DNA of 64,000 nt from Hyphomicrobiales bacterium. GTDB lineage: Bacteria; Pseudomonadota; Alphaproteobacteria; Rhizobiales; Rhizobiaceae. The notes below the pieces were generated by a model that ran no database searches, was not told the DNA's origin, and saw nothing but the letters and a program-made list of their open reading frames with translations. Shown here piece by piece: positions 1 to 64,000 of the stretch. The stretch is from contig UBJR01000007.1 of assembly GCA_900465675.1 (NCBI GenBank), positions 124,001-188,000 on the forward strand, read 5' to 3'. The stretch's first letter is position 1; the number at the start of each line of letters is the position of its first letter. A program made the translations under genes and the position numbers.

Positions 1-1
1 T

Positions 2-466
2 TTGGCGATCCGCATCGGCGAACTCGACGACACGCGTCTCCTGTCGCGGCGTTTGTCGCCGCATCGACTGTGCTGCTACGCATCGCCGGAATATCTGGCT
101 GAACATGGTACTCCGGGGCATCCGGACGAATTGGTGGAGCATGAGACTGTCAATCTGCGGTACAAAAGCACGGGCCAGCTTTTTCGATGGGCGTTCCGGG
201 TTGGAGAACGCGAGGTCGAAATCGTTCCGTCATCGGGTATCATCGTCGATGCAAGCGAAGGTGTGATCTCCGCAGTCGCCGCCGGCGCGGGGATTGGAAT
301 GGCCGCAAGTTTTGCCGCGACTTCCTGGGTCAAGCGCGCGCAGTTGACGCCGATCCTTTCGGAATTTGCGGTGGAGAGAAACAACATCACTGCAGTCTGG
401 CCCCAAAGCCGACGAACCAACCCGGCTGTTCGTGCCTTTATTGAGATGTTGATCGACGCGGCCTAG
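2..466 (+). CDS. LysR-family transcriptional regulator, C-terminal part (5' end outside window)
   Basis: Only the substrate-binding half of a LysR regulator is present; the N-terminal helix-turn-helix lies upstream of the window. The reading frame is already open at base 2 and ends at TAG. Visible family features are the RIGELDD strand, the [16 protein letters not shown] segment with the usual 'L..H..I/V.LR' continuation, a small-residue-rich [14 protein letters not shown] helix and a final [12 protein letters not shown] helix. These fit the periplasmic-binding-protein-like effector domain of regulators that act on a neighbouring or divergent oxidoreductase gene. The target gene is not in view, so the effector cannot be guessed. 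The family call is secure; nothing suggests a frameshift in the visible part. Confidence 0.9.
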
Positions 467-638
467 CTCAAGTACCGATCTGTGCGGCACGTGGTGCGGC
501 GCTGAGTGGAGACAACGAGAGGCCACATAGTCGGGCCTTCCGTCGATGATTAGATAACGACGGTTGCAGGAAACCTCCGAGAACCGTCATGCGGCAGCAG
601 CTTTTCGACCGAAAAAAGGACTGAGTAGCCCCCAGATT

Positions 639-879
639 TGTAGACACCTTTCTACCTCGTTTCGAGGCAAGAAGATCATCATGAGCAAATCGAATTTCAG
701 CCAAGAGGTTAGCGTAACGCGGTGCGTCAGATGACGGAGCGAGGCTATCCGGTTGCGGAAGTTGCACTGGGGCTCGGCGTCAGTCAGAATCGCTTTAAAA
801 GTGGGAGAAGTTTGCTGCGTCGAGCTGTCGCCCGTCGAGTTCGAGAAGCAGAAGAAAATCTAACCTGAGAGTGTCTACG
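639..879. mobile_element. Decayed IS3-type insertion sequence remnant bounded by TGTAGACAC-type ends
   Basis: The left edge reads TGTAGACACC (from 639). The right edge reads GTGTCTACG (871-879), the inverse complement apart from the last base, so the segment looks like the two terminal inverted repeats of one element with most of the interior deleted. Between them is a broken orfA (see the pseudogene at 681). IS3-family elements normally begin TG and end CA and run well over 1 kb; this one is about 240 bp and cannot encode a transposase. No target-site duplication was confidently seen. The assignment rests on the ends plus the orfA-like peptide. Confidence 0.5.
681..815 (+). pseudogene. IS3-family transposase OrfA fragment, frameshifted
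   Basis: Starting at ATG 681 the peptide MSKSNFSQE matches the typical start of IS3-family OrfA proteins. It stops soon after, but a second frame from 719 continues with AVRQMTERGYPVAEVALGLG, the helix-turn-helix core of the same family. The two halves therefore belong to one gene split by a frameshift, and the downstream part (leucine zipper and OrfB) is missing. It is non-functional. The recognition is from memory of the family's N-terminus. Confidence 0.55.
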
Positions 880-1340
880 AAACTCGCATATTTATGTCAT
901 CAACCCGGTCCGGTTACGCGCCCGGGTCGGGCCGACTGCAAATTTGGAATTGCTGCTACGGTAACTGAACTAGCCGCTGGCCGTCATTTTGCGCTTAGCC
1001 TAAGCAATCCCACTGGCCGCTGGAATGAACGTTACGGAGGGAGCGGCAGATTATTGATAACCAAAAAGCGGCCAATGCCGGGATTCCCCAGCTTTAAAAG
1101 AAAAGGGAAAAGCTCGGTGCGGCGAGTCTGGTGCCGCGGATATGACTGGTCGGGAGCGGCCGAAAATGCAGCGACTAGATAAAATCGATTGAAGCGGTTC
1201 AGGGGGCGACAGAAACCCGCTACTTGGCGCCTAAATGCACTGGACAACTGAGCCTAGTTTTGCTCGTTTTCCCCACCCGATCGGCTTGTCCGCGAGCCAT
1301 CGGCTAAGGAGAGAGGAGCCGGCTAGGCCGGAGTTCAAGG
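880..1340. other. Intergenic region upstream of pntA, no gene seen
   Basis: About 460 bp between the insertion-sequence remnant and pntA. Short open frames here lack ribosome-binding sites and recognisable motifs. The last part, with the purine-rich stretch AAGGAGAGAGGAG near 1307-1319 and AAGG just before the ATG at 1341, should hold the pntAB leader. No clear promoter or operator was identified. Confidence 0.4.
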
Positions 1341-2918
1341 ATGATGAAAATTGGATCTCCCAGGGAAACGAGCCCTGGCGAGTTGAGGGTAGCGTTGACC
1401 CCGGACAGCACTCGAGCGCTTCAGAAGCTAGGGTATGACTGTATGGTCGAAACGGGCGCTGGGGTCGGTGCCGGCTTTTCCGACGACGCCTATCGCGCCG
1501 CAGGTGTCGAGATCGCGCCGTCGGCGGATGCGTTGTGGTCGTCGGCCGACGTGATCGTCAAGGTGCGCCCGCCGAACGATGTCGAGGCGCGTCGGCTATC
1601 GACCGGCAAGACATTGATCTCCTTCTTTTATCCCGGCCAGAACACCGCCCTGCTCGATCAGGCGAAGGCGACCGGCGCCAACGTCATCGCGATGGACATG
1701 GTGCCGCGCATTTCGCGCGCGCAGAAGATGGACGCTCTGTCGTCCATGGCAAATATTTCCGGCTACCGCGCCGTCATAGAGGCCGGCAACAATTTCGGCC
1801 GCTTCTTTACAGGCCAGGTCACGGCCGCGGGCAAGGTTCCGCCGGCAAAGGTGCTCGTCATCGGCGCCGGCGTTGCCGGTCTTGCCGCGATCGGCACCGC
1901 CACCTCGCTCGGCGCCATCACCTATGCCTTCGACGTTCGCCCCGAAGTGGCCGAGCAAATCGAAAGCATGGGCGCCCGATTCGTCTTCCTCGATTTTAAC
2001 GAGAACCAGCAGGATGGCGCCGCCACCGGTGGCTATGCCGCACCCTCCTCGCCTGAGTTCCGCGAGAAGCAGTTGCAGAAGTTCCGCGAACTGGCGCCCG
2101 AGATTGACATCGTCATCACCACCGCGCTGATCCCCGGTCGCGACGCGCCGAAGCTGTGGCTGGCCGACATGGTCGCCGCCATGAAGCCGGGTTCGGTCAT
2201 CATCGACCTCGCGGCCGAACGCGGCGGCAACTGCGACCTCACTGTCGCCGACCAGAAGATCGTCTCCGAGAATGGCGTGACCGTCGTCGGCTATACCGAT
2301 TTCCCGAGCCGCATGGCCGCGCAGTCGTCGACGCTCTATTCGACCAACATCCGCCACATGATGACGGATCTGACGCCGGCCAAGGATGGCAAGCTCGTCC
2401 ACAACATGGAAGACGACGTCATCCGCGGCGCAACCATCGCCTTCGAGGGTGCGGTGACCTATCCCCCGCCGCCGCCGAAGATCCAGGCGATTGCCGCCCA
2501 GAAGCTAAAGGAAAAGGCCAAGGAGCCGACGGCTGAGGAGAAGCGCGCACGCGAGACAGCCGCCTTCAAGGCGCAGACCAAGAGCCAGGGCTTCCTGCTT
2601 CTGATCGGCACCGCGCTGCTGCTTCTGGTCGGCGCTTACGCCCCGGCAAGCTTCATGAACCATTTCGTGGTCTTCATGCTCGCCTGCTTCATCGGCTTTC
2701 AGGTGATCTGGAACGTCTCGCACTCGCTCCATACGCCGTTGATGGCGGTGACAAACGCGATCTCGGGCATCGTCATTCTCGGCGCGCTGCTGCAGATCGG
2801 CTCCGGCAACTGGCTCGTCGTCATTCTGGCCGCGCTGTCGGTTCTGGTCGCGACGATCAATATCGTCGGCGGCTTTCTTGTCACGCGGCGCATGCTCGCC
2901 ATGTTCCAGAAGTCCTGA
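1341..2918 (+). CDS. pntA: NAD(P) transhydrogenase subunit alpha, unsplit form
   Basis: Alpha subunit of the inner-membrane proton-translocating transhydrogenase, which uses the proton gradient to transfer hydride from NADH to NADP+ and so supplies NADPH. The 525 residues contain the soluble NAD-binding domain I, with the alanine-dehydrogenase-like start ([18 protein letters not shown]) and the dinucleotide motif GAGVAGLAA near residue 173. A charged linker rich in K and E follows at about 380-405, then about four membrane helices to the C terminus. The length matches the single-chain PntA of E. coli rather than the split PntAA/PntAB pair common in alphaproteobacteria. pntB follows after 30 bp and is surely cotranscribed. 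The start is the first ATG of an ATGATG pair behind AAGG. Confidence 0.95.
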
Positions 2919-2948
2919 TCGGGCCAGGGATATCAAGGGATTTTCAAT

Positions 2949-4382
2949 ATGACGATTGGTATCGTTTCGGCCGCCTACATCTCCGCGGCTGTGCTTTTCA
3001 TACTCTCGCTGGGCGGTCTCTCCGGTCAGGAAAGCGCCAAGCGAGCCGCCTGGTACGGCATTGTCGGCATGGCGCTCGCCATTGTCGCGACCATCTTTGG
3101 CCCCGGCGTGGCTAACTGGATCATCATTCTGCCGATGATCCTGGCCGGCTCGATCGCCGGCTACTACGTGGCAAACCGTGTGCAGATGACGGAGATGCCG
3201 CAGCTGGTGGCCGCGCTCCACTCCTTCGTCGGTCTCGCAGCCGTCTTTATCGGCTTCAATGCCCATGTCGAGGCATGGCGCATTGCCGGCATGGACGAGG
3301 CGGCGCGCGCAGCGCTTGACGGCTTCGCCGGCATTCTCGCCCACAAGACCCCGATCGAGCTTTCCATCATGAAGGTCGAGGTGTTTCTCGGCGTCTTCAT
3401 TGGCGCCATCACCTTCACCGGCTCGATCGTCGCCTTCGGCAAGCTCGCCGGCAAGATCGACGGCAAGGCGAAGAAGCTGCCAGGAGGGCATTTCCTGAAT
3501 GCAGCTGGTGCTATTCTGTCGCTGATCCTGCTCCTCATGTATGTGAACGGCGCTGGCGTCTGGACACTGATCCTGATGACGTTACTCGCCTTCTTCATCG
3601 GCTACCACCTGATCATGGGCATCGGCGGCGCCGACATGCCGGTCGTGGTGTCGATGCTGAACAGCTATTCCGGCTGGGCGGCGGCCGCCATCGGCTTCAC
3701 GCTCGGCAACGATCTCCTGATCGTCACCGGCGCGCTGGTCGGCTCCTCGGGCGCGATCTTATCCAACATCATGTGCAAGGCAATGAACCGCTCCTTTGTG
3801 TCCGTCATCCTCGGCGGCTTCGGCGGCAACTTGGGTCCAGCGATGGAAATCGAAGGCGAGCAGATCGCCATCGACGCCGACGGCGTGGCGTCCGCGCTCA
3901 ACGATGCCGACAGCGTCGTCATCGTACCCGGCTACGGCATGGCGGTGGCACAAGCGCAGCAGGCCGTTTCCGAGTTGACGCGCAAGCTGCGCGCCGCCGG
4001 CAAGACCGTCCGCTTCGCGATCCATCCGGTCGCCGGCCGCCTGCCTGGTCATATGAACGTGCTGCTTGCCGAGGCGAAAGTGCCCTACGACATCGTGCTT
4101 GAGATGGACGAGATCAACGACGATTTCCCCGAGACCGATGTCGTCATCGTCATCGGATCGAACGACATCGTCAACCCGGCAGCTCAGGACGATCCGAACT
4201 CGCCGATCGCAGGCATGCCGGTGCTCGAAGTCTGGAAGGCCAAGCAGGTGTTCGTGTCCAAGCGTGGCCAGGGTACCGGCTATTCCGGCATCGAGAACCC
4301 GCTGTTCTTCAAGGAAAACACGCGGATGTTCTATGGCGACGCGAAGAGATCGGTGTCCGATTTGCTTAATAGGGTAAACTGA
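2949..4382 (+). CDS. pntB: NAD(P) transhydrogenase subunit beta
   Basis: Beta subunit of the transhydrogenase, carrying most of the proton channel (domain II) and the NADP(H)-binding domain III. The first 265 or so residues are a run of hydrophobic helices. After a linker, the C-terminal domain has the hallmark [11 protein letters not shown] loop near residue 327 and the later [14 protein letters not shown] and [17 protein letters not shown] segments that contact NADP. The length of 477 residues is slightly above the E. coli protein. The ATG at 2949 follows AAGGGA at a normal distance, 30 bp after pntA. Nothing is unusual. Confidence 0.96.
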
Positions 4383-5097
4383 TCGGAGACCATGCCGGGA
4401 ACATCGAAGTGACCGCTCTCCCTTTAAACAGCATGCAATCTAACAAAAGCTGCCTTACCTAACCTGCCATGTCGCTTGGGAGTGTGTCCTGACATGGGCC
4501 CGCTCAGATACACGTTCTGTATTTCGGTCGGAGCAGGGCGCCATTCCGCTGACCATCTTACAAGAGCGACCGCTGCGTGTTTGAAGATGCTAGGGACGAA
4601 TGATTTTGACCGGGTGCAGAATACTTGAAAAGCGCTGCAGCGCGCCCGTGGTTAGACACTGCTGCGTAGCTCTCTACCGTTTTCGCAGCAAGATGTTGTG
4701 ACAGTGCGTTCGGCGGGCATTCGTTTTCATGAGCCGCATTAGCAGACAATAGGCTGCCTTGGTATTGCCGCCTGCCGGGAAGATTTGTCGAGTATGCAGG
4801 TATTCCGATTTACGGCGATCGGGGCCGATATTTGAGACGCGTCACTAACGCATCTCTACCGCATGACATAGCAGAATGGCGGAAAAGCAGACAAACCTGT
4901 ATGCGATGCCAGATAGACGAAGAACGCACCACGACACTCTATAGTTGGATAGTGACAGTAAGTTTCGCGCGAACTTAACGTTAAACGGCCGTTAATCCCC
5001 ATATGCGAATATTAGCACATGCGGGAGAGTGTTGTTCGATAGCGAACCGTCGATCGCCCCATGTTTAACTTGAAGCTGACTGCTCGGAAGGAGTGCG
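4383..5097. other. Intergenic region between pntB and chemoreceptor gene, with palindromes near 4975-4995
   Basis: About 715 bp with no convincing gene; the short open frames on both strands lack start signals and motifs. Two adjoining palindromes, TTAACGTTAA (4975-4984) and AACGGCCGTT (4984-4993), lie roughly 105-120 bp before the chemoreceptor start, in the expected promoter region. They could be a regulator site, but no family is assigned. A good ribosome-binding site (AAGGAG, near 5087-5092) precedes the ATG at 5098. Confidence 0.4.
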
Positions 5098-6879
5098 ATG
5101 TTCGGAATGATCGGCGGCAATACAAAGGCTCAACTTGCGGCCCTTGCTCATATCAGAGCAAATGTCATGATCGCCGACAGCAAGCTGAACATCACATACA
5201 TGAACGATGCTGTTCGCCAACTGCTGACCTCAGCCGAACAGGACCTCAAGAAAGAACTGCCGCGATTTGCAGTCGACAAACTGATCGGCAGCAATATCGA
5301 CATCTTCCACAAGAACCCGTCGCACCAGCGAAACATGCTCGCACACCTGACGAAGCCGCACAGCGCGACGATCCGGGTAGGCAGTCATAGTTTCGACCTG
5401 CACGTCACCCCAATCATGGAAGGCGGGAAGCCCAAGGCATTCGTGGTGGAATGGGCTGACGCAAAAGAGCGGCTCCTCAATCTCGACTACCAGAACCAGA
5501 TGGCTGCGATCAGCCGGGTCCAGGCCGTTATCGAGTTCACGCTGGATGGCGAGATTGTCACGGCTAACGAGAACTTCTGCAAAACGATGGGTTACTCGCT
5601 CGACGAAATCCGCGGCAAGCATCACAGCATGTTCGTCGAGCCGGCCTACAAGACCAGTTCCGAATATGTCCAGTTCTGGGATGAGCTCAAAGCAGGCAGA
5701 TTCCAGGCGCAGGAGTTCACGCGCGTCGGCAAGAACGGCAAGAAGGTCGTCTTGAACGCGTCCTATAACCCGATCCTCGACGAACATGGAAAAGTCGCCA
5801 AGGTCGTTAAATACGCAACCGACGTCACGGACCGGGTATTCGCGGTCACCGAGATCGGGGCATCGCTCAACAAGCTCGCCGATGGCAGGCTCGATTTCCG
5901 CCTGGACCAGCCATTCGCAACCGACTTCGAAAGCCTCAGGAGCAATTTCAACGAGGCGATCGACAAGCTTGGTACGGCGCTCGGTTCGGTGGCAGATACG
6001 ACAGCCAGGATCGATTCCGGCACGCGCGAGATCGCCGCCGGTGCAAATGATTTGTCGAAGCGGACGGAGCAACAGGCGGCTTCGCTCGAGGAAACGGCAG
6101 CAGCCCTCGATCAGATTACCGCCAACGTCGGTAGCTCGACGAAGCGAACCGAGGAAGCACGCGGCGTGGCGAGCCAGGCCAATCATTCGGCGACAAAGTC
6201 CGCGGAAGTGGTTTCGCATGCCGAAGAGGCGATGCGAAAGATCGAGGAGAGCTCGCAGCAGATCTCCAACATTATCGGCGTGATCGATGAAATTGCTTTC
6301 CAGACCAACCTGCTGGCGTTGAATGCCGGTGTGGAAGCCGCCCGTGCCGGTGAAGCCGGTAAAGGGTTTGCGGTTGTCGCCCAAGAGGTGAGGGAGCTCG
6401 CGCAGCGCTCGGCACAGGCTGCCAAGGAGATCAAGGGTCTCATCCAGAACTCTACATCCGAGGTCGAAAGCGGCGTGAAGCTGGTGCGTGATGCCGGCGA
6501 GGCGCTGAAGACTATCGGTGGCTTCATCATCGAGATCAACGCTCATATGGAGGCGATCGCCACCTCTGCCAAGGAGCAATCCACAGGTCTGGCTGAGGTC
6601 AACTCTGCCGTAAACTCTATGGATCAGACGACCCAGCAGAATGCCGCCATGGTCGAGCAATCGAACGCGGCGTCCAACGCCTTGGCCGAGGAAGCAGGTC
6701 GACTGCGGAGCCTGATTTCGCAGTTCAGCGTCGGCACGTCCCGGACGTCGGCGCTGCGCCAGGTGGGACGTGCGATGGCGCGTCCGTCATCTTATGCCTC
6801 GCCCACAAACGCCGCCCCCGTTCTCAAGATGGCGGCAAATGGCGGTGCCCGCCCGGCGGATAGCTGGGAAGAGTTTTGA
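5098..6879 (+). CDS. Soluble methyl-accepting chemotaxis protein with two PAS domains
   Basis: Chemoreceptor that would control CheA from inside the cell: no hydrophobic segment long enough to cross the membrane is present. Residues about 10-115 and 130-240 look like two PAS sensor domains (the second with [20 protein letters not shown] and the TDVTDR exit motif). A HAMP-like linker and a long coiled-coil signalling domain follow, with the very conserved tip [20 protein letters not shown] near residue 397. The C terminus reads ADSWEEF, similar to the xWxxF pentapeptide that tethers the methyltransferase CheR. Rhizobial receptors such as McpY have this PAS-PAS soluble layout. The ligand is unknown; PAS domains often report redox or metabolic state. 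Confidence 0.92.
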
Positions 6880-6928
6880 TCGGGAACCGGGACCTTAGAG
6901 GAATTTCCTTCGCCTATAAAAAGTGTTT

Positions 6929-6955
6929 AGGGGTCGAGCCGAATGGCCGACCCCT
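6929..6955 (+). terminator. Hairpin after the chemoreceptor gene
   Basis: AGGGGTCG (6929-6936) pairs with CGACCCCT (6948-6955); inside, GCC pairs with GGC around a GAAT loop, leaving one bulged A. It sits 50 bp after the stop codon and is followed by TATTC rather than a long T run, so it is a plausible but not textbook intrinsic terminator. The next gene is convergent, so the hairpin may serve both strands. Confidence 0.55.
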
Positions 6956-7038
6956 TATTCTGCATCAGGAAACCAGTTGTCTTATGCGGTCAAATCCGTT
7001 TGGCATAGGTTTCTTACTCCCTACCGTCGATGGTGATG

Positions 7039-7767
7039 TCAGACTTGGGCCATACCGCCATCGACAGCCAATTCTGCCCCAGTCGTAAAACTGCTCTCGT
7101 CGCTGGCGAGGAACAGGGCTGCTGCAGCGACCTCTTCAGGCCGGCCCATGCGTCCAAGCGGGATCATGCTGGACAGCACATCTCTAACCTCCTGCGAGGC
7201 GCTTGCCATCATTGCCGTGTCGGTTGGACCGGGGCTGACAACGTTGACGCGAATGCCTGTCGAAGCAAGTTCGTTGGCCCATGTGCGTGCGAACGAACGG
7301 ACAGCAGCCTTTGTTGCGCCGTAGACGCCGTATCCTTTGGTGCCGATATCACCCGCGATGGAGCCTATAAGCACGATCGATCCGCCGGCCTGCATCATGT
7401 CGGTAACACCCTGTGCCGCGAACACAAGCGACCGGACGTTCAGGCCGAAGGTCCGATCGAAGTGATCCTCGGAAATGTCTCGAAGGGGTGCGTATTCCGA
7501 TAGCCCGGCATTGATAACAAGCACGTCGATGCGGCCTTGTTCCGATCGAATGTGCTCTAGCACCCGCTGAAGATCGGCCTTGTCGCTGGCGTCCGCTTGA
7601 ATGACCCGGATGCCGCCCGAGCTCTCTGCTCCTGCTGTGGTCTCTCCACCCTTGCGGCTGGTCGCGTAGACCCGAGCGCCTTCGTTGGCAAATCTCTGGG
7701 ACACGGCGCCGCCAATGCCACCGACGCCGCCGATCACGAGGGCAACCTTGTTTGCTAATCTACTCAT
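7039..7767 (-). CDS. SDR-family NAD(P)-dependent oxidoreductase
   Basis: A 242-residue short-chain dehydrogenase/reductase. The cofactor loop IGGVGGIGG lies at about residues 10-18, the NAG segment (VLVINAGLS) follows, then the catalytic serine strand (IVLIGSIAG) and the YxxxK pair in GVYGATKAA, and finally the PGPTDTAM loop. It ends with the usual C-terminal GAELAVDGGMAQV. The start is the ATG at 7767, preceded by GGAG; a further in-frame extension upstream has no ribosome-binding site. It is divergent from an HxlR regulator and their shared 95-bp gap contains the block at 7796-7843, so it is probably that regulator's target. The substrate is unknown. Confidence 0.92.
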   Translation of the reverse strand: MSRLANKVALVIGGVGGIGGAVSQRFANEGARVYATSRKGGETTAGAESSGGIRVIQADASDKADLQRVLEHIRSEQGRIDVLVINAGLSEYAPLRDISEDHFDRTFGLNVRSLVFAAQGVTDMMQAGGSIVLIGSIAGDIGTKGYGVYGATKAAVRSFARTWANELASTGIRVNVVSPGPTDTAMMASASQEVRDVLSSMIPLGRMGRPEEVAAAALFLASDESSFTTGAELAVDGGMAQV

Positions 7768-7795
7768 GTGAACTCCATCATGCTGATGAAGATGT

Positions 7796-7843
7796 GATAT
7801 ACGCTCTATACCTACGGTCAATTACGCACTATGAGTAAAGCAG
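7796..7843. promoter_or_regulatory. Shared promoter/operator block, copy 1 (between SDR and HxlR genes)
   Basis: This 48-bp stretch aligns without gaps to 10764-10811, with 40 identical positions counted by eye, including the exact 19-mer CTACGGTCAATTACGCACT (7812-7830) and AGTAAAGCAG at the end. Read towards the SDR gene it holds TTGACC as a possible -35 box, and 16 bp later TATCAC as a possible -10. The half nearer the HxlR gene would then be the regulator's site. The role is inferred from position and from the second copy. Confidence 0.6.
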
Positions 7844-7861
7844 ATATCGAGGAGTATACCC

Positions 7862-8284
7862 ATGTCCTTAAGTGATGACGTTCTGCTCACCAATGCCGGC
7901 TTGTCTCGCCGGCCCAAGCCCGTCTCTACGGAGGCCTTGCTGGACGTCGAAAAGGCACGACCGGTGCTTGAGCAGATCGCCAACAAATGGTCGGTCCTGA
8001 TCCTGACAGTCCTGTGTAGCAGGCCGTCACGATTCAACGAGATCATGCGTCGCCTTGACGGGATCACGCACAAGGCGCTTTCCGAAGCATTGAAGCGCCT
8101 GGAACGCAATGGTCTCATTCACCGTGAGGTACTGACCACAACCACGCCGGTTGGCGTCGAGTACACAATCACCTCGCTCGGGCGCTCCCTCCAGCAGCCG
8201 TTTGAGGCGCTTTACGCCTGGTCGATGACCTACGGCCCAGAGCTGGAGCGGGCCCAAGAAGAATACGATCGCCAGCGAGATTAG
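7862..8284 (+). CDS. HxlR-family winged-helix transcriptional regulator
   Basis: A 140-residue MarR-like repressor or activator of the HxlR type. The core runs from about residue 35 to 115 (IANKWSVLILTVLCSRPSRF, then the recognition helix ITHKALSEALKRLERNGLI and the wing VEYTITSLGRSL). The family generally responds to electrophiles or small aldehydes through a cysteine; the candidate here is the cysteine in TVLCSRPS. It is divergent from an SDR gene, and the same promoter block also precedes the lipase/reductase operon, so it probably governs all of these. The ATG at 7862 follows GAGGAG. It converges with the reductase gene at 8308, 23 bp away. Confidence 0.9.
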   Translation: MSLSDDVLLTNAGLSRRPKPVSTEALLDVEKARPVLEQIANKWSVLILTVLCSRPSRFNEIMRRLDGITHKALSEALKRLERNGLIHREVLTTTTPVGVEYTITSLGRSLQQPFEALYAWSMTYGPELERAQEEYDRQRD

Positions 8285-8307
8285 CTCGTTGGCGATCGTG
8301 CTGCGTT

Positions 8308-9336
8308 CTACCCTTCGCCCGACACCCGAACGACAAGCTTGCCGAAATTACGCCCCTGAAGAAGACCTATGAATGCGGCCGGTGCAAGTTCAAGGCCGTC
8401 AACAATGTCCTCCCGGTACTTCAACCTGCCGTCGGCAATCCAATCTGCCGCCTCTTTCAGAAACGTCGGTTGCTGGTCAATGAACTCGACGTTCATGAAG
8501 CCCCGAACCGTGATGCTCTTCTGCTGGATGACTTTCATCGACGCAGGAAGGCGGTCGACGGATGGCTCTGCCTCCGCATCGTCATTGTAGTGGGAAATCA
8601 TTCCGCACAGCGGCACACGCGCAAAATCGTTGAGAAGCGGCAGGACCTCGTCCCACACGGGGCCGCCGACATTTTCAAAATAGACATCGATCCCCTCGGG
8701 GCACGCCTCGGCAAGCCGACGCGCGAAGTCTGGAGCGCGGTGATCGATCGCGGCGTCAAACCCCAACTCGTTCTTCACGAAGGCGCACTTCTCACGGCCA
8801 CCTGCTATCCCGATCGCACGCGCTCCCCAGATCTTGGCGATCTGGCCAACGACTGAACCGACCGCACCGCTGGCTGCAGCAACCACCACAGTTTCTCCAG
8901 GCTTTGGGTGACCAATGTTGCCCAGGCCGGCATAGGCTGTGAAGCCGGGCATGCCGAGGACACCGAGTCCGGTCGAGATTGGCGCAACAGCCGGATCAAT
9001 GCGCCGCAAATCGCTGCCGTCGGAGATGGCGTGGGTCTGCCAACCGGAATAGGCAACAACGATATCGCCTTCCCTCCAATCCCGGTGACGGGACTGCATG
9101 ATCCTGGAGACCGTGGCGCCAGCCATCACGTGGCCGATCGCGATCGGATCAGCATAGGATTTGGCGCCACTCATGCGTCCCCGCATGTAGGGGTCGAGCG
9201 AAAGATAGATGGTTTCGAGCAGAACCCAACCGTCGGGCACCTCCGGCATGGCTGCGTCTTCAAGACGGAAATTGCTTGGCGTCGGAGATCCGTCTGGCCT
9301 TGATGCAAGCACGATCTGTCTAACGGTTTCTGTCAT
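8308..9336 (-). CDS. NADP-dependent oxidoreductase, CurA / zinc-independent medium-chain family
   Basis: A 342-residue medium-chain reductase of the group that includes curcumin reductase CurA, leukotriene B4 12-hydroxydehydrogenase and plant double-bond reductases, enzymes that reduce the C=C bond of enals and enones with NADPH. Visible features are the LSLDPYMRGRM motif early on, the cofactor-binding VVVAAASGAVGSVVGQIAKI (an AxxGxxG loop), and the CGMISHYND segment late. The zinc ligands of alcohol dehydrogenases are absent. The ATG at 9336 has GAGGA 8 bp upstream. It lies 71 bp downstream of the lipase gene on the same strand and is probably cotranscribed with it. Confidence 0.88.
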   Translation of the reverse strand: MTETVRQIVLASRPDGSPTPSNFRLEDAAMPEVPDGWVLLETIYLSLDPYMRGRMSGAKSYADPIAIGHVMAGATVSRIMQSRHRDWREGDIVVAYSGWQTHAISDGSDLRRIDPAVAPISTGLGVLGMPGFTAYAGLGNIGHPKPGETVVVAAASGAVGSVVGQIAKIWGARAIGIAGGREKCAFVKNELGFDAAIDHRAPDFARRLAEACPEGIDVYFENVGGPVWDEVLPLLNDFARVPLCGMISHYNDDAEAEPSVDRLPASMKVIQQKSITVRGFMNVEFIDQQPTFLKEAADWIADGRLKYREDIVDGLELAPAAFIGLLQGRNFGKLVVRVSGEG

Positions 9337-9407
9337 GGATGGAGTCCTCAAATTCTGTCGTGATGGACCGCCGCGTTTCTTTCAGGCGCGGCGGTCGCAG
9401 TTTCTCG

Positions 9408-10634
9408 TCAGTCTGCGAACAGTTGTTTCAGGAACGCCATGGTGTCCGGCTGCGCGGCGCGGATGACGGTGAAGTGATCCGTGCCCGGATATTCGTTATA
9501 CGTCACGGGTGTTCCGTCCGCCTTCAATCGGGCAACCAGCGCCCGCGTCGTATTCAAAAAGACAAAGGCATCGTCGGGACCGAGGGAGATGAAGGTCGGC
9601 TTTTTGAGGCGGAAGTTCGGGTTGGCAGCCGGATCATTCGCAGCAAGAAAAGTGGCCATCTTCGGATCACTAGCCCAATTTTCCTTGAAGCCTTCGAACT
9701 TTGCGCCTCTTGCGGCGATCGCTTTGGACAGCCCACCGATGGCAGGAACCGAACAACGTGTTGTAAAGTCCTTCAGCTGCGCTTCAAGGTCAGGCCCCAT
9801 CACGGATGAAGCCTTGAATGAAGGATCGACAACCTTCAGCCCGGTCGTCATGAGGGCGACGTTGAAGTTCTGAAGAAGGCGATAGTCGCCTGCCTTGTCC
9901 GGGTTCACAGCGGCTCGCTGCCCAAGCTCTTTCACGAAGGCATCTATCGAGGTGTAGGGCGCTATGGCCACCGTGCCCTTGAATTCGAATTGCGGCGCTT
10001 CATCAGTATAGGCTTCGACGCCGAGAACCGCGTGACCCCCATCAGAATGTCCGACCGCAACATACTGCTTCGAAAGGTTGGCATCGACTTTGTGGGCAGC
10101 GACAACGCCGCTGATCAGTGATCGTGCAAGACTGCTGGCATTGAAGTAGGGGTAGGGAACTTCAGCCACTTCACCCAAGCCCTCAAGATCCGGGGCGACG
10201 ACCGCATAGCCTGCGTTTACAAGCGTCGAGATCTCGAACAGGTAATCGCTGGTGAAGCCGTCTTTGGTGAGGCCACCATCCAGTTCATCCGTTAAGCTCG
10301 GTGCGCACAGCTTGTTGCCAGGCGTCGTCGTCCCATGTGCCCAGGCGATGACCGGCCATCCGCCTTGCGGCGCATGTCCTTCTGGCACGAAGAGAAGGGT
10401 CGAAGCCTTTGTCTGTCCTCCGGACACGGACTGCATATAATAGATGATCAGCTCCGCGCGCCCCTTGATCTGTGGGGAAATCTTGTGTGGGTTATGAGAG
10501 ATCACCGATCCAGACGTTGCCGCTTCTTCCACGGCGAAGGCCGGAACGATGAGACCCGTGGTCATCGCGGCCGAGCCAAGGATGGTCGTGACAAGCACGC
10601 GCGTAAGCGCCCTTCTCAAAGTTGAGGCATTCAT
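9408..10634 (-). CDS. Secreted alpha/beta-hydrolase, secretory-lipase-like
   Basis: A 408-residue exported hydrolase. It starts with a basic then hydrophobic signal peptide of about 34 residues ending near VPAFA. The mature part shows an HGT oxyanion segment (AWAHGTTTP), the nucleophile elbow GHSDGG with Ser at about 197, a C-terminal acid in LGPDDAF and a histidine in PGTDHF. This order matches the LIP-type secretory lipase family (esterases on acylglycerols or other esters). The ATG at 10634 follows GGAGTG. The gene leads a probable two-gene unit with the CurA-like reductase, under a copy of the HxlR-associated promoter block. The substrate is not known. Confidence 0.85.
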   Translation of the reverse strand: MNASTLRRALTRVLVTTILGSAAMTTGLIVPAFAVEEAATSGSVISHNPHKISPQIKGRAELIIYYMQSVSGGQTKASTLLFVPEGHAPQGGWPVIAWAHGTTTPGNKLCAPSLTDELDGGLTKDGFTSDYLFEISTLVNAGYAVVAPDLEGLGEVAEVPYPYFNASSLARSLISGVVAAHKVDANLSKQYVAVGHSDGGHAVLGVEAYTDEAPQFEFKGTVAIAPYTSIDAFVKELGQRAAVNPDKAGDYRLLQNFNVALMTTGLKVVDPSFKASSVMGPDLEAQLKDFTTRCSVPAIGGLSKAIAARGAKFEGFKENWASDPKMATFLAANDPAANPNFRLKKPTFISLGPDDAFVFLNTTRALVARLKADGTPVTYNEYPGTDHFTVIRAAQPDTMAFLKQLFAD

Positions 10635-10763
10635 AAGACACTCCAGTTCGTTCAATTCATGATGCGCCGTCGCGAATGGGTGCTTTCCAAAGCGATGCTC
10701 GCGGGGGCGATTGAGAGATCCGATTGGCCGTGTTCAAAGAGACAAGCGCAATCGCCCACGTAA

Positions 10764-10811
10764 GATATACAGGGGATATCTACGGTCAATTACGCACTTT
10801 TAGTAAAGCAG
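10764..10811. promoter_or_regulatory. Shared promoter/operator block, copy 2 (upstream of lipase gene)
   Basis: Ungapped match to 7796-7843: GATATAC at the left, the identical 19-mer CTACGGTCAATTACGCACT (10780-10798) and AGTAAAGCAG at the right. Read towards the lipase gene it gives TTGACC, 16 bp, then TATCTT, a fair sigma-70 promoter about 130 bp before the lipase start. The conservation outside the -35 box suggests a protein-binding site, most simply for the HxlR protein at 7862. Confidence 0.6.
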
Positions 10812-10881
10812 GTTTCACCTCATATATCGGCGTGGGGCAGAGGATCTCGACGCGACCTAGGCCAGCGGTGTTGGCATTCCG

Positions 10882-11148
10882 GTGAGGATCAAGGCGACGA
10901 GCTTCAGCTTCGACCAACTCTCGCCGCGCGAAGCTGCAAGAGACGTTCGATTGCCGAGCTTCATCTACCAGGTTCGCGACGATCTTGTAAGCAAGCCGAT
11001 TGACGTGCAGACCATCTTCGACAATCTGGCGGCCGAGCAGAAGGACTTGTTCTGGATTGAGGGAACAACGCGTCGTTGGGATGGCTACGGCTATTTCTCA
11101 CAAGACCCTTCGAAGATGTTGGCTTGGCTTGATCGATATATGAGCTGA
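10882..11148 (+). pseudogene. C-terminal fragment of an alpha/beta-hydrolase
   Basis: The 88-residue frame opens with GTG at 10882 and reads like the last third of a dienelactone-hydrolase-like alpha/beta-hydrolase. YQVRDDLVSKPIDVQTIFD carries the usual acid-bearing loop, and FWIEGTTRRWDGYGYFSQ is the usual terminal stretch where the catalytic histidine would be expected but is not seen. The N-terminal lid and nucleophile serine are missing, so it cannot be an active hydrolase by itself. No Shine-Dalgarno sequence stands out. It is most likely a relic left by deletion between the lipase promoter and the chemoreceptor gene. Confidence 0.6.
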
Positions 11149-11258
11149 CCCGGATCCAGGTCGCGTGCCGTATAAGAACCAGAGAACTTTTCTGCGACGC
11201 CCTTAAACTCTCGTGGAAACAGCGTCAGCGCTCAGAACGCTGACGCGCTTGATGCGGA

Positions 11259-13094
11259 TCAGCCGGCTCTGCGCATGCGCTGTCCGACAAGATGTAGTTC
11301 GGAGACCCCGCTGAGATCGCCGACGCGGAAACTGCGAATTAAGTTGAGCAGCTCGTCGGTGTCGGTCGCCAATGCTTCGGCCGACGCGGTAGTCTCCTCT
11401 GCCATGGCAGCGTTATGCTGGGTCGCCGCGTCCAGCTGGTTCAACGACGACGATATCGACCGCAGCGTCGTGTCCTGTTCCGAAGCAGAGTGGGCAATTT
11501 TGCCTACGATGTCGCTTGCGGCCTTCACCTGATCTGAGATCCGCTTAAGAGCTTCGCCGGCCTCCCCGACAAGTCGCACGCCGTTCTGTACCTGGCCGGA
11601 CGAGCGGGAGATCTGGTCCTTAATCTCTTTAGCAGCGGCTGCTGAGCGCTGGGCAAGTTCTCGGACTTCCTGCGCCACGACCGCAAAACCCTTACCGGAT
11701 TCGCCTGCACGTGCCGCCTCGACGCCTGCATTCAGAGCCAGCAAATTGGTCTGAAATGCAATTTCATCAATGACGCCGATGATCTTGGAAATCTCGCCAG
11801 ACGAATGCTCGATACCGCCCATGGCCTGGATTGCCTGCGCCACGATCGCATCGGACCGGCTAGCCTCGGTGCTAACCAAGGCAACGCGCTGCGCCGCGTC
11901 GTGAGCGCCTTCTGCCGTCGTCCGCACTGCGACTGTCAATTCGTCGAGTGCTGCCGAAGTTTCCTCCAGATTGGCGGCCTGGCGCTCGGTGCGCTGCGAC
12001 AACTCGCTGGAAGCGCGGCGGATTTCTTCTTTCGAACCGCCGATATCGACGCCCTTAGCGTTGACCTTGGCCACCGCCGACTCGAGGTGGCCGATTGCCT
12101 CGTTGAAATTGTGACGTAACTCGTCATATCGCCGACCCAGATCGCTACAGCGAACCGTCAGGTCGCCGCTGGCAAGCGTCTCCAATGCCTTCCCGATCGT
12201 GGAGACGACATGGGACTGCTCTGCCGCATCCTGCTGCTGGGCTGCGAGATTTTCCTGGCGCGCTCGATCAAGGTTCTGCGTCTGCTGCGCTTCCCGCTCC
12301 GCCATAAGGTGTCGGTCACGGATTTTCTCCTGCAATTCTCCGGTCGCCCTCGCCATCATGCCGACTTCGTTCGTCAAGTCAGTATAAGGAATTTTCGTGG
12401 TGACATCTTCGTCGGCCACCGCAGCGAGCGCATGATGGACAGCGGCAAGCGGCTTGGTGATGTTCCGGATAACAATTAGGGCCAATCCGAGTGCTAGCAA
12501 AAATGCAACGAAGCCAACACTGATCACCTCAATGGTCTTCTCACTGATTTTCGCATCTAGGTCGTCCGTGTAGGCGCCGGAGCCGACAACAACCTGCCAG
12601 GGCTCGAAAACTCGCGAATAGACTATCTTTTTGAACACCTGGTCGTCGGGCATCCCTGGCTTCGCGAAATAATACTCCGTAATGCCGCCGCCCGCGCGTC
12701 CTTTGGCAACGATGTCCTCGCGATACAAATGACCCGTTTTGTCCGGCTGCCCCTTTTGTGGCACTCCGACAATTTTTGGGTTGTAATGGAAAACCGTTGT
12801 TACGTCATAGTTCAGACCGAAAATATACCCCGCGGGTTCAAACTTGATCCCCGCGACAGTAGTATAAGCAAGTTTTTGCGCCTCCTCGTGGGACAGGACA
12901 CCTGATTTTTCCTGGGCGTAATAGGACTGAAGAATTGAAATGCCAGACTCCACCTGCGTACGCAGCATCTCGGAGCGCTCGGTGTAGATCGCCCCTGCTG
13001 AGCTCCGGACCTGGTAATAGGTGAAAGCTACGAAGGCCGCCATGAGCACGGCGACCATACCCAGAAGCTGATGGGAAATTTTGAGGTTTTTCAT
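11259..13094 (-). CDS. Transmembrane methyl-accepting chemotaxis protein with Cache sensor
   Basis: A classical membrane chemoreceptor of 611 residues. One membrane helix lies at about 10-28, a periplasmic single-Cache domain at about 35-185 (aromatic- and glycine-rich, with EPAGYIFGLNYDVTTVFHYN and WQVVVGSGAYTDDL), and a second helix at about 190-212. A HAMP domain and the coiled-coil signalling region follow, with the conserved tip [20 protein letters not shown] near residue 440. sCache domains in this group usually bind small carboxylates; the ligand here is unknown. No CheR-binding pentapeptide is present at the C terminus, unlike the receptor at 5098. The ATG at 13094 (MKNLKISHQ) is preferred over an upstream TTG. 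Confidence 0.92.
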   Translation of the reverse strand: MKNLKISHQLLGMVAVLMAAFVAFTYYQVRSSAGAIYTERSEMLRTQVESGISILQSYYAQEKSGVLSHEEAQKLAYTTVAGIKFEPAGYIFGLNYDVTTVFHYNPKIVGVPQKGQPDKTGHLYREDIVAKGRAGGGITEYYFAKPGMPDDQVFKKIVYSRVFEPWQVVVGSGAYTDDLDAKISEKTIEVISVGFVAFLLALGLALIVIRNITKPLAAVHHALAAVADEDVTTKIPYTDLTNEVGMMARATGELQEKIRDRHLMAEREAQQTQNLDRARQENLAAQQQDAAEQSHVVSTIGKALETLASGDLTVRCSDLGRRYDELRHNFNEAIGHLESAVAKVNAKGVDIGGSKEEIRRASSELSQRTERQAANLEETSAALDELTVAVRTTAEGAHDAAQRVALVSTEASRSDAIVAQAIQAMGGIEHSSGEISKIIGVIDEIAFQTNLLALNAGVEAARAGESGKGFAVVAQEVRELAQRSAAAAKEIKDQISRSSGQVQNGVRLVGEAGEALKRISDQVKAASDIVGKIAHSASEQDTTLRSISSSLNQLDAATQHNAAMAEETTASAEALATDTDELLNLIRSFRVGDLSGVSELHLVGQRMRRAG

Positions 13095-13507
13095 GATCGA
13101 CTCGGGATAGCCAGCCAAAGCTCTTTGAGGATCTAAGGCTAGAATGGTTTCGATGAAGTGGTGTGGCGCTGCGCTTTATCTCGAATGCTGCAGCCCGTGC
13201 GAAGACTGCTTCGTATAATTGAATATAAACTTAAAATTCCGGGCGATTGCGCGAGAATGATCTGCCTTTTTCACGACAGCCTCATTTTGAATTTAAGTGC
13301 TTTTCCGAACGGCGTAATCGCGACGCTGCGCTCCCAAGATTTCACTAAATCGATATGCCGTGAGCCATATCAAGGCTAGAAGTGGGCAACTGTTCCAGTC
13401 GTCCCAGTTTTGGATAATATGCCGGGACGCCACCGTCCGAACGCGCGAAACTTCACCATTGTGTCACGGCGATAAAAATCCTTGGCGCTGCCGAGCAAAG
13501 ACGAGGT
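13095..13507. other. Intergenic region between chemoreceptor and threonine dehydrogenase genes
   Basis: About 410 bp, downstream of the threonine-degradation operon and upstream of the chemoreceptor (both on the minus strand). It must contain the chemoreceptor promoter and the operon's 3' end. No gene, strong hairpin or recognisable box was found. Confidence 0.35.
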
Positions 13508-14470
13508 TCATACCCGCTCTCTCGTCGACAGGTGCGCTAGATTTTTCAGCATGTCTGAGACTATCTCGGCTAGGCCGAAACGAGGTTTCCAGTCCCAGTC
13601 CCGCTGAGCTGCAGCATCATCAATGGAGTTGGGCCAGCCCGCGGCGATGGACTGACGGAAGTCGGGTCTGAACTCGACATTGAACTCTGGAAGTCGGCGC
13701 CGGATTTCTGCAATGATGTCTCTTGGGGTAAAGCTCACACCTGCCACATTGTAGCTGCCCCGTTTGGTAATCCGTTCGCTGGGTGCAGCCATGAGTTCGA
13801 TCGTTGCCCGCACTGCATCCTCCATGTACATCATCGGGAGTACTTCTCCCTCGTTCAGAAAGCACGCGTAGGTCTCGTTCTTGATCGCGAAATGGAAGAT
13901 ATCGATCGCGTAATCAGTTGTGCCGCCACCTGGAGGAGTCTTATATGAAATTAAACCCGGGTATCTCAGGCTGCGGACATCCACGCCGTGGTTTTCGAAA
14001 TACCACCGACACCATCCTTCGCCTGCGAGCTTGGAAATCCCATAGACGGTCTTCGGCTCCATGATGGTGCTTTGCGGTGCTTGTCGCTTAGGAGTGGTTG
14101 GCCCGAAAGCAGCAATCGAACTTGGCCAGAAAACTTTGTTGAGTTTGTTCAGTCGGGCAACTTCCAAGACATTCAATAGGCCGGACATATTGAGGTTCCA
14201 AGCCCACTGAGGGTTTTGCTCGCCTGTTGCCGACAGGGCCGCGGCGAGATGATAAATTTGCGTTACATCGTGCCGCAAGACGATCGCCTGCAGGTCATCG
14301 CGTCTTGTCACATCAAGCGATTCATGACGAATTTTTGGATGGCGTCCCTCTGCTATGAGGTCGCTCGTTATAACGTTTTCGCATCCTACGCGGTCAGCAA
14401 TAGCCTGAGCTAGCTCCGTTCCCAGCTGACCATTCGCTCCGGTTATCAAGATTCTCGCCGGCCGGTTCAT
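13508..14470 (-). CDS. L-threonine 3-dehydrogenase, SDR (epimerase-like) type
   Basis: A 320-residue extended SDR enzyme expected to oxidise the beta-hydroxyl of L-threonine to 2-amino-3-ketobutyrate with NAD+. It has the N-terminal cofactor motif [23 protein letters not shown], the [10 protein letters not shown] serine strand, the YGISK catalytic pair and the family segments [19 protein letters not shown] and [10 protein letters not shown]. This is the epimerase-like TDH rather than the zinc enzyme of E. coli. Its start overlaps the KBL stop by four bases (ATGA), so the two are translationally coupled; the KBL enzyme uses its unstable product. Other beta-hydroxy-amino acids are possible substrates. 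Confidence 0.9.
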
Positions 14471-15669
14471 GGAATAATCGCCAATTCTTTTCCAGCAACG
14501 CGAAAGGCTGCCAATGCATCTTCGAGCTCCTGCTCGGTGTGACTGGCACTGAGTTGAACGCGCACGCGGGCTTGGTCTTTCGGAACGACCGGGTAAAAGA
14601 AACCGATGACGTAAACACCCAAGTCAAGAAGACGCGCTGCAAGTCTCTGCGCGATCGCGGCATCATATACCATCACTGGAATGATCGGGTGCTCACCCGA
14701 CTTCACGGCAAAGCCGAGTGATTCCAACCCTTTTCGAAAGAACCTGGCATTTGCTTCCAACCTGTCGCGTAAAGTGCTGTCCGCTTCAACGATATCAAGA
14801 ACTTCAAGTGAGGCTCTAACGATCGACGGAGCGACACTGTTGGAGAAAAGGTAGGGACGGGAGCGCTGCCGTAGAAGATCGACAACCTCCTTTTTAGCGC
14901 TGGTAAAACCTCCGGAGGCGCCACCGAGCGCTTTGCCAAGCGTGCCAGTGATTATATCGATTGAACCAAACACGCCCCTGTGTTCGTGAGTTCCGCGACC
15001 GGTCCGGCCGATAAAGCCCGATGCGTGAGACTCGTCGATCCCGAGAAGGGCGCCATATTTGTCACAGAGTTCACGGATTTTGGCTAGCTGTGCGATTGTG
15101 CCATCCATTGAAAACACCCCGTCTGTGAAAACCAGTGTAAACCGAGCGCCTGCATCGCCTGCCGCAACTAATTGGCTTTCGAGGTCATTCATATCGTTGT
15201 GCCTATACCGATAACGGGCCGCCTTACAGAGCCGAACTCCATCAATGATGGAAGCATGGTTGAGTTCGTCGCTGATTACCGCGTCGTGAGCACTTAGCAG
15301 CGTCTCAAAAAGCCCACCGTTTGCATCAAAGGCGGATCCATACAGTATCGTATCTTCAGTGCCGAGAAAGCGTGAAAGACGCCTTTCGAGTTCTCGGTGA
15401 GCATCCTGCGTGCCGCAGATAAAGCGAACGGAACTCATACCGAAACCGCGCTCAATCAGCGCATCACTTGCTGCCTTAAGCACTCTTGGATGGGATGACA
15501 GTCCCAGATAGTTATTCGAACACAGGTTGATAACGCGCGAACGACCTTCTGTGTCGATCGTGCTTCCCTGCATGGTGGTGATGATCCGCTCCGATTTGTA
15601 GAGCCCGGATACGCGAATTCCATGCAGCTCCTGCCGAACATTTTCATAGAACTTCTCGGCTATCAGCAA
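14467..15669 (-). CDS. kbl: Glycine C-acetyltransferase (2-amino-3-ketobutyrate CoA ligase)
   Basis: A PLP-dependent alpha-oxoamine synthase of 400 residues that cleaves 2-amino-3-ketobutyrate with CoA to glycine and acetyl-CoA. Family marks are the N-terminal [25 protein letters not shown], the [13 protein letters not shown] loop, [16 protein letters not shown] and the PLP lysine in [13 protein letters not shown]. The frame begins with TTG at 15669 behind GAGGGGG; no ATG near that position fits the family's N terminus. It is the third gene of the unit M20 - ALDH - KBL - TDH. KBL-like enzymes can accept other acyl groups, so it may cleave a larger amino-ketone here. Confidence 0.93.
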
Positions 15670-15768
15670 GGCGGCAGCCCCCTCAAAACTGTATTATAAC
15701 GCTGCAGACACAGTCCCTGAACAACGAGCGCCACGGCATCGACTGCCCGGAAATGTTCGCGGGAGTAA

Positions 15769-17214
15769 CTAGAGGCTGATCGATTTGTGTTCGATGTAGT
15801 GGTTCAAGCCCTCAACACCGAATTCACGGCCGATACCACTCTGTTTAAATCCGCCAAACGGTGACATGAGGTCCGGTGCCGCGCCATTGATGGAGAAACC
15901 GCCGGTGCGAATGCTTCTGGCAATTGTCATTGCAAGGTCGGTGTCATTCGTCCAGACCGAGCCCGAGAGACCGTAGTCAGAGTCGTTCGCCATGCTGACT
16001 GCCTGGCCAATTCCATCGTAGGGAATCAGGCATACGACAGGACCAAAAATCTCCTCTTGGGCCACTCGCATCGAGTTATCGACATTCGTGAACACGGTCG
16101 GCTTGACGAACATGCCGTGGTTAACTCCATGGGGCATACCTTCGCCTCCGGTGGCAACTTTTGCACCTTCACGTTGGCCGATGCGGATGTATTCCAGGAC
16201 GCGCTGGCGCTGCCTTTCGGAAATGACTGGGCCAAGGAAGGTTTCTTGACTGGTTGGATCTCCAATCACCATTTTCTCGACGTCATCAACCATTGCATCG
16301 GCAAACTCAGTATAGCTTTCGGTGGGAACCAGAATGCGCGTCTGGGCGACGCATACCTGACCATTGTTGGCAAAGGAGCGGTATCGCAATGCAGAGACTG
16401 TCTCCGCGATGCTCGCGTCCGGCAAGACAATCGCGGCAGACTTGCCGCCCAGTTCCAAACTACATCTCTTTAGCTGTTCGCCGGCAATGCTTGCAATTCT
16501 GCGGCCTGTAGCAGTCGATCCAGTAAAGCCGATTTTATCTACACCTTGATGCCGCACCAGGTGTTCGCTGACATCGCGGTCAGCGGCCAAAATGCTCAAC
16601 ACCCCGTCCGGCAAGCCTGCTTCGGTGAAAAGCTCTCCAAGAAAATGTCCGTCAATTGCTGTCTCCGGCGCAAGCTTGAGAACGACCGAGCAGCCCGCGA
16701 TGAGCGCTGGATACAGTTTGGCGAGGGCGACCTGATGAGGGGCGTTCCATGGGATGATGGCCGCGACCACCCCGATCGGCTCTCTAACCCACACTCCTTT
16801 GCCTGTTGGGTAAGCTTTGCGCTCTTCGATCCAGGGATAGGACTCAGCCGCAGAAAAGTACGCGGTGCTTTGGTCTCTGATCATGCTTTGCACAGCGCGC
16901 GTAAACCAGAGAGGAGCGCCCATTTCACGGGACAGGAAAAGAGCGAACTCCTCGGATCGCGCTTCGTACAAATCAAAGAAGCGCCTCATTACTGCGAGAC
17001 GCTCCGCAGGCGTGGCCTTCGCCCACGGTCCGTGGAGGAAAGCATCACGAGCGCTAGCAACAGCGAGATCAATATCCTCCGTGGTTGCTAGCGGAGCAGA
17101 GCCCACGAGCTCGCCGTCATACGGAGAGTGAACATTGACCAACTCTGACCCGGAAGATGCAACGCGCTTTCCGCCAATGAAGTTTGCTGTGACGTGGGTC
17201 ATTGAGATGTCCAT
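15769..17214 (-). CDS. Aldehyde dehydrogenase family protein
   Basis: NAD(P)+-dependent aldehyde dehydrogenase of about 481 residues. The substrate/cofactor motif VVAAIIPWNAPHQVALAKL, the glutamate strand LELGGKSAAIVL, the catalytic cysteine in NNGQVCVAQTR and the late QEEIFGPVVCLIPY and SPFGGFKQSGIGREFG segments are all in order. The start is uncertain between ATG 17214 (MDISMTH) and ATG 17202; an in-frame extension to 17316 has no support. It follows the amidohydrolase gene after 138 bp and precedes kbl by 99 bp, so it is probably in the same transcript. A natural partner would be the GMC alcohol oxidoreductase at 25299, which makes aldehydes. Confidence 0.93.
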   Translation of the reverse strand: MDISMTHVTANFIGGKRVASSGSELVNVHSPYDGELVGSAPLATTEDIDLAVASARDAFLHGPWAKATPAERLAVMRRFFDLYEARSEEFALFLSREMGAPLWFTRAVQSMIRDQSTAYFSAAESYPWIEERKAYPTGKGVWVREPIGVVAAIIPWNAPHQVALAKLYPALIAGCSVVLKLAPETAIDGHFLGELFTEAGLPDGVLSILAADRDVSEHLVRHQGVDKIGFTGSTATGRRIASIAGEQLKRCSLELGGKSAAIVLPDASIAETVSALRYRSFANNGQVCVAQTRILVPTESYTEFADAMVDDVEKMVIGDPTSQETFLGPVISERQRQRVLEYIRIGQREGAKVATGGEGMPHGVNHGMFVKPTVFTNVDNSMRVAQEEIFGPVVCLIPYDGIGQAVSMANDSDYGLSGSVWTNDTDLAMTIARSIRTGGFSINGAAPDLMSPFGGFKQSGIGREFGVEGLNHYIEHKSISL

Positions 17215-17352
17215 GTAAAGAGGATGATGCTGTCTATAGTGGCTGCGGACTATAGTGACTGCTGATCTGGTAATTCTTGCCAGCTTAGTTCGCTCGTTGG
17301 ATGCCGCCGTTGACATTGCGGTAGTAAGAGTTGTCTCAAAGGTCGATATCGC

Positions 17353-18567
17353 TTACGGGCGCGTCATCGTCGAAACGAGCTTTTCGCTGATAAGTTTGGT
17401 CCACAGACCGATACCCAGCGGTATGGCTGCGTCATTGAAGTTGAAAAATGGCGAGTGGAGACCAGGGTCGTCTTGTCCCATGCCTGTTCCTAAGAAGAGG
17501 TATGCTCCGGGACGGGCGTTCAACATATATGCGAAATCTTCCGATATCATACTCGGATCTTCTTCGATCAGCATCAAGGCAGGCCCGAGCCGATCTGCGG
17601 CCCGTTTCACGGTGTTGACGCAACGCTCGTCGTTGGATGTGACCGGGATACGGCGTTCAAAACGTATGTCTGCCGAACATCCAAAGCTCTCAGCGATTGA
17701 GTTCGAGATTTCCATAATTCGCAACTCTAATAGGTCGCCGACCGCGTCCTCGAGCCAACGGGCAGTGCCTCGCAATGTGCAAGACTCCGGTAAGACGTTC
17801 CAGGTCGAGCCTCCGTTTATAGCGGTCACGGACACCACTGCTGGTTTTTGTGGCGACAGCGAACGGCTGACAATAGACTGCAATGCCGTGTGAATATGGC
17901 TGGATGCGAGGAGTACATCATTGCCCTGATGGGGGGCCGCACCATGCGCGCCACGTCCCTCCACGGTAATTTCGAATATTGCGAAGGCAGCCATCATCGG
18001 GCCTGGTCTGATGGAGTATGTTCCAAGAGGGCTGGTGGGCCAGTTGTGCAAGCCGAAAATCTCATCGCAAGGGAAAAGCTCAAACAAGCCGTCTTCGACC
18101 ATCCGCTTTCCACCACCTTCATTTTCCTCCGCAGGTTGGAAAATAAAATGGACCGTACCGTCAAGCCCATGCAGATCGACGCATTCGCTTGCAGCTCCCA
18201 ACAACACTGCCATATGACCGTCGTGCCCACACGCATGCATCTTTCCGTCAATTGAAGACGTGTAAGGCACTCCTGTTTTTTCAAAGATAGGTAACGCGTC
18301 CATATCAGCGCGGATTCCGATTGTTCGCTTCCCTGTGCCTTTGGATAGCGATCCGACGACACCAGTTCCAGCCAGCCCGCGATGAACCTCCAAACCAAAA
18401 GACTCCAGCTTCGACGCTATGAAGTTGCTGGTTTCATGCTCGGAGTAAGCCAATTCCGGGTTTCGATGCAGGTGGTGCCGCCACGAAATGATCTCTTCTA
18501 TCGATGCCAAGAGCTTAGTCCCGCCTTTAAACCCGCGAATGCGGCCGCGATTATTGATTGCGCACAC
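17353..18567 (-). CDS. M20-family amidohydrolase (hippurate hydrolase / N-acyl-amino-acid deacylase type)
   Basis: A metal-dependent amide hydrolase of the M20D group, which splits N-acyl-amino acids and related amides. Visible motifs are HRNPELAYSEHET, the metal site MHACGHDGHMAVLLG, the general-base region FQPAEENEGGGKRM, EGRGAHGAAPHQGNDV in the lid domain, and the last metal ligand region near LHSPFFNFNDAAIPLG. No signal peptide is seen, so it acts in the cytoplasm. The frame can open at GTG 18567 (404 residues) or at TTG 18510, which has a purine-rich sequence upstream; the family's usual start favours the latter. It is divergent from the AraC regulator at 18776 and leads the M20 - ALDH - KBL - TDH operon. 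Confidence 0.9.
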   Translation of the reverse strand: MCAINNRGRIRGFKGGTKLLASIEEIISWRHHLHRNPELAYSEHETSNFIASKLESFGLEVHRGLAGTGVVGSLSKGTGKRTIGIRADMDALPIFEKTGVPYTSSIDGKMHACGHDGHMAVLLGAASECVDLHGLDGTVHFIFQPAEENEGGGKRMVEDGLFELFPCDEIFGLHNWPTSPLGTYSIRPGPMMAAFAIFEITVEGRGAHGAAPHQGNDVLLASSHIHTALQSIVSRSLSPQKPAVVSVTAINGGSTWNVLPESCTLRGTARWLEDAVGDLLELRIMEISNSIAESFGCSADIRFERRIPVTSNDERCVNTVKRAADRLGPALMLIEEDPSMISEDFAYMLNARPGAYLFLGTGMGQDDPGLHSPFFNFNDAAIPLGIGLWTKLISEKLVSTMTRP

Positions 18568-18775
18568 TTAGCACCGAGAGGAGTGGTCGAATTGACATTC
18601 CGATCAACCTTTTTGTCTCAGAGTTCCAATCTGGAATTTCGTCGGCCCCCTGTGTCGTTTGGAGAGGCTGAAATGCTTGACCAGCATGAACTTTGATGGA
18701 AACCTTTCCCTATCCCAGGCTGCGACGTGCCGGGAGCGACTAGTTAGGTGCTGAAACTCTTCGGGAGGATGTAGG

Positions 18776-19801
18776 ATGAACGTTGCAATAAATTACGAGC
18801 AGCTTTTCGATCCCGAAGTCGCGCGCGCATATTATGGGGCCGAACCTGAACCGTTAGGCCGTTATTATGACGATGAACGAGGATTGTTTATGAATGCGCG
18901 CCTTGGATCAGCGCCGTTTATTCAGGATGTGATCCAATTCGCCCCGGACGCACTTGCGTTTACAAGTGCCGGCGCTCCAACACCGGTATCGCGTCTCGGT
19001 CATCACCGGCAGGCGATCGGTGACGACGACTGGATTCACTTCTGTTTAAGGCTCGGCAGTGACGGGAGTGAAGACATTTCTGACTATAAAATGGTCGAGC
19101 AGCCAAGCCGGGTTTGTATGATCACACGCTACCCGGCTGGGACAACCATCGAGAGGACGTCCACTACAGACGAGAATTGGCGCGTGGCGTGCCTTTGGCT
19201 TAAGCCTGCAGCATTTCTCAGGCTGTTAGAAATTTCGTTCTCACGCATTCCGCCCGAGCTTTCTTGGTTGGCTGTCCCGAAAAGCGATGAAGCAACACAT
19301 CTTGCGGTGCCCTTAAGCCTAAGAATGCAGCTCGCGGTAAACGAAGTGCTGTCGTGTCAGTTCACCGGGGGAATAAGGCGGGCATTCATCTATTCCAAAT
19401 ATCTAGAGCTCGTAGCGACGATTTACCAGGCGGCCGTCGACCAGGTTACGCGTCCCGAACATTTGGCAAGTAAACTGTCGGAACGCGACGCCGGGAGGAT
19501 TGTCGAGGTCGCAAGTATCATCACCAGTAGCTTCGAACAAATGGATAACTTGGCAAGTCTCGCACGAAAGGTCGGCATCAACAGAACGAAATTGGTGCTC
19601 GGCTTCCGCGCAATATACGGGACGTCCGTTGAAGCCTATTGGCGGGATTGGCGCCTTCAAAAAGCGAGCGAACTCCTTCGAAACGATGGGATCTCCGTCA
19701 ACGAGGTAGCTTTCAGCGTTGGATATTCGGAGGTCTCATCGTTTACGCGCGCCTTTACCCGGAAATTTGGTGTACTACCTAAAAGCTGCAAAACCCAGTG
19801 A
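18776..19801 (+). CDS. AraC-family transcriptional regulator
   Basis: A 341-residue regulator with an N-terminal effector domain of no clear subfamily (residues about 1-220) and a C-terminal pair of helix-turn-helix motifs (about 240-340). These run ASIITSSFEQMDNLASLARK, then VGINRTKLVLGFRAIYGTSVE and the second helix NEVAFSVGYSEVSSFTRAF. The ATG at 18776 has a strong GGGAGGA ribosome-binding site. It lies between two minus-strand catabolic units (amidohydrolase operon to the left, GMC/ABC operon to the right, convergent with it). Its divergence from the amidohydrolase suggests local control of that operon and perhaps of the transporter. The inducer is unknown. Confidence 0.9.
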   Translation: MNVAINYEQLFDPEVARAYYGAEPEPLGRYYDDERGLFMNARLGSAPFIQDVIQFAPDALAFTSAGAPTPVSRLGHHRQAIGDDDWIHFCLRLGSDGSEDISDYKMVEQPSRVCMITRYPAGTTIERTSTTDENWRVACLWLKPAAFLRLLEISFSRIPPELSWLAVPKSDEATHLAVPLSLRMQLAVNEVLSCQFTGGIRRAFIYSKYLELVATIYQAAVDQVTRPEHLASKLSERDAGRIVEVASIITSSFEQMDNLASLARKVGINRTKLVLGFRAIYGTSVEAYWRDWRLQKASELLRNDGISVNEVAFSVGYSEVSSFTRAFTRKFGVLPKSCKTQ

Positions 19802-19845
19802 CAGGTTGGCGCCGCTGATTTTCTTAAGGGGGCACTCCTGCCTTC

Positions 19846-21735
19846 TTAACTTTGTGCAGATTTCAATCTGTCGGGCTTCGCACCAGTTGAAATAACTCGC
19901 TTGAACAGGCCGGTATTTGGAACTCGCGCATCCGTATTGTCAATCAGATGACAGGCGCTGAAGTTATTCTCGTCCCTGCGATAAAGCCGCGGGTCGTCAG
20001 TCTTGCAGCGTTCGAACGCAAATGGGCATCGTGTACGGAATGTGCAGCCAGGTGCAATGTCGATTGGATCGGGCGGTTCGCCATCAAGAAGATAGGTTTC
20101 CGATTCGTATCGCCGCTCTTCTATGACCGGAGCAGCACTCAAAAGCGCGCGAGAGTAGGGATGGCCTGAATCAAAGAACAGCGTCTCATTTTCGGCAAGC
20201 TCCACCACACGCCCAAGATACATAACCGCAACGCGTGAACACACTCGTCTGACCATCGCCAGATCGTGGGAAATGTAAATGTACGAGATTCCGCGTGTTT
20301 TCTGCAGCCTCTCGAAGAGGTCAATCAGCTTTCCCTGCTCGACCTGATCCAGGGCCGACAGTGTTTCATCAAGGATCATCAGTTCGGGATCAAGAACCAG
20401 CGCACGCGCGATATTCACGCGTTGTCTTTGGCCGGCGCTAAGTCCGATTGGAAGATTGTCAAAGACGGATGGGTTAAGCCCCACTTCCTGGATTGCCTCT
20501 CGCGCGCGTGCTTCAATTTGCTTGCGCGTGACTCCACCGTGGATGAGGAGCGGTTCCATGACCGTCCGGCCAACAGGGAAGTGTCCTGGTATGGCGTTAT
20601 AGGGGTCCTGAAGAAGAAGCTGAAACCCGCGTCGCAAGCGCAGCAATGCGCGCGAGGACATATGAGCGATATCCTCGCCTTCGAAAAGTATCTGTCCTGA
20701 ATTTGGAGATTCAAGGCGACTTAAAAGCCGCGATAGAGTGGATTTGCCGCATCCCGATTCGCCGACGATCCCGAAGTTCTCGCCTCGTTTTACCGCGAAT
20801 GAAACCTCTCGGACCGCTTGTACCGATTTCGTCTGAAACAGGCTTTCACGGTCTTTGACGGGATAGGATTTCGATATGTCTCTGACGTCCAGGATTGTGT
20901 CGCTGGTGATTGGTGGAGCAGGAGGAAACGGTGTCCCTACGGTCCAAATTTGAGGCACCTTAGCAATGAGTTCTCTCGTGTAGTCCGCTTCAGGTGCCTC
21001 AATCATTGAGCGCATGTCACGCTTTTCGACCACGTGTCCGTCGGCAAGGACAAGAACATCGTCAGCGATGTCCTGAATGACCCCAAGCGAGGAAGACACG
21101 AACAAGATTGCCGTCTTGAACTCGGTTTGCAGGTCTTTCAGGATCCGCAGGATTTGAGCACTTACCGTGACGTCCAAAGGTTGGGTGATATTGTCGGCGA
21201 TCAGAAACGCCGGATTGGAGATAAGCGCATCGACGATCAGGACCCGTTGCATCATCCCGCCGCTGAACTGAAAGGGATAGTCGTGAAAGCGCTGTCGAGA
21301 TGACGGCATGCGGACGGCATCAAGCAGACTGACGACGCGCTCCTCCGCATCGCGCTTTCCGATACCCGGAGCCACGGACATCAGTTTCTCGACGATTTGT
21401 GCGCCGATCGACACAGTTGGATCAAGTGCACTTCCAGGATTTGCGCCAACGTAACCGACTTCCTTACCGCGAATTTTCTGCATCTCCTTGGCGGGAAGCT
21501 TCAGAATATCCCTGTTCTGGAAAACGACCTCTCCCTGCCGGATATAGAGCGGCGGCTCGATCCAGTTTGCAACGGCACGCGATAGCACCGTCTTGCCCGA
21601 TCCGCTTTCGCCAATTATTCCTAGAACTTGCCGCTCTTTGAGTTCAAACGATACGTCGGATATGACCGAGCGAGTTTCGCGGCGACCGATGAGATCGACA
21701 GTCAGGCCGCGTACAGACAATACAACATCGCTCAT
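19846..21735 (-). CDS. Peptide-type ABC importer ATPase, two nucleotide-binding domains fused, first one degenerate
   Basis: A 629-residue fusion of DppD-like and DppF-like ATPases that powers the importer encoded upstream. NBD1 keeps Walker A (GESGSGKT) and an SGGMMQ signature. Its Q-loop glutamine is replaced (GANPGSALDP), the Walker B glutamate is Asn (LIADNITQPLD) and the switch histidine is gone (SSSLGVIQ). NBD2 is intact: GESGCGKST, LLQDP, LSAGQRQR, LDETLSALD and SHDLAMV. A C-terminal oligopeptide-transporter extension with Cys-containing GCTFRTRCPFAFERC follows. One ATP site is therefore expected to be catalytically dead. The start overlaps the permease stop (TAATG), the last step of a tightly coupled operon. 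Confidence 0.92.
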   Translation of the reverse strand: MSDVVLSVRGLTVDLIGRRETRSVISDVSFELKERQVLGIIGESGSGKTVLSRAVANWIEPPLYIRQGEVVFQNRDILKLPAKEMQKIRGKEVGYVGANPGSALDPTVSIGAQIVEKLMSVAPGIGKRDAEERVVSLLDAVRMPSSRQRFHDYPFQFSGGMMQRVLIVDALISNPAFLIADNITQPLDVTVSAQILRILKDLQTEFKTAILFVSSSLGVIQDIADDVLVLADGHVVEKRDMRSMIEAPEADYTRELIAKVPQIWTVGTPFPPAPPITSDTILDVRDISKSYPVKDRESLFQTKSVQAVREVSFAVKRGENFGIVGESGCGKSTLSRLLSRLESPNSGQILFEGEDIAHMSSRALLRLRRGFQLLLQDPYNAIPGHFPVGRTVMEPLLIHGGVTRKQIEARAREAIQEVGLNPSVFDNLPIGLSAGQRQRVNIARALVLDPELMILDETLSALDQVEQGKLIDLFERLQKTRGISYIYISHDLAMVRRVCSRVAVMYLGRVVELAENETLFFDSGHPYSRALLSAAPVIEERRYESETYLLDGEPPDPIDIAPGCTFRTRCPFAFERCKTDDPRLYRRDENNFSACHLIDNTDARVPNTGLFKRVISTGAKPDRLKSAQS

Positions 21736-22643
21736 TAATCCAAACCTCGAATGACTTTGTTACGAGCTCGCTCGAGAGCGCTGCCCATCAGATTGATGCT
21801 GGCAAGGGTGAGCGCAAGGATAAGGCCGGGGATAACAGTGATCCACCAAGCGTTGATAAGGTATTGCGTGCCCGCCGCGATGATATTTCCGAACGTGGGC
21901 GTCGGAGGCTGAATCCCAATCCCGATGAACCCGAATATCGCTTCGAATATCATCATTCGGGCCACATCGAGAACGGCCACAAATCCCATCGTTGGGAGGA
22001 TGTTTGGTGCAATATAACGCGAAATGATCCGGAAATTCGATGCTCCGAGTATCTCAGCGCCGCGGACGTATTCGCGCTTGCGTTCGGCAAGAACGACACT
22101 TCTTGTAACGCGCGCATATGCTGGCCAACCGGCCAGCACAAGAACAAGGATGACTAGTCCTTCGTTGGGTCGGGTTACACCGAGGATGGCGATCGCCAGG
22201 ATGACCACCGGAATGGCCATCTGGACATCCGTTAGTCGCATCAAGATCAGATCCACCCACTTGCCGTAGTAGCCAGCGACCATTCCGATCGCCGACCCTA
22301 GACAGAACATCCCGATGACGCTGAGCACTCCGATAACCAAAGCATTTTTCAGCCCGACGAGGGAGCGCATCAGTATGTCGCGCCCAAGCTGGTCTGTCCC
22401 GGCCAAATGTTCCATTTGCCAACCTTCAAGCGGGAAAGGCGGGAGGAATTTTGCCCTTACATTCATCGCGGTCGGCGAGATGTCGATCAGGTACGGCCCC
22501 AGGACCGACATGCCGATCATCAGCGCCGCAATGGCAAAACCGAGTCTGAAGTCGAAAGACCGCCTTGCAAGCCGAAAAATTCGGCCCCCGATTGTCTCTT
22601 CGCGCAATTTGCCCGTCGGAGCGGTTGCCGCCAAGGTTGTCAT
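21735..22643 (-). CDS. Peptide/nickel-type ABC transporter permease, DppC-like
   Basis: Second membrane subunit of the importer, 302 residues, with an N-terminal cytoplasmic stretch and about six membrane helices. The EAA coupling loop for the ATPase is visible as YVRGAEILGASNFRIISRYI, and the DppC-type sequence GTDQLGRDILMRSLVG precedes the transporter core. Start and stop overlap both neighbours (TGATG and TAATG), which shows coupled translation of the two permeases and the ATPase. Confidence 0.93.
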   Translation of the reverse strand: MTTLAATAPTGKLREETIGGRIFRLARRSFDFRLGFAIAALMIGMSVLGPYLIDISPTAMNVRAKFLPPFPLEGWQMEHLAGTDQLGRDILMRSLVGLKNALVIGVLSVIGMFCLGSAIGMVAGYYGKWVDLILMRLTDVQMAIPVVILAIAILGVTRPNEGLVILVLVLAGWPAYARVTRSVVLAERKREYVRGAEILGASNFRIISRYIAPNILPTMGFVAVLDVARMMIFEAIFGFIGIGIQPPTPTFGNIIAAGTQYLINAWWITVIPGLILALTLASINLMGSALERARNKVIRGLD

Positions 22644-23632
22644 CAGTACTGGAGCCTTCTGTCTATGTTCGTTGCAACGAAGTCCACGAGCATGTTGACC
22701 GCGACAAGAACGCCGCCGAACAGGATTGCGACAGCCTGAATAATGGGAAAGTCGCGTTGAAAGACGGCGTTGATCGTCAAAAGGCCCAAGCCCGGGTAGC
22801 TGAAGATAAACTCAACCACAAATAATCCTCCAAGCAACATACCAACCACCTGAACGCCGAAGAGATTGAGCAGAGGAATGGATGCGTTGCGCACGACGTG
22901 CTTGAATATGATGGTTCTGCGCGGAAGCCCGCGGACGGTGCCAAAATCCACGTAGTTCTCGTGCAGGCCACTTGCGATCGAAACCGAGATGGACCGGATT
23001 AGAACAGGCGCAAGTTCGAATGCGATGACAAGCCCAGGAAGAATTGCGTAGGAAGGGCCGCGATAGCCAATTGCCGGTAACCAGCCGGTCTTTGCAGAAA
23101 AAATCAGAATGAAAACGATGCCCAGCCAGATGTTCGGCAACGACACCAGAATTGACGATAGATAAACAGATACCCTATCTGGCCATCGGCCTGAGTTCAG
23201 GCCGGCAAAAATGCCGATCGGAACGGCCAAAAACAGCGCAAAAGCGATACCCATCCCCCCAAGCAGCAGTGTGTATGGCACTGTGCTGACGATCAGCTCG
23301 ATGACCGATGCTCTATTGGCGGCAGAATGAGTCGTATCGCCACGAGAACCACCGGTGCTGCCGCCCTGGGTGCCCCTTATGAAAGATGTGCCGAAATCTC
23401 CGGACGCAACCTGCTTTACGTATCTGGCAAACTGCAGCGGTATTGGATCCCGTAATCCGAGTTCCTTTGCGGTCTGCTCAAGGACTGCGGCGGGTGTCAT
23501 TGGTCCAAGCATCATGCGCACCGGGTCGCCTGGCACGACGCGCAGCAAAGTGAACACTGCAAACGCGACGAGAATGACGATGATCAGACCTTGAGCAATG
23601 CGGCGGATGAAGAAGTTAAGCGCGAAAAGCAT
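22643..23632 (-). CDS. Peptide/nickel-type ABC transporter permease, DppB-like, with a Gly/Ser-rich insert
   Basis: First membrane subunit, 329 residues, with the typical DppB start (an arginine-flanked helix then TLLRVVPGDPVRMMLGP) and the EAA loop ENYVDFGTVRGLPRRTIIFKH. Between the first periplasmic segment and helix two there is an unusual polar insert near residues 90-110, rich in Gly, Ser and Thr (RGTQGGSTGGSRGDTTHS), not expected in most DppB proteins. Its ATG at 23632 follows GGGAAG and lies 62 bp after the binding-protein gene. Confidence 0.92.
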   Translation of the reverse strand: MLFALNFFIRRIAQGLIIVILVAFAVFTLLRVVPGDPVRMMLGPMTPAAVLEQTAKELGLRDPIPLQFARYVKQVASGDFGTSFIRGTQGGSTGGSRGDTTHSAANRASVIELIVSTVPYTLLLGGMGIAFALFLAVPIGIFAGLNSGRWPDRVSVYLSSILVSLPNIWLGIVFILIFSAKTGWLPAIGYRGPSYAILPGLVIAFELAPVLIRSISVSIASGLHENYVDFGTVRGLPRRTIIFKHVVRNASIPLLNLFGVQVVGMLLGGLFVVEFIFSYPGLGLLTINAVFQRDFPIIQAVAILFGGVLVAVNMLVDFVATNIDRRLQY

Positions 23633-23694
23633 ATGCGACTTCCCAAAGATAGCGATCCGACAAAGAACTGTCGTCGGACCGCTGCCCGTTCTAG

Positions 23695-25257
23695 TTAAGC
23701 CATCGTCGCCTTGGAAAGATCGATTGGACCGTTCGGAGCGAACACGACGCCATCAAGAGACTTTGCCATCGCGTGGAAGTAAACCGCGGTGAAGAGCGAA
23801 AAAGTCGGAAGCTTCTTTGCAATCGCTGGGAGTGTTTCCTCGGCGATGATCTTTTTGCGTTCCTCCGGATTTGCGGCGTTGCGTTCTTTGTTGAGCGCGG
23901 CGTCGATTTCTGCATCTTCAAAGCCTGTAAAAAGCGCGCTCTTTGAGGACCAGTTCGGGAACAGAACAAGATCGGGTTCCGGTGAGCCGGTCATCCAGCC
24001 AACATCGACCATGTGACCTGCCCCCTGACCATCAGCTTTGCGGTAAACCTGCTCTTCCCATGCAGCAGGTTCAAGTACGGTGAGCTTTACGGGGAAGCCC
24101 TGCTCCTGAAGCATGGCTGTTATCAGTTCCCCATATTCGCGCGTCTTGGAATAGAACCCGATCGAAGTGATATATTCCAACTCCGGCAGGCCTTGCCCTT
24201 TAGGAAAGCCAGCCTCCGCAAGCAAGGCCTGGCACTTATCTGGATCGTATTGGGGATAGTCCGGGATATCGGCATAGCCAAATTTCAACGGAGAGATGTA
24301 GCTGCTGGACGCCTGGCCGGCAATCCCGACGACTTCCATGATCTGCTCGCGATCGATGGCATGGCAAACTGCCTGACGCAGGCGGATGTCGTCGAATGGC
24401 TTCTTGTTGCAGCGGAAATGCAGATACTTGTTTTCTAATGAAAGTGCTCGGTCGACCTTTACGTTTTCGTTCTTTTCGAGGCTTTCGTACTGTTCCGGTT
24501 CAAGCCGCTCGATAATCTGATATTCGCCGTTGAGAAGGCCGAGGACGCGCGTATTTGCATCCGGCACATAGGCATAAATCACTTCTTCGATCTGCGGCTT
24601 GCCATCGTAATAGGACGGGTTTGCTTTCAGGGTCGTCTTATCCCCGTTGGTAGACGCGAACATGAAAGGTCCGGTACCGTTCGGCTTAGCTTGAAGTGTC
24701 GAGGGATTTGCGATGTCGGCGGCTGACATGATCGGAAGGAAGCTCACGATGTAGTAGAACGCCGCTGCAGGATATCCGTACTTTTCCGTGTTGATCCGCA
24801 CAGTCAGTTTGTCAACGACCGTGATATCTGCCTTCCCCGGGTAAAGGGAGGCAGAAGGCCTCTTAGGATCAGAGGCATAGTCAAACGTGGCTTTGACATC
24901 TTCTGCACCAAAGTCCTGCCCATTATGGAATTTAACACCTTCTCTCAACTTGAATTCAAGCGTGTGCTTGTCGATTAGCGTCCAGCTTGTCGCAAGATCC
25001 GGGAGCAGCTCATCTGGCTTTTCCGCTTTCATCGGCGCCTTTGTGAGGTGATTGAAAATGAAATGCTCGGCGTTCCACTGCCCCACCGTTGTGTGAGACG
25101 TGGTATCCCAGTTGCCGGTGATGGAGCCCGCAGACGCAAAGATCACCCTCTTGACGCCCTGTGCGCTCGCGGCGCTGAATGAAAGTCCAATCCCGCTTGT
25201 AATTGTCGCACTCGCCAAGGCTACCCCGCCCATGAATGCCCGTCTTGTGGTCTGCAT
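23695..25257 (-). CDS. ABC transporter substrate-binding protein, family 5 (peptide/nickel type), Tat-exported
   Basis: Periplasmic receptor of the importer, 520 residues. The signal peptide begins MQTTRRAFMGG, a twin-arginine motif, and ends near SAASAQG, so export is probably by the Tat system after folding. The mature protein shows the family pattern LREGVKFHNGQDFGAEDVKA, the RQAVCHAIDREQIME segment and the late EEQVYRKADGQGAGH region. Family 5 proteins bind oligopeptides, but also opines, amino-sugars, glutathione and other polar amides; the ligand is unknown. GGGGAAT precedes the ATG. The GMC oxidoreductase gene is 41 bp upstream on the same strand, which suggests that it acts on the imported compound. 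Confidence 0.93.
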   Translation of the reverse strand: MQTTRRAFMGGVALASATITSGIGLSFSAASAQGVKRVIFASAGSITGNWDTTSHTTVGQWNAEHFIFNHLTKAPMKAEKPDELLPDLATSWTLIDKHTLEFKLREGVKFHNGQDFGAEDVKATFDYASDPKRPSASLYPGKADITVVDKLTVRINTEKYGYPAAAFYYIVSFLPIMSAADIANPSTLQAKPNGTGPFMFASTNGDKTTLKANPSYYDGKPQIEEVIYAYVPDANTRVLGLLNGEYQIIERLEPEQYESLEKNENVKVDRALSLENKYLHFRCNKKPFDDIRLRQAVCHAIDREQIMEVVGIAGQASSSYISPLKFGYADIPDYPQYDPDKCQALLAEAGFPKGQGLPELEYITSIGFYSKTREYGELITAMLQEQGFPVKLTVLEPAAWEEQVYRKADGQGAGHMVDVGWMTGSPEPDLVLFPNWSSKSALFTGFEDAEIDAALNKERNAANPEERKKIIAEETLPAIAKKLPTFSLFTAVYFHAMAKSLDGVVFAPNGPIDLSKATMA

Positions 25258-25298
25258 GTTATTCCCCTTTTTAATTGGCTTGTCGTGTTTGTTTGAGA

Positions 25299-26963
25299 TT
25301 ATTTTGCGGATTGATCAGCGAGAGCGAAAGCGTCTGGTTGCCGACCATTGAGCCGACCCGTCGAGCCGAGCTCGAGGAGTATCATCGCTGCAGCCTTCTC
25401 TCCGATCATGATGCTTGGAGCGTTGGTGTTGCCACTGGTAACAACCGGCATGATTGATGCGTCTGCAACACGAAGGCTTTCGACACCGATGACCTTCAGT
25501 TCTTTGCTGACAACTGCATCTTCTCCAGTCCCCATCTTGCAGGTGCCCGCAGGGTGGTAGCTGCCTTCAGCTGACTGCTTCAAGAAGGCGAGTATTTCCT
25601 CGTCGGTTCGAAGTTTACGGGCTGGCTTAAAAGCACCCTGATAATAGGGCTTGAAAGCGTTGCTCTCCAGGATGTTTTGGGAGATCCGAAATGCATCTGA
25701 AAGGCGAACGATGTCATCAGGATCCGAGAGCATGCGCGATTTCAGGCGTGGCGGATCAAATGGGCTATCTGAGCGTAGTAGGATTTCGGATCGGCTTTTC
25801 GGACGAAGCACACACGCTGCGATCGTAACGGCAGGGCGGTCGAGCAGCGATATGCCTCTTTCCGTAACCTCATATCCCACGGGAACGAAATGAAGCTGTA
25901 CGTCTGGCCTGCTTTCCGTTTCCGGACGAGTGCGGATGAAGGCCACAGCATGGGAGATGGGGCTGGCGGCCGGACCCTTTCCGCGCATCAGCCAGTTGAG
26001 GCCGTGACGCACGACGTGGCTCGCAGAGGTCTCCATGTTGTAAGTGCTGACATTCACATATCCACTGACCCAGACTTGCGGGTGCTCCTGTAGGTTCTGT
26101 CCAACGCCCGGCAGATGGTTGATCACTTTGATGCCGTTTGCTTTCAGGTGATCCTCGTTCCCAATCCCCGAACGCATAAGAACGCCGGGCGACCCGAGCG
26201 CTCCACAGCAGACGATGATTTCGGCATTCGCCCGCTCTTGGAAGAGTTGTGATCCGACAAAGTAGCGCACGCCGACAGCTCTCTTGCCTTCAAACAAGAC
26301 GCGATCGGCGACTGCTCCCGTGACGATTTTCAGATTGTCCCTTGATCGCGCCTTGTGCAGATATGCGCGAGCGGAGCTGTTTCGACGGCCAAAATCGATC
26401 GTACCCTGATTTGGACCAACGCCTTCCTGCGTGGCGCCGTTGATATCTGGGTTGTACGGTATGCCGAGTTCCTGCGCGCCGCGGATAAAGATGTCCCGAA
26501 GCTGATGAGGCGAGGCGACGTTGGATACTTTCAGCGGGCCGTCGGCACCGTGAAACTCGCCCGCACCAAACGGATTTGCCTCCATTTTCTTAAAAAATTG
26601 GAGTACGTCACGATAGCTCCACTCACCGGTATTGCCGAGCATGCGGGCCCAGTCGTCGAAATCTTCGCGTTGTCCTCGCACATAAACCATACCATTGATC
26701 GAGCTTGAACCGCCAAGCACTTTGCCAGCCGGCCATATGACCGCTCTGTTATCGAGCGATGGATCTGGTTCCGCCATGTACTGCCAATTGAAGCGGGGGT
26801 TGGCAATCGCCTTCACTTCGCCTGCAGGGATCCGAATAAAGGGTGAATTATCTCGGGGACCTGCTTCAATAAGCAAAACGCGATGTCGGCCACTTTCTGA
26901 CAGCCGGCTTGCAACAACCGAACCTGCAGACCCGCTTCCTAATACGATGTAGTCCCAGACCAT
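25299..26963 (-). CDS. GMC-family FAD-dependent alcohol oxidoreductase
   Basis: A 554-residue glucose-methanol-choline family enzyme that would oxidise a primary or secondary alcohol. It opens with the FAD motif GSGSAGSVVASRL, followed by AGKVLGGSSSINGMVYVRG, CCGALGSPGVLMRSGIG and the active-site histidine and asparagine in EGSYHPAGTCKMG and SGNTNAPSIMIGEKAA. There is no signal peptide, so the enzyme is probably cytoplasmic or membrane-associated and passes electrons to a quinone or to oxygen. It is the first gene of the unit with the peptide-type importer. It is closely similar along its length to the GMC protein at 51731. Choline dehydrogenase is only the nearest textbook relative; no choline-specific context is seen. 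Confidence 0.93.
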   Translation of the reverse strand: MVWDYIVLGSGSAGSVVASRLSESGRHRVLLIEAGPRDNSPFIRIPAGEVKAIANPRFNWQYMAEPDPSLDNRAVIWPAGKVLGGSSSINGMVYVRGQREDFDDWARMLGNTGEWSYRDVLQFFKKMEANPFGAGEFHGADGPLKVSNVASPHQLRDIFIRGAQELGIPYNPDINGATQEGVGPNQGTIDFGRRNSSARAYLHKARSRDNLKIVTGAVADRVLFEGKRAVGVRYFVGSQLFQERANAEIIVCCGALGSPGVLMRSGIGNEDHLKANGIKVINHLPGVGQNLQEHPQVWVSGYVNVSTYNMETSASHVVRHGLNWLMRGKGPAASPISHAVAFIRTRPETESRPDVQLHFVPVGYEVTERGISLLDRPAVTIAACVLRPKSRSEILLRSDSPFDPPRLKSRMLSDPDDIVRLSDAFRISQNILESNAFKPYYQGAFKPARKLRTDEEILAFLKQSAEGSYHPAGTCKMGTGEDAVVSKELKVIGVESLRVADASIMPVVTSGNTNAPSIMIGEKAAAMILLELGSTGRLNGRQPDAFALADQSAK

Positions 26964-27229
26964 TGGTTGCTCCTCTGATCCTAGACATTAAAGGGGGCGC
27001 GGGCATGGAGCGTTGACCGTGCGTTCGATTTTATTGTCCGCGCAATCCCGATTGTGAACCATCCCCTCTTACATTACCCGGGTTTACCAGCTACCAGGGA
27101 TGGATCGCGACGTTGGCATCGCGACCATTAGGGGAGCGCTATCACGCTAAGGCAATCTAATCCCTCATCCGCTGCAGATAGCGATATCAACGAGGCCGTT
27201 TTTCAGAGCTACTGGTGATTGTCCTGCCA

Positions 27230-28216
27230 TCAGATACTCACCAGCACCTTTCCGAGGGCGTCGCCCGTTTCAACGGCTTCGTGTGCGGCGATAATTTCTT
27301 TCAAGGGAAAGATCTTCGCGATCTCGGGCCTATATGCGCCGATTTCGGCACATGTGGTGACATCTCGAATGGCTTGTTCGAAAGCAGCCTTGGGAATTGA
27401 GTAGTAGAACACAAAGCGAAATACGTGGCTTTGGAACATTGATCGGAGAAATGGCAGGCGCAATTCTGCGCTCGGGTTTTCGGTCGCATAGGCGACCACA
27501 ACGCCGTTTGCGGCCAAGCAATTAACATCCGTTTCTGAATTCGTTGCCAAATCGACGTCGATGATACGATCGACACCTTCACCGTCTGTCGCGCCTGAAA
27601 TACGCTCGACTATATCATCTTCATAGCGGTAGATGATGAGATCGGCTCCCGCTTTGGCAACCACGTCGGCTTGGGCCTTGCGGCTTACGGTGGCAGCCAC
27701 CCATGCGCCGGCCCATTTAGCCAGCAGGATCGCCGCAAGACCGACACCACCAGCGCCTCCCTGGATGAGCAAGCGGAGTCCGCGTATGTCGCCATCTGCA
27801 AAAAGGCACCGATGGGCGGTTATGGCATTGACGCCTAAAGTCGCCCCAGTCTCGAACGACACAGAATCCGGGAGCGGCACGGCTCGCTCAGCCGGAAGCG
27901 TTAAGTACTCGGCCGCCGCTCCAAACGGCTGGCCACTTTGGGCCATGTAAACCCACACACGTTGACCAACCCGGTTTGGATCCACTCCTTCGCCCACGCG
28001 GTCGATGATCCCTGCGCCGTCCTGATGGGGCACTATGCGGGGGAACGCGAGTGGTTCACCGGCAAAGCCAGTACGAAACTTCATGTCGCCGGGGCACAGG
28101 CCCGCCACAGAAACCTTGACCCTCACCTCGCCAGGACCTGGCTGGGGGTCGGGCAGGTTCCCAACCTGCATGACATCGGCAGCTGCGCCCTGTGCTTCGT
28201 AAAATGCGGCACGCAT
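27230..28216 (-). CDS. Quinone-oxidoreductase-like medium-chain dehydrogenase/reductase
   Basis: A 328-residue NADPH-dependent MDR enzyme of the quinone oxidoreductase type. Seen are PGPGEVRVKVSVAGLCPGDMKF, PHQDGAGIIDRVGEGVD, the cofactor loop IQGGAGGVGLAAILLAKWAG and the final KIFPLKEIIAAHEAVETG segment. The structural-zinc cysteines of alcohol dehydrogenases are missing. GGAG precedes the ATG at 28216. It is divergent from a small HxlR regulator 106 bp away, a common arrangement in which the regulator senses a reactive electrophile and induces its reductase. The physiological substrate is unknown. Confidence 0.9.
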   Translation of the reverse strand: MRAAFYEAQGAAADVMQVGNLPDPQPGPGEVRVKVSVAGLCPGDMKFRTGFAGEPLAFPRIVPHQDGAGIIDRVGEGVDPNRVGQRVWVYMAQSGQPFGAAAEYLTLPAERAVPLPDSVSFETGATLGVNAITAHRCLFADGDIRGLRLLIQGGAGGVGLAAILLAKWAGAWVAATVSRKAQADVVAKAGADLIIYRYEDDIVERISGATDGEGVDRIIDVDLATNSETDVNCLAANGVVVAYATENPSAELRLPFLRSMFQSHVFRFVFYYSIPKAAFEQAIRDVTTCAEIGAYRPEIAKIFPLKEIIAAHEAVETGDALGKVLVSI

Positions 28217-28265
28217 AAAAATCTCCTTTTTTGAACGTTAGGAGAGTTTTCGAATGCTGCCTTGA

Positions 28266-28301
28266 AACTTGCAAGTAGGATAAAACTTAGCATATAGGGA
28301 T
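28266..28301. promoter_or_regulatory. Imperfect direct repeat in the HxlR/reductase intergenic region
   Basis: AACTTGCAAGTAGGAT (28266-28281) is followed by AACTTAGCATATAGGGAT (28284-28301), two similar AACTT...TAGG units about one and a half helical turns apart, just upstream of the HxlR start at 28323. The position between divergent genes fits an HxlR operator, but the match between units is modest and the family usually prefers inverted sites. Confidence 0.3.
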
Positions 28302-28322
28302 ATAAACTATACTGAAGGCGAA

Positions 28323-28646
28323 ATGATGGAACAAGCCCCGCGTGATTGTCCAGTAGAAGCTGCTGTCTCAGCTGCATTTGGGAAATGGAAACCGATCATC
28401 ATTCATCACCTGCTTGACGGCCCGTTGCGCTTTGGAGAACTCCGAAGGGACATCGGCGATGTCACGCAGCGATCGTTGACTTTGCAGCTTCGGCAACTGG
28501 AGACTGACGGGCTCATCAGCCGCGAAGTGTTTGCGGAAGTGCCGCCCAAGGTAGTGTACTCACTGACTGATTTTGGCCGCACGCTCGCGCCCGTGATCGA
28601 ATCCATGCGCGTTTGGGGAGAATTGCTCCTTGAACGGCGGGCATGA
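28323..28646 (+). CDS. HxlR-family winged-helix transcriptional regulator
   Basis: A minimal HxlR regulator of 107 residues: an N-terminal cysteine (RDCPVEAAVSAAFGKWKPII) of the kind used for redox or electrophile sensing, the recognition helix VTQRSLTLQLRQLETDGLI and the beta-wing PKVVYSLTDFGRTL. It is divergent from the quinone-oxidoreductase-like gene, its likely target, and converges on the FAD monooxygenase gene 74 bp downstream. It is distinct in sequence and length from the HxlR protein at 7862. Confidence 0.9.
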   Translation: MMEQAPRDCPVEAAVSAAFGKWKPIIIHHLLDGPLRFGELRRDIGDVTQRSLTLQLRQLETDGLISREVFAEVPPKVVYSLTDFGRTLAPVIESMRVWGELLLERRA

Positions 28647-28720
28647 CTTTTGCCGTGAGGATGCGCGCGATCTCGTGCAAAATTGGTATACTGGGAAGCC
28701 GACGACAGCCTGCGTGTTGT

Positions 28721-29956
28721 TTAGCGGTTTTCCAGAGCTCCCGAGTATTCGGGCAATCGGAGTGAACAATGGACGCCGCGCGAGGTCTCCCCAGGCATCT
28801 CCTTCGTCCGGGAAGAGCCGAGGTTCGAAAGGGCGCGATTGCGTACGTCGATCGCCTTTTGCGTGAGTGGCAGCAGAAAATCTCCTCCGTCAGCGGCGAG
28901 GTTTTGATTGGCGAGCGCATAAGGTCGCATCAGCTTCTCATAGGCTGCAAAGGCTTGTGCGGGATTGTCCCAAGCCGCCAGTTCACCCGCTAGGATATAC
29001 GCTCCGACAATAGCAAGGCTCGAGCCCTGGCCAGAGAGGAATGAAGGTGCAAAGGCAGAATCTCCAACCAGGACCACGCGGCCTTTTGACCACCGCTCAA
29101 GATGTATTTGGCTTACTACGTCGAAGTAAAGGTCGTCGGCCTGCTCCATAGCTGTCACAAGCCTTGGCACCTCCCAGCCAATCCCCTCAAACCTTTCAGC
29201 TACCAAACGACGCTGGCTTACTGGATCTTGGTGCCGAGAGAACGGTATTTCTTCTGAGGCGAAGATTAGAAAGGCATGCAGAACGGGGCTGTTTCTGACA
29301 GCGGAGAGGACGGCGTAGCGTCCGGGGGTCGTGTAGGTCAGGGATTCATGCGACAGCGCGAGAAAGTTAGGCATAGTGAAACCGTTATAGCAATATCCGA
29401 GGTAGTTGCTGAATGGTTCCTCTGGTCCAAAGAGTAGGCGGCGCGTATTCGAGTGCAGGCCATCGGTCCCGATCACCACATCATAGCGTTCGCTCGCGCC
29501 ACTTCGGAAGGTGGCAGTCACGCCTTTTCCATCGTCGTCAACCGACGTGATAGACTCATTGAAAACATAGCGGACCGAACTGTTCCGGGTCAGACCGTAA
29601 AGAAGTTCGGTTAGATCACCCCGCGGGAGTTCGATGTCATGGCTCTCGACGCCGCCGGTTATTTCCTCCGGGCGGATCGTCCCAGCAACACTGCCGTTCG
29701 AGAGCAAAAAAGTGATGCGCTTCGCGTCGATATGGGCGCTTCTGAGACCGGAAAGTATGCCCATCCGTTTGGCGACCTCGACCGCAGGACCACGAACGTC
29801 GATGGGATAACCGCCACCCCGTACGGCACCAGCTTGTTCGATTACCGTCACATCGAACCCAAAGCGATCAAGCCAATACGCGACCGTCGGACCGGCAATG
29901 CTTGCGCCTGATACCAGGATGCGTCCCCGTTGTTTGGTATGGGTGCGATCGATCAC
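28721..29956 (-). CDS. FAD-dependent monooxygenase, PHBH-like
   Basis: A 411-residue class A flavoprotein monooxygenase. The FAD dinucleotide motif is GASIAGPTVAYWLDRFG near the start, the DG motif is VVIGTDGLHSNTRRLLFG in the middle and the GD motif is GRVVLVGDSAFAPSFLSGQG. These define enzymes that hydroxylate aromatic or polyketide-like compounds, including TetX-type and salicylate-type members. The start is taken as GTG 29956, because AGGAGGTG sits about 7 bp upstream; an earlier GTG at 29965 overlaps that sequence. It is divergent from a TetR regulator with a palindromic site between them. Confidence 0.88.
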   Translation of the reverse strand: MIDRTHTKQRGRILVSGASIAGPTVAYWLDRFGFDVTVIEQAGAVRGGGYPIDVRGPAVEVAKRMGILSGLRSAHIDAKRITFLLSNGSVAGTIRPEEITGGVESHDIELPRGDLTELLYGLTRNSSVRYVFNESITSVDDDGKGVTATFRSGASERYDVVIGTDGLHSNTRRLLFGPEEPFSNYLGYCYNGFTMPNFLALSHESLTYTTPGRYAVLSAVRNSPVLHAFLIFASEEIPFSRHQDPVSQRRLVAERFEGIGWEVPRLVTAMEQADDLYFDVVSQIHLERWSKGRVVLVGDSAFAPSFLSGQGSSLAIVGAYILAGELAAWDNPAQAFAAYEKLMRPYALANQNLAADGGDFLLPLTQKAIDVRNRALSNLGSSRTKEMPGETSRGVHCSLRLPEYSGALENR

Positions 29957-29975
29957 AGGAAACACCTCCTCTGCA

Positions 29976-29998
29976 ATAAGATACTGAATGTATCCTAT
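29976..29998. promoter_or_regulatory. Palindromic operator between the monooxygenase and TetR genes
   Basis: GATAC TGAAT GTATC (29980-29994) is a perfect 5-bp inverted repeat with a 5-bp spacer. The symmetry extends outward to ATARGATAC / GTATCYTAT (29976-29998) with one mismatch. It sits 20 bp before the monooxygenase start and about 105 bp before the chosen TetR start. The size and symmetry are typical for a TetR-family dimer site, most likely that of the adjacent regulator. Confidence 0.6.
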
Positions 29999-30102
29999 TT
30001 ATCGGGAGTGGCAATAGGATTCCTGCTGCATCTTATATTATGGTGGCGTGGTCATTCGGATTCCCGTCTGAAGGCTTGGTCACATCAATGGAGTGGATCA
30101 GC

Positions 30103-30708
30103 ATGACCGCAAGCAAAGGCAAAGGTCTCCCGCAGCGCCGCCGCGGCGCGGCTCTCGAAGACGCATTGCTGGAAGCGGCTTGGGCCGAACTGGAGGAGCA
30201 TGGCTATTCCGGCTTCACGATGGAGGGTGTTGCGCAACGAGCCGGAACCAGTAGACCGGTTCTGTCGCGGCGTTGGGTTGGTCGAGCCGAACTCGCGCTC
30301 GCCTCAATCGGCCGCTACTTAGCGCGCCACCCAGTTCACGTGCCTGACGTGGGCAGCGCGCGCGAGGAGCTGGCGATTTTGCTGCGCAAGTGGTCCGACC
30401 GAGCGACGCCGGCACCGGTCAAGTTCATGCTTGACCTCCGAAACGATCTTACACCAGCGCCCGGCGACCTGAGCAATGTGCGCCGCAGCCTGGCTGAACA
30501 GATCGGCGAAACAGACATGCTGGGAGCAATCCTACAACGCGGCGTCGAGCGAGGGGAATTAGACCCACGCAAGCTATTGCCGCGTGTGATAACCGTCCCG
30601 GTCGACCTGGCGCGTAACGAAATCTTTCTAACGCTGAGGACGCTGTCAGATGACGTGATATACGAAATCATCGATCTTGTTTTTCTACCGCTGGTGCGGA
30701 GAGACTGA
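30103..30708 (+). CDS. TetR/AcrR-family transcriptional regulator
   Basis: A TetR-type repressor of about 201 residues. The DNA-binding head is ALEDALLEAAWAELEEHGYS, then FTMEGVAQRAGTSRPVLSRRW, the helix-turn-helix, followed by an all-helical ligand domain. The start is placed at ATG 30103 (MTASKGKG), preceded by GGAGTGGA; in-frame starts at 30040 and 30088 would add residues not typical of the family. It is divergent from the FAD monooxygenase, which it probably represses through the palindrome at 29976-29998. The inducer is probably the monooxygenase substrate. Confidence 0.88.
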   Translation: MTASKGKGLPQRRRGAALEDALLEAAWAELEEHGYSGFTMEGVAQRAGTSRPVLSRRWVGRAELALASIGRYLARHPVHVPDVGSAREELAILLRKWSDRATPAPVKFMLDLRNDLTPAPGDLSNVRRSLAEQIGETDMLGAILQRGVERGELDPRKLLPRVITVPVDLARNEIFLTLRTLSDDVIYEIIDLVFLPLVRRD

Positions 30709-31197
30709 TGTCATACCCTTTCGAGGACCCGCCTGAAGTGCGCCTCCAGCCGTATCTTATTAAGGCCCTTGTCCTCGCTAATTGTCGGTTGAAACCCAGT
30801 TCCTACTAGCGTCCATTGTCGAGTGTGACTTCAACCGCGGACGGTGCAAATTCCTTGTAATGAAGCGTCCGCGAAGCTGAATTCCGGTCAATCGATTAGA
30901 CCATCACCCGCCTAGGTGAATAGGCGGCGGACTTTAGACAAACGCGGAAGACGAGAACGTTACGAGGCGGCTGCCGGAGCTCTGCTGTTCTGCCGAAGTC
31001 CGAAAAAATCGATCACGTAGAGGGGGGTGTCGAAGGTTTGGGGGAAGGCCCATAAGTAGACCTGAACATCAGCTGCGGAACTTCCCGCCGTCCTAAGCAC
31101 CGAAACTTCAAGCTAGCTCGGTTGCTTCTACACCACAGCTCCGGAGACGAGATCGCCGCAACTGTCGCTTGCGACGATCTTCAAGGGGGTTAGCCCC
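30709..31197. other. Intergenic region with two hairpins, possibly a small coupled frame
   Basis: About 490 bp between TetR and the DJ-1/PfpI gene. An ATG at 30708 overlaps the TetR stop (TGATG) and opens a 33-codon frame ending at 30809; it has no known homologue and may be chance. CCGCCTA (30908-30914) pairs with TAGGCGG (30921-30927). Nothing else was recognised; the region looks like decayed sequence. Confidence 0.35.
31151..31179 (-). terminator. Hairpin after the DJ-1/PfpI gene
   Basis: GATCGCCGCA (31151-31160) pairs with TGCGACGATC (31170-31179) with one mismatch, 19 bp beyond the stop codon of the minus-strand gene. A second short stem, AAGGGG/CCCCTT (31183-31199), overlaps the stop codon itself. 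There is no clear T run, so termination is only likely. Confidence 0.35.
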
Positions 31198-31896
31198 TTA
31201 GGCGGCAAGAGCGCGGGAATTTAGCGTCGCGATCATTTGGTCATCCATATCGCCGAGAATAGCCATTGCATCCGCAATGACTTCCGGACCCGCTTTATCG
31301 GGCGTCCCGGTAGCGAATGGCGGCTCGGGGTCATACTCGATAACCAACTGGGCAGCTTTTGCGGTTCGCTCGCCCCGCAGTTCGGCCAACAGTTGAAGAC
31401 CGAAGTCGATCCCGGCGGTCACGCCACCGCCACTGATGCGGTTCCGGTCAATAACAACGCGGTCGTGAACAGGGATCGCGCCCGAGGCAGCAAGTGCACC
31501 GTAGCAAGCCCAATGCGAGGCTGCCTTATACCCAGTCAACAGCCCAGCCATACCAAGCAGAATGGATCCCGAGCAGACAGAAGTGACATAGCGAGCGGTT
31601 TTCCCGCTTCGCTTCAGGAAGTCTACGATTGCCGCATCCTTCATGGCATCGTTCGTACCGTAGCCGCCCGGAACGAAGAGGACGTCTAGCTCGGGGCATT
31701 CTTCGAAAGTGGTTGTCGGATTAACGGTATTTCCGGTCTCCGTTGCAACAGGCTCCATGGATTTCCAGAGCAACAGCGTTTTACCGTGCAGTCCAAGCAC
31801 GGTTTGGGGCCCGACCAGATCGAGGAAGGTCATGCCAGGGTAGAGTACCATACCGACTGTGTAGGGTCTTTGCGTTTCGATTGCAGCGTCAGACAT
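31198..31896 (-). CDS. DJ-1/PfpI-family protein (isonitrile-hydratase-like)
   Basis: A 232-residue DJ-1/PfpI fold protein. The acidic residue in MTFLDLVGPQ and the nucleophilic cysteine in VTSVCSGSILLGMAGLL are placed as in isonitrile hydratase and related members; VIDRNRISGGGVTAGIDFGL is the next conserved block. Family members include isonitrile hydratases, glyoxalase III and protease-like chaperones, so the reaction is uncertain. No signal peptide is seen. It is divergent from a GlxA-type regulator across 109 bp. The same gene pair recurs at 41226-43283, with clear sequence similarity of the two DJ-1 proteins. Confidence 0.9.
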   Translation of the reverse strand: MSDAAIETQRPYTVGMVLYPGMTFLDLVGPQTVLGLHGKTLLLWKSMEPVATETGNTVNPTTTFEECPELDVLFVPGGYGTNDAMKDAAIVDFLKRSGKTARYVTSVCSGSILLGMAGLLTGYKAASHWACYGALAASGAIPVHDRVVIDRNRISGGGVTAGIDFGLQLLAELRGERTAKAAQLVIEYDPEPPFATGTPDKAGPEVIADAMAILGDMDDQMIATLNSRALAA

Positions 31897-32005
31897 TTCG
31901 TTATCCTGATTTTACCCACCTAAGGAAAGGTTGGTGGGATAGGTTGCAATTCGGAAGATCAGTAGAGAAAATGGCGTAAACGACGAAGGTCCCTCGGATT
32001 ACGCC

Positions 32006-32983
32006 ATGACCGCAATACCCTCATCACCGCTCAAAATCGGCTTTCTTGTGTTTCCCGGTTTCCAAATCCTGGATCTTACTGGTCCTTTGGCTGCATTTCA
32101 GACTGCAAATGGAGTTGCGGGCACGGAGCAATACTCTCTGCACACGATCTCCGAGCTCGGGGGGCCAGTGATCAGCTCGGCGGGACTTTCGGTGATTTCC
32201 GAAAAAGCAAGTGGCGTCGCGTTCGATACCGTGATCATTGCCGGGGGGGGAGGGTCGCTTTCTATAGCGAGTTCACCTAGTCATTGCGAAACGATCCGAA
32301 CGCTGTCGAAGTGCGCTCGCCGCATGACCAGCGTCTGTACCGGGGCGTTCTTGCTGGCGAGTGCCGGACTGTTGGAAGGGCGGCGGGCAACAACACACTG
32401 GCGATATGCCTCGTTGCTACAGCGCCAACACCCCGGTACTCGCGTTGAAGCTGACCACATATTCGTCAAGGACGGCTCAGTGTGGTCATCAGCTGGAGTA
32501 ACCACCGGTATCGATCTTTCGCTCGCTCTGATCGAGGAGGACCTCGGTGTAGATATATCCCGCGCCGTCGCCAAGGATCTCGTAATGTACCATCGCCGCC
32601 CCGGCGGTCAGTCTCAGTTTTCGGAAATGCTGGACCTGGAACCATCTTCTGCACGAATCGCGCGAGCCTTGGCGTACGCGCGCGAGCACCTCGCCAACCG
32701 ACTAAGCGTCGAGACGCTAGCAGACGCCGCTTCGATGTCCACGCGTCATTTTGGTCGTGCATTTCGAGCCGAAACCGGCGAAACGCCTGCGCGTGCGATC
32801 GAACGCTTGCGGGTCGAAGCCGCGCGCGTCCGTGTGGAAAGCGGCACCGAGCCACTTGAATTGGTGGGCGCCATGGTGGGGTTCGCTGATCCAGAAACGA
32901 TGCGACGCGCGTTTGTGCGCATCTATGGGGTGCCGCCCCAGGCAATAAGACGTGCTGCTCAAACGAGGCGATCGGAAGCGTGA
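32006..32983 (+). CDS. GlxA-family transcriptional regulator (DJ-1/PfpI-like domain plus AraC HTH)
   Basis: A 325-residue regulator with an N-terminal amidase-like DJ-1/PfpI domain (VFPGFQILDLTGPLAAFQ, TSVCTGAFLLASAGLLEGRR, SSAGVTTGIDLSLALIEED) and a C-terminal AraC DNA-binding domain from about residue 225 (NRLSVETLADAASMSTRHFG, then VGAMVGFADPETMRRAF). Relatives such as GbdR and CdhR control quaternary-amine and amino-acid catabolism in pseudomonads. It is divergent from the DJ-1/PfpI gene at 31198, which suggests a sensor and enzyme with related ligands. CCCACC (31915-31920) and GGTGGG (31933-31938) in the shared gap form an inverted repeat that could be its site. Confidence 0.9.
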   Translation: MTAIPSSPLKIGFLVFPGFQILDLTGPLAAFQTANGVAGTEQYSLHTISELGGPVISSAGLSVISEKASGVAFDTVIIAGGGGSLSIASSPSHCETIRTLSKCARRMTSVCTGAFLLASAGLLEGRRATTHWRYASLLQRQHPGTRVEADHIFVKDGSVWSSAGVTTGIDLSLALIEEDLGVDISRAVAKDLVMYHRRPGGQSQFSEMLDLEPSSARIARALAYAREHLANRLSVETLADAASMSTRHFGRAFRAETGETPARAIERLRVEAARVRVESGTEPLELVGAMVGFADPETMRRAFVRIYGVPPQAIRRAAQTRRSEA

Positions 32984-33047
32984 TCGAGCGAAAGGCTACT
33001 CTCTCTTTGCGTAGCGCTTCAGGTTAGAACAGCAGCGACGAACTCGA

Positions 33048-34451
33048 TTATTCAACAAGCCGATAAGGTAGCTGCGTGCGACGATTATGCTCGACATGAA
33101 GTTTTCGTTTCAACGGCGGCATAGCCCGGCTTGAGCAATTTTGTCTCTCGCAAATTCGGCAGGAAACACCGATCGGGTCAAAGCGTGCCCGGTCCCCAAG
33201 CCCAAGATCGTCGGCATAAACAAACGCATTTGCATAGGAGATTTCGCACCCTAACCCGAGGACATAGGCCGTGTGATCGCGCTGGAAGCCTCCGGCGCCC
33301 TTTGTCACCTGCACCGCAATGGACAAGTATTTCGCTCCATCCGGCGTCTCAGCTAGCTGCCTTATAATGCGTCCTGGAGTTTCGAAAGCCTGATGCGCAT
33401 TCCATAGCGAGCAGGCGGCGCCGAAACGAGCAAACTGCAACTTTGTGGCGCTATGTCGCTTCGTGATGTTTCCGGCGCGATCGATACGCGCAAAGAAGAT
33501 TGGCACACCCTTTAGCGACGGACGCTGAAGCGTCGAAAGCCGATGGCATATCTGTTCAAGCGAAGCTCCGAACCGAAGTGCAAGCAGTTCGATATCATGC
33601 CGCAAGTCCTGCGCCGCCTGAGCAAAGTCTGCATAGGGCATAAGCAGGGCGCCCGCGTAGTAATTGTGAAGGCCGGTCCGGCAAATCTCGGCGGCCTCTT
33701 CGGTGCGAAAGTTCGCGCTTGTCACTAGACGATTAATAGTGTCACGGGCTTCCAGCTGCGCAACCTGAACGGCAAGCTGAAACATTTGCGTTTGGGGGGG
33801 CGCGTAGGCACCGATGTTCAACAGTCGCGCCTCAGCATCGTAATGTCGCAACACGGCATCGTCGTTGACGTAAGCAAGATGAATTCCATGAACGGTGTTG
33901 AGGTGGTTCACAAGTGCGCTGCGTTGGTCGCGCGACGGTCCAAGAGTGTTCGCAAGACTTTCCGCCTGCATGTCGAGATCGTGCACGTAGTTATCGACGT
34001 AGTGGAAAAAGTCTCGCACCTCCTCCCACGGAGACGGCTCCGCAAGCGTTTTGCCAAGATGCTGGTCCAAACCCGCAAGCTGTTCACTATTGCGCCGGTA
34101 GGCCTGATGGCAATTGATCAGCGCATGTGCGAAGCCCGGAGCATTATGGGTGATAAGTTTCATCTCCTGCAAGGAGGGTGAAAAGCCCTCGAACAATGGG
34201 TCGGACAACGCTTCGTTGAGGGCTGAAAGGAGCCGGTCCGTTTCGCCCATCGCCAGTTCGGACAAGTCGAGCCGAAATTTGTCCGCTAAGGTGATCAGGA
34301 CGCTTGCGGATACCGGTCGCTGGTTACTTTCGATCTGATTTAGATAACTGGTAGAGATGCCGATTCGATCGGCGAACTGGCTCTGCGTCGCCTTGTTTTC
34401 CAACCGTATTTCACGGACCTTGCGTCCGATAAAAAGCTTTCCAGCCGCCAT
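33048..34451 (-). CDS. pccR: ScfR-family short-chain acyl-CoA-responsive regulator, PccR-like
   Basis: A 467-residue regulator with an N-terminal XRE-type helix-turn-helix (KVREIRLENKATQSQFADRI, GISTSYLNQIESNQR), a central IrrE/ImmA-like region and a C-terminal ligand domain with a cysteine cluster (GVSCRICERQNCSSRAMPP). This is the layout of the short-chain fatty-acyl regulators: RamB in actinobacteria and PccR in Rhodobacter, where PccR activates propionyl-CoA carboxylase. It is divergent from pccB, 116 bp away, exactly as expected. The effector is probably propionyl-CoA or a related acyl-CoA, with control of the operon at 34568-40922. The symbol rests on family and context. Confidence 0.87.
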   Translation of the reverse strand: MAAGKLFIGRKVREIRLENKATQSQFADRIGISTSYLNQIESNQRPVSASVLITLADKFRLDLSELAMGETDRLLSALNEALSDPLFEGFSPSLQEMKLITHNAPGFAHALINCHQAYRRNSEQLAGLDQHLGKTLAEPSPWEEVRDFFHYVDNYVHDLDMQAESLANTLGPSRDQRSALVNHLNTVHGIHLAYVNDDAVLRHYDAEARLLNIGAYAPPQTQMFQLAVQVAQLEARDTINRLVTSANFRTEEAAEICRTGLHNYYAGALLMPYADFAQAAQDLRHDIELLALRFGASLEQICHRLSTLQRPSLKGVPIFFARIDRAGNITKRHSATKLQFARFGAACSLWNAHQAFETPGRIIRQLAETPDGAKYLSIAVQVTKGAGGFQRDHTAYVLGLGCEISYANAFVYADDLGLGDRARFDPIGVSCRICERQNCSSRAMPPLKRKLHVEHNRRTQLPYRLVE

Positions 34452-34567
34452 TTTTACAATTTCGCAATTTCAGTTTCGAGATTTTATAACTTAGCAAACG
34501 CTCCCGTTCAAACATTATCATTGCGGCTTTTAAAAGCTAAAGGATGATCGACTTTGTAGGAGTTCAC
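34452..34567. promoter_or_regulatory. pccR-pccB intergenic control region
   Basis: This 116-bp AT-rich gap separates the divergent regulator and pccB. TTTTTACAA TTTCGCAATTTC (34451-34471) contains two tandem TTTxCAA-like units, and CTTAGCAAACG follows at 34490-34500. PccR of Rhodobacter is reported to bind paired TTTGCAAA boxes, so these are candidate half-sites. They abut the regulator start, which suggests autoregulation. TAGGAG serves pccB. Confidence 0.45.
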
Positions 34568-36100
34568 ATGCGGGCAGTTATAAATGAAGTTGAACGGCGT
34601 CGTTCCGAAGCCAGGCTTGGTGGGGGCAAGAAGCGTATCGATGCGCAGCACTCCAAAGGCAAACTGACAGCGCGAGAGCGTATCGAAGTGCTCCTTGACG
34701 AAGACTCGTTCGAAGAATTCGATATGTATGTCACCCACCGCGCGGTCGAATTCGGCATGTCCGAACAAAAGGTTGCCGGCGATGGTGTGGTCACCGGCTG
34801 GGGTACGATCAACGGTCGCCAAGTCTATGTCTTTTCGCAGGATTTTACCGTTCTCGGCGGCTCGCTGTCGGAAACCCATGCGCAGAAGATCTGCAAGATC
34901 ATGGATATGGCCGTACGGGTCGGCGCTCCTGTGATCGGCCTCAACGATTCTGGGGGCGCTCGCATCCAGGAGGGTGTCGCCTCGCTTGCAGGTTATGCGG
35001 AAGTCTTCCGCCGCAATGCCGAGGCCTCCGGCGTCATTCCGCAGATCTCCGTTATCATGGGGCCGTGTGCCGGCGGCGCGGTCTATTCCCCGGCGATGAC
35101 CGACTTTATCTTCATGGTGCGGGATAGCTCGTACATGTTCGTCACCGGCCCGGATGTCGTGAAGACCGTCACCAACGAGATCGTCACCGCCGAGGAACTT
35201 GGCGGCGCGACCACTCATACGAAAAAGTCCTCCGTGGCGGACGCAGCCTATGACAATGACGTCGTGACCCTGGAGGCAGTTCGCCAGCTGTTTGATTTTC
35301 TTCCACTGAACAACCGCGAGAAGCCGCCCGTCCGGCCCTTCTTTGACAGTCCGGCCCGTATTGAGAACCGCCTCGATAGCCTGATCCCGGATAGTGCTGC
35401 AAAGCCTTACGACATGAAGGAGCTGATTGTCGCGATAGCCGACGAGGGTGACTTTTTCGAAATCCAGGAGGCCTATGCAAGAAACATCATCACGGGCTTC
35501 ATCAGGCTGGAGGGTCAAACCGTCGGCGTCGTTGCCAACCAGCCCATGGTGCTGGCCGGCTGTCTGGATATTGATAGTTCGCGCAAGGCAGCCCGTTTCG
35601 TGCGCTTCTGCGATGCCTTTTCGATCCCGATCCTGACCCTGGTCGACGTCCCCGGCTTTCTGCCGGGCGTGGCACAGGAATATGGTGGTGTCATCAAACA
35701 TGGCGCCAAACTTCTGTTCGCTTATTCGGAGGCAACGGTGCCGATGGTGACGCTGATCACCCGCAAGGCCTATGGCGGCGCCTATGACGTCATGGCCTCG
35801 AAACATATCGGCGCCGACATCAACTATGCTTGGCCGACCGCCGAAATCGCCGTGATGGGCGCAAAAGGTGCGACCGAAATCCTCTACCGGTCCGAACTTG
35901 GCGACCCCGACAAGATCGCGGCGCGCACGAAAGAATATGAGGAGCGCTTCGCCAACCCCTTCGTTGCCGCCGAGCGCGGCTTCATCGACGAGGTGATCAT
36001 GCCGCATTCCTCACGCCGCCGCATCGCCCGCGCCTTCGCTTCACTCAGAAACAAACAGGCATCGACCCATTGGAAGAAGCACGACACGATCCCGCTCTAG
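34568..36100 (+). CDS. pccB: Propionyl-CoA carboxylase beta chain (carboxyltransferase)
   Basis: Carboxyltransferase subunit of 510 residues that moves CO2 from biotin to propionyl-CoA, giving (S)-methylmalonyl-CoA. It shows the family start ([20 protein letters not shown]), [19 protein letters not shown], the acyl-CoA oxyanion loop [29 protein letters not shown] and the C-terminal [14 protein letters not shown] and [11 protein letters not shown] motifs. The start is ATG 34568, preceded by TAGGAG; an in-frame extension to 34544 lacks this. It leads the operon pccB - small protein - pccA - mutase - epimerase and is divergent from its PccR-like regulator. Confidence 0.96.
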
Positions 36101-36108
36101 GAGCTTCA

Positions 36109-36321
36109 ATGTGCCAGCAAGTTCTTCAAGGCCACCGGTCGTTCGAAACGCCGCGACAACTGGTCGAGCTTTTCGGCACAGCCGACGTCTTGGAATGGAA
36201 ACATCATCAGGACCACATGGACTGGTGCCTTTGCGCGATCGATCTGCCCAGGACGTTTGGACGGGTTGGCTTGCGATGGAAGCACGGCACAGAACCTACG
36301 ATCTTCTTAGTCGACGAGTAA
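36109..36321 (+). CDS. Small uncharacterised protein encoded between pccB and pccA
   Basis: A 70-residue protein starting at ATG 36109 with an excellent AGGAG site that overlaps the pccB stop region, and ending 5 bp before pccA. The sequence is rich in Cys and His (C2, HHQDH in the middle, WCLC, KHG) with several aromatic residues, and has no membrane helix or signal peptide. It is not a member of any family recognised here. Its tight placement inside the operon, with both junctions compatible with translational coupling, argues that it is real and that it supports carboxylase function, for example as a small metal-binding or assembly factor; that role is a guess. Confidence 0.7.
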   Translation: MCQQVLQGHRSFETPRQLVELFGTADVLEWKHHQDHMDWCLCAIDLPRTFGRVGLRWKHGTEPTIFLVDE

Positions 36322-36326
36322 TGTGA

Positions 36327-38363
36327 ATGTTCAAAAAAATACTGATCGCGAACCGGGGTGAAATCGCCTGCCGGGTCATCAAAACCGCAAAAAAGATGGG
36401 GATTGCGACCGTCGCGGTTTATTCCGACGCTGATCGTGACGCCTTGCACGTCCGGATGGCAGACGAAGCTCGACATATCGGACCGGCTCCCTCCAACCAG
36501 TCCTATATCGTCATTGAAAAGATCCTCGATGCGGTCCGGGAGACGGGGGCAGATGCCGTCCATCCCGGTTACGGGTTCCTGTCGGAAAACGCCGCATTCG
36601 CCGAGGCGCTCGCAAAGGCGGGTGTCGCCTTCATCGGGCCGCCGGTCAAGGCGATCGAGGCCATGGGCGACAAAATAACGTCCAAAAAAATAGCCGCCAA
36701 TGCCGGTGTCAATACGGTTCCCGGTCATATGGGCCTTATTGAGAACGCCGATGAGGCGGTGACAATTGCTAAGTCAATTGGTTATCCCGTGATGATCAAG
36801 GCGTCCGCCGGCGGTGGCGGCAAGGGTATGCGCATCGCCTGGAATGACCAGGAAGCACGCGAGGGGTTTCAATCCTCTCGCAATGAGGCCAAGTCCTCCT
36901 TCGGCGACGACCGCATTTTCATCGAAAAGTTCGTGACTGAACCACGTCATATCGAGATCCAGATCCTCGGCGACCAGCATGACACGACCCTTTATCTCGG
37001 CGAGCGTGAATGCTCCATCCAACGGCGAAACCAAAAGGTTATCGAAGAAGCCCCGTCGCCCTTCCTCGATGAGGTGACCCGTAAGGCGATGGGCGAACAG
37101 GCCGTCGCACTGGCCAGAGCCGTCGGCTATTTTTCCGCCGGTACCGTCGAGTTCATCGTTGATGGTCAGCGCAACTTCTATTTCCTGGAAATGAACACCC
37201 GCCTGCAGGTCGAGCACCCCGTAACCGAACTTGTTACAGGCATTGATCTTGTCGAGCAGATGATCCGCGTTGCCGCGGGCGAAAAGCTCGCGTTCGGCCA
37301 GCCCGATGTGAAGCTTAACGGCTGGGCGATCGAAAGCCGGCTTTATGCCGAAGATCCTTACCGCAACTTCCTCCCCTCCATCGGACGGCTGTCCAGATAC
37401 CGCCCACCGGTGGAAGGGCTTCGGGCCGACGGGACTATAGTCCGCAATGACACAGGGGTTTCCGAGGGCGGCGAGATCTCGATGTATTATGATCCGATGG
37501 TTGCAAAACTCTGCACTTGGGCACCAGGAACAGGAGCTTCTGCGCGTCTTGCCGCCGTCGACGCAATGGCTCGCGCACTAGATGATTTTGAAGTTGAAGG
37601 CATCGGGCACAATCTGCCCTTTCTGTCAGTCGTTATGCAACAGGAACGGTTCCGCGAAGGCAGATTAACGACGGCTTACATCGCCGAAGAGTTCCCCGAT
37701 GGATTTTCCGGTGGCCAACCCGGTGAGCAAGAAAGGCTCAAGCTAGCCGCAGTGGCCGCTACTCTTAATCAGTCACTACAAATGCGAGCGGCGGCAATTT
37801 CGGGAACAATTGGTAATCATCGCCGGGTCGTTGGAAAGGAATGGGTCGTCGCGTTTGGCGACTTTGAGCAGGCACTCTCGGTCACTGTCCGAGGCGAGTT
37901 TACTGAAGTTACCTTTGCCGATTCCGGAAAGCTGATTGTCGCCGGCAGTTGGCAGCCGGGTCAGAGCCACGCCGTCTTCGAACTTAAGGACGCTGATGCC
38001 GCTGCGTCTGAGTCCATCGGCGTCAAGATCGATCTGATCGGCACATCGATCAGGCTCCGCTGGAGCGGAATTGATATTTACGTCCGAGTTCGCACACCCC
38101 GGATCGCAGAGCTCGGAAGACTGATGCCGGCAAAGAAGCCGGCAGATACGTCCAAAATGCTGCTCTGCCCCATGCCTGGCGTGATCACTTCGGTTTCCGT
38201 GAAGCCGGGAGACAAGGTAGAGGCCGGCCAGACACTGGCGACCGTCGAAGCGATGAAGATGGAGAATTCGCTGAAGGCCGAACGACCGGCGACCGTCAAA
38301 CGTGTCGCGGTCTCGACGGGGCAGAGCCTGGCGGTCGACGAGTTGATCATGGAGTTCGACTAG
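36327..38363 (+). CDS. pccA: Propionyl-CoA carboxylase alpha chain (biotin carboxylase plus BCCP)
   Basis: A 678-residue biotin-dependent subunit that carboxylates biotin with ATP and bicarbonate. Order of domains: biotin carboxylase N domain ([20 protein letters not shown]), ATP-grasp with the glycine-rich loop [27 protein letters not shown], the C domain ([18 protein letters not shown]), a BT linker that holds the holoenzyme together, and the biotinyl domain with the modified lysine at about residue 644 in [10 protein letters not shown]. The length fits the PCC type rather than acetyl-CoA carboxylase AccC. It starts 5 bp after the small gene and is followed 13 bp later by the mutase. Confidence 0.96.
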
Positions 38364-38376
38364 TGGGAACTTATCA

Positions 38377-40512
38377 ATGTCTGAGATGATGGAGCGCTGG
38401 AAGACACTGGCGGAGCGTGAAATTAAGGCGCCCGCAGATTCCCTCGCATGGGAGACGCCTGAAGGCATTGCCGTCAAGCCACTCTACACCGCCGATGATC
38501 TATCAGGTGCCGAGCACCTGCACAGCTTGCCGGGGTTCGCCCCGTTTACTCGCGGACCGCGGGCTACGATGTATGCTGGCCGTCCGTGGACAATCCGCCA
38601 ATATGCCGGTTTCTCGACCGCCGAAGCTTCCAATGCCTTTTATCGCAAGGCGCTCGCGGCTGGTCAGCAGGGGGTGTCGGTCGCCTTCGACCTCGCGACG
38701 CATCGCGGTTACGACAGCGACCACCCGCGAGTGGAGGGCGATGTCGGCAAGGCGGGCGTTGCTATCGATTCAGTCGAGGACATGAAGATCCTGTTCAACG
38801 GCATTCCGCTGCAGGATATCTCCGTTTCAATGACGATGAACGGTGCCGTCATCCCGATCCTTGCGAATTTCATTGTAACTGGGGAGGAGCAGGGGGTTTC
38901 GCGGGATCGGCTATCGGGCACTATTCAGAATGATATTCTGAAGGAGTTCATGGTCCGCAATACATATATCTATCCGCCGGAACCTTCCATGCGGATCATT
39001 GCGGACATTATTGCCTACACCGCTAAGGAAATGCCGCGCTTCAATTCAATCTCGATTTCCGGCTACCACATGCAGGAGGCGGGGTCGACGCTCGTCCAGG
39101 AACTCGCCTTCACGCTGGCCGACGGCCGTGAATATGTGCGTGCCGCTCTGGCGCGTGGGCTGAATGTGGATGAGTTCGCAGGGCGCCTGTCCTTCTTCTT
39201 TGCCATCGGAATGAACTTCTTCATGGAGGCGGCGAAGCTGCGAGCTGCGCGCCTGCTCTGGTCGCGCATCATGGAAGAGTTTGAGCCAAAGAAGCCGGGC
39301 TCGCTAATGCTGCGCACTCATTGCCAGACATCGGGCGTTTCACTTCAGGAGCAGGACCCCTATAACAACGTCATCCGAACCGCCTATGAGGCTCTGTCTG
39401 CGGTACTGGGTGGCACGCAGTCTCTCCACACCAATGCCCTGGATGAAGCGATTGCGCTTCCGACTGAATTTTCGGCGCGCATTGCACGTAATACGCAGCT
39501 AATCCTTCAGCATGAAACTGGCGTGACCAAGGTGGTTGATCCGCTGGCCGGTTCCTACTACGTCGAAAGCCTCACCAAGGAATTGGCCGACAAAGCCTGG
39601 GCGTTGATCGAGGAGGTCGAAGCCATGGGAGGCATGACCAAGGCGGTAGCCGATGGTCTCCCAAAGCGTCAGATTGAGGAGGCAGCGACCCGGCGTCAGG
39701 CACGGGTGGATCGCGGCGAGGAGATCATCGTCGGCGTCAACAAATACCGACTCGAAAACGAAGACCCTATCAACATTCTTGACATCGATAACACCGCAGT
39801 GCGCAGTTCGCAGATCAAGCGGCTGGAAACAATCCGCCGCCTTCGCGACCCTAAGCTGGTTGAAGCGGCGCTCGCCGCGCTCACAAAGGTAGCCGAAACG
39901 GGTGAGGGAAATCTACTGGAAATGGCGGTGGAGGCGGCTCGGGTACGCGCCAGTGTAGGCGAAATCTCCGATGCTATGCGCGCCGTCTTCGGCGACCATA
40001 CAGCTGTCCCTGAAGTGGTAAAGGATATCTACGGCCCGGCTTACGCGGATGATCCGGAATACCAGACGCTGACCGCTCGCCTCATGGACTTTGCCAAAGC
40101 CACCGGCATCCAGCCGAAAATGCTTGTCGCAAAGCTTGGGCAGGATGGGCATGATCGCGGTGCGAAAGTCATTTCCTCCGCCTTTGGTGATATCGGTTTT
40201 CAAGTCATCGCCGGTCCATTGTTCCAAACGCCGGAAGAGGCAGCACGCCTTGCCGTGTCGGAAAAGGTGCAGGTGGTGGGCATGTCATCGCTCGCAGCCG
40301 GTCACAAAACGCTGGCTCCGCAATTGATCGAAGCCTTAAAAGTCCAAGGCGCGCAGGATGTCATCGTCGTGGTAGGCGGCGTCATCCCGAGGCAGGACTA
40401 CGATTTCCTGATCGAGAGTGGCGTTTCGGCAGTCTTTGGGCCTGGCACGAATGTCCTAGACGCTGCGAACGCCATCATCGACCTGCTTGAAGGTAAACGC
40501 CGCAATCAATGA
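38377..40512 (+). CDS. scpA: Methylmalonyl-CoA mutase, single-chain homodimeric type
   Basis: Adenosylcobalamin-dependent mutase that converts (R)-methylmalonyl-CoA to succinyl-CoA. Its 711 residues comprise the substrate barrel ([56 protein letters not shown]) and the C-terminal B12 domain with the DGHDRG motif, whose histidine (about residue 592) is the lower cobalt ligand. Length and sequence fit the E. coli ScpA / rhizobial BhbA type that works without a small subunit. The ATG follows GGGAA, 13 bp after pccA. The epimerase start overlaps its stop by four bases. No MeaB-type chaperone gene is visible in the window. Confidence 0.96.
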
Positions 40513-40922
40513 GTAATGCAATGATCACCTGGCTTAATCATGTCGCGATTGCCGTCCCGGATTTGGAAAAGGCCGCCGCCCAATACCGGCTCATGGGAGC
40601 CGATGTCTCGGCCCCGCAAGCTCTGCCGGAACATGGGGTTACGGTCGTCTTCATCAAACTACCCAACGCGAAAGTCGAGTTGCTCCAGCCCCTGGGGGAG
40701 CATTCGCCGATCGCAAGCTTCCTGGAAAAAAATCCGGTCGGCGGCATTCATCATATTTGCTTCGAAGTCGTCGATGTCGAGGCTGCCTCGAAGACGGTCA
40801 TCGATATCGGTGCGCGCGTGCTTGGCGACGGCAGGCCGAAGCTTGGTGCCCACGGCAAACCGGTGATCTTTGCGCATCCTAAGGATTTCCAGGGAACCTT
40901 GATCGAGTTCGAGCAGACCTGA
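40509..40922 (+). CDS. mce: Methylmalonyl-CoA epimerase
   Basis: A 137-residue vicinal-oxygen-chelate enzyme that interconverts the S and R forms of methylmalonyl-CoA, linking the carboxylase product to the mutase substrate. The metal ligands are expected at the histidine in [11 protein letters not shown], the histidines in [12 protein letters not shown] and the glutamate in LIEFEQT at the C terminus; GAKVEL-type and HPKDFQGT segments also match. The ATGA overlap with the mutase stop couples the two. It closes the propionate operon; a 7-bp inverted repeat lies 23 bp downstream. Confidence 0.95.
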
Positions 40923-41225
40923 CAGAGGGGGTGGGAAGCCTTGGCAGATCTGAATAGATCTGTGGCTGTGTGATGCGCCGGAAATCAGACTTCGCTCTAG
41001 TCGAGGCCCTTGGCTTGTGCGAGGAGAAGCGATTTCGTTGGAAATCTCATCGAGTAGGAAGAGGCTGCAAGATCAATTGTGGGAGCCCGCAGGATGAACG
41101 ATTATCGGTCAGTTGTCACTAAACTCCCGTACCTAGTTCTGATACGCCGTCGGGCAACCCCAGTGCCGGAGACGAAACTGTGTTCCCGAGCCGGCCGGGA
41201 ACACAGTAAATCCGGCAATTCGAGG
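40923..41225. other. Convergent intergenic region with two hairpins
   Basis: About 300 bp between the epimerase and a convergent DJ-1/PfpI gene. CAGATCT (40945-40951) pairs with AGATCTG (40956-40962) around a GAAT loop near the operon end. A much stronger hairpin lies at 41177-41207 (listed separately). No gene was found. Confidence 0.45.
41177..41207. terminator. Strong 12-bp hairpin, probable bidirectional terminator
   Basis: ACTGTGTTCCCG (41177-41188) and CGGGAACACAGT (41196-41207) are perfect inverse complements around AGCCGGC. The hairpin lies 18 bp beyond the stop codon of the minus-strand DJ-1/PfpI gene and at the far end of the propionate operon. It lacks a long T run on either side, so it may stall or protect RNA ends rather than act as a perfect intrinsic terminator. 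Confidence 0.55.
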
Positions 41226-41918
41226 TCAGTGCCGGCGCGAGGCCAAAGTAGCCTTCATCTGATCGTCCATATCACCGAGCGCTGCCATCGCGGCCTCAAC
41301 GATCTCTGGTCCGGCCTGATCAGGCGAGCCTGCATTGAATGGCGGTTGAGGATCGTATTCGATGATCAACTGTGTCGTTTTCGCGACCTTTTCGCCTTTC
41401 AGATGCGCGAGAAGCTGCAAACCGAAGTCGATGCCCGCAGTAACGCCACCGCCGCTCATCCTGTTTCGATCAATCACGACACGCTCGTGCACCGGAATGG
41501 CGCCAGTTGCTTCGAGAGCGCCATAACATGCCCAATGCGTCGCAGACCGGTAGCCCTCAAGGAGGCCAGCCATGCCTAGCAGGAGCGAGCCAGAGCAGAC
41601 CGATGTTACATACTTTGCAGTCTTTCCGCTCTTCGCCAGGAAATCGACCACGGCGTCGTCGCGCATTGCGCCATTAGTGTCCATTCCGCCGGGAACAAAG
41701 AGAATATCCAGGTTATCGGGGCACTCATCAAAAGTCGTTGTCGGATGGATCAAGAGGCCCGTCTCCGTCGGCACCGGGTCTTTGTTTTTCCAGAGCAGCA
41801 GTGTCTTACCGTACAAACCCAAAACTCCTTGCGGACCGACTAGATCCTGCAAAGTAAAATTTGGATAAATGACCATCCCAATGATAAGCTGTTCAGCATT
41901 CTCAGCACTATCTGTCAT
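41226..41918 (-). CDS. DJ-1/PfpI-family protein, paralogue of the 31198 gene
   Basis: A 230-residue protein clearly similar along its whole length to the one at 31198, with shared blocks such as GKTLLLWK, TSVCSGSLLLGMAGLLEG, VVIDRNRMSGGGVTAGIDFG and ALGDMDDQM. The nucleophilic cysteine and the upstream Asp (in DLVGP) are retained, as in isonitrile hydratase. The start at ATG 41918 is fixed by GAGGAA upstream; a longer frame to 42098 has no support. It is divergent from a GlxA-type regulator, repeating the organisation of the first pair on the other side of the propionate operon. Confidence 0.9.
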   Translation of the reverse strand: MTDSAENAEQLIIGMVIYPNFTLQDLVGPQGVLGLYGKTLLLWKNKDPVPTETGLLIHPTTTFDECPDNLDILFVPGGMDTNGAMRDDAVVDFLAKSGKTAKYVTSVCSGSLLLGMAGLLEGYRSATHWACYGALEATGAIPVHERVVIDRNRMSGGGVTAGIDFGLQLLAHLKGEKVAKTTQLIIEYDPQPPFNAGSPDQAGPEIVEAAMAALGDMDDQMKATLASRRH

Positions 41919-42209
41919 TTTCTTTGTTCCTCTGTACAGCCGCCGCACTGGGAGGCTTTGTTTTCCCTGGACGATCGCTTTGACGACCGGCCCAGTGACC
42001 ATAGGCGGAGTACGAGTTGGCGGAAACGACAGACAGACGGCTTTTTCTGCCACGGCCTCATCATCGGATCGTAGCTTCGGCAAGAAGAGGCTGCTCAACG
42101 ATGACCGATTTACCGCAGTGCAGATTTATCGAAAATTGGCATGAGACGCCGCCGAAAGGCAGCCGTCTTGTGTCTCGAGAAGGTACAACAACGGTAGTGG
42201 AGGCAGTTT

Positions 42210-43283
42210 ATGTTGATGAAAACGAACATTTCCGAAACCGTTCAGGACGTGACAAACGAATGTCCTTCCCCAGCGAACTTCGCTGCCAAGGAGTTGGATT
42301 ATGCCAACACCGGGGTAACCGCAAAGACCACTGTGCGGAATATAGACTTCATCATTTATCCGGGAGCGCTCTTACTCGACCTGGCTGGGCCAATCCAAGT
42401 TTTTGAGCTTGCGAACAGGCAAATATCACCAGGCCAAGAGGTGTATCGGATCACAATACGATCAGTCTCAGGCGGACTGGTTCGAACCTCCTCTGGTGTG
42501 GAAGTGAATTCAGTGCCGATCGACACGGGAGCGAAGACCGATACGCTCATCGTGGCTGGTGGCTTTGGCGTTCACAAGGCTGCTGAAGACGCAACGCTCA
42601 TTAATTGGCTGGCCATGCAGAAGGAGAGCACCCGACGGATTTGCTCGGTGTGCACCGGTGCGTTCGCTCTGGCTTCCGCTGGCTTGCTTGACCATAGGGA
42701 AGCGGTGACGCATTGGCGCTACTGTGATCTTTTGCAGGAGCAATATCCGTCCACGGTCGTAATTGCCGACGCCATTTACCTCCATGACGATCAAATTTGG
42801 ACGTCCGCCGGCGTTACAACCGGCATTGATTTAGCCTTGGCGTTAATTGAAGAGGACTATGGTCGCCGCATGGCGATGGACATATCTCGCGAACTGGTGG
42901 TTTTCCTAAAGCGATCCGGTGGCCAGATGCAATATAGCGTTCCCCTTCGGCTTCAAATGGAGGGAGATGGTTCCTTGGATTCACTGTATTCCTGGATACA
43001 GGCGAACCTACAGGAGGACCTTAGCGTCGAAGCGCTCGCTGCAAAGGCCGGGATGTCGCCACGGACTTTCGCTAGGGTCTTTTCTAAACAAACAGGTCGA
43101 ACACCAGCGAAGACGGTGGAGCTGCTTCGGCTCGAAACCGCAAGACGCTTGCTTGAGGAAAGCAGTCTATCTCTAAAAGAGATAGCCGTGCGATGTGGCT
43201 TTCTGGAAGAAGACAGAATGCGCCGTTCGTTCTTGCGGAGCTTAGGCGTAAGCCCACAGACGTACCGCGCGCGGTTCGGTTGA
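42210..43283 (+). CDS. GlxA-family transcriptional regulator (DJ-1/PfpI-like domain plus AraC HTH)
   Basis: A 357-residue regulator with an N-terminal extension of about 45 residues, the DJ-1-like sensor domain (DFIIYPGALLLDLAGPIQVF, CSVCTGAFALASAGLLDHRE, TSAGVTTGIDLALALIEEDY) and the AraC DNA-binding domain (EDLSVEALAAKAGMSPRTFA, EIAVRCGFLEEDRMRRSF). The ATG at 42210 (or 42216) follows GGAG. It is divergent from the DJ-1/PfpI gene at 41226 across 291 bp, in the same arrangement as 31198/32006. The cysteine in the sensor domain is retained in CTGA. Confidence 0.9.
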   Translation: MLMKTNISETVQDVTNECPSPANFAAKELDYANTGVTAKTTVRNIDFIIYPGALLLDLAGPIQVFELANRQISPGQEVYRITIRSVSGGLVRTSSGVEVNSVPIDTGAKTDTLIVAGGFGVHKAAEDATLINWLAMQKESTRRICSVCTGAFALASAGLLDHREAVTHWRYCDLLQEQYPSTVVIADAIYLHDDQIWTSAGVTTGIDLALALIEEDYGRRMAMDISRELVVFLKRSGGQMQYSVPLRLQMEGDGSLDSLYSWIQANLQEDLSVEALAAKAGMSPRTFARVFSKQTGRTPAKTVELLRLETARRLLEESSLSLKEIAVRCGFLEEDRMRRSFLRSLGVSPQTYRARFG

Positions 43284-43512
43284 TGGAACTTACGTATGAC
43301 GGCGAAAGGGTCTGCCGCGTTCTCGCCGATCGATCACTTCGTCCATGAGCAGGTTCAGAGCTAATCTGAGAACTACCACGCTTAAACACGCGGCAGGGTA
43401 AGGGGAAAACTTCGTCTTCAGCCGGCGTCGCCGCATGGCTTTCCGCCGGTAAATTGCGTCCAGTTATATCTTCCGCCAGTGGAATGCACTGGAGCTGACA
43501 AGAGGGAATTGC

Positions 43513-44787
43513 ATGGGGCAGGGCATGTTTACGTTTCCGCAGGCGCCGGACCGGGCGCGGGCTTTGGGTGAAATCCACGCGCGGCCCTATGTACTCGCGA
43601 CTTCGCCTCGGGTGATCTTCCAGCTGGCGTTCATGATGGATGGCGGTTCCGGCGTCGATCACGCCGTGATGTCCGAAATGTCGCAGCAACGGGGCGTCTC
43701 GCCGCCCGGCCGAGATGCACGTCATCACGTGATACCGTGGGGCCCCGGCACATTGCGCTGGGAGCAGCATACCGAGTTCTCAACTTGGTTCTGGGATGGC
43801 CCGCTGCCCGAGAAATTTGGTGGCGAGGTACCCGTTCACCCGTTCGGAGACGGCTTCAGCCCTCCGGGCTCACTGATTTCAGGAATCCGGCTGGAACTTC
43901 GCCCCGAAGGCCCTGAGGTCGAACAGGCAATAGCGCAGTTTGACCAGGCAAGTCTCTGTTTTAGTGAGGTCACCAACGCTCAAGGCTTGGTCTACACCGA
44001 CTTTCAACAGAACGGTGATGGGCTCACACAGATTTTGGTGGTCGACAGGAATCTAACGCCACTGGGAACCGGCGCGCTGGTCCAGCGTCTTCTAGAAATC
44101 GAAACCTATCGCACGCTTGCCATGCTGGGCTTACCGCTGGCGCAGACGTTGTCGCCGGAAATCCGGCGCATCGAGGATGGTCTCACTGGCATCACCCGGC
44201 GTATGAAGTCAGAACCGCGGGAAGATGCCGATGCCGTTCTGGCCGAAATTACCCGGCTGGCTGCCGATCTCGAGGCCAATGCGGCAATCTCGCTTTATCG
44301 GTTTGGCGCATCGCGCGCTTATTACGGTATCGTAAAGGAGCGCATTCTTGCAATCGCTGAAACACCTGTCTCAGGCTTCGAGCATATTGGCTCCTTCCTC
44401 GAACGGCGACTTGCCCCAGCAATGCGTACCTGTCAGTCGGTCGAAGAACGGCAGGCGAACCTGTCTCGAAAGCTTACCCGCGCCAATGCGCTCGTCCGCA
44501 GCAGGATCGACGTCGAGCTCGAACGCCAGAATGGAGCTCTGCTCAGCGCTATGAACCGTCGCGCCGAGATGCAGCTCCGCCTGCAGCACACGGTTGAAGG
44601 GCTCTCGGTGGCGGCCATCTCCTATTATGTCGTCGGCCTTTTCGGCTACCTGGTGAAAGCCTTCGCCCATGACGGCGACAAGATCGAGCCGGGGTTTCTC
44701 ACCGGCGCCTTCGTTCCGATCGCAATTGTCGGCGTGTGGTATCTTGTGCGCCGGATCCGGCGCAGCCACGATGCGCATCATATTTGA
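43513..44787 (+). CDS. DUF3422 family membrane protein
   Basis: A 424-residue protein of the DUF3422 family, common in alpha- and betaproteobacteria and of unknown function. The N-terminal half begins with RALGEIHARPYVLATSPRVI and continues with PWGPGTLRWEQHTEFSTW, typical of the family. A helical region follows, then two membrane helices at about 360-385 and 395-415 (AAISYYVVGLFGYLVKAF, LTGAFVPIAIVGVWYLV) and a basic His-rich tail. The topology resembles a cytoplasmic domain anchored by its C-terminal end. AGAGGGA precedes the ATG. There is no operon partner; both neighbours are more than 200 bp away. Confidence 0.88.
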   Translation: MGQGMFTFPQAPDRARALGEIHARPYVLATSPRVIFQLAFMMDGGSGVDHAVMSEMSQQRGVSPPGRDARHHVIPWGPGTLRWEQHTEFSTWFWDGPLPEKFGGEVPVHPFGDGFSPPGSLISGIRLELRPEGPEVEQAIAQFDQASLCFSEVTNAQGLVYTDFQQNGDGLTQILVVDRNLTPLGTGALVQRLLEIETYRTLAMLGLPLAQTLSPEIRRIEDGLTGITRRMKSEPREDADAVLAEITRLAADLEANAAISLYRFGASRAYYGIVKERILAIAETPVSGFEHIGSFLERRLAPAMRTCQSVEERQANLSRKLTRANALVRSRIDVELERQNGALLSAMNRRAEMQLRLQHTVEGLSVAAISYYVVGLFGYLVKAFAHDGDKIEPGFLTGAFVPIAIVGVWYLVRRIRRSHDAHHI

Positions 44788-45366
44788 AAAGCTGCAAAGG
44801 AAAACGTACGCTGAGAGGGGAACGGTCATCCCATATGATCCTTTGGACGATTGCGCGGTAATAGCCACTGATACTGCCCATTGGCGTAGCAGAAAAAATC
44901 CCGCATTCCCCACCCGCGACCGACGGGCGACAGCCGTATCTTCCCTCTCTTGCTAGTCGATTTTCCTTCCCTTGAGGTCGCCCACCTCTCGTCCCTCTCG
45001 CTCATCCACTGGCTGAACGCGGTCCCGGCGTGAACCATTGGTTGGTAGTGGGCGTACCCGGTTTGCTATGCCGATCTATTTCTGATCTCCAGCGCTCGCT
45101 CGTGGCAGAAAAAACAGAGCAATTGTCATTGCGGTGCTTATCAGCTGCGGGATACCTTTTTTTAAAATAATAATGGGAACAGAAATTCTGGCTAGCTCAA
45201 TCGACCGTGGGACATAGGCGGCACGATTGCCGTTGCGATTGTCCGCCAGCTGAATCTTCCCGAGCATAGACACTTTTTTGTCGGCGGCGTGCCGCGATGA
45301 CTTCGGTCGGCTTGCGTGTTCGTCGGGCGACCTGGAAATGCACGTTTATCAATGGGAGTAGCAAGC
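44788..45366. other. Intergenic region upstream of the second catabolic cluster
   Basis: About 580 bp with no convincing gene. A minus-strand frame at 45076-45273 has a hydrophobic end but no ribosome-binding site or homologue. The region should contain the promoter of the aldehyde dehydrogenase gene; no regulator site is apparent. GGGAG at about 45355 is the ribosome-binding site for 45367. Confidence 0.35.
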
Positions 45367-46770
45367 ATGACTGAATATAAATTGCTCATCAACGGGAAAC
45401 TTGTCGCCGGTGATAACACGATGACGATCGTGAATCCTGCCACCGAGCAGCCGGTCGCGGAATGCCCGCGCGGCTCTGTCGCGCAGTTGAACGAAGCAAT
45501 TGCTGCGGCTAAAGCAGCATTTCCCAGCTGGGCAGCAACCGAATTCGAGCACCGCCGGTCAATCATCAACAAGATGGGAGACATCATCGAAGAAAACACA
45601 GATGCTTTGGCGCGAACGCTGACCCAGGAGCAGGGAAAACCGCTTCCGGACGCGCTCACCGAAGTTAAGGCGATGGCAGCCTTTTTCCGATACTTTGCGA
45701 CTTTGAACCTTTCGATGAAGGTGATTGAGGATAGCGCCGAGCGCAAGATTGAGGCCTTCCGAAAGCCTCTCGGCGTTGTGGGGGCTATTGTACCTTGGAA
45801 CTACCCGCTTCTACTTCTTGCATTCAAAATGCCTCCCGCTTTGATTGCCGGCAACACCCTCGTCGTAAAACCCTCGCCGACCACGCCATTGTCGACGCTT
45901 CAATTTACGGCCCTTGTCGCTGATCTTCTGCCCCCCGGCGTTTTGAATGTCGTCGCCGATCTCAACGATCTGGGTGAAGCGCTGACGTCACACCCGGACA
46001 TCGCCAAGATTTCGTTCACCGGTTCGAGCGCGACGGGTCGGCGTGTTATGGCAAGTGCTTCCAACACTCTTAAACGTGTGACCCTGGAGCTCGGCGGCAA
46101 TGACGCTGGTATCGTTCTTGGCGACGTAAATCCCAAGGAGGTTGCGCCCAAGATTTTCCATGCAGCGTTCCAGAATAGCGGGCAGGTCTGCCTTGCTCTC
46201 AAGCGCCTCTACGTTCACGAGAGCGTCTACGATGAGCTTTGCGATGAATTGGTGGCCATCGCGGAACAGACGATCGTCGGAGACGGCCTAGAGCAGGGAA
46301 CCGTTCTCGGGCCGCTTCAAAACAAGATGCAATACGAGCGGGTCAGAGAGCTAATCGAGGACGCGCGAAAGACAGGCAACATCATCGCTGGTGGGACGAC
46401 CCCAGACCGCCCTGGATACTTCGTGTCACCGACAATCGTAAGAGACATCGCGGACGGTACCAGGCTTGTTGACGAAGAGCAATTTGGTCCGGTTCTGCCG
46501 GTGATCAAGTTTACGGATGAAGATGATGCTCTCGAACGGGCCAACTCTTCGGACATGGGCCTTGGCGGCTCTATCTGGTCCGCGGACGTTGATCATGCCT
46601 ACAGTCTTGCCAAGAGAATGGAATCGGGAACCGTCTGGATCAACAAGCACATCGATATTCTCCCATATGTTCCTTTCGGTGGCGCGAAGGCCTCGGGCAT
46701 TGGCCAGGAACTGGGCGAAGATGGTTTGGCTGAATTCACGCAGCTCCAGGTCATCAGCACGGCTGTATAA
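45367..46770 (+). CDS. Aldehyde dehydrogenase family protein
   Basis: A 467-residue NAD(P)+-dependent aldehyde dehydrogenase. It has VVGAIVPWNYPLLLLAFKMP, the TGSSATGRRVM cofactor loop, the glutamate in LELGGNDAGIVL, the catalytic cysteine in NSGQVCLALKRLYV, the EEQFGPVLPV strand and PFGGAKASGIGQELG. The start is ATG 45367 (MTEYKLLINGK), preceded by GGGAG; a longer frame to 45316 has no support. It is the first gene of the plus-strand cluster and is separated by 210 bp, with strong hairpins, from the importer genes. It probably completes oxidation of the aldehyde made by the GMC enzyme at 51731. Confidence 0.93.
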   Translation: MTEYKLLINGKLVAGDNTMTIVNPATEQPVAECPRGSVAQLNEAIAAAKAAFPSWAATEFEHRRSIINKMGDIIEENTDALARTLTQEQGKPLPDALTEVKAMAAFFRYFATLNLSMKVIEDSAERKIEAFRKPLGVVGAIVPWNYPLLLLAFKMPPALIAGNTLVVKPSPTTPLSTLQFTALVADLLPPGVLNVVADLNDLGEALTSHPDIAKISFTGSSATGRRVMASASNTLKRVTLELGGNDAGIVLGDVNPKEVAPKIFHAAFQNSGQVCLALKRLYVHESVYDELCDELVAIAEQTIVGDGLEQGTVLGPLQNKMQYERVRELIEDARKTGNIIAGGTTPDRPGYFVSPTIVRDIADGTRLVDEEQFGPVLPVIKFTDEDDALERANSSDMGLGGSIWSADVDHAYSLAKRMESGTVWINKHIDILPYVPFGGAKASGIGQELGEDGLAEFTQLQVISTAV

Positions 46771-46812
46771 CAGCTAACTTACAACGCTCCCAAGGCGATG
46801 CGGCGGCGAAGG

Positions 46813-46870
46813 GTGTCGAACGGGATGATCCCCGTTCGACACAACCTGGGGCCGATGCGGAGGCTCCCCA
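46813..46870 (+). other. Two tandem hairpins between aldehyde dehydrogenase and importer genes
   Basis: GTGTCGAACGGG (46813-46824) pairs perfectly with CCCGTTCGACAC (46831-46842) around ATGATC. Directly after it, TGGGG (46847-46851) pairs with CCCCA (46866-46870), with GCC/GGC inside. No T run follows the first stem. The pair could be a terminator for the dehydrogenase gene, or an RNA-stabilising element at the 5' end of the binding-protein message, which starts at 46981. Confidence 0.55.
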
Positions 46871-46980
46871 CTTATCCGATCCGCTAATCGACGTTAGCGA
46901 ACGCATGCCCACAGACCAACGATAACAGTTCACCGAAGCCGCAAGCACGAGATGCGCGGCAGCGCTTAGAGGATTATTGC

Positions 46981-48243
46981 ATGACTGAAGTAAAACATAA
47001 CGGCAATGCGCCTGCAAACGCACTTTCCCGTCGCCGCTTCGTTCAAAGTGCCGCATTGGCAACCCTTGCCGCTCCGTTCGTCATGCGCACTGCCCGTGCG
47101 GCTTCATCCGTCAAGATGGCTTCAATCCTCGACTTGTCCGGCGGACTGGATGTCTACGGCAAGCCCATGCAATTGGTCATGGAATTGGCTGTCGATGAAA
47201 TCAATTCTTCAGGTGGCCTAAACGGCGAAAAACTTGAATTGGTGACCTATGACACGCAGTCGAACATGCAGCTATACGCTCAGTACGCGCAAAAGGCCGC
47301 GCTGCAAGACCGCGTCGTGTTCGTAAATGGCGGGATCACGTCATCGTCACGCGAGGTCATGCGCCCCATCTTAAAAAGATACAAGACGCTCTATTTCTAT
47401 TCTACGCAGTATGAAGGCGGTGTCTGCGACCAGAACACATTTTGCACTGGTATTACCCCGGCGATGCAGGGCAAGAACGCCATTGGCTGGGGGGTGAAGG
47501 AATGGGGTAAGAGGATTTACTCTATCGGAGCTGACTATAATTCCCCACGCATCATTGGCGATTGGACGAGGAAATTTGCTAAAGAACTCGGCGCGGAGCA
47601 GATCGCCAATGACTTCTTCCCGCTCGACGTTACAGATTTCGGCGCCCTGATCACGAAGATACAGGCCGCCAAGCCGGACTTCATTTGCTCCACCCTCGTG
47701 GGTGCCGCGCATCTCGGCTTTTACCGTCAATGGGCCGCCGCAGGAATGGTCGGAAAGATCCCGATCCTTTCATTTACCTTTGGCGAGGGCAACGAGCATA
47801 CGATGATCCCGGCGAGCGAAAGTGAAGGTATCGTCGCTCCCTACTCGTATATCGAGGAAATCGATACGCCCATCAACAAAGCGTTTCTTGCCTCCTATCG
47901 CAAAAAATTTGGGGCAAATGCACCGTATCAGAACAATGTTGCGATTGGCGCCTATGAGGCGACATGGCTCTGGGCAACGGCTGTTCGAATGGCAGGCACG
48001 ACCGACCGCGAAAAGGTAATTGCGGCACTGGAATCGGGCGCTACCTGGGAAGGTCCCGGTGGGACGTTGAAGATGGACGGCGCGACACACCACTGTGCTC
48101 GTGACATCTGGCTTGCCAAGCTCAAGGGCGGGAAGTGGGAAGTGATAACGGAGTGGAAGGATCAGCGGCCCGTAGAGACCGGTGGAAGGTGCGACCTGCT
48201 TAAAGATCCGACACAGAATGTAGCATTCACTCCCGAAGAATGA
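46981..48243 (+). CDS. ABC transporter substrate-binding protein, UrtA/AmiC-like, Tat-exported
   Basis: Periplasmic receptor of 420 residues in the urea/short-amide branch of the branched-chain amino acid family. The signal peptide carries a twin-arginine motif (LSRRRFVQSAALATLA) and ends near ARAASS. The mature protein has ASILDLSGGLDVYGKPM, the branch-typical YSTQYEGGVCDQNTFCTG and GADYNSPRIIGDW. Urea, short amides or amide-like nitrogen compounds are the likely ligands, but this is family inference. GAGGA precedes the ATG. It begins a coupled importer operon (two permeases, two ATPases). Confidence 0.92.
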   Translation: MTEVKHNGNAPANALSRRRFVQSAALATLAAPFVMRTARAASSVKMASILDLSGGLDVYGKPMQLVMELAVDEINSSGGLNGEKLELVTYDTQSNMQLYAQYAQKAALQDRVVFVNGGITSSSREVMRPILKRYKTLYFYSTQYEGGVCDQNTFCTGITPAMQGKNAIGWGVKEWGKRIYSIGADYNSPRIIGDWTRKFAKELGAEQIANDFFPLDVTDFGALITKIQAAKPDFICSTLVGAAHLGFYRQWAAAGMVGKIPILSFTFGEGNEHTMIPASESEGIVAPYSYIEEIDTPINKAFLASYRKKFGANAPYQNNVAIGAYEATWLWATAVRMAGTTDREKVIAALESGATWEGPGGTLKMDGATHHCARDIWLAKLKGGKWEVITEWKDQRPVETGGRCDLLKDPTQNVAFTPEE

Positions 48244-48292
48244 GCTTCGTCTTCAACGGCCCGGAGTAACGCTGCTCACTGAGAGGATCGGC

Positions 48293-49159
48293 ATGGATTT
48301 CTTCCTGATTATCTTTATTCAAACACTTGCCTCAATCGCAACGATCCTGTTGTTCAGCCTTGGGCTCGGCGTCGTTTTCGGCATGATGCGTGTAATCAAT
48401 CTCGCTCATGGCGAATTCATCATGATCGGCGCTTACGGAGCGTTGAAGAGTTACGAGATGGGCGTCAACCAATGGGTGGCCATGCTGGTGGTCGCGCCAC
48501 TGGTGGCGGCGTTGATCGGTCTTGTTGTCGAGCGCATATTGATCCGCCGTCTGTACGGTCGGCTGATCGATACGCTTCTGGCAACCTGGGGGTTAAGCCT
48601 CTTCGTTATCGGAGGCTTGACGATGATATACGGGAACACTGCAAGCAGCCTTCCAACGCCACTGGGCACTCTGGTGGTTGGACGCTACAGCATCGGCCAA
48701 TACAGTCTCGTTATCGTTGCTGCTACAACAATTCTGCTCGCCGCAATCTTCGCGGTGCTGAAGTATACGAGCGTTGGCACACTTGCACGGGGCACGATGC
48801 AGGATCCCGACATGGTATCCGCGCTGGGATATAATCCGAAGACTGTTTACGCTGCCACGTTCTCCGCCGGAGCAGGTCTTGCCGGCCTTGCTGGAGGCCT
48901 TCTCGCACCGCTGACGGGAATTACGCCCACTATGGGGGCTGCTTTCGTGGCCAAGGCGTTCATCACAGTCATCACAGGCGGACCGGCGATAATTTTGGGC
49001 ACGGGCGCTGCTTCCGTCATTTTCGGCGCAATCAATCAGGCGGTGACATTCGTTTCGACATCGGTGTTCGGCGAAGCTGCCGTATTTGTGGCCGCTATCT
49101 TCTTACTCAGATTTCTACCTAACGGCGTCTCCGGGCGATTCTTCAAAGGAGGGGTCTAA
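48293..49159 (+). CDS. Branched-chain/urea-type ABC transporter permease, LivH-like
   Basis: First permease of the importer, 288 residues and about eight membrane helices. The LivH start is clear (LFSLGLGVVFGMMRVINLAH, GEFIMIGAYGA), followed by the VERILIRRLYGRLIDTLLAT segment and the GTMQDPDMVSALGYNPKTVY coupling loop. GAGAGG precedes the ATG. Its TAA overlaps the next start (TAATG). Confidence 0.94.
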   Translation: MDFFLIIFIQTLASIATILLFSLGLGVVFGMMRVINLAHGEFIMIGAYGALKSYEMGVNQWVAMLVVAPLVAALIGLVVERILIRRLYGRLIDTLLATWGLSLFVIGGLTMIYGNTASSLPTPLGTLVVGRYSIGQYSLVIVAATTILLAAIFAVLKYTSVGTLARGTMQDPDMVSALGYNPKTVYAATFSAGAGLAGLAGGLLAPLTGITPTMGAAFVAKAFITVITGGPAIILGTGAASVIFGAINQAVTFVSTSVFGEAAVFVAAIFLLRFLPNGVSGRFFKGGV

Positions 49160-50199
49160 TGCTCGATATCTTCTCCCGGCTGGGAATTGGTACCTGGGTG
49201 ACATCTGCTGTCATTATCGTATTGGCAATTGTGCTGCCTTATGTGGCCGACCTTTTTACGATTCTACAGCTGACAATCTTCATCGTAATGGCAATCCTTG
49301 CACTGAGCCTTGCCATCACGTGGGGCTTGGCTGGAATTCTTTGTTTCGGTCAGGCCGCGTTTTTCGGACTTGGAGCCTACACTTACGCGATCGCTGTGAT
49401 CAATTTCGGCGAAAGCACTTTTGCAGTCTTATTGTCCATCTTTGTACCGGCGGTATTCGCCCTGGTTCTGGGATGGTTCATGTTCATGGGACGGTTGTCC
49501 GAGCTTTACGTCGGTGTGATAACGCTTTGCGTCTCCCTGACGCTGTTCAACTTCATCAACTCAACATCCAGCCCCTGGTACCGGATCGGCAAGGCTCCGA
49601 TCAACGGTTTCAACGGCATGTCGGCCGTTCCCACTTTGAATGTTCCGTTTGATCCTGACGCGATACTCTCTCCATCGGCCATCTACGTGTTGGCGATGAT
49701 GTCGCTTCTTGCTGTCTACTTACTGTGCAAGCTTTTGGCTGCGAGTCCCTGGGGACGCGTGATTAGCGCTACACGGCAGAACGAAGTGCGCGCCGAGCTG
49801 CTTGGCTACAACACATCGCGTATCAAACTGGCAGTTTTCGTCCTAGGTAGCGCGGTTGCAGGCTATGCTGGCTGCCTGTTTACTAACTGGAATGCGTTTG
49901 TTTCGCCGAACGTGTTCTCTCTTGCGATGTCAGCACAGATCATAATCTGGATGATTGTCGGCGGGCGGGAAACCTTCGTCGGTCCAATCCTGGGAGCTGT
50001 GGCGCTTCAGTATCTCTCCACCATACTGGGCGACAGCAGCGTCAACGCCAACCTTATCCTAGGCGCGATCATGATGCTGTTCGTCGTCTTCGTGCCGAGG
50101 GGACTGGTCCCAACGGTTGGTGCAATCTCAGCCCGACTGATTTCGAAGCCCGATGACCACTCGAGGTCGCTTTCAACGAAGGTGGAGGGCTCCCGTTGA
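49159..50199 (+). CDS. Branched-chain/urea-type ABC transporter permease, LivM-like
   Basis: Second permease, 346 residues. Typical LivM features are ILALSLAITWGLAGILCFGQ and AAFFGLGAYTYAIAV, and the coupling loop SATRQNEVRAELLGYNTSRI. GGAGGGG lies just before the ATG, inside the end of the preceding gene. The next gene starts at a TTG overlapping its stop, so the genes are translationally coupled. Confidence 0.94.
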   Translation: MLDIFSRLGIGTWVTSAVIIVLAIVLPYVADLFTILQLTIFIVMAILALSLAITWGLAGILCFGQAAFFGLGAYTYAIAVINFGESTFAVLLSIFVPAVFALVLGWFMFMGRLSELYVGVITLCVSLTLFNFINSTSSPWYRIGKAPINGFNGMSAVPTLNVPFDPDAILSPSAIYVLAMMSLLAVYLLCKLLAASPWGRVISATRQNEVRAELLGYNTSRIKLAVFVLGSAVAGYAGCLFTNWNAFVSPNVFSLAMSAQIIIWMIVGGRETFVGPILGAVALQYLSTILGDSSVNANLILGAIMMLFVVFVPRGLVPTVGAISARLISKPDDHSRSLSTKVEGSR

Positions 50200-50915
50200 C
50201 CTTACTCCAATCCACAGATCTGTTCATGCGATTTGGCGGCGTTACCGCGATTGGTGGCGTAAGCTTTTCGATGTCTGAGGGAACCGTTCACTGTCTCGTT
50301 GGCCCGAACGGAGCCGGAAAAAGTACGTTTTTCAAGATGGTGACAGGCCAACTCTCACCAAGCTCTGGAATCGTTTCGTTCCGCGGGCGCAATATTACTG
50401 GCCTGCGCAGCAGCGAAATCGTTAACCTTGGAATAGGGATCAAAACGCAGACGCCGCAGCTTTTCGATGACGTCAGCGTTGAAGAAAACATCTGGCTTGG
50501 CGCGCGGCGGCTCGCGCAGGGCGACCCTCGTGCCCGCGTGCGCCAATTGCTTAGCGATCTGGAGCTCACATCCATCAAAAGCCGCCTTGTAGGCACCCTC
50601 CCGCATGGCCTGCGACAACGAACCGAGATTGCAGCGGTCCTTGCAAGCGATCCGAAGCTTATCTTATTGGACGAGCCTGCTGCGGGAATGAGCGATAGCG
50701 ATGTCGAGCAGATCGCGGAACTTATTTTGCGCTTGAAGCCGTCGCACAGTTTCTTGGTGGTTGAACATGACATGCGCTTTATCAGGCGTATCGCTGATAC
50801 GGTGACCGTCTTTCACCAAGGTCGAATTTTCATGGAAGGAAGCTGTGATCGCGTTCTTTCCGACAGTGGAGTGAAGGACATCTATCTGGGGAAGGGGCTT
50901 ACCGGTAATGCTTGA
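50196..50915 (+). CDS. ABC transporter ATP-binding protein, LivG-like
   Basis: First ATPase of the importer, 239 residues: Walker A GPNGAGKST, Q-loop in GIKTQTPQLF, an unusual signature stretch LPHGLRQRTEIA in place of the more common LSYG/LSGG form, Walker B LILLDEPAAGM and switch VVEHDM. It opens at TTG 50196 (overlap TTGA with the permease stop), with GGTGGAGGG upstream; no ATG fits better. It is downstream of both permeases and overlaps the second ATPase gene by 8 bp. Confidence 0.92.
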   Translation: MTLLQSTDLFMRFGGVTAIGGVSFSMSEGTVHCLVGPNGAGKSTFFKMVTGQLSPSSGIVSFRGRNITGLRSSEIVNLGIGIKTQTPQLFDDVSVEENIWLGARRLAQGDPRARVRQLLSDLELTSIKSRLVGTLPHGLRQRTEIAAVLASDPKLILLDEPAAGMSDSDVEQIAELILRLKPSHSFLVVEHDMRFIRRIADTVTVFHQGRIFMEGSCDRVLSDSGVKDIYLGKGLTGNA

Positions 50916-51591
50916 TGTATCGCAACTGCGCAGCGGTTACGGCCGCATTCCAATTTTGGCCGGTGTCAGCTTCTCGCTCGGGGAGGGGGAGATGCTCGGC
51001 GTTTTGGGTCACAACGGCGCAGGCAAAACGACATTGCTCAAGACCATCGCGGGTTTTATTCCCGTTAATGGGGGCTCTGTCAAATTATGCGGCTCGGAGA
51101 TGAAAGCGGCCGCGCCTCACGCGAGGGCGCGCGCCGGCATGGGATATGTGCCTCAAGGAAGGCGTATATTTCCGTCGCTGACCGTAAAGGAAAACCTCGA
51201 GATCGCAGCTGCTCGTTCGCGGCGGGCAATCGGCGAGGTGTTGGAACTCTTTCCCCGGATAACCCGTCTGCTTGACCGAAAGGGCGGTGCCCTGTCCGGC
51301 GGCGAGCAGCAACTCCTTGCCCTGGCGAGGTGCTTGTGTGCACGTCCGCGGGTGATACTGCTTGATGAACCCACGGAAGGTATCCAACCTTCGATTATCG
51401 AGGAGATGATCGAAACCCTGAAAAATATTCGCAATAGCGAGCGTTTGACTGTTTTGCTCGTCGAGCAAAACCTCGAATGCCTAACTGCTCTGACCGATCG
51501 CATTCTCGTTCTCAACCGAGGCTCAATCGTCAAGGAAATGCGCGGCGCCGAGGCTCATGATCGAGAAGCCCTGGCCGAGCTTATGATGTGA
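50908..51591 (+). CDS. ABC transporter ATP-binding protein, LivF-like
   Basis: Second ATPase, 227 residues, with Walker A GHNGAGKTT, Q-loop near GYVPQGRRIFPS, signature LSGGEQQLLALARCL, Walker B ILLDEPTEGIQPS and switch LLVEQNLE. It overlaps the LivG-like gene by 8 bp. It completes the five-gene importer; the GMC oxidoreductase gene follows after 139 bp. Confidence 0.94.
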   Translation: MLDVSQLRSGYGRIPILAGVSFSLGEGEMLGVLGHNGAGKTTLLKTIAGFIPVNGGSVKLCGSEMKAAAPHARARAGMGYVPQGRRIFPSLTVKENLEIAAARSRRAIGEVLELFPRITRLLDRKGGALSGGEQQLLALARCLCARPRVILLDEPTEGIQPSIIEEMIETLKNIRNSERLTVLLVEQNLECLTALTDRILVLNRGSIVKEMRGAEAHDREALAELMM

Positions 51592-51730
51592 TCCTCAGGA
51601 ACGGCTCGCGAGTCGCAAAGCACATCAAGAAACCTCTCCTTGCTCCGAGCGACTTCGACGCCTGGCGGGCGAGCCGATCTTCGTTTCGAACATCGAGCCG
51701 ATAACAAAACGACACAGAATAGGTAAAAAA

Positions 51731-53335
51731 ATGAACTGGGATTACATCGTAGTGGGAAGCGGCTCGGCCGGATCGGTAGTGGCTTCGAGACTGTCCGAAA
51801 ACCCTCGCCTCAAGGTACTGCTTCTCGAGGCTGGTCCGAAAGACAATTCTCCCTCGATCCGAATCCCCGCCGGCGAAATCACAGCAATTCAAAACCCGCG
51901 GTTCAACTGGCAGTATCTTTCGGAGCCCGATCCCAGTCTCAACAATCGCGCGCTCTACTGGCCCGCTGGAAAGGTCTTGGGTGGCTCGAGCTCCATCAAC
52001 GGAATGATCTACATCCGCGGCCAACGCGAAGATTTCGATACCTGGGCGCAGACGCTTGGCAATACCAGCGACTGGAGCTACGACGATGTCCTGCCTTTCT
52101 TCAAGAAAATGGAGAATAATCCTTTTGGTGCGAGCGAATACCACGGCGACAACGGACCGCTTAAAGTTTCCAATATTGCTAAACCGCACCCATTGCGCGA
52201 CGTTTTCGTCAAGGCGGGGCAGGAACTGGGAATTCCGTTCAACCCGGATATCAATGCTGCAAAGCAGGAAGGTGTAGGACCAAACCAAGGTACAATCGAC
52301 TTTGGCAGGCGTAATAGCACTGCACGGGCGTACCTTTCAAAGGCGAACGGGCGCCGTAATCTCAAGATTGTAACCGGCGCCATTGCCGACAAGGTTTTGA
52401 CCAAGGGAAAGCGTGCCGTCGGCGTCAGGTATCTGGTCAATGGGCAGGTCAGGGAGGATTTCGCTGAGGGAGAAATCATTCTCTGCGCCGGCGCTCTTGG
52501 TTCCCCCGGGATTCTCTTGAGGTCGGGGATTGGCCCGGCTGAGCATCTCAAGGAAATGAATGTTCCGCTGGTGCATGATTTGCCTGGCGTGGGTCAAAAT
52601 CTTCAGGAACATCCTGCGGTCTGGGTGAGCGGTCATGTGAACGTGAGCACCTACAATGTTGAGACATCCCCGCGACATATCATTCAACACGGATTTAACT
52701 GGCTCGTGCGGGGGGTAGGGCCGGCCGCCGCGCCAATCTCACACGCAGTTGCCTTTGTTCGAACTCGACCGGAAACGGAGACGCGTCCCGATGTTCAAAT
52801 TCACTTCATACCTGTCGGTTACGAAATCACGGAAAAGGGGATAACTCTTCTCGATCGGCCAGCAATTACGCTTGCTGGATGTGTCCTCAGACCGCTAAGC
52901 CGATCCGAACTTAAGCTTCGCTCGAGTAATCCAAACGACAAACCCAGGATTCTTTCACGAATTCTCGAGAATGATGACGATGTCGATCGCCTTGCCGATT
53001 GTTTCCGCATTTGTCAAAATATCCTGAGCAGCAAAGCATTCAAGCCATTCTATGAGGGACCGTGCAAACCGGCCCGCCCGCTCCAATCTCGCGACGAAAT
53101 CGTCAGCTTCTTCAGGGAGTCGGCTGAGGGACAGTATCACCCGGCGGGCACCTGCAAGATGGGCATTGGCGACGACGCGGTCGTATCAAAGGAACTGAAA
53201 GTGCGAGGTATCGAGGGCCTTCGGGTAGCCGACGCTTCAATTATGCCGATTGTTGCAAGCGGAAACACCAACGCACCCACTATAATGATCGGTGAAAAAG
53301 CAGCTCACATGGTGCTCAGCGATTTCCGGGCGTGA
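51731..53335 (+). CDS. GMC-family FAD-dependent alcohol oxidoreductase, paralogue of the 25299 gene
   Basis: A 534-residue GMC enzyme with FAD motif GSGSAGSVVASRLSE, PAGKVLGGSSSINGMIYIRG, CAGALGSPGILLRSGIG, and the catalytic His and Asn in GQYHPAGTCKMG and SGNTNAPTIMIGEKAA. It resembles the protein at 25299 over almost its whole length but lacks that protein's 20-residue C-terminal extension. The two must be recent paralogues or imports from one subfamily. Context (amide-type importer upstream, aminotransferase 30 bp downstream) suggests oxidation of an amino- or amido-alcohol. The start at ATG 51731 lies behind an A-rich leader with weak Shine-Dalgarno. Confidence 0.93.
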   Translation: MNWDYIVVGSGSAGSVVASRLSENPRLKVLLLEAGPKDNSPSIRIPAGEITAIQNPRFNWQYLSEPDPSLNNRALYWPAGKVLGGSSSINGMIYIRGQREDFDTWAQTLGNTSDWSYDDVLPFFKKMENNPFGASEYHGDNGPLKVSNIAKPHPLRDVFVKAGQELGIPFNPDINAAKQEGVGPNQGTIDFGRRNSTARAYLSKANGRRNLKIVTGAIADKVLTKGKRAVGVRYLVNGQVREDFAEGEIILCAGALGSPGILLRSGIGPAEHLKEMNVPLVHDLPGVGQNLQEHPAVWVSGHVNVSTYNVETSPRHIIQHGFNWLVRGVGPAAAPISHAVAFVRTRPETETRPDVQIHFIPVGYEITEKGITLLDRPAITLAGCVLRPLSRSELKLRSSNPNDKPRILSRILENDDDVDRLADCFRICQNILSSKAFKPFYEGPCKPARPLQSRDEIVSFFRESAEGQYHPAGTCKMGIGDDAVVSKELKVRGIEGLRVADASIMPIVASGNTNAPTIMIGEKAAHMVLSDFRA

Positions 53336-53365
53336 ATCTGATCAAAAATAATCCGAGGAAACACT

Positions 53366-54556
53366 TTGACTTCATCCGCGAAACCACGAATCCAAACGCT
53401 GGGTCTTTTGACACCTTCACTTCGGAGCAATGTTCCACCATTCATGGCAATGGATGTGAAGGCGGCTGCGGCACGTCTTGAGGCTGCAGGAGAACGCATT
53501 ATCCACATGGAAGTCGGCGAGCCCGCAGCATCTGCCCCGAAATCGGTGCTTGCTGCGGCGACAGAGGCTATCAGCCGAGGGAAGATACAGTACACAACCG
53601 CTCTTGGCATACCGTCGCTGAGACAACGGATCGCGAAACACTATCTTGACCTGCACGGACAATTTATCGATCCCGATCGGATCGTTATCACGACAGGCTC
53701 GTCAGGTGCGTTTCTCTTGGCGTTCTTGACGCTGTTTGAGCCGGGAGACAGGGTCGCGGTGGCGAACCCAGGATATCCACCCTATCGCCATATCCTCAAG
53801 ACAGTCGGCTGTGCACCCGTGCTGATCGAGACTACACCGGACACGCGATACGCGATTACCCCCGATACCCTTCTTGCAGAGCATCGCAAGTCTCCTTTGC
53901 AAGGCTTGCTGATCGCAAGTCCGGCTAATCCGACGGGCACGATGATGACACCGGAGGCTTTGAAAGAGCTTATAGAAACCGCTGAAGCAGCGGGTATCCG
54001 TGTGATCTCGGACGAGATCTATCATGGTCTCGATTACACAATAGATGCCTCAACCGCCGCCTCCACCAGTGAGAGGACGGTAATTGTAAACTCGTTTTCG
54101 AAGTACTTCTGCATGACCGGTTGGCGGATCGGCTGGATGGTCGTTCCAGAAGCTCTGGTGAGAACGATCGAGCGATTGCAGCAAAGCCTTTCGATTTCTG
54201 TGTCAACCGTGTCCCAAATTGCCGCCGAGGCAGCGTTTGACGGCATCGAAGAGATGGAGGCGGTTAAACGCGGATATCAGATCAACCGGCAGATCCTCAT
54301 CGAGGGATTGCCAAAGATTGGATTTACCAAGTTCCAGCCTGCGGACGGTGCTTTTTATCTATATGCGGATGTTTCCGCTTTCACGGATGACAGTCTTGAT
54401 TTTACGAGTGCGATGTTGACGAAGGCCAAGGTGGCAGCAACACCCGGGCTGGATTTCGATCCACTGTTCGGGCGGACCTCTGTCCGATTCTCCTATGCCG
54501 GATCCGCGGCGGAGATGCATGAAGCTGTCGAGAACTTGGCAAACTGGCTACGCTGA
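53366..54556 (+). CDS. PLP-dependent aminotransferase, class I/II
   Basis: A fold-type I aminotransferase of 396 residues. HMEVGEPAASAPKSVLAA and YTTALGIPSLRQRIAKHY begin the large domain. SPANPTGTMMTPEAL, the SDEIYHGLDY aspartate and the PLP lysine in NSFSKYFCMTGWRIGWMV follow, then the arginine in RTSVRFSYAGS that binds the substrate carboxylate. It opens with TTG 53366 behind GAGGAAA; the next ATG is deep in the conserved region. It is 30 bp after the GMC gene and so cotranscribed. The amino donor and acceptor are unknown; the aspartate/alanine-type motif set gives no finer call. Confidence 0.92.
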   Translation: MTSSAKPRIQTLGLLTPSLRSNVPPFMAMDVKAAAARLEAAGERIIHMEVGEPAASAPKSVLAAATEAISRGKIQYTTALGIPSLRQRIAKHYLDLHGQFIDPDRIVITTGSSGAFLLAFLTLFEPGDRVAVANPGYPPYRHILKTVGCAPVLIETTPDTRYAITPDTLLAEHRKSPLQGLLIASPANPTGTMMTPEALKELIETAEAAGIRVISDEIYHGLDYTIDASTAASTSERTVIVNSFSKYFCMTGWRIGWMVVPEALVRTIERLQQSLSISVSTVSQIAAEAAFDGIEEMEAVKRGYQINRQILIEGLPKIGFTKFQPADGAFYLYADVSAFTDDSLDFTSAMLTKAKVAATPGLDFDPLFGRTSVRFSYAGSAAEMHEAVENLANWLR

Positions 54557-54722
54557 ACAGGTAGCGGAAACGCACGGGAATGAGCGTCTATCATGTGCGG
54601 GCGCTTCTGACTGATCAACATCACGCATATCCTGATGGGTCACGTGCAATGAACGAAGCGTGCTTAGCCGGTCGCCTGGCCGGGTAGTTGAATGGTGAAG
54701 CGCGCTAGATTTAGAGGTTTTG

Positions 54723-55337
54723 ATGATTGCAACGCTCTTCGCCAACAACCGCGCTTGGGCGGCTGAAAAGACTGAATCCAACCCGGAGTACTTTCTCGAT
54801 CTCTCCGCTATCCAGCGTCCGGAGTATCTTTGGATTGGCTGCTCCGATAGTCGGGTCCCAGCAAACGTCATTACTGGGCTTGAGCCCGGTGAAGTCTTCG
54901 TGCACCGCAATGTCGCTAACCTCGTTCATCCCACCGATCTTAATCTTCTGTCTGTGGTGGAATTCGCCATCAACGCGCTCGGTGTCAGACAGATAATCGT
55001 TTGCGGTCACTACGGGTGTGGCGGCATTCGCGCTGCGGTGAACGGCGAGAGTCATGGGGTTGGGGTTGTTGAGCACTGGTTACAACCCGTTCGAGATGTC
55101 GCTGACGCTAATATGCAATGCCTGGAATGCATACGAGACGAGGAAACTCGGGTCAATCGCCTCTGCGAGCTGTCAATTATCGATCAAGTGAGCCGCCTAG
55201 CGCGCACGCCTACCGTTCGATCTGCGTGGCGGGAAGGCCGCAACGTAGTTATTCACGGTTGGGTTTATGGCTTGTCTGATGGTTTATTATCTGATCTCAG
55301 CTGTAGCATCGGACCGTCCGACGGTCGAAACGGATGA
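54723..55337 (+). CDS. Beta-class carbonic anhydrase
   Basis: A 204-residue zinc enzyme that interconverts CO2 and bicarbonate. Zinc ligands are Cys40 (in WIGCSDSRVP, with the Asp42-Arg44 dyad), His96 and Cys99 (in CGHYGCGG), and the C-terminal VVIHGWVYGLSDGLL closes the fold. The ATG at 54723 follows AGAGG; the preceding TTG is not needed. It sits 166 bp after the aminotransferase. Bicarbonate could serve the biotin carboxylase at 36327 or capture CO2 released by amide or urea breakdown; this is inference. Confidence 0.94.
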   Translation: MIATLFANNRAWAAEKTESNPEYFLDLSAIQRPEYLWIGCSDSRVPANVITGLEPGEVFVHRNVANLVHPTDLNLLSVVEFAINALGVRQIIVCGHYGCGGIRAAVNGESHGVGVVEHWLQPVRDVADANMQCLECIRDEETRVNRLCELSIIDQVSRLARTPTVRSAWREGRNVVIHGWVYGLSDGLLSDLSCSIGPSDGRNG

Positions 55338-55446
55338 AGTAGCAGACCGGGCACACGTGGTTTCGAGACAATCGATTGTGCGACGCCACAACGATCAAAC
55401 TTGTAGGGAATACGATCGTCTTGTCGATGATGAAAGGTTTCACCCA

Positions 55447-56070
55447 ATGCCATATCACTTCCTCGATATTGCTCTGACGCCAAGCGTCAGAACTGCACAG
55501 GCGGAAATGGGTGTTGAGGAGCTCTGGAAGCACGAACATGATCGCCCTTCGGACGCTTTCACAGACGATGAGATTGCGTTCATCGAAACACGCGACAGCT
55601 TTTACCTGGCGTCGGTTTCGGAGTCAGGTTGGCCATACGTCCAGCATCGCGGGGGCAGGGCGGGATTCTTGAAGGTTATCGACCAGTGGTCGTTTGCTTT
55701 CGCAGACTACCACGGCAATCGACAGTACATTAGTGCCGGGAACTTCGCAGCCAACGACCGGGCTTGCCTATTTCTTATGGATTATGCGCGGCGTGGCCGC
55801 CTGAAAATATTTGCGCACGTGAAGATACTTTCGCTCGACGCTGACCCCGCGCTGACCGACTTGGTGTCAGACCCGAGCTATAAGGGGAAGCCAGAGCGGA
55901 TCTACAAGCTTCAGCTCGAAGCTTTTGACTGGAATTGCTCGCAGCATATCAATCAGCGTTATACCGCGCGAGAAGTTGAAAAGGCTGTTGCCCCTCTCCA
56001 GGCAAGGCTTCAGCAACTGGAGACCGAGAATGCTGCGCTAAAACGTTTGATGCAGAAGTCCGAAATTTGA
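55447..56070 (+). CDS. Pyridoxamine 5'-phosphate oxidase family (FMN split-barrel) protein
   Basis: A 207-residue flavin-reductase-like split-barrel protein. It shows IETRDSFYLASVSESGWPYV and QHRGGRAGFLKVIDQWSFAF, the FMN-binding strands of the PNPOx-like group, then RACLFLMDYARRGRLKIFAH. A C-terminal helix with heptad character follows (APLQARLQQLETENAALKRL), which may mediate dimerisation. The start is ATG 55447 (MPYHFLDIALTPSVR), behind GAAAGG; a longer frame from 55267 overlaps the carbonic anhydrase gene and lacks support. It is not true PdxH; members act on diverse flavin-linked redox or degradation steps. Confidence 0.88.
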   Translation: MPYHFLDIALTPSVRTAQAEMGVEELWKHEHDRPSDAFTDDEIAFIETRDSFYLASVSESGWPYVQHRGGRAGFLKVIDQWSFAFADYHGNRQYISAGNFAANDRACLFLMDYARRGRLKIFAHVKILSLDADPALTDLVSDPSYKGKPERIYKLQLEAFDWNCSQHINQRYTAREVEKAVAPLQARLQQLETENAALKRLMQKSEI

Positions 56071-56394
56071 CGTCACTCACAATTCGGTTCAATCTTTTCC
56101 TTTCTAGGTAGCGCGACACAGTGCATGGGCACCCTGTGGGTGCTTCCTCAATGTCAGCGTAGTGCTCATCTCATTTGGCCAAAAATGCTGCCACCTTGCT
56201 CGCGATCCGAGTGCCAGAGGACGTGGTCCTATGGCGCTCGCTCTCATTATTGGCGATTTGATTTCGGATAGCGATTTCTTCAAAGTGAACTGCATTGGTC
56301 ATGTCAGCAGCGGGAGAGGACCGAGTTGCGTCTGCACCGTAACACGCAAGAACGCCAAGCATAACAGGCGCTCCGCGTGTCGATCCAGTCCCGA
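56071..56394. other. Intergenic region between PNPOx-like and DJ-1/PfpI genes
   Basis: About 320 bp. GCACCC (56129-56134) pairs with GGGTGC (56138-56143), a short hairpin after the plus-strand gene. A minus-strand frame of 63 codons occupies 56171-56362 and is listed separately. Confidence 0.4.
56171..56362 (-). CDS. Possible small hypothetical protein downstream of the DJ-1/PfpI gene
   Basis: An ATG at 56362 with GGAG about 9 bp upstream opens a 63-codon frame, 33 bp after the stop of the minus-strand DJ-1/PfpI gene. The product (MLGVLACYGADATRSSP at the start, SKVAAFLAK at the end) matches no family known here. The hydrophilic middle has no membrane helix. The spacing suggests a second gene in the unit, but it could equally be chance. 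Confidence 0.25.
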   Translation of the reverse strand: MLGVLACYGADATRSSPAADMTNAVHFEEIAIRNQIANNESERHRTTSSGTRIASKVAAFLAK

Positions 56395-57090
56395 CTAATG
56401 TGCCGTCATCTTCCTTCCTGCCGCGATCCGTTTGGCAATTCCCATCCGGGTTTCCCTCGCACCTTTGAGGTTGGCGCGCGCGGTTTCGACCACGTCCTTC
56501 GGTGCAGTAAGCGGGGAGCCGGCGTTGAATGGGGGCTTTGGATTGTACTCTAGGCGTAGCTGGACGAATTCCGCGGTTTTCTGGCCATACACTTCCGCAA
56601 CGACAGTAAGACCAAAATCGATACCGGCCGTAACGCCGCCGCCGGTTATGCGGTCGCGGTCGATGCAGACGCGTTCGTCTACGGCTTCGACACCCAATTC
56701 GGCAAGTATGTCGAGCGCATTCCAATGGGTTGTCGCGCGATATCCATCCAAAAGTCCGGCGGCGCCCAAAACCAGAGCTCCCGTGCAGACCGACGTTACG
56801 TAACGAGCGCCCATGGCCTGCTTGCGCAGAAACTCCAATACCACCTCATCCTGCATCAACGCATCGGTGCCGTATCCGCCTGGGACGCATATCAGATCAA
56901 ATTGGGGGCAATCGGCAAATGCGATCGTGGGGGCAATGCTCAAGGGCGTATCGCTCGCCACCGGTGTAGTGTCTTTCCATACCAGCGACACTTCCATGTC
57001 AGCAACGCTGCTAAAGACCTGCAGAGGACCGGTCATATCCAACTGGGTAATGTTCGGAAACACGACAATACCAATCTTCATCTTCGACAT
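56395..57090 (-). CDS. DJ-1/PfpI-family protein (isonitrile-hydratase-like), third copy
   Basis: A 231-residue DJ-1/PfpI protein more distant from the two at 31198 and 41226, with the Asp in ITQLDMTGPLQVF, the nucleophile cysteine in VTSVCTGALVLGAAGLLDGY, and CIDRDRITGGGVTAGIDFGL. It is nearer to isonitrile hydratase of pseudomonads as remembered. The ATG at 57090 (or 57081) is used. It is not divergent from a GlxA regulator here; the third GlxA-type gene lies 6 kb away at 63359. The substrate is unknown. Confidence 0.88.
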   Translation of the reverse strand: MSKMKIGIVVFPNITQLDMTGPLQVFSSVADMEVSLVWKDTTPVASDTPLSIAPTIAFADCPQFDLICVPGGYGTDALMQDEVVLEFLRKQAMGARYVTSVCTGALVLGAAGLLDGYRATTHWNALDILAELGVEAVDERVCIDRDRITGGGVTAGIDFGLTVVAEVYGQKTAEFVQLRLEYNPKPPFNAGSPLTAPKDVVETARANLKGARETRMGIAKRIAAGRKMTAH

Positions 57091-57816
57091 TGAAAACCTG
57101 CTCCAGTGGTAACTCCTAGAGGATTTAACATAACACGTTCATGTCCAAAAGGTCGTATTAACCTCGTTTTCGGACGCTAGGCTGCATTCAAATAAGCGAG
57201 TTTAGGGGTTGCTCGTTTTACATCGATGTAATGGAAGCGTCGCGTCAATCACTGCACTAACACGGCGTGATGGAGGCAATATCAAACGCGCATGCCTCGT
57301 TGATATCAAGCATCGAAGTTGCCGCGGCAACTCTCTGAAGAGGTGTTGGGACCAAGCCGGTCTCTCGATGTGGGCGGACTGATCAGCATGAAAGTGCCTG
57401 TGCTGATTATAGCCAGCTGATAGGGCCGATCACAGTCAAGTTTCACCCGACCGGAAAAACGATTCGCAGGTCAACGGCTGAGATATTGAGCGGCTTCTGC
57501 TTCCGCTCCAACCTCCAAAGCCGCATTTTGGCGCCCAGTAGTGATGCCTCTGCAATGCCGACAAGATCCAGCCGCTTGAGTGACAAAAGGCATTGGTAGT
57601 TAGGTTCAATAGTTCAATTTTTCAGACCTGACCGAGCGGCGAATATCCACGAGATAGAGACGCAATTTCGATGTTTAAGAATGGCAGAAAATGCAGGAAA
57701 TCCGACCTTGTGGACATCACGTTAGGTTATTAACGTTTCTGCCGAAGGCGTTGTCGTCTTCATCCCTCCACCGACAAAATTGCCTTCGGAACCAAATTAA
57801 ACCGGGGAACAACAAT
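57091..57816. other. Intergenic region upstream of the third importer
   Basis: About 725 bp without a gene; frames on both strands lack signals. It lies between divergent units and should hold promoters for the DJ-1/PfpI gene and the importer operon. No clear palindrome or promoter box was identified. Confidence 0.35.
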
Positions 57817-59085
57817 ATGCCTAACGATCTCAAGTATTCCGCGAGGATCAAGTCGATCAATAAGGTTTTGACGACAGCAGCGCTGTCGCTCTCCCTCGTA
57901 GGGACGTCTTTCCTTCCTTCCTTTGCTGCACAATTGTCTAACAACGTCGTAAAAATAGGCGTTCTCACCGACATGACCGGGCCTTTCGCTGATCTCGCCG
58001 GTCAGGGGTCAGTCGTCGCGGCGCAGCTGGCGGTTGAAGACTTTCTGAAATCTGGGACTTCTATTAAGGTTGAGGTCGTTTCAGCCGATCATCTCAGCAA
58101 GGCCGACGTGGGCGGCCAAATTGCCCGGCGGTGGTGGGACGCTGAAGGCGTGGACATGATCGCTGACATCACCAACTCAGCTGTAGCGCTTGCCGTGCAA
58201 TCAATGGCACGCGAGCAGAATAAGGTGATCGCGGTCGCAGCAGTCGGTTCCACAGCCTTCACTGGAGCTCAGTGCTCCAAGACCGGCTTTCAGTGGCTTC
58301 ATGACAGCTATAACTTGGTGGCGGGACCGGTCCGCAAGCTTGTCGCGCAGGGCGATGATAGCTGGTACTTCATAGCGGCTGACTATGCCTTTGGGCGCGA
58401 TATCGTCAAAGAATCAATTAAGCTCCTCGAAGCCGCTGGAGGAACGTCAAAGGGGGCAGTGTTCCATCCCACCAACAATTCTGACTATGCGTCCTTTTTG
58501 CTCCAGGCCCAAAGTTCTGGCGCAAAAGTCGTGGCCTTCGGAAATGCTGGCGGTCAGCTCGTGAGTTCTATGAAGCAGTGGAAAGAGTTCGGCATGGACG
58601 CAGGTACGCAGAAACCTGTGGCTGAGCTTATGTTCCTCACCGACGTACACGCGATGGGCGCGGAAACGGCGCAGGGCCTTAACACAGTGACAGCATGGTA
58701 CTGGGATCTGAACGACGAAAGCCGGGCTTTCGGTAAACGCTTTTACGAGCGGCGCGGTGCCATGCCGACGGCGCCCCACGCATCGGTTTATTCGATGGTT
58801 CTCCACTATTTGAGGTCTGTCGAAGCGGCTGGGACAGATGCGACCGATGCTGTGGTCGAAAAAATGCGTTCCACTCCCGTAAACGATTTCTTTGCGCCTG
58901 GAGCAAGGCTGCGCGAGGACGGAAAGCTTATTCACGATTTCTATCTCATGCAGGTCAAAACTCCTGAAGAGATGAAAGGCCAGAACGATTGGGCACTGTA
59001 CAACGTCGTGGAAAAAATCTCCGCGGACGAAGCCTACATCAAGTTGGCAGAAAGCGATTGTCCGCTGGTCAAGAAAAGCAACTAG
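57817..59085 (+). CDS. ABC transporter substrate-binding protein, HAAT family
   Basis: Periplasmic receptor of 422 residues from the branched-chain amino acid/aromatic acid branch. The Sec signal peptide has a basic start and ends about FLPSFAAQ, after which VVKIGVLTDMTGPFADLAGQ begins the mature Venus-flytrap fold. ADYAFGRDIVKESIKLLEAA and the late RSTPVNDFFAPGARLREDGK are typical of the group transporting amides, aromatic acids and related compounds. ATG 57817 is preferred; a longer frame to 57691 has no signal sequence. It leads the operon SBP - LivG - LivF - fused permease. Confidence 0.92.
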   Translation: MPNDLKYSARIKSINKVLTTAALSLSLVGTSFLPSFAAQLSNNVVKIGVLTDMTGPFADLAGQGSVVAAQLAVEDFLKSGTSIKVEVVSADHLSKADVGGQIARRWWDAEGVDMIADITNSAVALAVQSMAREQNKVIAVAAVGSTAFTGAQCSKTGFQWLHDSYNLVAGPVRKLVAQGDDSWYFIAADYAFGRDIVKESIKLLEAAGGTSKGAVFHPTNNSDYASFLLQAQSSGAKVVAFGNAGGQLVSSMKQWKEFGMDAGTQKPVAELMFLTDVHAMGAETAQGLNTVTAWYWDLNDESRAFGKRFYERRGAMPTAPHASVYSMVLHYLRSVEAAGTDATDAVVEKMRSTPVNDFFAPGARLREDGKLIHDFYLMQVKTPEEMKGQNDWALYNVVEKISADEAYIKLAESDCPLVKKSN

Positions 59086-59151
59086 CGGGCAACTCTGCGA
59101 AAACAGAAGCCGGTAGATTCCTGTCTTTGAGAGAACTGGACGTATTCAGCT

Positions 59152-59901
59152 ATGGAATACCTGATCGAGACTGAACATTTAACCAAGGAATTTGCCGGTT
59201 TCGTCGCGGTAAAAGACGTGTCGCTCAAAATTCGCAAAGGAAGCATACATGCTCTAATCGGCCCGAACGGCGCCGGCAAGACGACGTGCTTCAACCTCCT
59301 CACGAAGTTTATCAAGCCCTCAACCGGGCGAATTAAATACAAGGGCAATGACATCACGCACATGCCGGCGGCGGATATTGCTAGGCTAGGCATTGTACGT
59401 TCCTTCCAGATTTCAGCAGTGTTTCCAAGAATGTCCGCGCTGCAAAATGTCAGGGTGGCATTGCAGCGCCGGCGCGGAGGTTCTTTCGACTTCTGGAGGT
59501 CCAAAGCTATTTTGGACGGCTTCAACGCCCGGGCTGAAGAGCTCCTCGATGATGTAGGGCTGAAGGAATATACGCACACGCTAGCCAAGGAATTGCCCTA
59601 CGGGCGAAAGCGCGCGCTCGAAATAGCGACAACACTTGCGCTAGATCCCGAGATGCTTCTGCTTGACGAACCCATGGCAGGAATGGGCCAAGACGACATC
59701 GTTCGAGTTTCCAGGCTGATAAAGCAAATTTCCAAAGACCGCACGGTCTTGATGGTTGAGCACAATCTTAACGTTGTGGCCGAACTTTCAGATGAAATCA
59801 CAGTCCTGACGCGTGGGCAAATTCTGGCAACTGGTTCCTATGAAGAGCTTTCAAACGATCCAAAGGTCCAGGACGCTTACCTGGGGGCCGGCCATGACTG
59901 A
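59152..59901 (+). CDS. ABC transporter ATP-binding protein, LivG-like
   Basis: A 249-residue ATPase: Walker A GPNGAGKTT, Q-loop near IVRSFQISAVFPRM, signature LPYGRKRALEIATTLALDP, Walker B MLLLDEPMAGMGQ and switch MVEHNLNVV. It starts 66 bp after the binding-protein gene and overlaps the next ATPase by 8 bp. Confidence 0.93.
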   Translation: MEYLIETEHLTKEFAGFVAVKDVSLKIRKGSIHALIGPNGAGKTTCFNLLTKFIKPSTGRIKYKGNDITHMPAADIARLGIVRSFQISAVFPRMSALQNVRVALQRRRGGSFDFWRSKAILDGFNARAEELLDDVGLKEYTHTLAKELPYGRKRALEIATTLALDPEMLLLDEPMAGMGQDDIVRVSRLIKQISKDRTVLMVEHNLNVVAELSDEITVLTRGQILATGSYEELSNDPKVQDAYLGAGHD

Positions 59902-60646
59902 GGGCACAGCTTTGCGACGCACGACGCCGGTTGCCGTTAATTCTTCTTCAGACCAATTTTCGGTGGGGGGCCTTGAGGCCTGGTATGGGGAATCTCACGT
60001 CCTGCACGGTGTAGATTTCGAGGTGAAAAGGGGCGAAGTCGTCACGCTTCTCGGTCGAAACGGTGCCGGCAAGACGACCACGCTGAAGTCGATCATGGGC
60101 TTGATCGGGCGACGTCGCGGATCAGTACGATTCGAGGGTTCAGAACTTATCGCCGCGAAACCGGACAAGATTGCCCGAATGGGAATTGCTTATTGCCCGG
60201 AAGAGCGCGGCATATTTTCGAGTTTGACGGTTGACGAAAATTTTCTGCTGCCTCCCATCGTGCGCAAAGGCGGGATGTCCGTCGACGATATCTACGAACT
60301 CTTCCCGAACATCAAAGGACGGGGTGCAAGCCAAGGCACCAAGCTGTCGGGTGGCGAACAGCAAATGCTGGCAATCGCGCGCATTCTTAGAACTGGCGCG
60401 AATTTCCTGATGCTGGACGAACCAACCGAAGGAATTGCGCCTGTCATCATTCAGCAGATCGGGCGAACCATTCAACGGCTAAAAGAAAAAAACTTCACGA
60501 TCTTACTAGTGGAGCAGAACTTCCGCTTCGCGGCAGGAATCGCGGACCGTCACTACGTGATGGATCAAGGCAGGGTAATCGACGAGTTTTCCAACGATGA
60601 ACTGCACAAGAACATGGCCAAAGTCAAAGCCTACCTGGGTGTATGA
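59894..60646 (+). CDS. ABC transporter ATP-binding protein, LivF-like
   Basis: A 250-residue ATPase with a short N-terminal extension of about 25 residues, then Walker A GRNGAGKTT, signature LSGGEQQMLAIARIL, Walker B FLMLDEPTEGIAPV and switch LLVEQNFRF. The ATG at 59894 overlaps the preceding gene (ATGACTGA). A longer frame to 59813 lies inside the other ATPase gene and is unlikely. Confidence 0.93.
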   Translation: MTEGTALRRTTPVAVNSSSDQFSVGGLEAWYGESHVLHGVDFEVKRGEVVTLLGRNGAGKTTTLKSIMGLIGRRRGSVRFEGSELIAAKPDKIARMGIAYCPEERGIFSSLTVDENFLLPPIVRKGGMSVDDIYELFPNIKGRGASQGTKLSGGEQQMLAIARILRTGANFLMLDEPTEGIAPVIIQQIGRTIQRLKEKNFTILLVEQNFRFAAGIADRHYVMDQGRVIDEFSNDELHKNMAKVKAYLGV

Positions 60647-60659
60647 CTGAAATAACAAT

Positions 60660-62573
60660 ATGGGGATACCGATGCAGGCATTTTTGGCGCAGCTTTTTTT
60701 AGGTCTGATTAATGGCTCGTTCTACGCGCTTTTGAGTCTTGGCCTGGCCGTCATTTTCGGCATGTTGAATATCATCAATTTCGCCCATGGCGCGCTTTAT
60801 ATGCTTGGAGCATTTTGTGCCTATTTCCTGCTCACGTATCTCGGCTTGGGCTATTGGACGGCCCTCATCCTGACGCCCATCATCGTTGGCGCATTTGGTA
60901 TTCTACTCGAGCGCTTGCTTATTCGGCGGGTCGCCAAGCTCGACCATCTTTATGGTCTGCTGTTGACGTTTGGCCTAACACTGATCTTGCAGGGCATTTT
61001 CCTCAATTTTTTCGGCTCCTCTGGACAGCGTTATCCAATTCCATCTCAATTGAGCGGCGCGATCAATGTCGGCTTCATGTTTTTGCCGATTTACCGCATT
61101 TGGGTCGTAGTTTTCTCACTGATCGTTTGTTTAGCCACGTGGTATGTCATTGAGAGAACGCGGCTCGGGTCTTATCTCCGTGCGGCCACGGAGAACCCCT
61201 CACTCGTTCGAGCGTTCGGCATCAATGTGCCGGTCATGGTGACCTTAACGTACGGATTCGGCGTTGCGCTCGCGGCTTTGGCTGGCGTGCTCGCCGCCCC
61301 GATCAATCAAGTCGCACCTCTGATGGGCGCGGACTTGATCATTGTCGTATTCGCGGTGGTGGTGATCGGCGGAATGGGTTCCATTCTCGGCGCGATCATT
61401 GCCGGCTTTTCCCTCGGTCTTGTCGAGGGATTGACGAAATTCATATACCCGGAAGCAGCAAATACGGTCATCTTCGTGCTCATGGCCATCATTCTGTTGA
61501 TCAGGCCAACAGGTCTTATTGGGCGCATTATGGCCAATATTCAGCCTGTAGTGGACGCGGAAGATACGGTCCCGTCTCAGAGCATTGATTTTGAGAAGTT
61601 CGGCATCATCGCGCTAGTGTTGGCTCTGGCTCTGGTGCCACTGACAGAGATCTATCCGTATTTCGTGATGCAGGCGCTTTGCTTCTCTTTGGTCGCGAGC
61701 GCATTCAGTCTTCTGATTGGCTATGCGGGACTTCTGTCTTTTGGACATGCGATGTTTTTTGGAACTGCCGGGTATATTACAGCCCATTCTCTCAAAGTTT
61801 GGGGCCTCAGTCCTGAACTCGCGATCCTGCTTGGAGTCTCTGCCGCGGCGACGCTGGGGGTTATCGCGGGAGCTGTCTCGATCCACCGACAAGGCATTTA
61901 CTTCGCCATGATCACCTTAGCCCTATCGCAGATGGTATATTTCTTTTATCAACAAGCACCGTTCACTCATAATGAAGATGGTATTCAAGGCGTGCCGCTT
62001 GGGCTGCTCTTCGGCATATTCGATCTGTCGCACGGAACCACACTTTACTATTTCGTACTCATTGGTTTCATAATCGGTATCGGGATCACCTATCGCATCA
62101 TGCAATCGCCTTTCGGCGAGGTTCTGCTGTCCATCCGGGAAAGCGAGCCACGAGCGATTTCCCTTGGCTACAAAACCAACAATTACAAGTTCCTCGTCTT
62201 TGTTCTATCGGGGGCTTTGGCTGGCTTTGCTGGATCGCTGAAAGTTTTTGTGGGTCAAAACGCCTCCCTTACCGACGTGCATTGGTCTATGTCAGGCGAG
62301 ATTGTCCTCATAACACTGATCGGCGGTCTCGGCACGCTGCTAGGTCCAGTCGTGGGATCTTTTATCGTGATTGCCATGCAGCAATATCTTGCCGACTTTG
62401 GCCAATGGGTAACGGTGCTCCAAGGCCTCGTGTTTATACTCTGCGTACTATTGTTCCGCCGTGGCATCATCGGTGAACTCTTTCACTATTCTGGTTTACG
62501 CTCTCAGAAAAGACGGACGCAAAAAGCAGGCCACACAAAAATGTACGAGACCAAATTGGACGCAAAAGGTTGA
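60660..62573 (+). CDS. ABC transporter permease, LivH-LivM fusion
   Basis: One polypeptide of 637 residues carrying both membrane subunits. The first half (about 1-300) is LivH-like (SLGLAVIFGMLNIINFAHGA). After a hydrophilic linker (about 300-315), the second half is LivM-like (AFSLLIGYAGLLSFGHAMFF, GTAGYI, SIRESEPRAISLGYKTNNYK). The count suggests 16-18 helices. The fusion replaces the two separate permeases of the importer at 48293-50199. Start is ATG 60660; ATG 60672 has GGGGA upstream and is an alternative. It closes the operon. Confidence 0.93.
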   Translation: MGIPMQAFLAQLFLGLINGSFYALLSLGLAVIFGMLNIINFAHGALYMLGAFCAYFLLTYLGLGYWTALILTPIIVGAFGILLERLLIRRVAKLDHLYGLLLTFGLTLILQGIFLNFFGSSGQRYPIPSQLSGAINVGFMFLPIYRIWVVVFSLIVCLATWYVIERTRLGSYLRAATENPSLVRAFGINVPVMVTLTYGFGVALAALAGVLAAPINQVAPLMGADLIIVVFAVVVIGGMGSILGAIIAGFSLGLVEGLTKFIYPEAANTVIFVLMAIILLIRPTGLIGRIMANIQPVVDAEDTVPSQSIDFEKFGIIALVLALALVPLTEIYPYFVMQALCFSLVASAFSLLIGYAGLLSFGHAMFFGTAGYITAHSLKVWGLSPELAILLGVSAAATLGVIAGAVSIHRQGIYFAMITLALSQMVYFFYQQAPFTHNEDGIQGVPLGLLFGIFDLSHGTTLYYFVLIGFIIGIGITYRIMQSPFGEVLLSIRESEPRAISLGYKTNNYKFLVFVLSGALAGFAGSLKVFVGQNASLTDVHWSMSGEIVLITLIGGLGTLLGPVVGSFIVIAMQQYLADFGQWVTVLQGLVFILCVLLFRRGIIGELFHYSGLRSQKRRTQKAGHTKMYETKLDAKG

Positions 62574-63358
62574 ATACTGCGTCCTCGGTTAAATACCTGA
62601 CCAACGCGTTGGCCCGACCGGCCTCGATGCGAGGCGTGATCCAGAATTTCTTATCTGTCAGCATGACCGCATGGGGAATCGGTGTCTCGGCCGGTTCCAA
62701 ATCTGTCCGAGGATGGGGGAAAAAATACGTGAGCCGTGCCGGAGACGCATTTCGATTTCCTTGCACGGCGTCACCTTCGAGAAATTGATATGTCGAATGT
62801 CGATAGATGCTGGGATGGGATGATTAGAAGGCCTGATATTCGCTTGCGAGGGTTGTGAACGCTATGGGCGTGCATAGTTCGCCTAACCATGGACCGGAAA
62901 CGTTGCTGTTTCGGAAGCAATGATCTGCCATAGCCACTTGTGCCCATGGTCGAACTTGATCCCAAGAAGCATCCGATCGTAAGAATTTCGCCGGAGCAGG
63001 TGACGGTGGCGGCTGGTTGGCACGGTTGCTGACATCGATCGATGCTATCGCTAAAGATTCCTCACCTGATGCCACTGTGGCGAGCTGGCCCACCATCGCC
63101 AAGCGATCTCCATCAAGGGCTCAGTTGATCAGTCCGCCTTTCCGATTTCAGAGCTAACGCCACCAAGTTTAAAAGGCTCTACCTGGCGACCGCATCGGAC
63201 TTTTTTTATCGCGCATGTCAACAAGCCTCGGAATTTGAAAGCCAGTGGCCACTGCGCTGCGCCTGATTGATGACGGTGCCGGTTGACGACCTGTCTTGAC
63301 GGCAGGGCCTCCGCATGAAAACTTCATCTGTAAATGCGTGTTCCCTGAATTTCGGACC
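62574..63358. other. Intergenic region with unidentified, protein-like fragments
   Basis: About 785 bp between the importer and a GlxA-type regulator. The minus-strand frame near 62570-62766 reads like coding sequence (AETPIPHAVMLTDKKFWITP, EAGRANALVRYLTED) but has no recognised family and no clear start. A second minus frame at 62824-63102 also looks protein-like. They may be pieces of a decayed gene. No RNA gene or repeat was seen. Confidence 0.35.
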
Positions 63359-64000
63359 ATGGCTATGATTGCAATCCTCGTTTACCCCGACTTTCAGCTT
63401 CTTGACGCGACTGGTCCGGCCGCAGTGTTCGAGGTTGCTCGGAGATATGTGCCTTCCGCCCCCGATATAAAGATGATTGCGGTTAAAGGTGGAATAGTAC
63501 GAAGCTCGTCCAAGGTTGAAGTCGTGGCCGCGGAACTGCCCCCGGCAGTTGAAGTGTCAACATTGATAGTAGTTGGAGCTTTAGAAATTGAGGAAGTCAT
63601 TAAGTGCCAGTCAACGATCGCCTACGTTCGCCAGCTTGCGAGTGTAGGTGTGCGGATCGCGAGTGTCTGCTCTGGCGCATATGTTCTGGCTGAAGCTGGT
63701 CTGCTCGATGCACGAAAGGCAACGACCCATTGGTGCCGTACGCAGGATTTTGTTGTGCGCTACCCTAACGTCAGGCTTGATCCTGATCGGATCTATCTCA
63801 ATGACGGTAATATTTGGACATCTGGCGGTGTTACAGCTGGCATCGATCTCGCTTTGGCCATTACGAGCCATGATCACGGCGATGATATTGCCAAGGAGGT
63901 TGCACGCCAGCTCGTAGTCTACCATCGGCGCGGCGGGGGCCAGTCACAGTTCTCGTCCTTGCTCGAGTTGAAATCTCCCGACGGGCGTTTCGGACCTTTG
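63359..64000 (+). CDS. GlxA-family transcriptional regulator, N-terminal part (3' end outside window)
   Basis: The frame from ATG 63359 stays open to the window edge (214 codons). It holds the DJ-1/PfpI-like sensor domain of a GlxA/CdhR-type regulator: AILVYPDFQLLDATGPAAVF, SVCSGAYVLAEAGLLDARKA, TTHWCRTQDF and TSGGVTAGIDLALAI, ending just before the AraC helix-turn-helix expected downstream (QLVVYHRRGGGQSQFSSLLE). It is the third such regulator in the window. Its position after the importer operon suggests control of that or of genes beyond the window. ATG 63365 is an equally possible start. Confidence 0.88.
   Translation, partial: MAMIAILVYPDFQLLDATGPAAVFEVARRYVPSAPDIKMIAVKGGIVRSSSKVEVVAAELPPAVEVSTLIVVGALEIEEVIKCQSTIAYVRQLASVGVRIASVCSGAYVLAEAGLLDARKATTHWCRTQDFVVRYPNVRLDPDRIYLNDGNIWTSGGVTAGIDLALAITSHDHGDDIAKEVARQLVVYHRRGGGQSQFSSLLELKSPDGRFGPL

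Follow-up and report, generated by a model that had tools for sequence, protein, structure and literature searches.

The DNA analysed here (the window) is a stretch of 64,000 nucleotides, C30:124001-188000, of a bacterial assembly of 6.25 Mb in 49 contigs. The genes and elements considered are the following.

7039..7767, minus strand: SDR-family oxidoreductase, 242 aa (PF13561, E 2.5e-66)
7796..7860, no strand assigned: putative operator 1 (c1), between the SDR gene and hxlR, defined by footprint alignments
7812..7830, plus strand: 19-mer core of operator 1, from the 19-mer search
7862..8284, plus strand: HxlR-family regulator, 140 aa (PF01638, 84.6 bits; cut-off 20.8)
8308..9336, minus strand: CurA-type NADPH-dependent double-bond reductase, 342 aa (NF058644, PDB 5zxn)
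9408..10634, minus strand: LIP, secretory-lipase-family alpha/beta-hydrolase, 408 aa (PF03583, PF12697)
10764..10828, no strand assigned: putative operator 2 (c2), the same element as c1, preceding the LIP-CurA operon
10780..10798, plus strand: 19-mer core of operator 2, from the 19-mer search

LIP scored 31.9 bits against PF03583 (above the gathering cut-off of 23) and 39.7 bits against PF12697 (cut-off 26.3); its N-terminus, judged by eye, resembles a signal peptide, and the protein is probably exported. The 8308-9336 protein scored 533.6 bits against NF058644, above the equivalog cut-off of 440, and matched PDB 5zxn at E 5.8e-115. For the coding remnant at 10832-11148 no Pfam family was found, one lactonase model was matched weakly (19.1 of 400 bits), and tblastn at E<=1e-6 gave no match in the 49 loci of the motif scan described below.

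A duplicated 48-bp promoter block had been read from the sequence alone, and alignment of 7796-7843 with 10764-10811 confirmed 40 of 48 identities without gaps, including the exact 19-mer CTACGGTCAATTACGCACT at 7812-7830 and 10780-10798. The best match of any other 48-mer in the window, on both strands, to either block was 26/48, and the 19-mer with up to three mismatches occurred at these two sites only (expectation 0.00 from 100 shuffles); chance as the origin of the pair was ruled out by both comparisons. The block is real, but its proposed limit is not, since similarity in the alignments continued to about 65 bp and a block of just 48 bp was ruled out. Operator 1 reaches into the promoter region of the SDR gene on one side and into the ribosome-binding site of hxlR on the other. 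TTGACC, which would serve SDR and LIP as a -35, was present on the minus strand in both copies as claimed (7821-7816 in c1, 10789-10784 in c2), and the -10-like boxes TATCAC (c1) and TATCTT (c2) were read off the sequence at a spacing of 16 bp; TATATC is also present, at a spacing of 14 bp.

The whole 6.25 Mb was searched with the 19-mer at up to three mismatches, and three sites were returned, all exact and each within the promoter region of a gene of this set: c1, c2 and c3 (C30:105772). Site c3 lies about 26 kb away, flanked by a second HxlR (90% identical) and a second SDR (87%), where 1318 bp match the window at 83% identity. Its HxlR is followed by 29 aa left over from the C-terminal end of CurA (76% identity, E 1e-9), so that c3 looks like part of a second module that has eroded. 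The two copies first described are thus real but are not the full set, c3 and the second HxlR having been overlooked. An extended pattern, GATATA-N6-ATAYCT-N4-TCAATTACGCAC with up to three mismatches, found one further, diverged site in the genome, adjoining a third HxlR/SDR pair (HxlR 62%, SDR 55% identical) whose element differs in the middle letters; the reversed pattern, used as control, gave 0 matches.

Among 148 genomes of the same genus, HxlR was found at E<=1e-35 in 35 and the extended pattern in 39, at 50 places; the reversed pattern gave 0 matches in the 148. The pattern preceded 40 of 42 close HxlR genes by 33-84 bp, on the strand of the gene, and these cover all 35 genomes. It was absent upstream of the remaining two: G109:C3, whose start is 101 bp away from the end of its contig, and G072:C30, which shares only 53% identity. 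Counted from the pattern, 48 of the 50 places immediately preceded an HxlR gene, one was c2 and one lay beside a decayed HxlR (G095, L024). The co-occurrence of pattern and HxlR by genome gave a Fisher p of 7e-30, not corrected for relatedness. Eight of the 50 places adjoin more distant HxlRs of 44-50% identity (G022, G031, G041, G088, G072:C24, G094:C1, G103:C573 and G115:C28). The plain 19-mer with up to two mismatches occurred at 28 places in 26 genomes, 24 of them adjoining HxlR; the other four were c2, the decayed case and two places where HxlR is lacking, L038 and L018, the latter within a coding frame. The reversed 19-mer gave one match in the 148 genomes. LIP at E<=1e-100 was confined to the window's genome (1/148). 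As a separate observation, the divergent gene resembles enoyl-CoA hydratase, by eye, in three of the eight distant-HxlR loci (L125, L132 and L140).

Since the pattern searches demand the core, a search of the family by HxlR protein alone served as a test free of core-selection bias. HxlR was found at E<=1e-36 in 37 of 394 family genomes, and in all 27 newly fetched loci the best operator match (0-4 mismatches) was directly before HxlR, the second-best match per locus having 7-11 mismatches; L159-L162, four of these 27, coincide with the LIP-derived sites L153-L156. Sampling across the class (385 genomes) gave no HxlR at E<=1e-36 outside the window's own genome, so the branch is patchy.

The motif CTACGRTCAATTACGCACY was then run against 84,980 species, a scan that by design returns near-exact cores only and on which the spread outside the family rests. 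It occurred 52 times in 49 stretches. In 46 of the 52 an HxlR orthologue lay 31-104 bp from the matched part in constant orientation, and opposite it stood an SDR (23), an alpha/beta-hydrolase, HYD (19), a distant SDR (1, L084) or the end of the locus (3: L052, L071 and L075). Five occurrences lay 134-147 bp before LIP-CurA (L042, L053, L056, L072 and L080), and the last (L070) beside a 21-aa HxlR remnant, the same decayed-HxlR site as L024. Alpha- and betaproteobacterial hosts, many soil and plant bacteria among them, include Rhizobium, Ensifer, Mesorhizobium, Phyllobacterium, Aurantimonas, Aureimonas, Mangrovicella and Inquilinus, as well as Paraburkholderia, Burkholderia, Caballeronia, Trinickia and Variovorax. 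The module was seen on plasmid records and on chromosomal contigs. The genus, family and motif-scan sets overlap in genomes, and their counts are neither independent nor additive.

LIP at E<=1e-70 was found in six of the 394 family genomes and was linked to the operator in all six. Two arrangements were seen. In four other genera (G571, G572, G703 and G807) the operator, SDR, LIP and CurA lie on one strand with HxlR divergent and the element in single copy; in G000, G698, L042, L053, L072 and L058/L080 the SDR and LIP-CurA are separate, each with its own element (G698 is the same genome as L056). The homologous segment extends from the SDR stop codon (7038 in L053, L058, L072, L086 and L122) to the edge of operator 2 (10829-10831 in L042, L053, L056 and L122; 10807 in L072 and 10816 in L080). 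Tandem duplication of the ancestral unit with loss of redundant genes would yield the exact gene order of the window.

These comparative data strongly support the earlier proposal of an HxlR mini-regulon, in which hxlR, SDR, LIP and CurA share a common operator: the element precedes 40 of the 42 close HxlR genes, the LIP-CurA copy recurs, and the one-operon form occurs in four genera. The block is very probably the operator of the HxlR encoded at 7862, which would control itself, SDR, LIP and CurA as one regulon.

In a rival reading, operator 2 would be a non-regulating fossil, left before LIP when the SDR/HxlR unit was duplicated in tandem. Duplication and erosion do occur, as the CurA remnant of the c3 copy attests, and operators can outlast their genes: N. 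galegae (L122) retains both although LIP is gone and CurA broken, and L024/L070 retains one beside a decayed HxlR. In a comparison of four modules (window, L042, L053 and L072), operator 2 was less conserved than operator 1, with 47 against 60 of 65 positions invariant, and the coding regions were invariant at a fraction of 0.70-0.74. In the adjoining leaders 16/28 and, for the LIP leader, 65/129 positions were invariant, and right of operator 2 only 17/159. Conservation of operator 2 above its surroundings speaks against a fossil, as does a core that is nearly invariant across six LIP copies. The GTATATC end is also kept in five of the six, although no hxlR follows; the window's own LIP copy reads CATATATC at this position, and the five are without GGAG, the hxlR ribosome-binding site. 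We regard a fossil as very unlikely.

The block might instead be a conserved promoter or be bound by a transcription factor other than HxlR, since it contains TTGACC and, at a spacing of 16 bp, a -10-like box. The block, however, occurs with HxlR genes and hardly elsewhere. Among 66 distinct sequences its fixed parts were GATATA, ATAYCT, the core ending in ACGCAC, and rightward GATAT and GTATAYC. The alignment of these sequences required the core TACGCAC, as the pattern searches did, and core conservation is partly by construction in those sets. TTGAC is missing in L106-L109, where GATATA, ATATCT and ACGCAC remain. The TTGACC noted earlier is therefore present as described but is not the most conserved part, varying in subgroups while the flanking parts are fixed, and a pure -35/-10 promoter is not favoured. 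Either alternative is rated very unlikely. A dyad-symmetric operator is usual for the HxlR family; in the 66-sequence alignment a single clean palindrome was not obtained, and several dyad axes compete (best scores 5.66, 5.49 and 5.20).

The sequence-only reading had named a dispersed repeat as one of the outcomes that would refute it. Such a repeat, or a piece of a mobile element, would fit a module found in many genomes, on plasmids and chromosomes, and SDR/HxlR DNA present twice in the window's genome. It is scarcely credible, however, and was ruled out by the scans of that genome, where 6.25 Mb contained only three exact copies, every one in a promoter region of the gene set, and one diverged paralogue site. 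Across genomes, orientation and distance to the regulator are fixed.

Taking the block as an HxlR operator, operator 1 would lie across the beginning of hxlR and the promoter of the SDR gene, and operator 2 across the LIP-CurA promoter, so placing under the regulator its own gene, the SDR, the probably exported hydrolase and the CurA-type reductase. The element, its placement and its link to HxlR genes and the gene set recur across genomes; direct binding by the regulator would explain them. The likeliest action is repression rather than activation, because the operator covers the ribosome-binding site of hxlR and, provided that TTGACC is the -35, the -35 to -10 region of the enzyme promoters. 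Repression would presumably be lifted by a small molecule or electrophile as inducer; the ester- or aldehyde-type compound proposed earlier is a guess. The same sites are probably used by the paralogue 26 kb away, which is 90% identical and has the identical 19-mer in its operator. Judged from sequence, the regulon would be a local one of an already known type, on firmer ground than when first claimed, and the element is most probably a repressor site.

The regulator sequences fall into two kinds. Cys52 is present in 52 of the 76 HxlR sequences compared, one of which is a fragment of the window protein, and the other 24 have a cysteine 11-15 residues before Trp43 instead; none has both and none has neither. 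The window regulator is of the Cys52 kind, with no cysteine 11-15 residues before Trp43, and Cys52 is hypothesized to be its sensor. A wider reading is offered tentatively, and we consider it doubtful: a widespread, undescribed HxlR branch of Alpha- and Betaproteobacteria might use an unusually long operator of about 65 bp, with a core near-identical across both classes, at which more than one dimer would shut two divergent promoters, its sub-branches having swapped the sensing cysteine. The sub-branch with the N-terminal cysteine would mostly face an alpha/beta-hydrolase gene, and the Cys52 sub-branch an SDR gene, plus LIP and CurA in some lineages. If this were true, one core operator would be read by sensors of differing chemistry.

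No paper on this operator or regulon was found in one open-licence library. With this element, a branch of proteobacterial HxlR regulators gains a putative operator defined by sequence, and one putative regulon, recurring across genera in varied arrangements, joins an SDR and a CurA-type reductase to a hydrolase that is probably exported. The inducer becomes searchable, with a reporter behind either block exposed to esters, enones, lactones, aldehydes and quinones.

Among known systems, the enzymes are placed by their nearest characterized relatives. The 8308-9336 enzyme passes the equivalog cut-off for CurA, the NADPH-dependent curcumin/dihydrocurcumin reductase, its role being assigned from sequence. 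The nearest solved relative of LIP is the esterase 3h2g/3h2h (PDB; E 2e-8), a distant one covering residues 58-227 only. The window regulator scored below the RrpA and RrpB models (NF047367, 37.2 of 185 bits; NF047364, 50.1 of 175 bits). HxlR of Bacillus is a formaldehyde-responsive activator; it has its Pfam family in common with the window regulator (structures 7bzd/7bze, E ~3e-13), but the site in the window overlaps the likely promoter, which would favour repression. The nearest solved relative of the window regulator is YodB (PDB 5hs7, E 1e-15), which with CatR and QsrR belongs to the HxlR or MarR/DUF24 repressors of Bacillus and Staphylococcus, the same family as the window regulator. 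According to PMC6798810, YodB and QsrR sense via an N-terminal cysteine (Cys6 and Cys5), and YodB, CatR and QsrR regulate small groups of reductases and further enzymes of detoxification. Unlike YodB and QsrR, the window regulator has Cys52, and an N-terminal redox cysteine of their type was not found in it; its gene set also differs from those of YodB, CatR and QsrR, comprising SDR, LIP and CurA behind an element of about 65 bp.

Outside the window, at a distance of 26 kb from operator 1 and on its upstream side, the genome has a second SDR/HxlR pair, accompanied by an operator of its own and by a remnant of the CurA C-terminus. The features concerned are as follows (window positions unless prefixed by genome and contig).

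G000:C30:104998-106244 (727-1973 of L001, the own-genome locus): second SDR/HxlR pair
5098-6879, plus strand: methyl-accepting chemotaxis protein-like gene (judged by eye)
10832-11148, plus strand: remnant of an alpha/beta-hydrolase C-terminus, with stops upstream
11259-13118, minus strand: methyl-accepting chemotaxis protein-like gene (judged by eye)
about 28374-28619 (G000:C30:152374-152619), plus strand: further HxlR-family gene, 35% identical

The two chemotaxis protein-like genes stand on either side of the module. The hydrolase remnant, immediately right of operator 2, scored 19.1 bits out of 400 in a weak match to a lactonase model of the UilS type and gave no hit among the 49 named loci retrieved by the operator-core scan. 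The further HxlR-family gene was without the extended operator pattern, scanned at up to 3 mismatches.

In other genomes, an alpha/beta-hydrolase gene, not an SDR, was found opposite N-terminal-Cys HxlR relatives at the matched loci L015, L021, L022, L025 and L036 and at 19 named loci, and an enoyl-CoA hydratase-like gene opposite more distant HxlRs at L125, L132 and L140, where the operator was related. The core operator of the hydrolase-facing relatives was the same as that of the SDR-facing kind.
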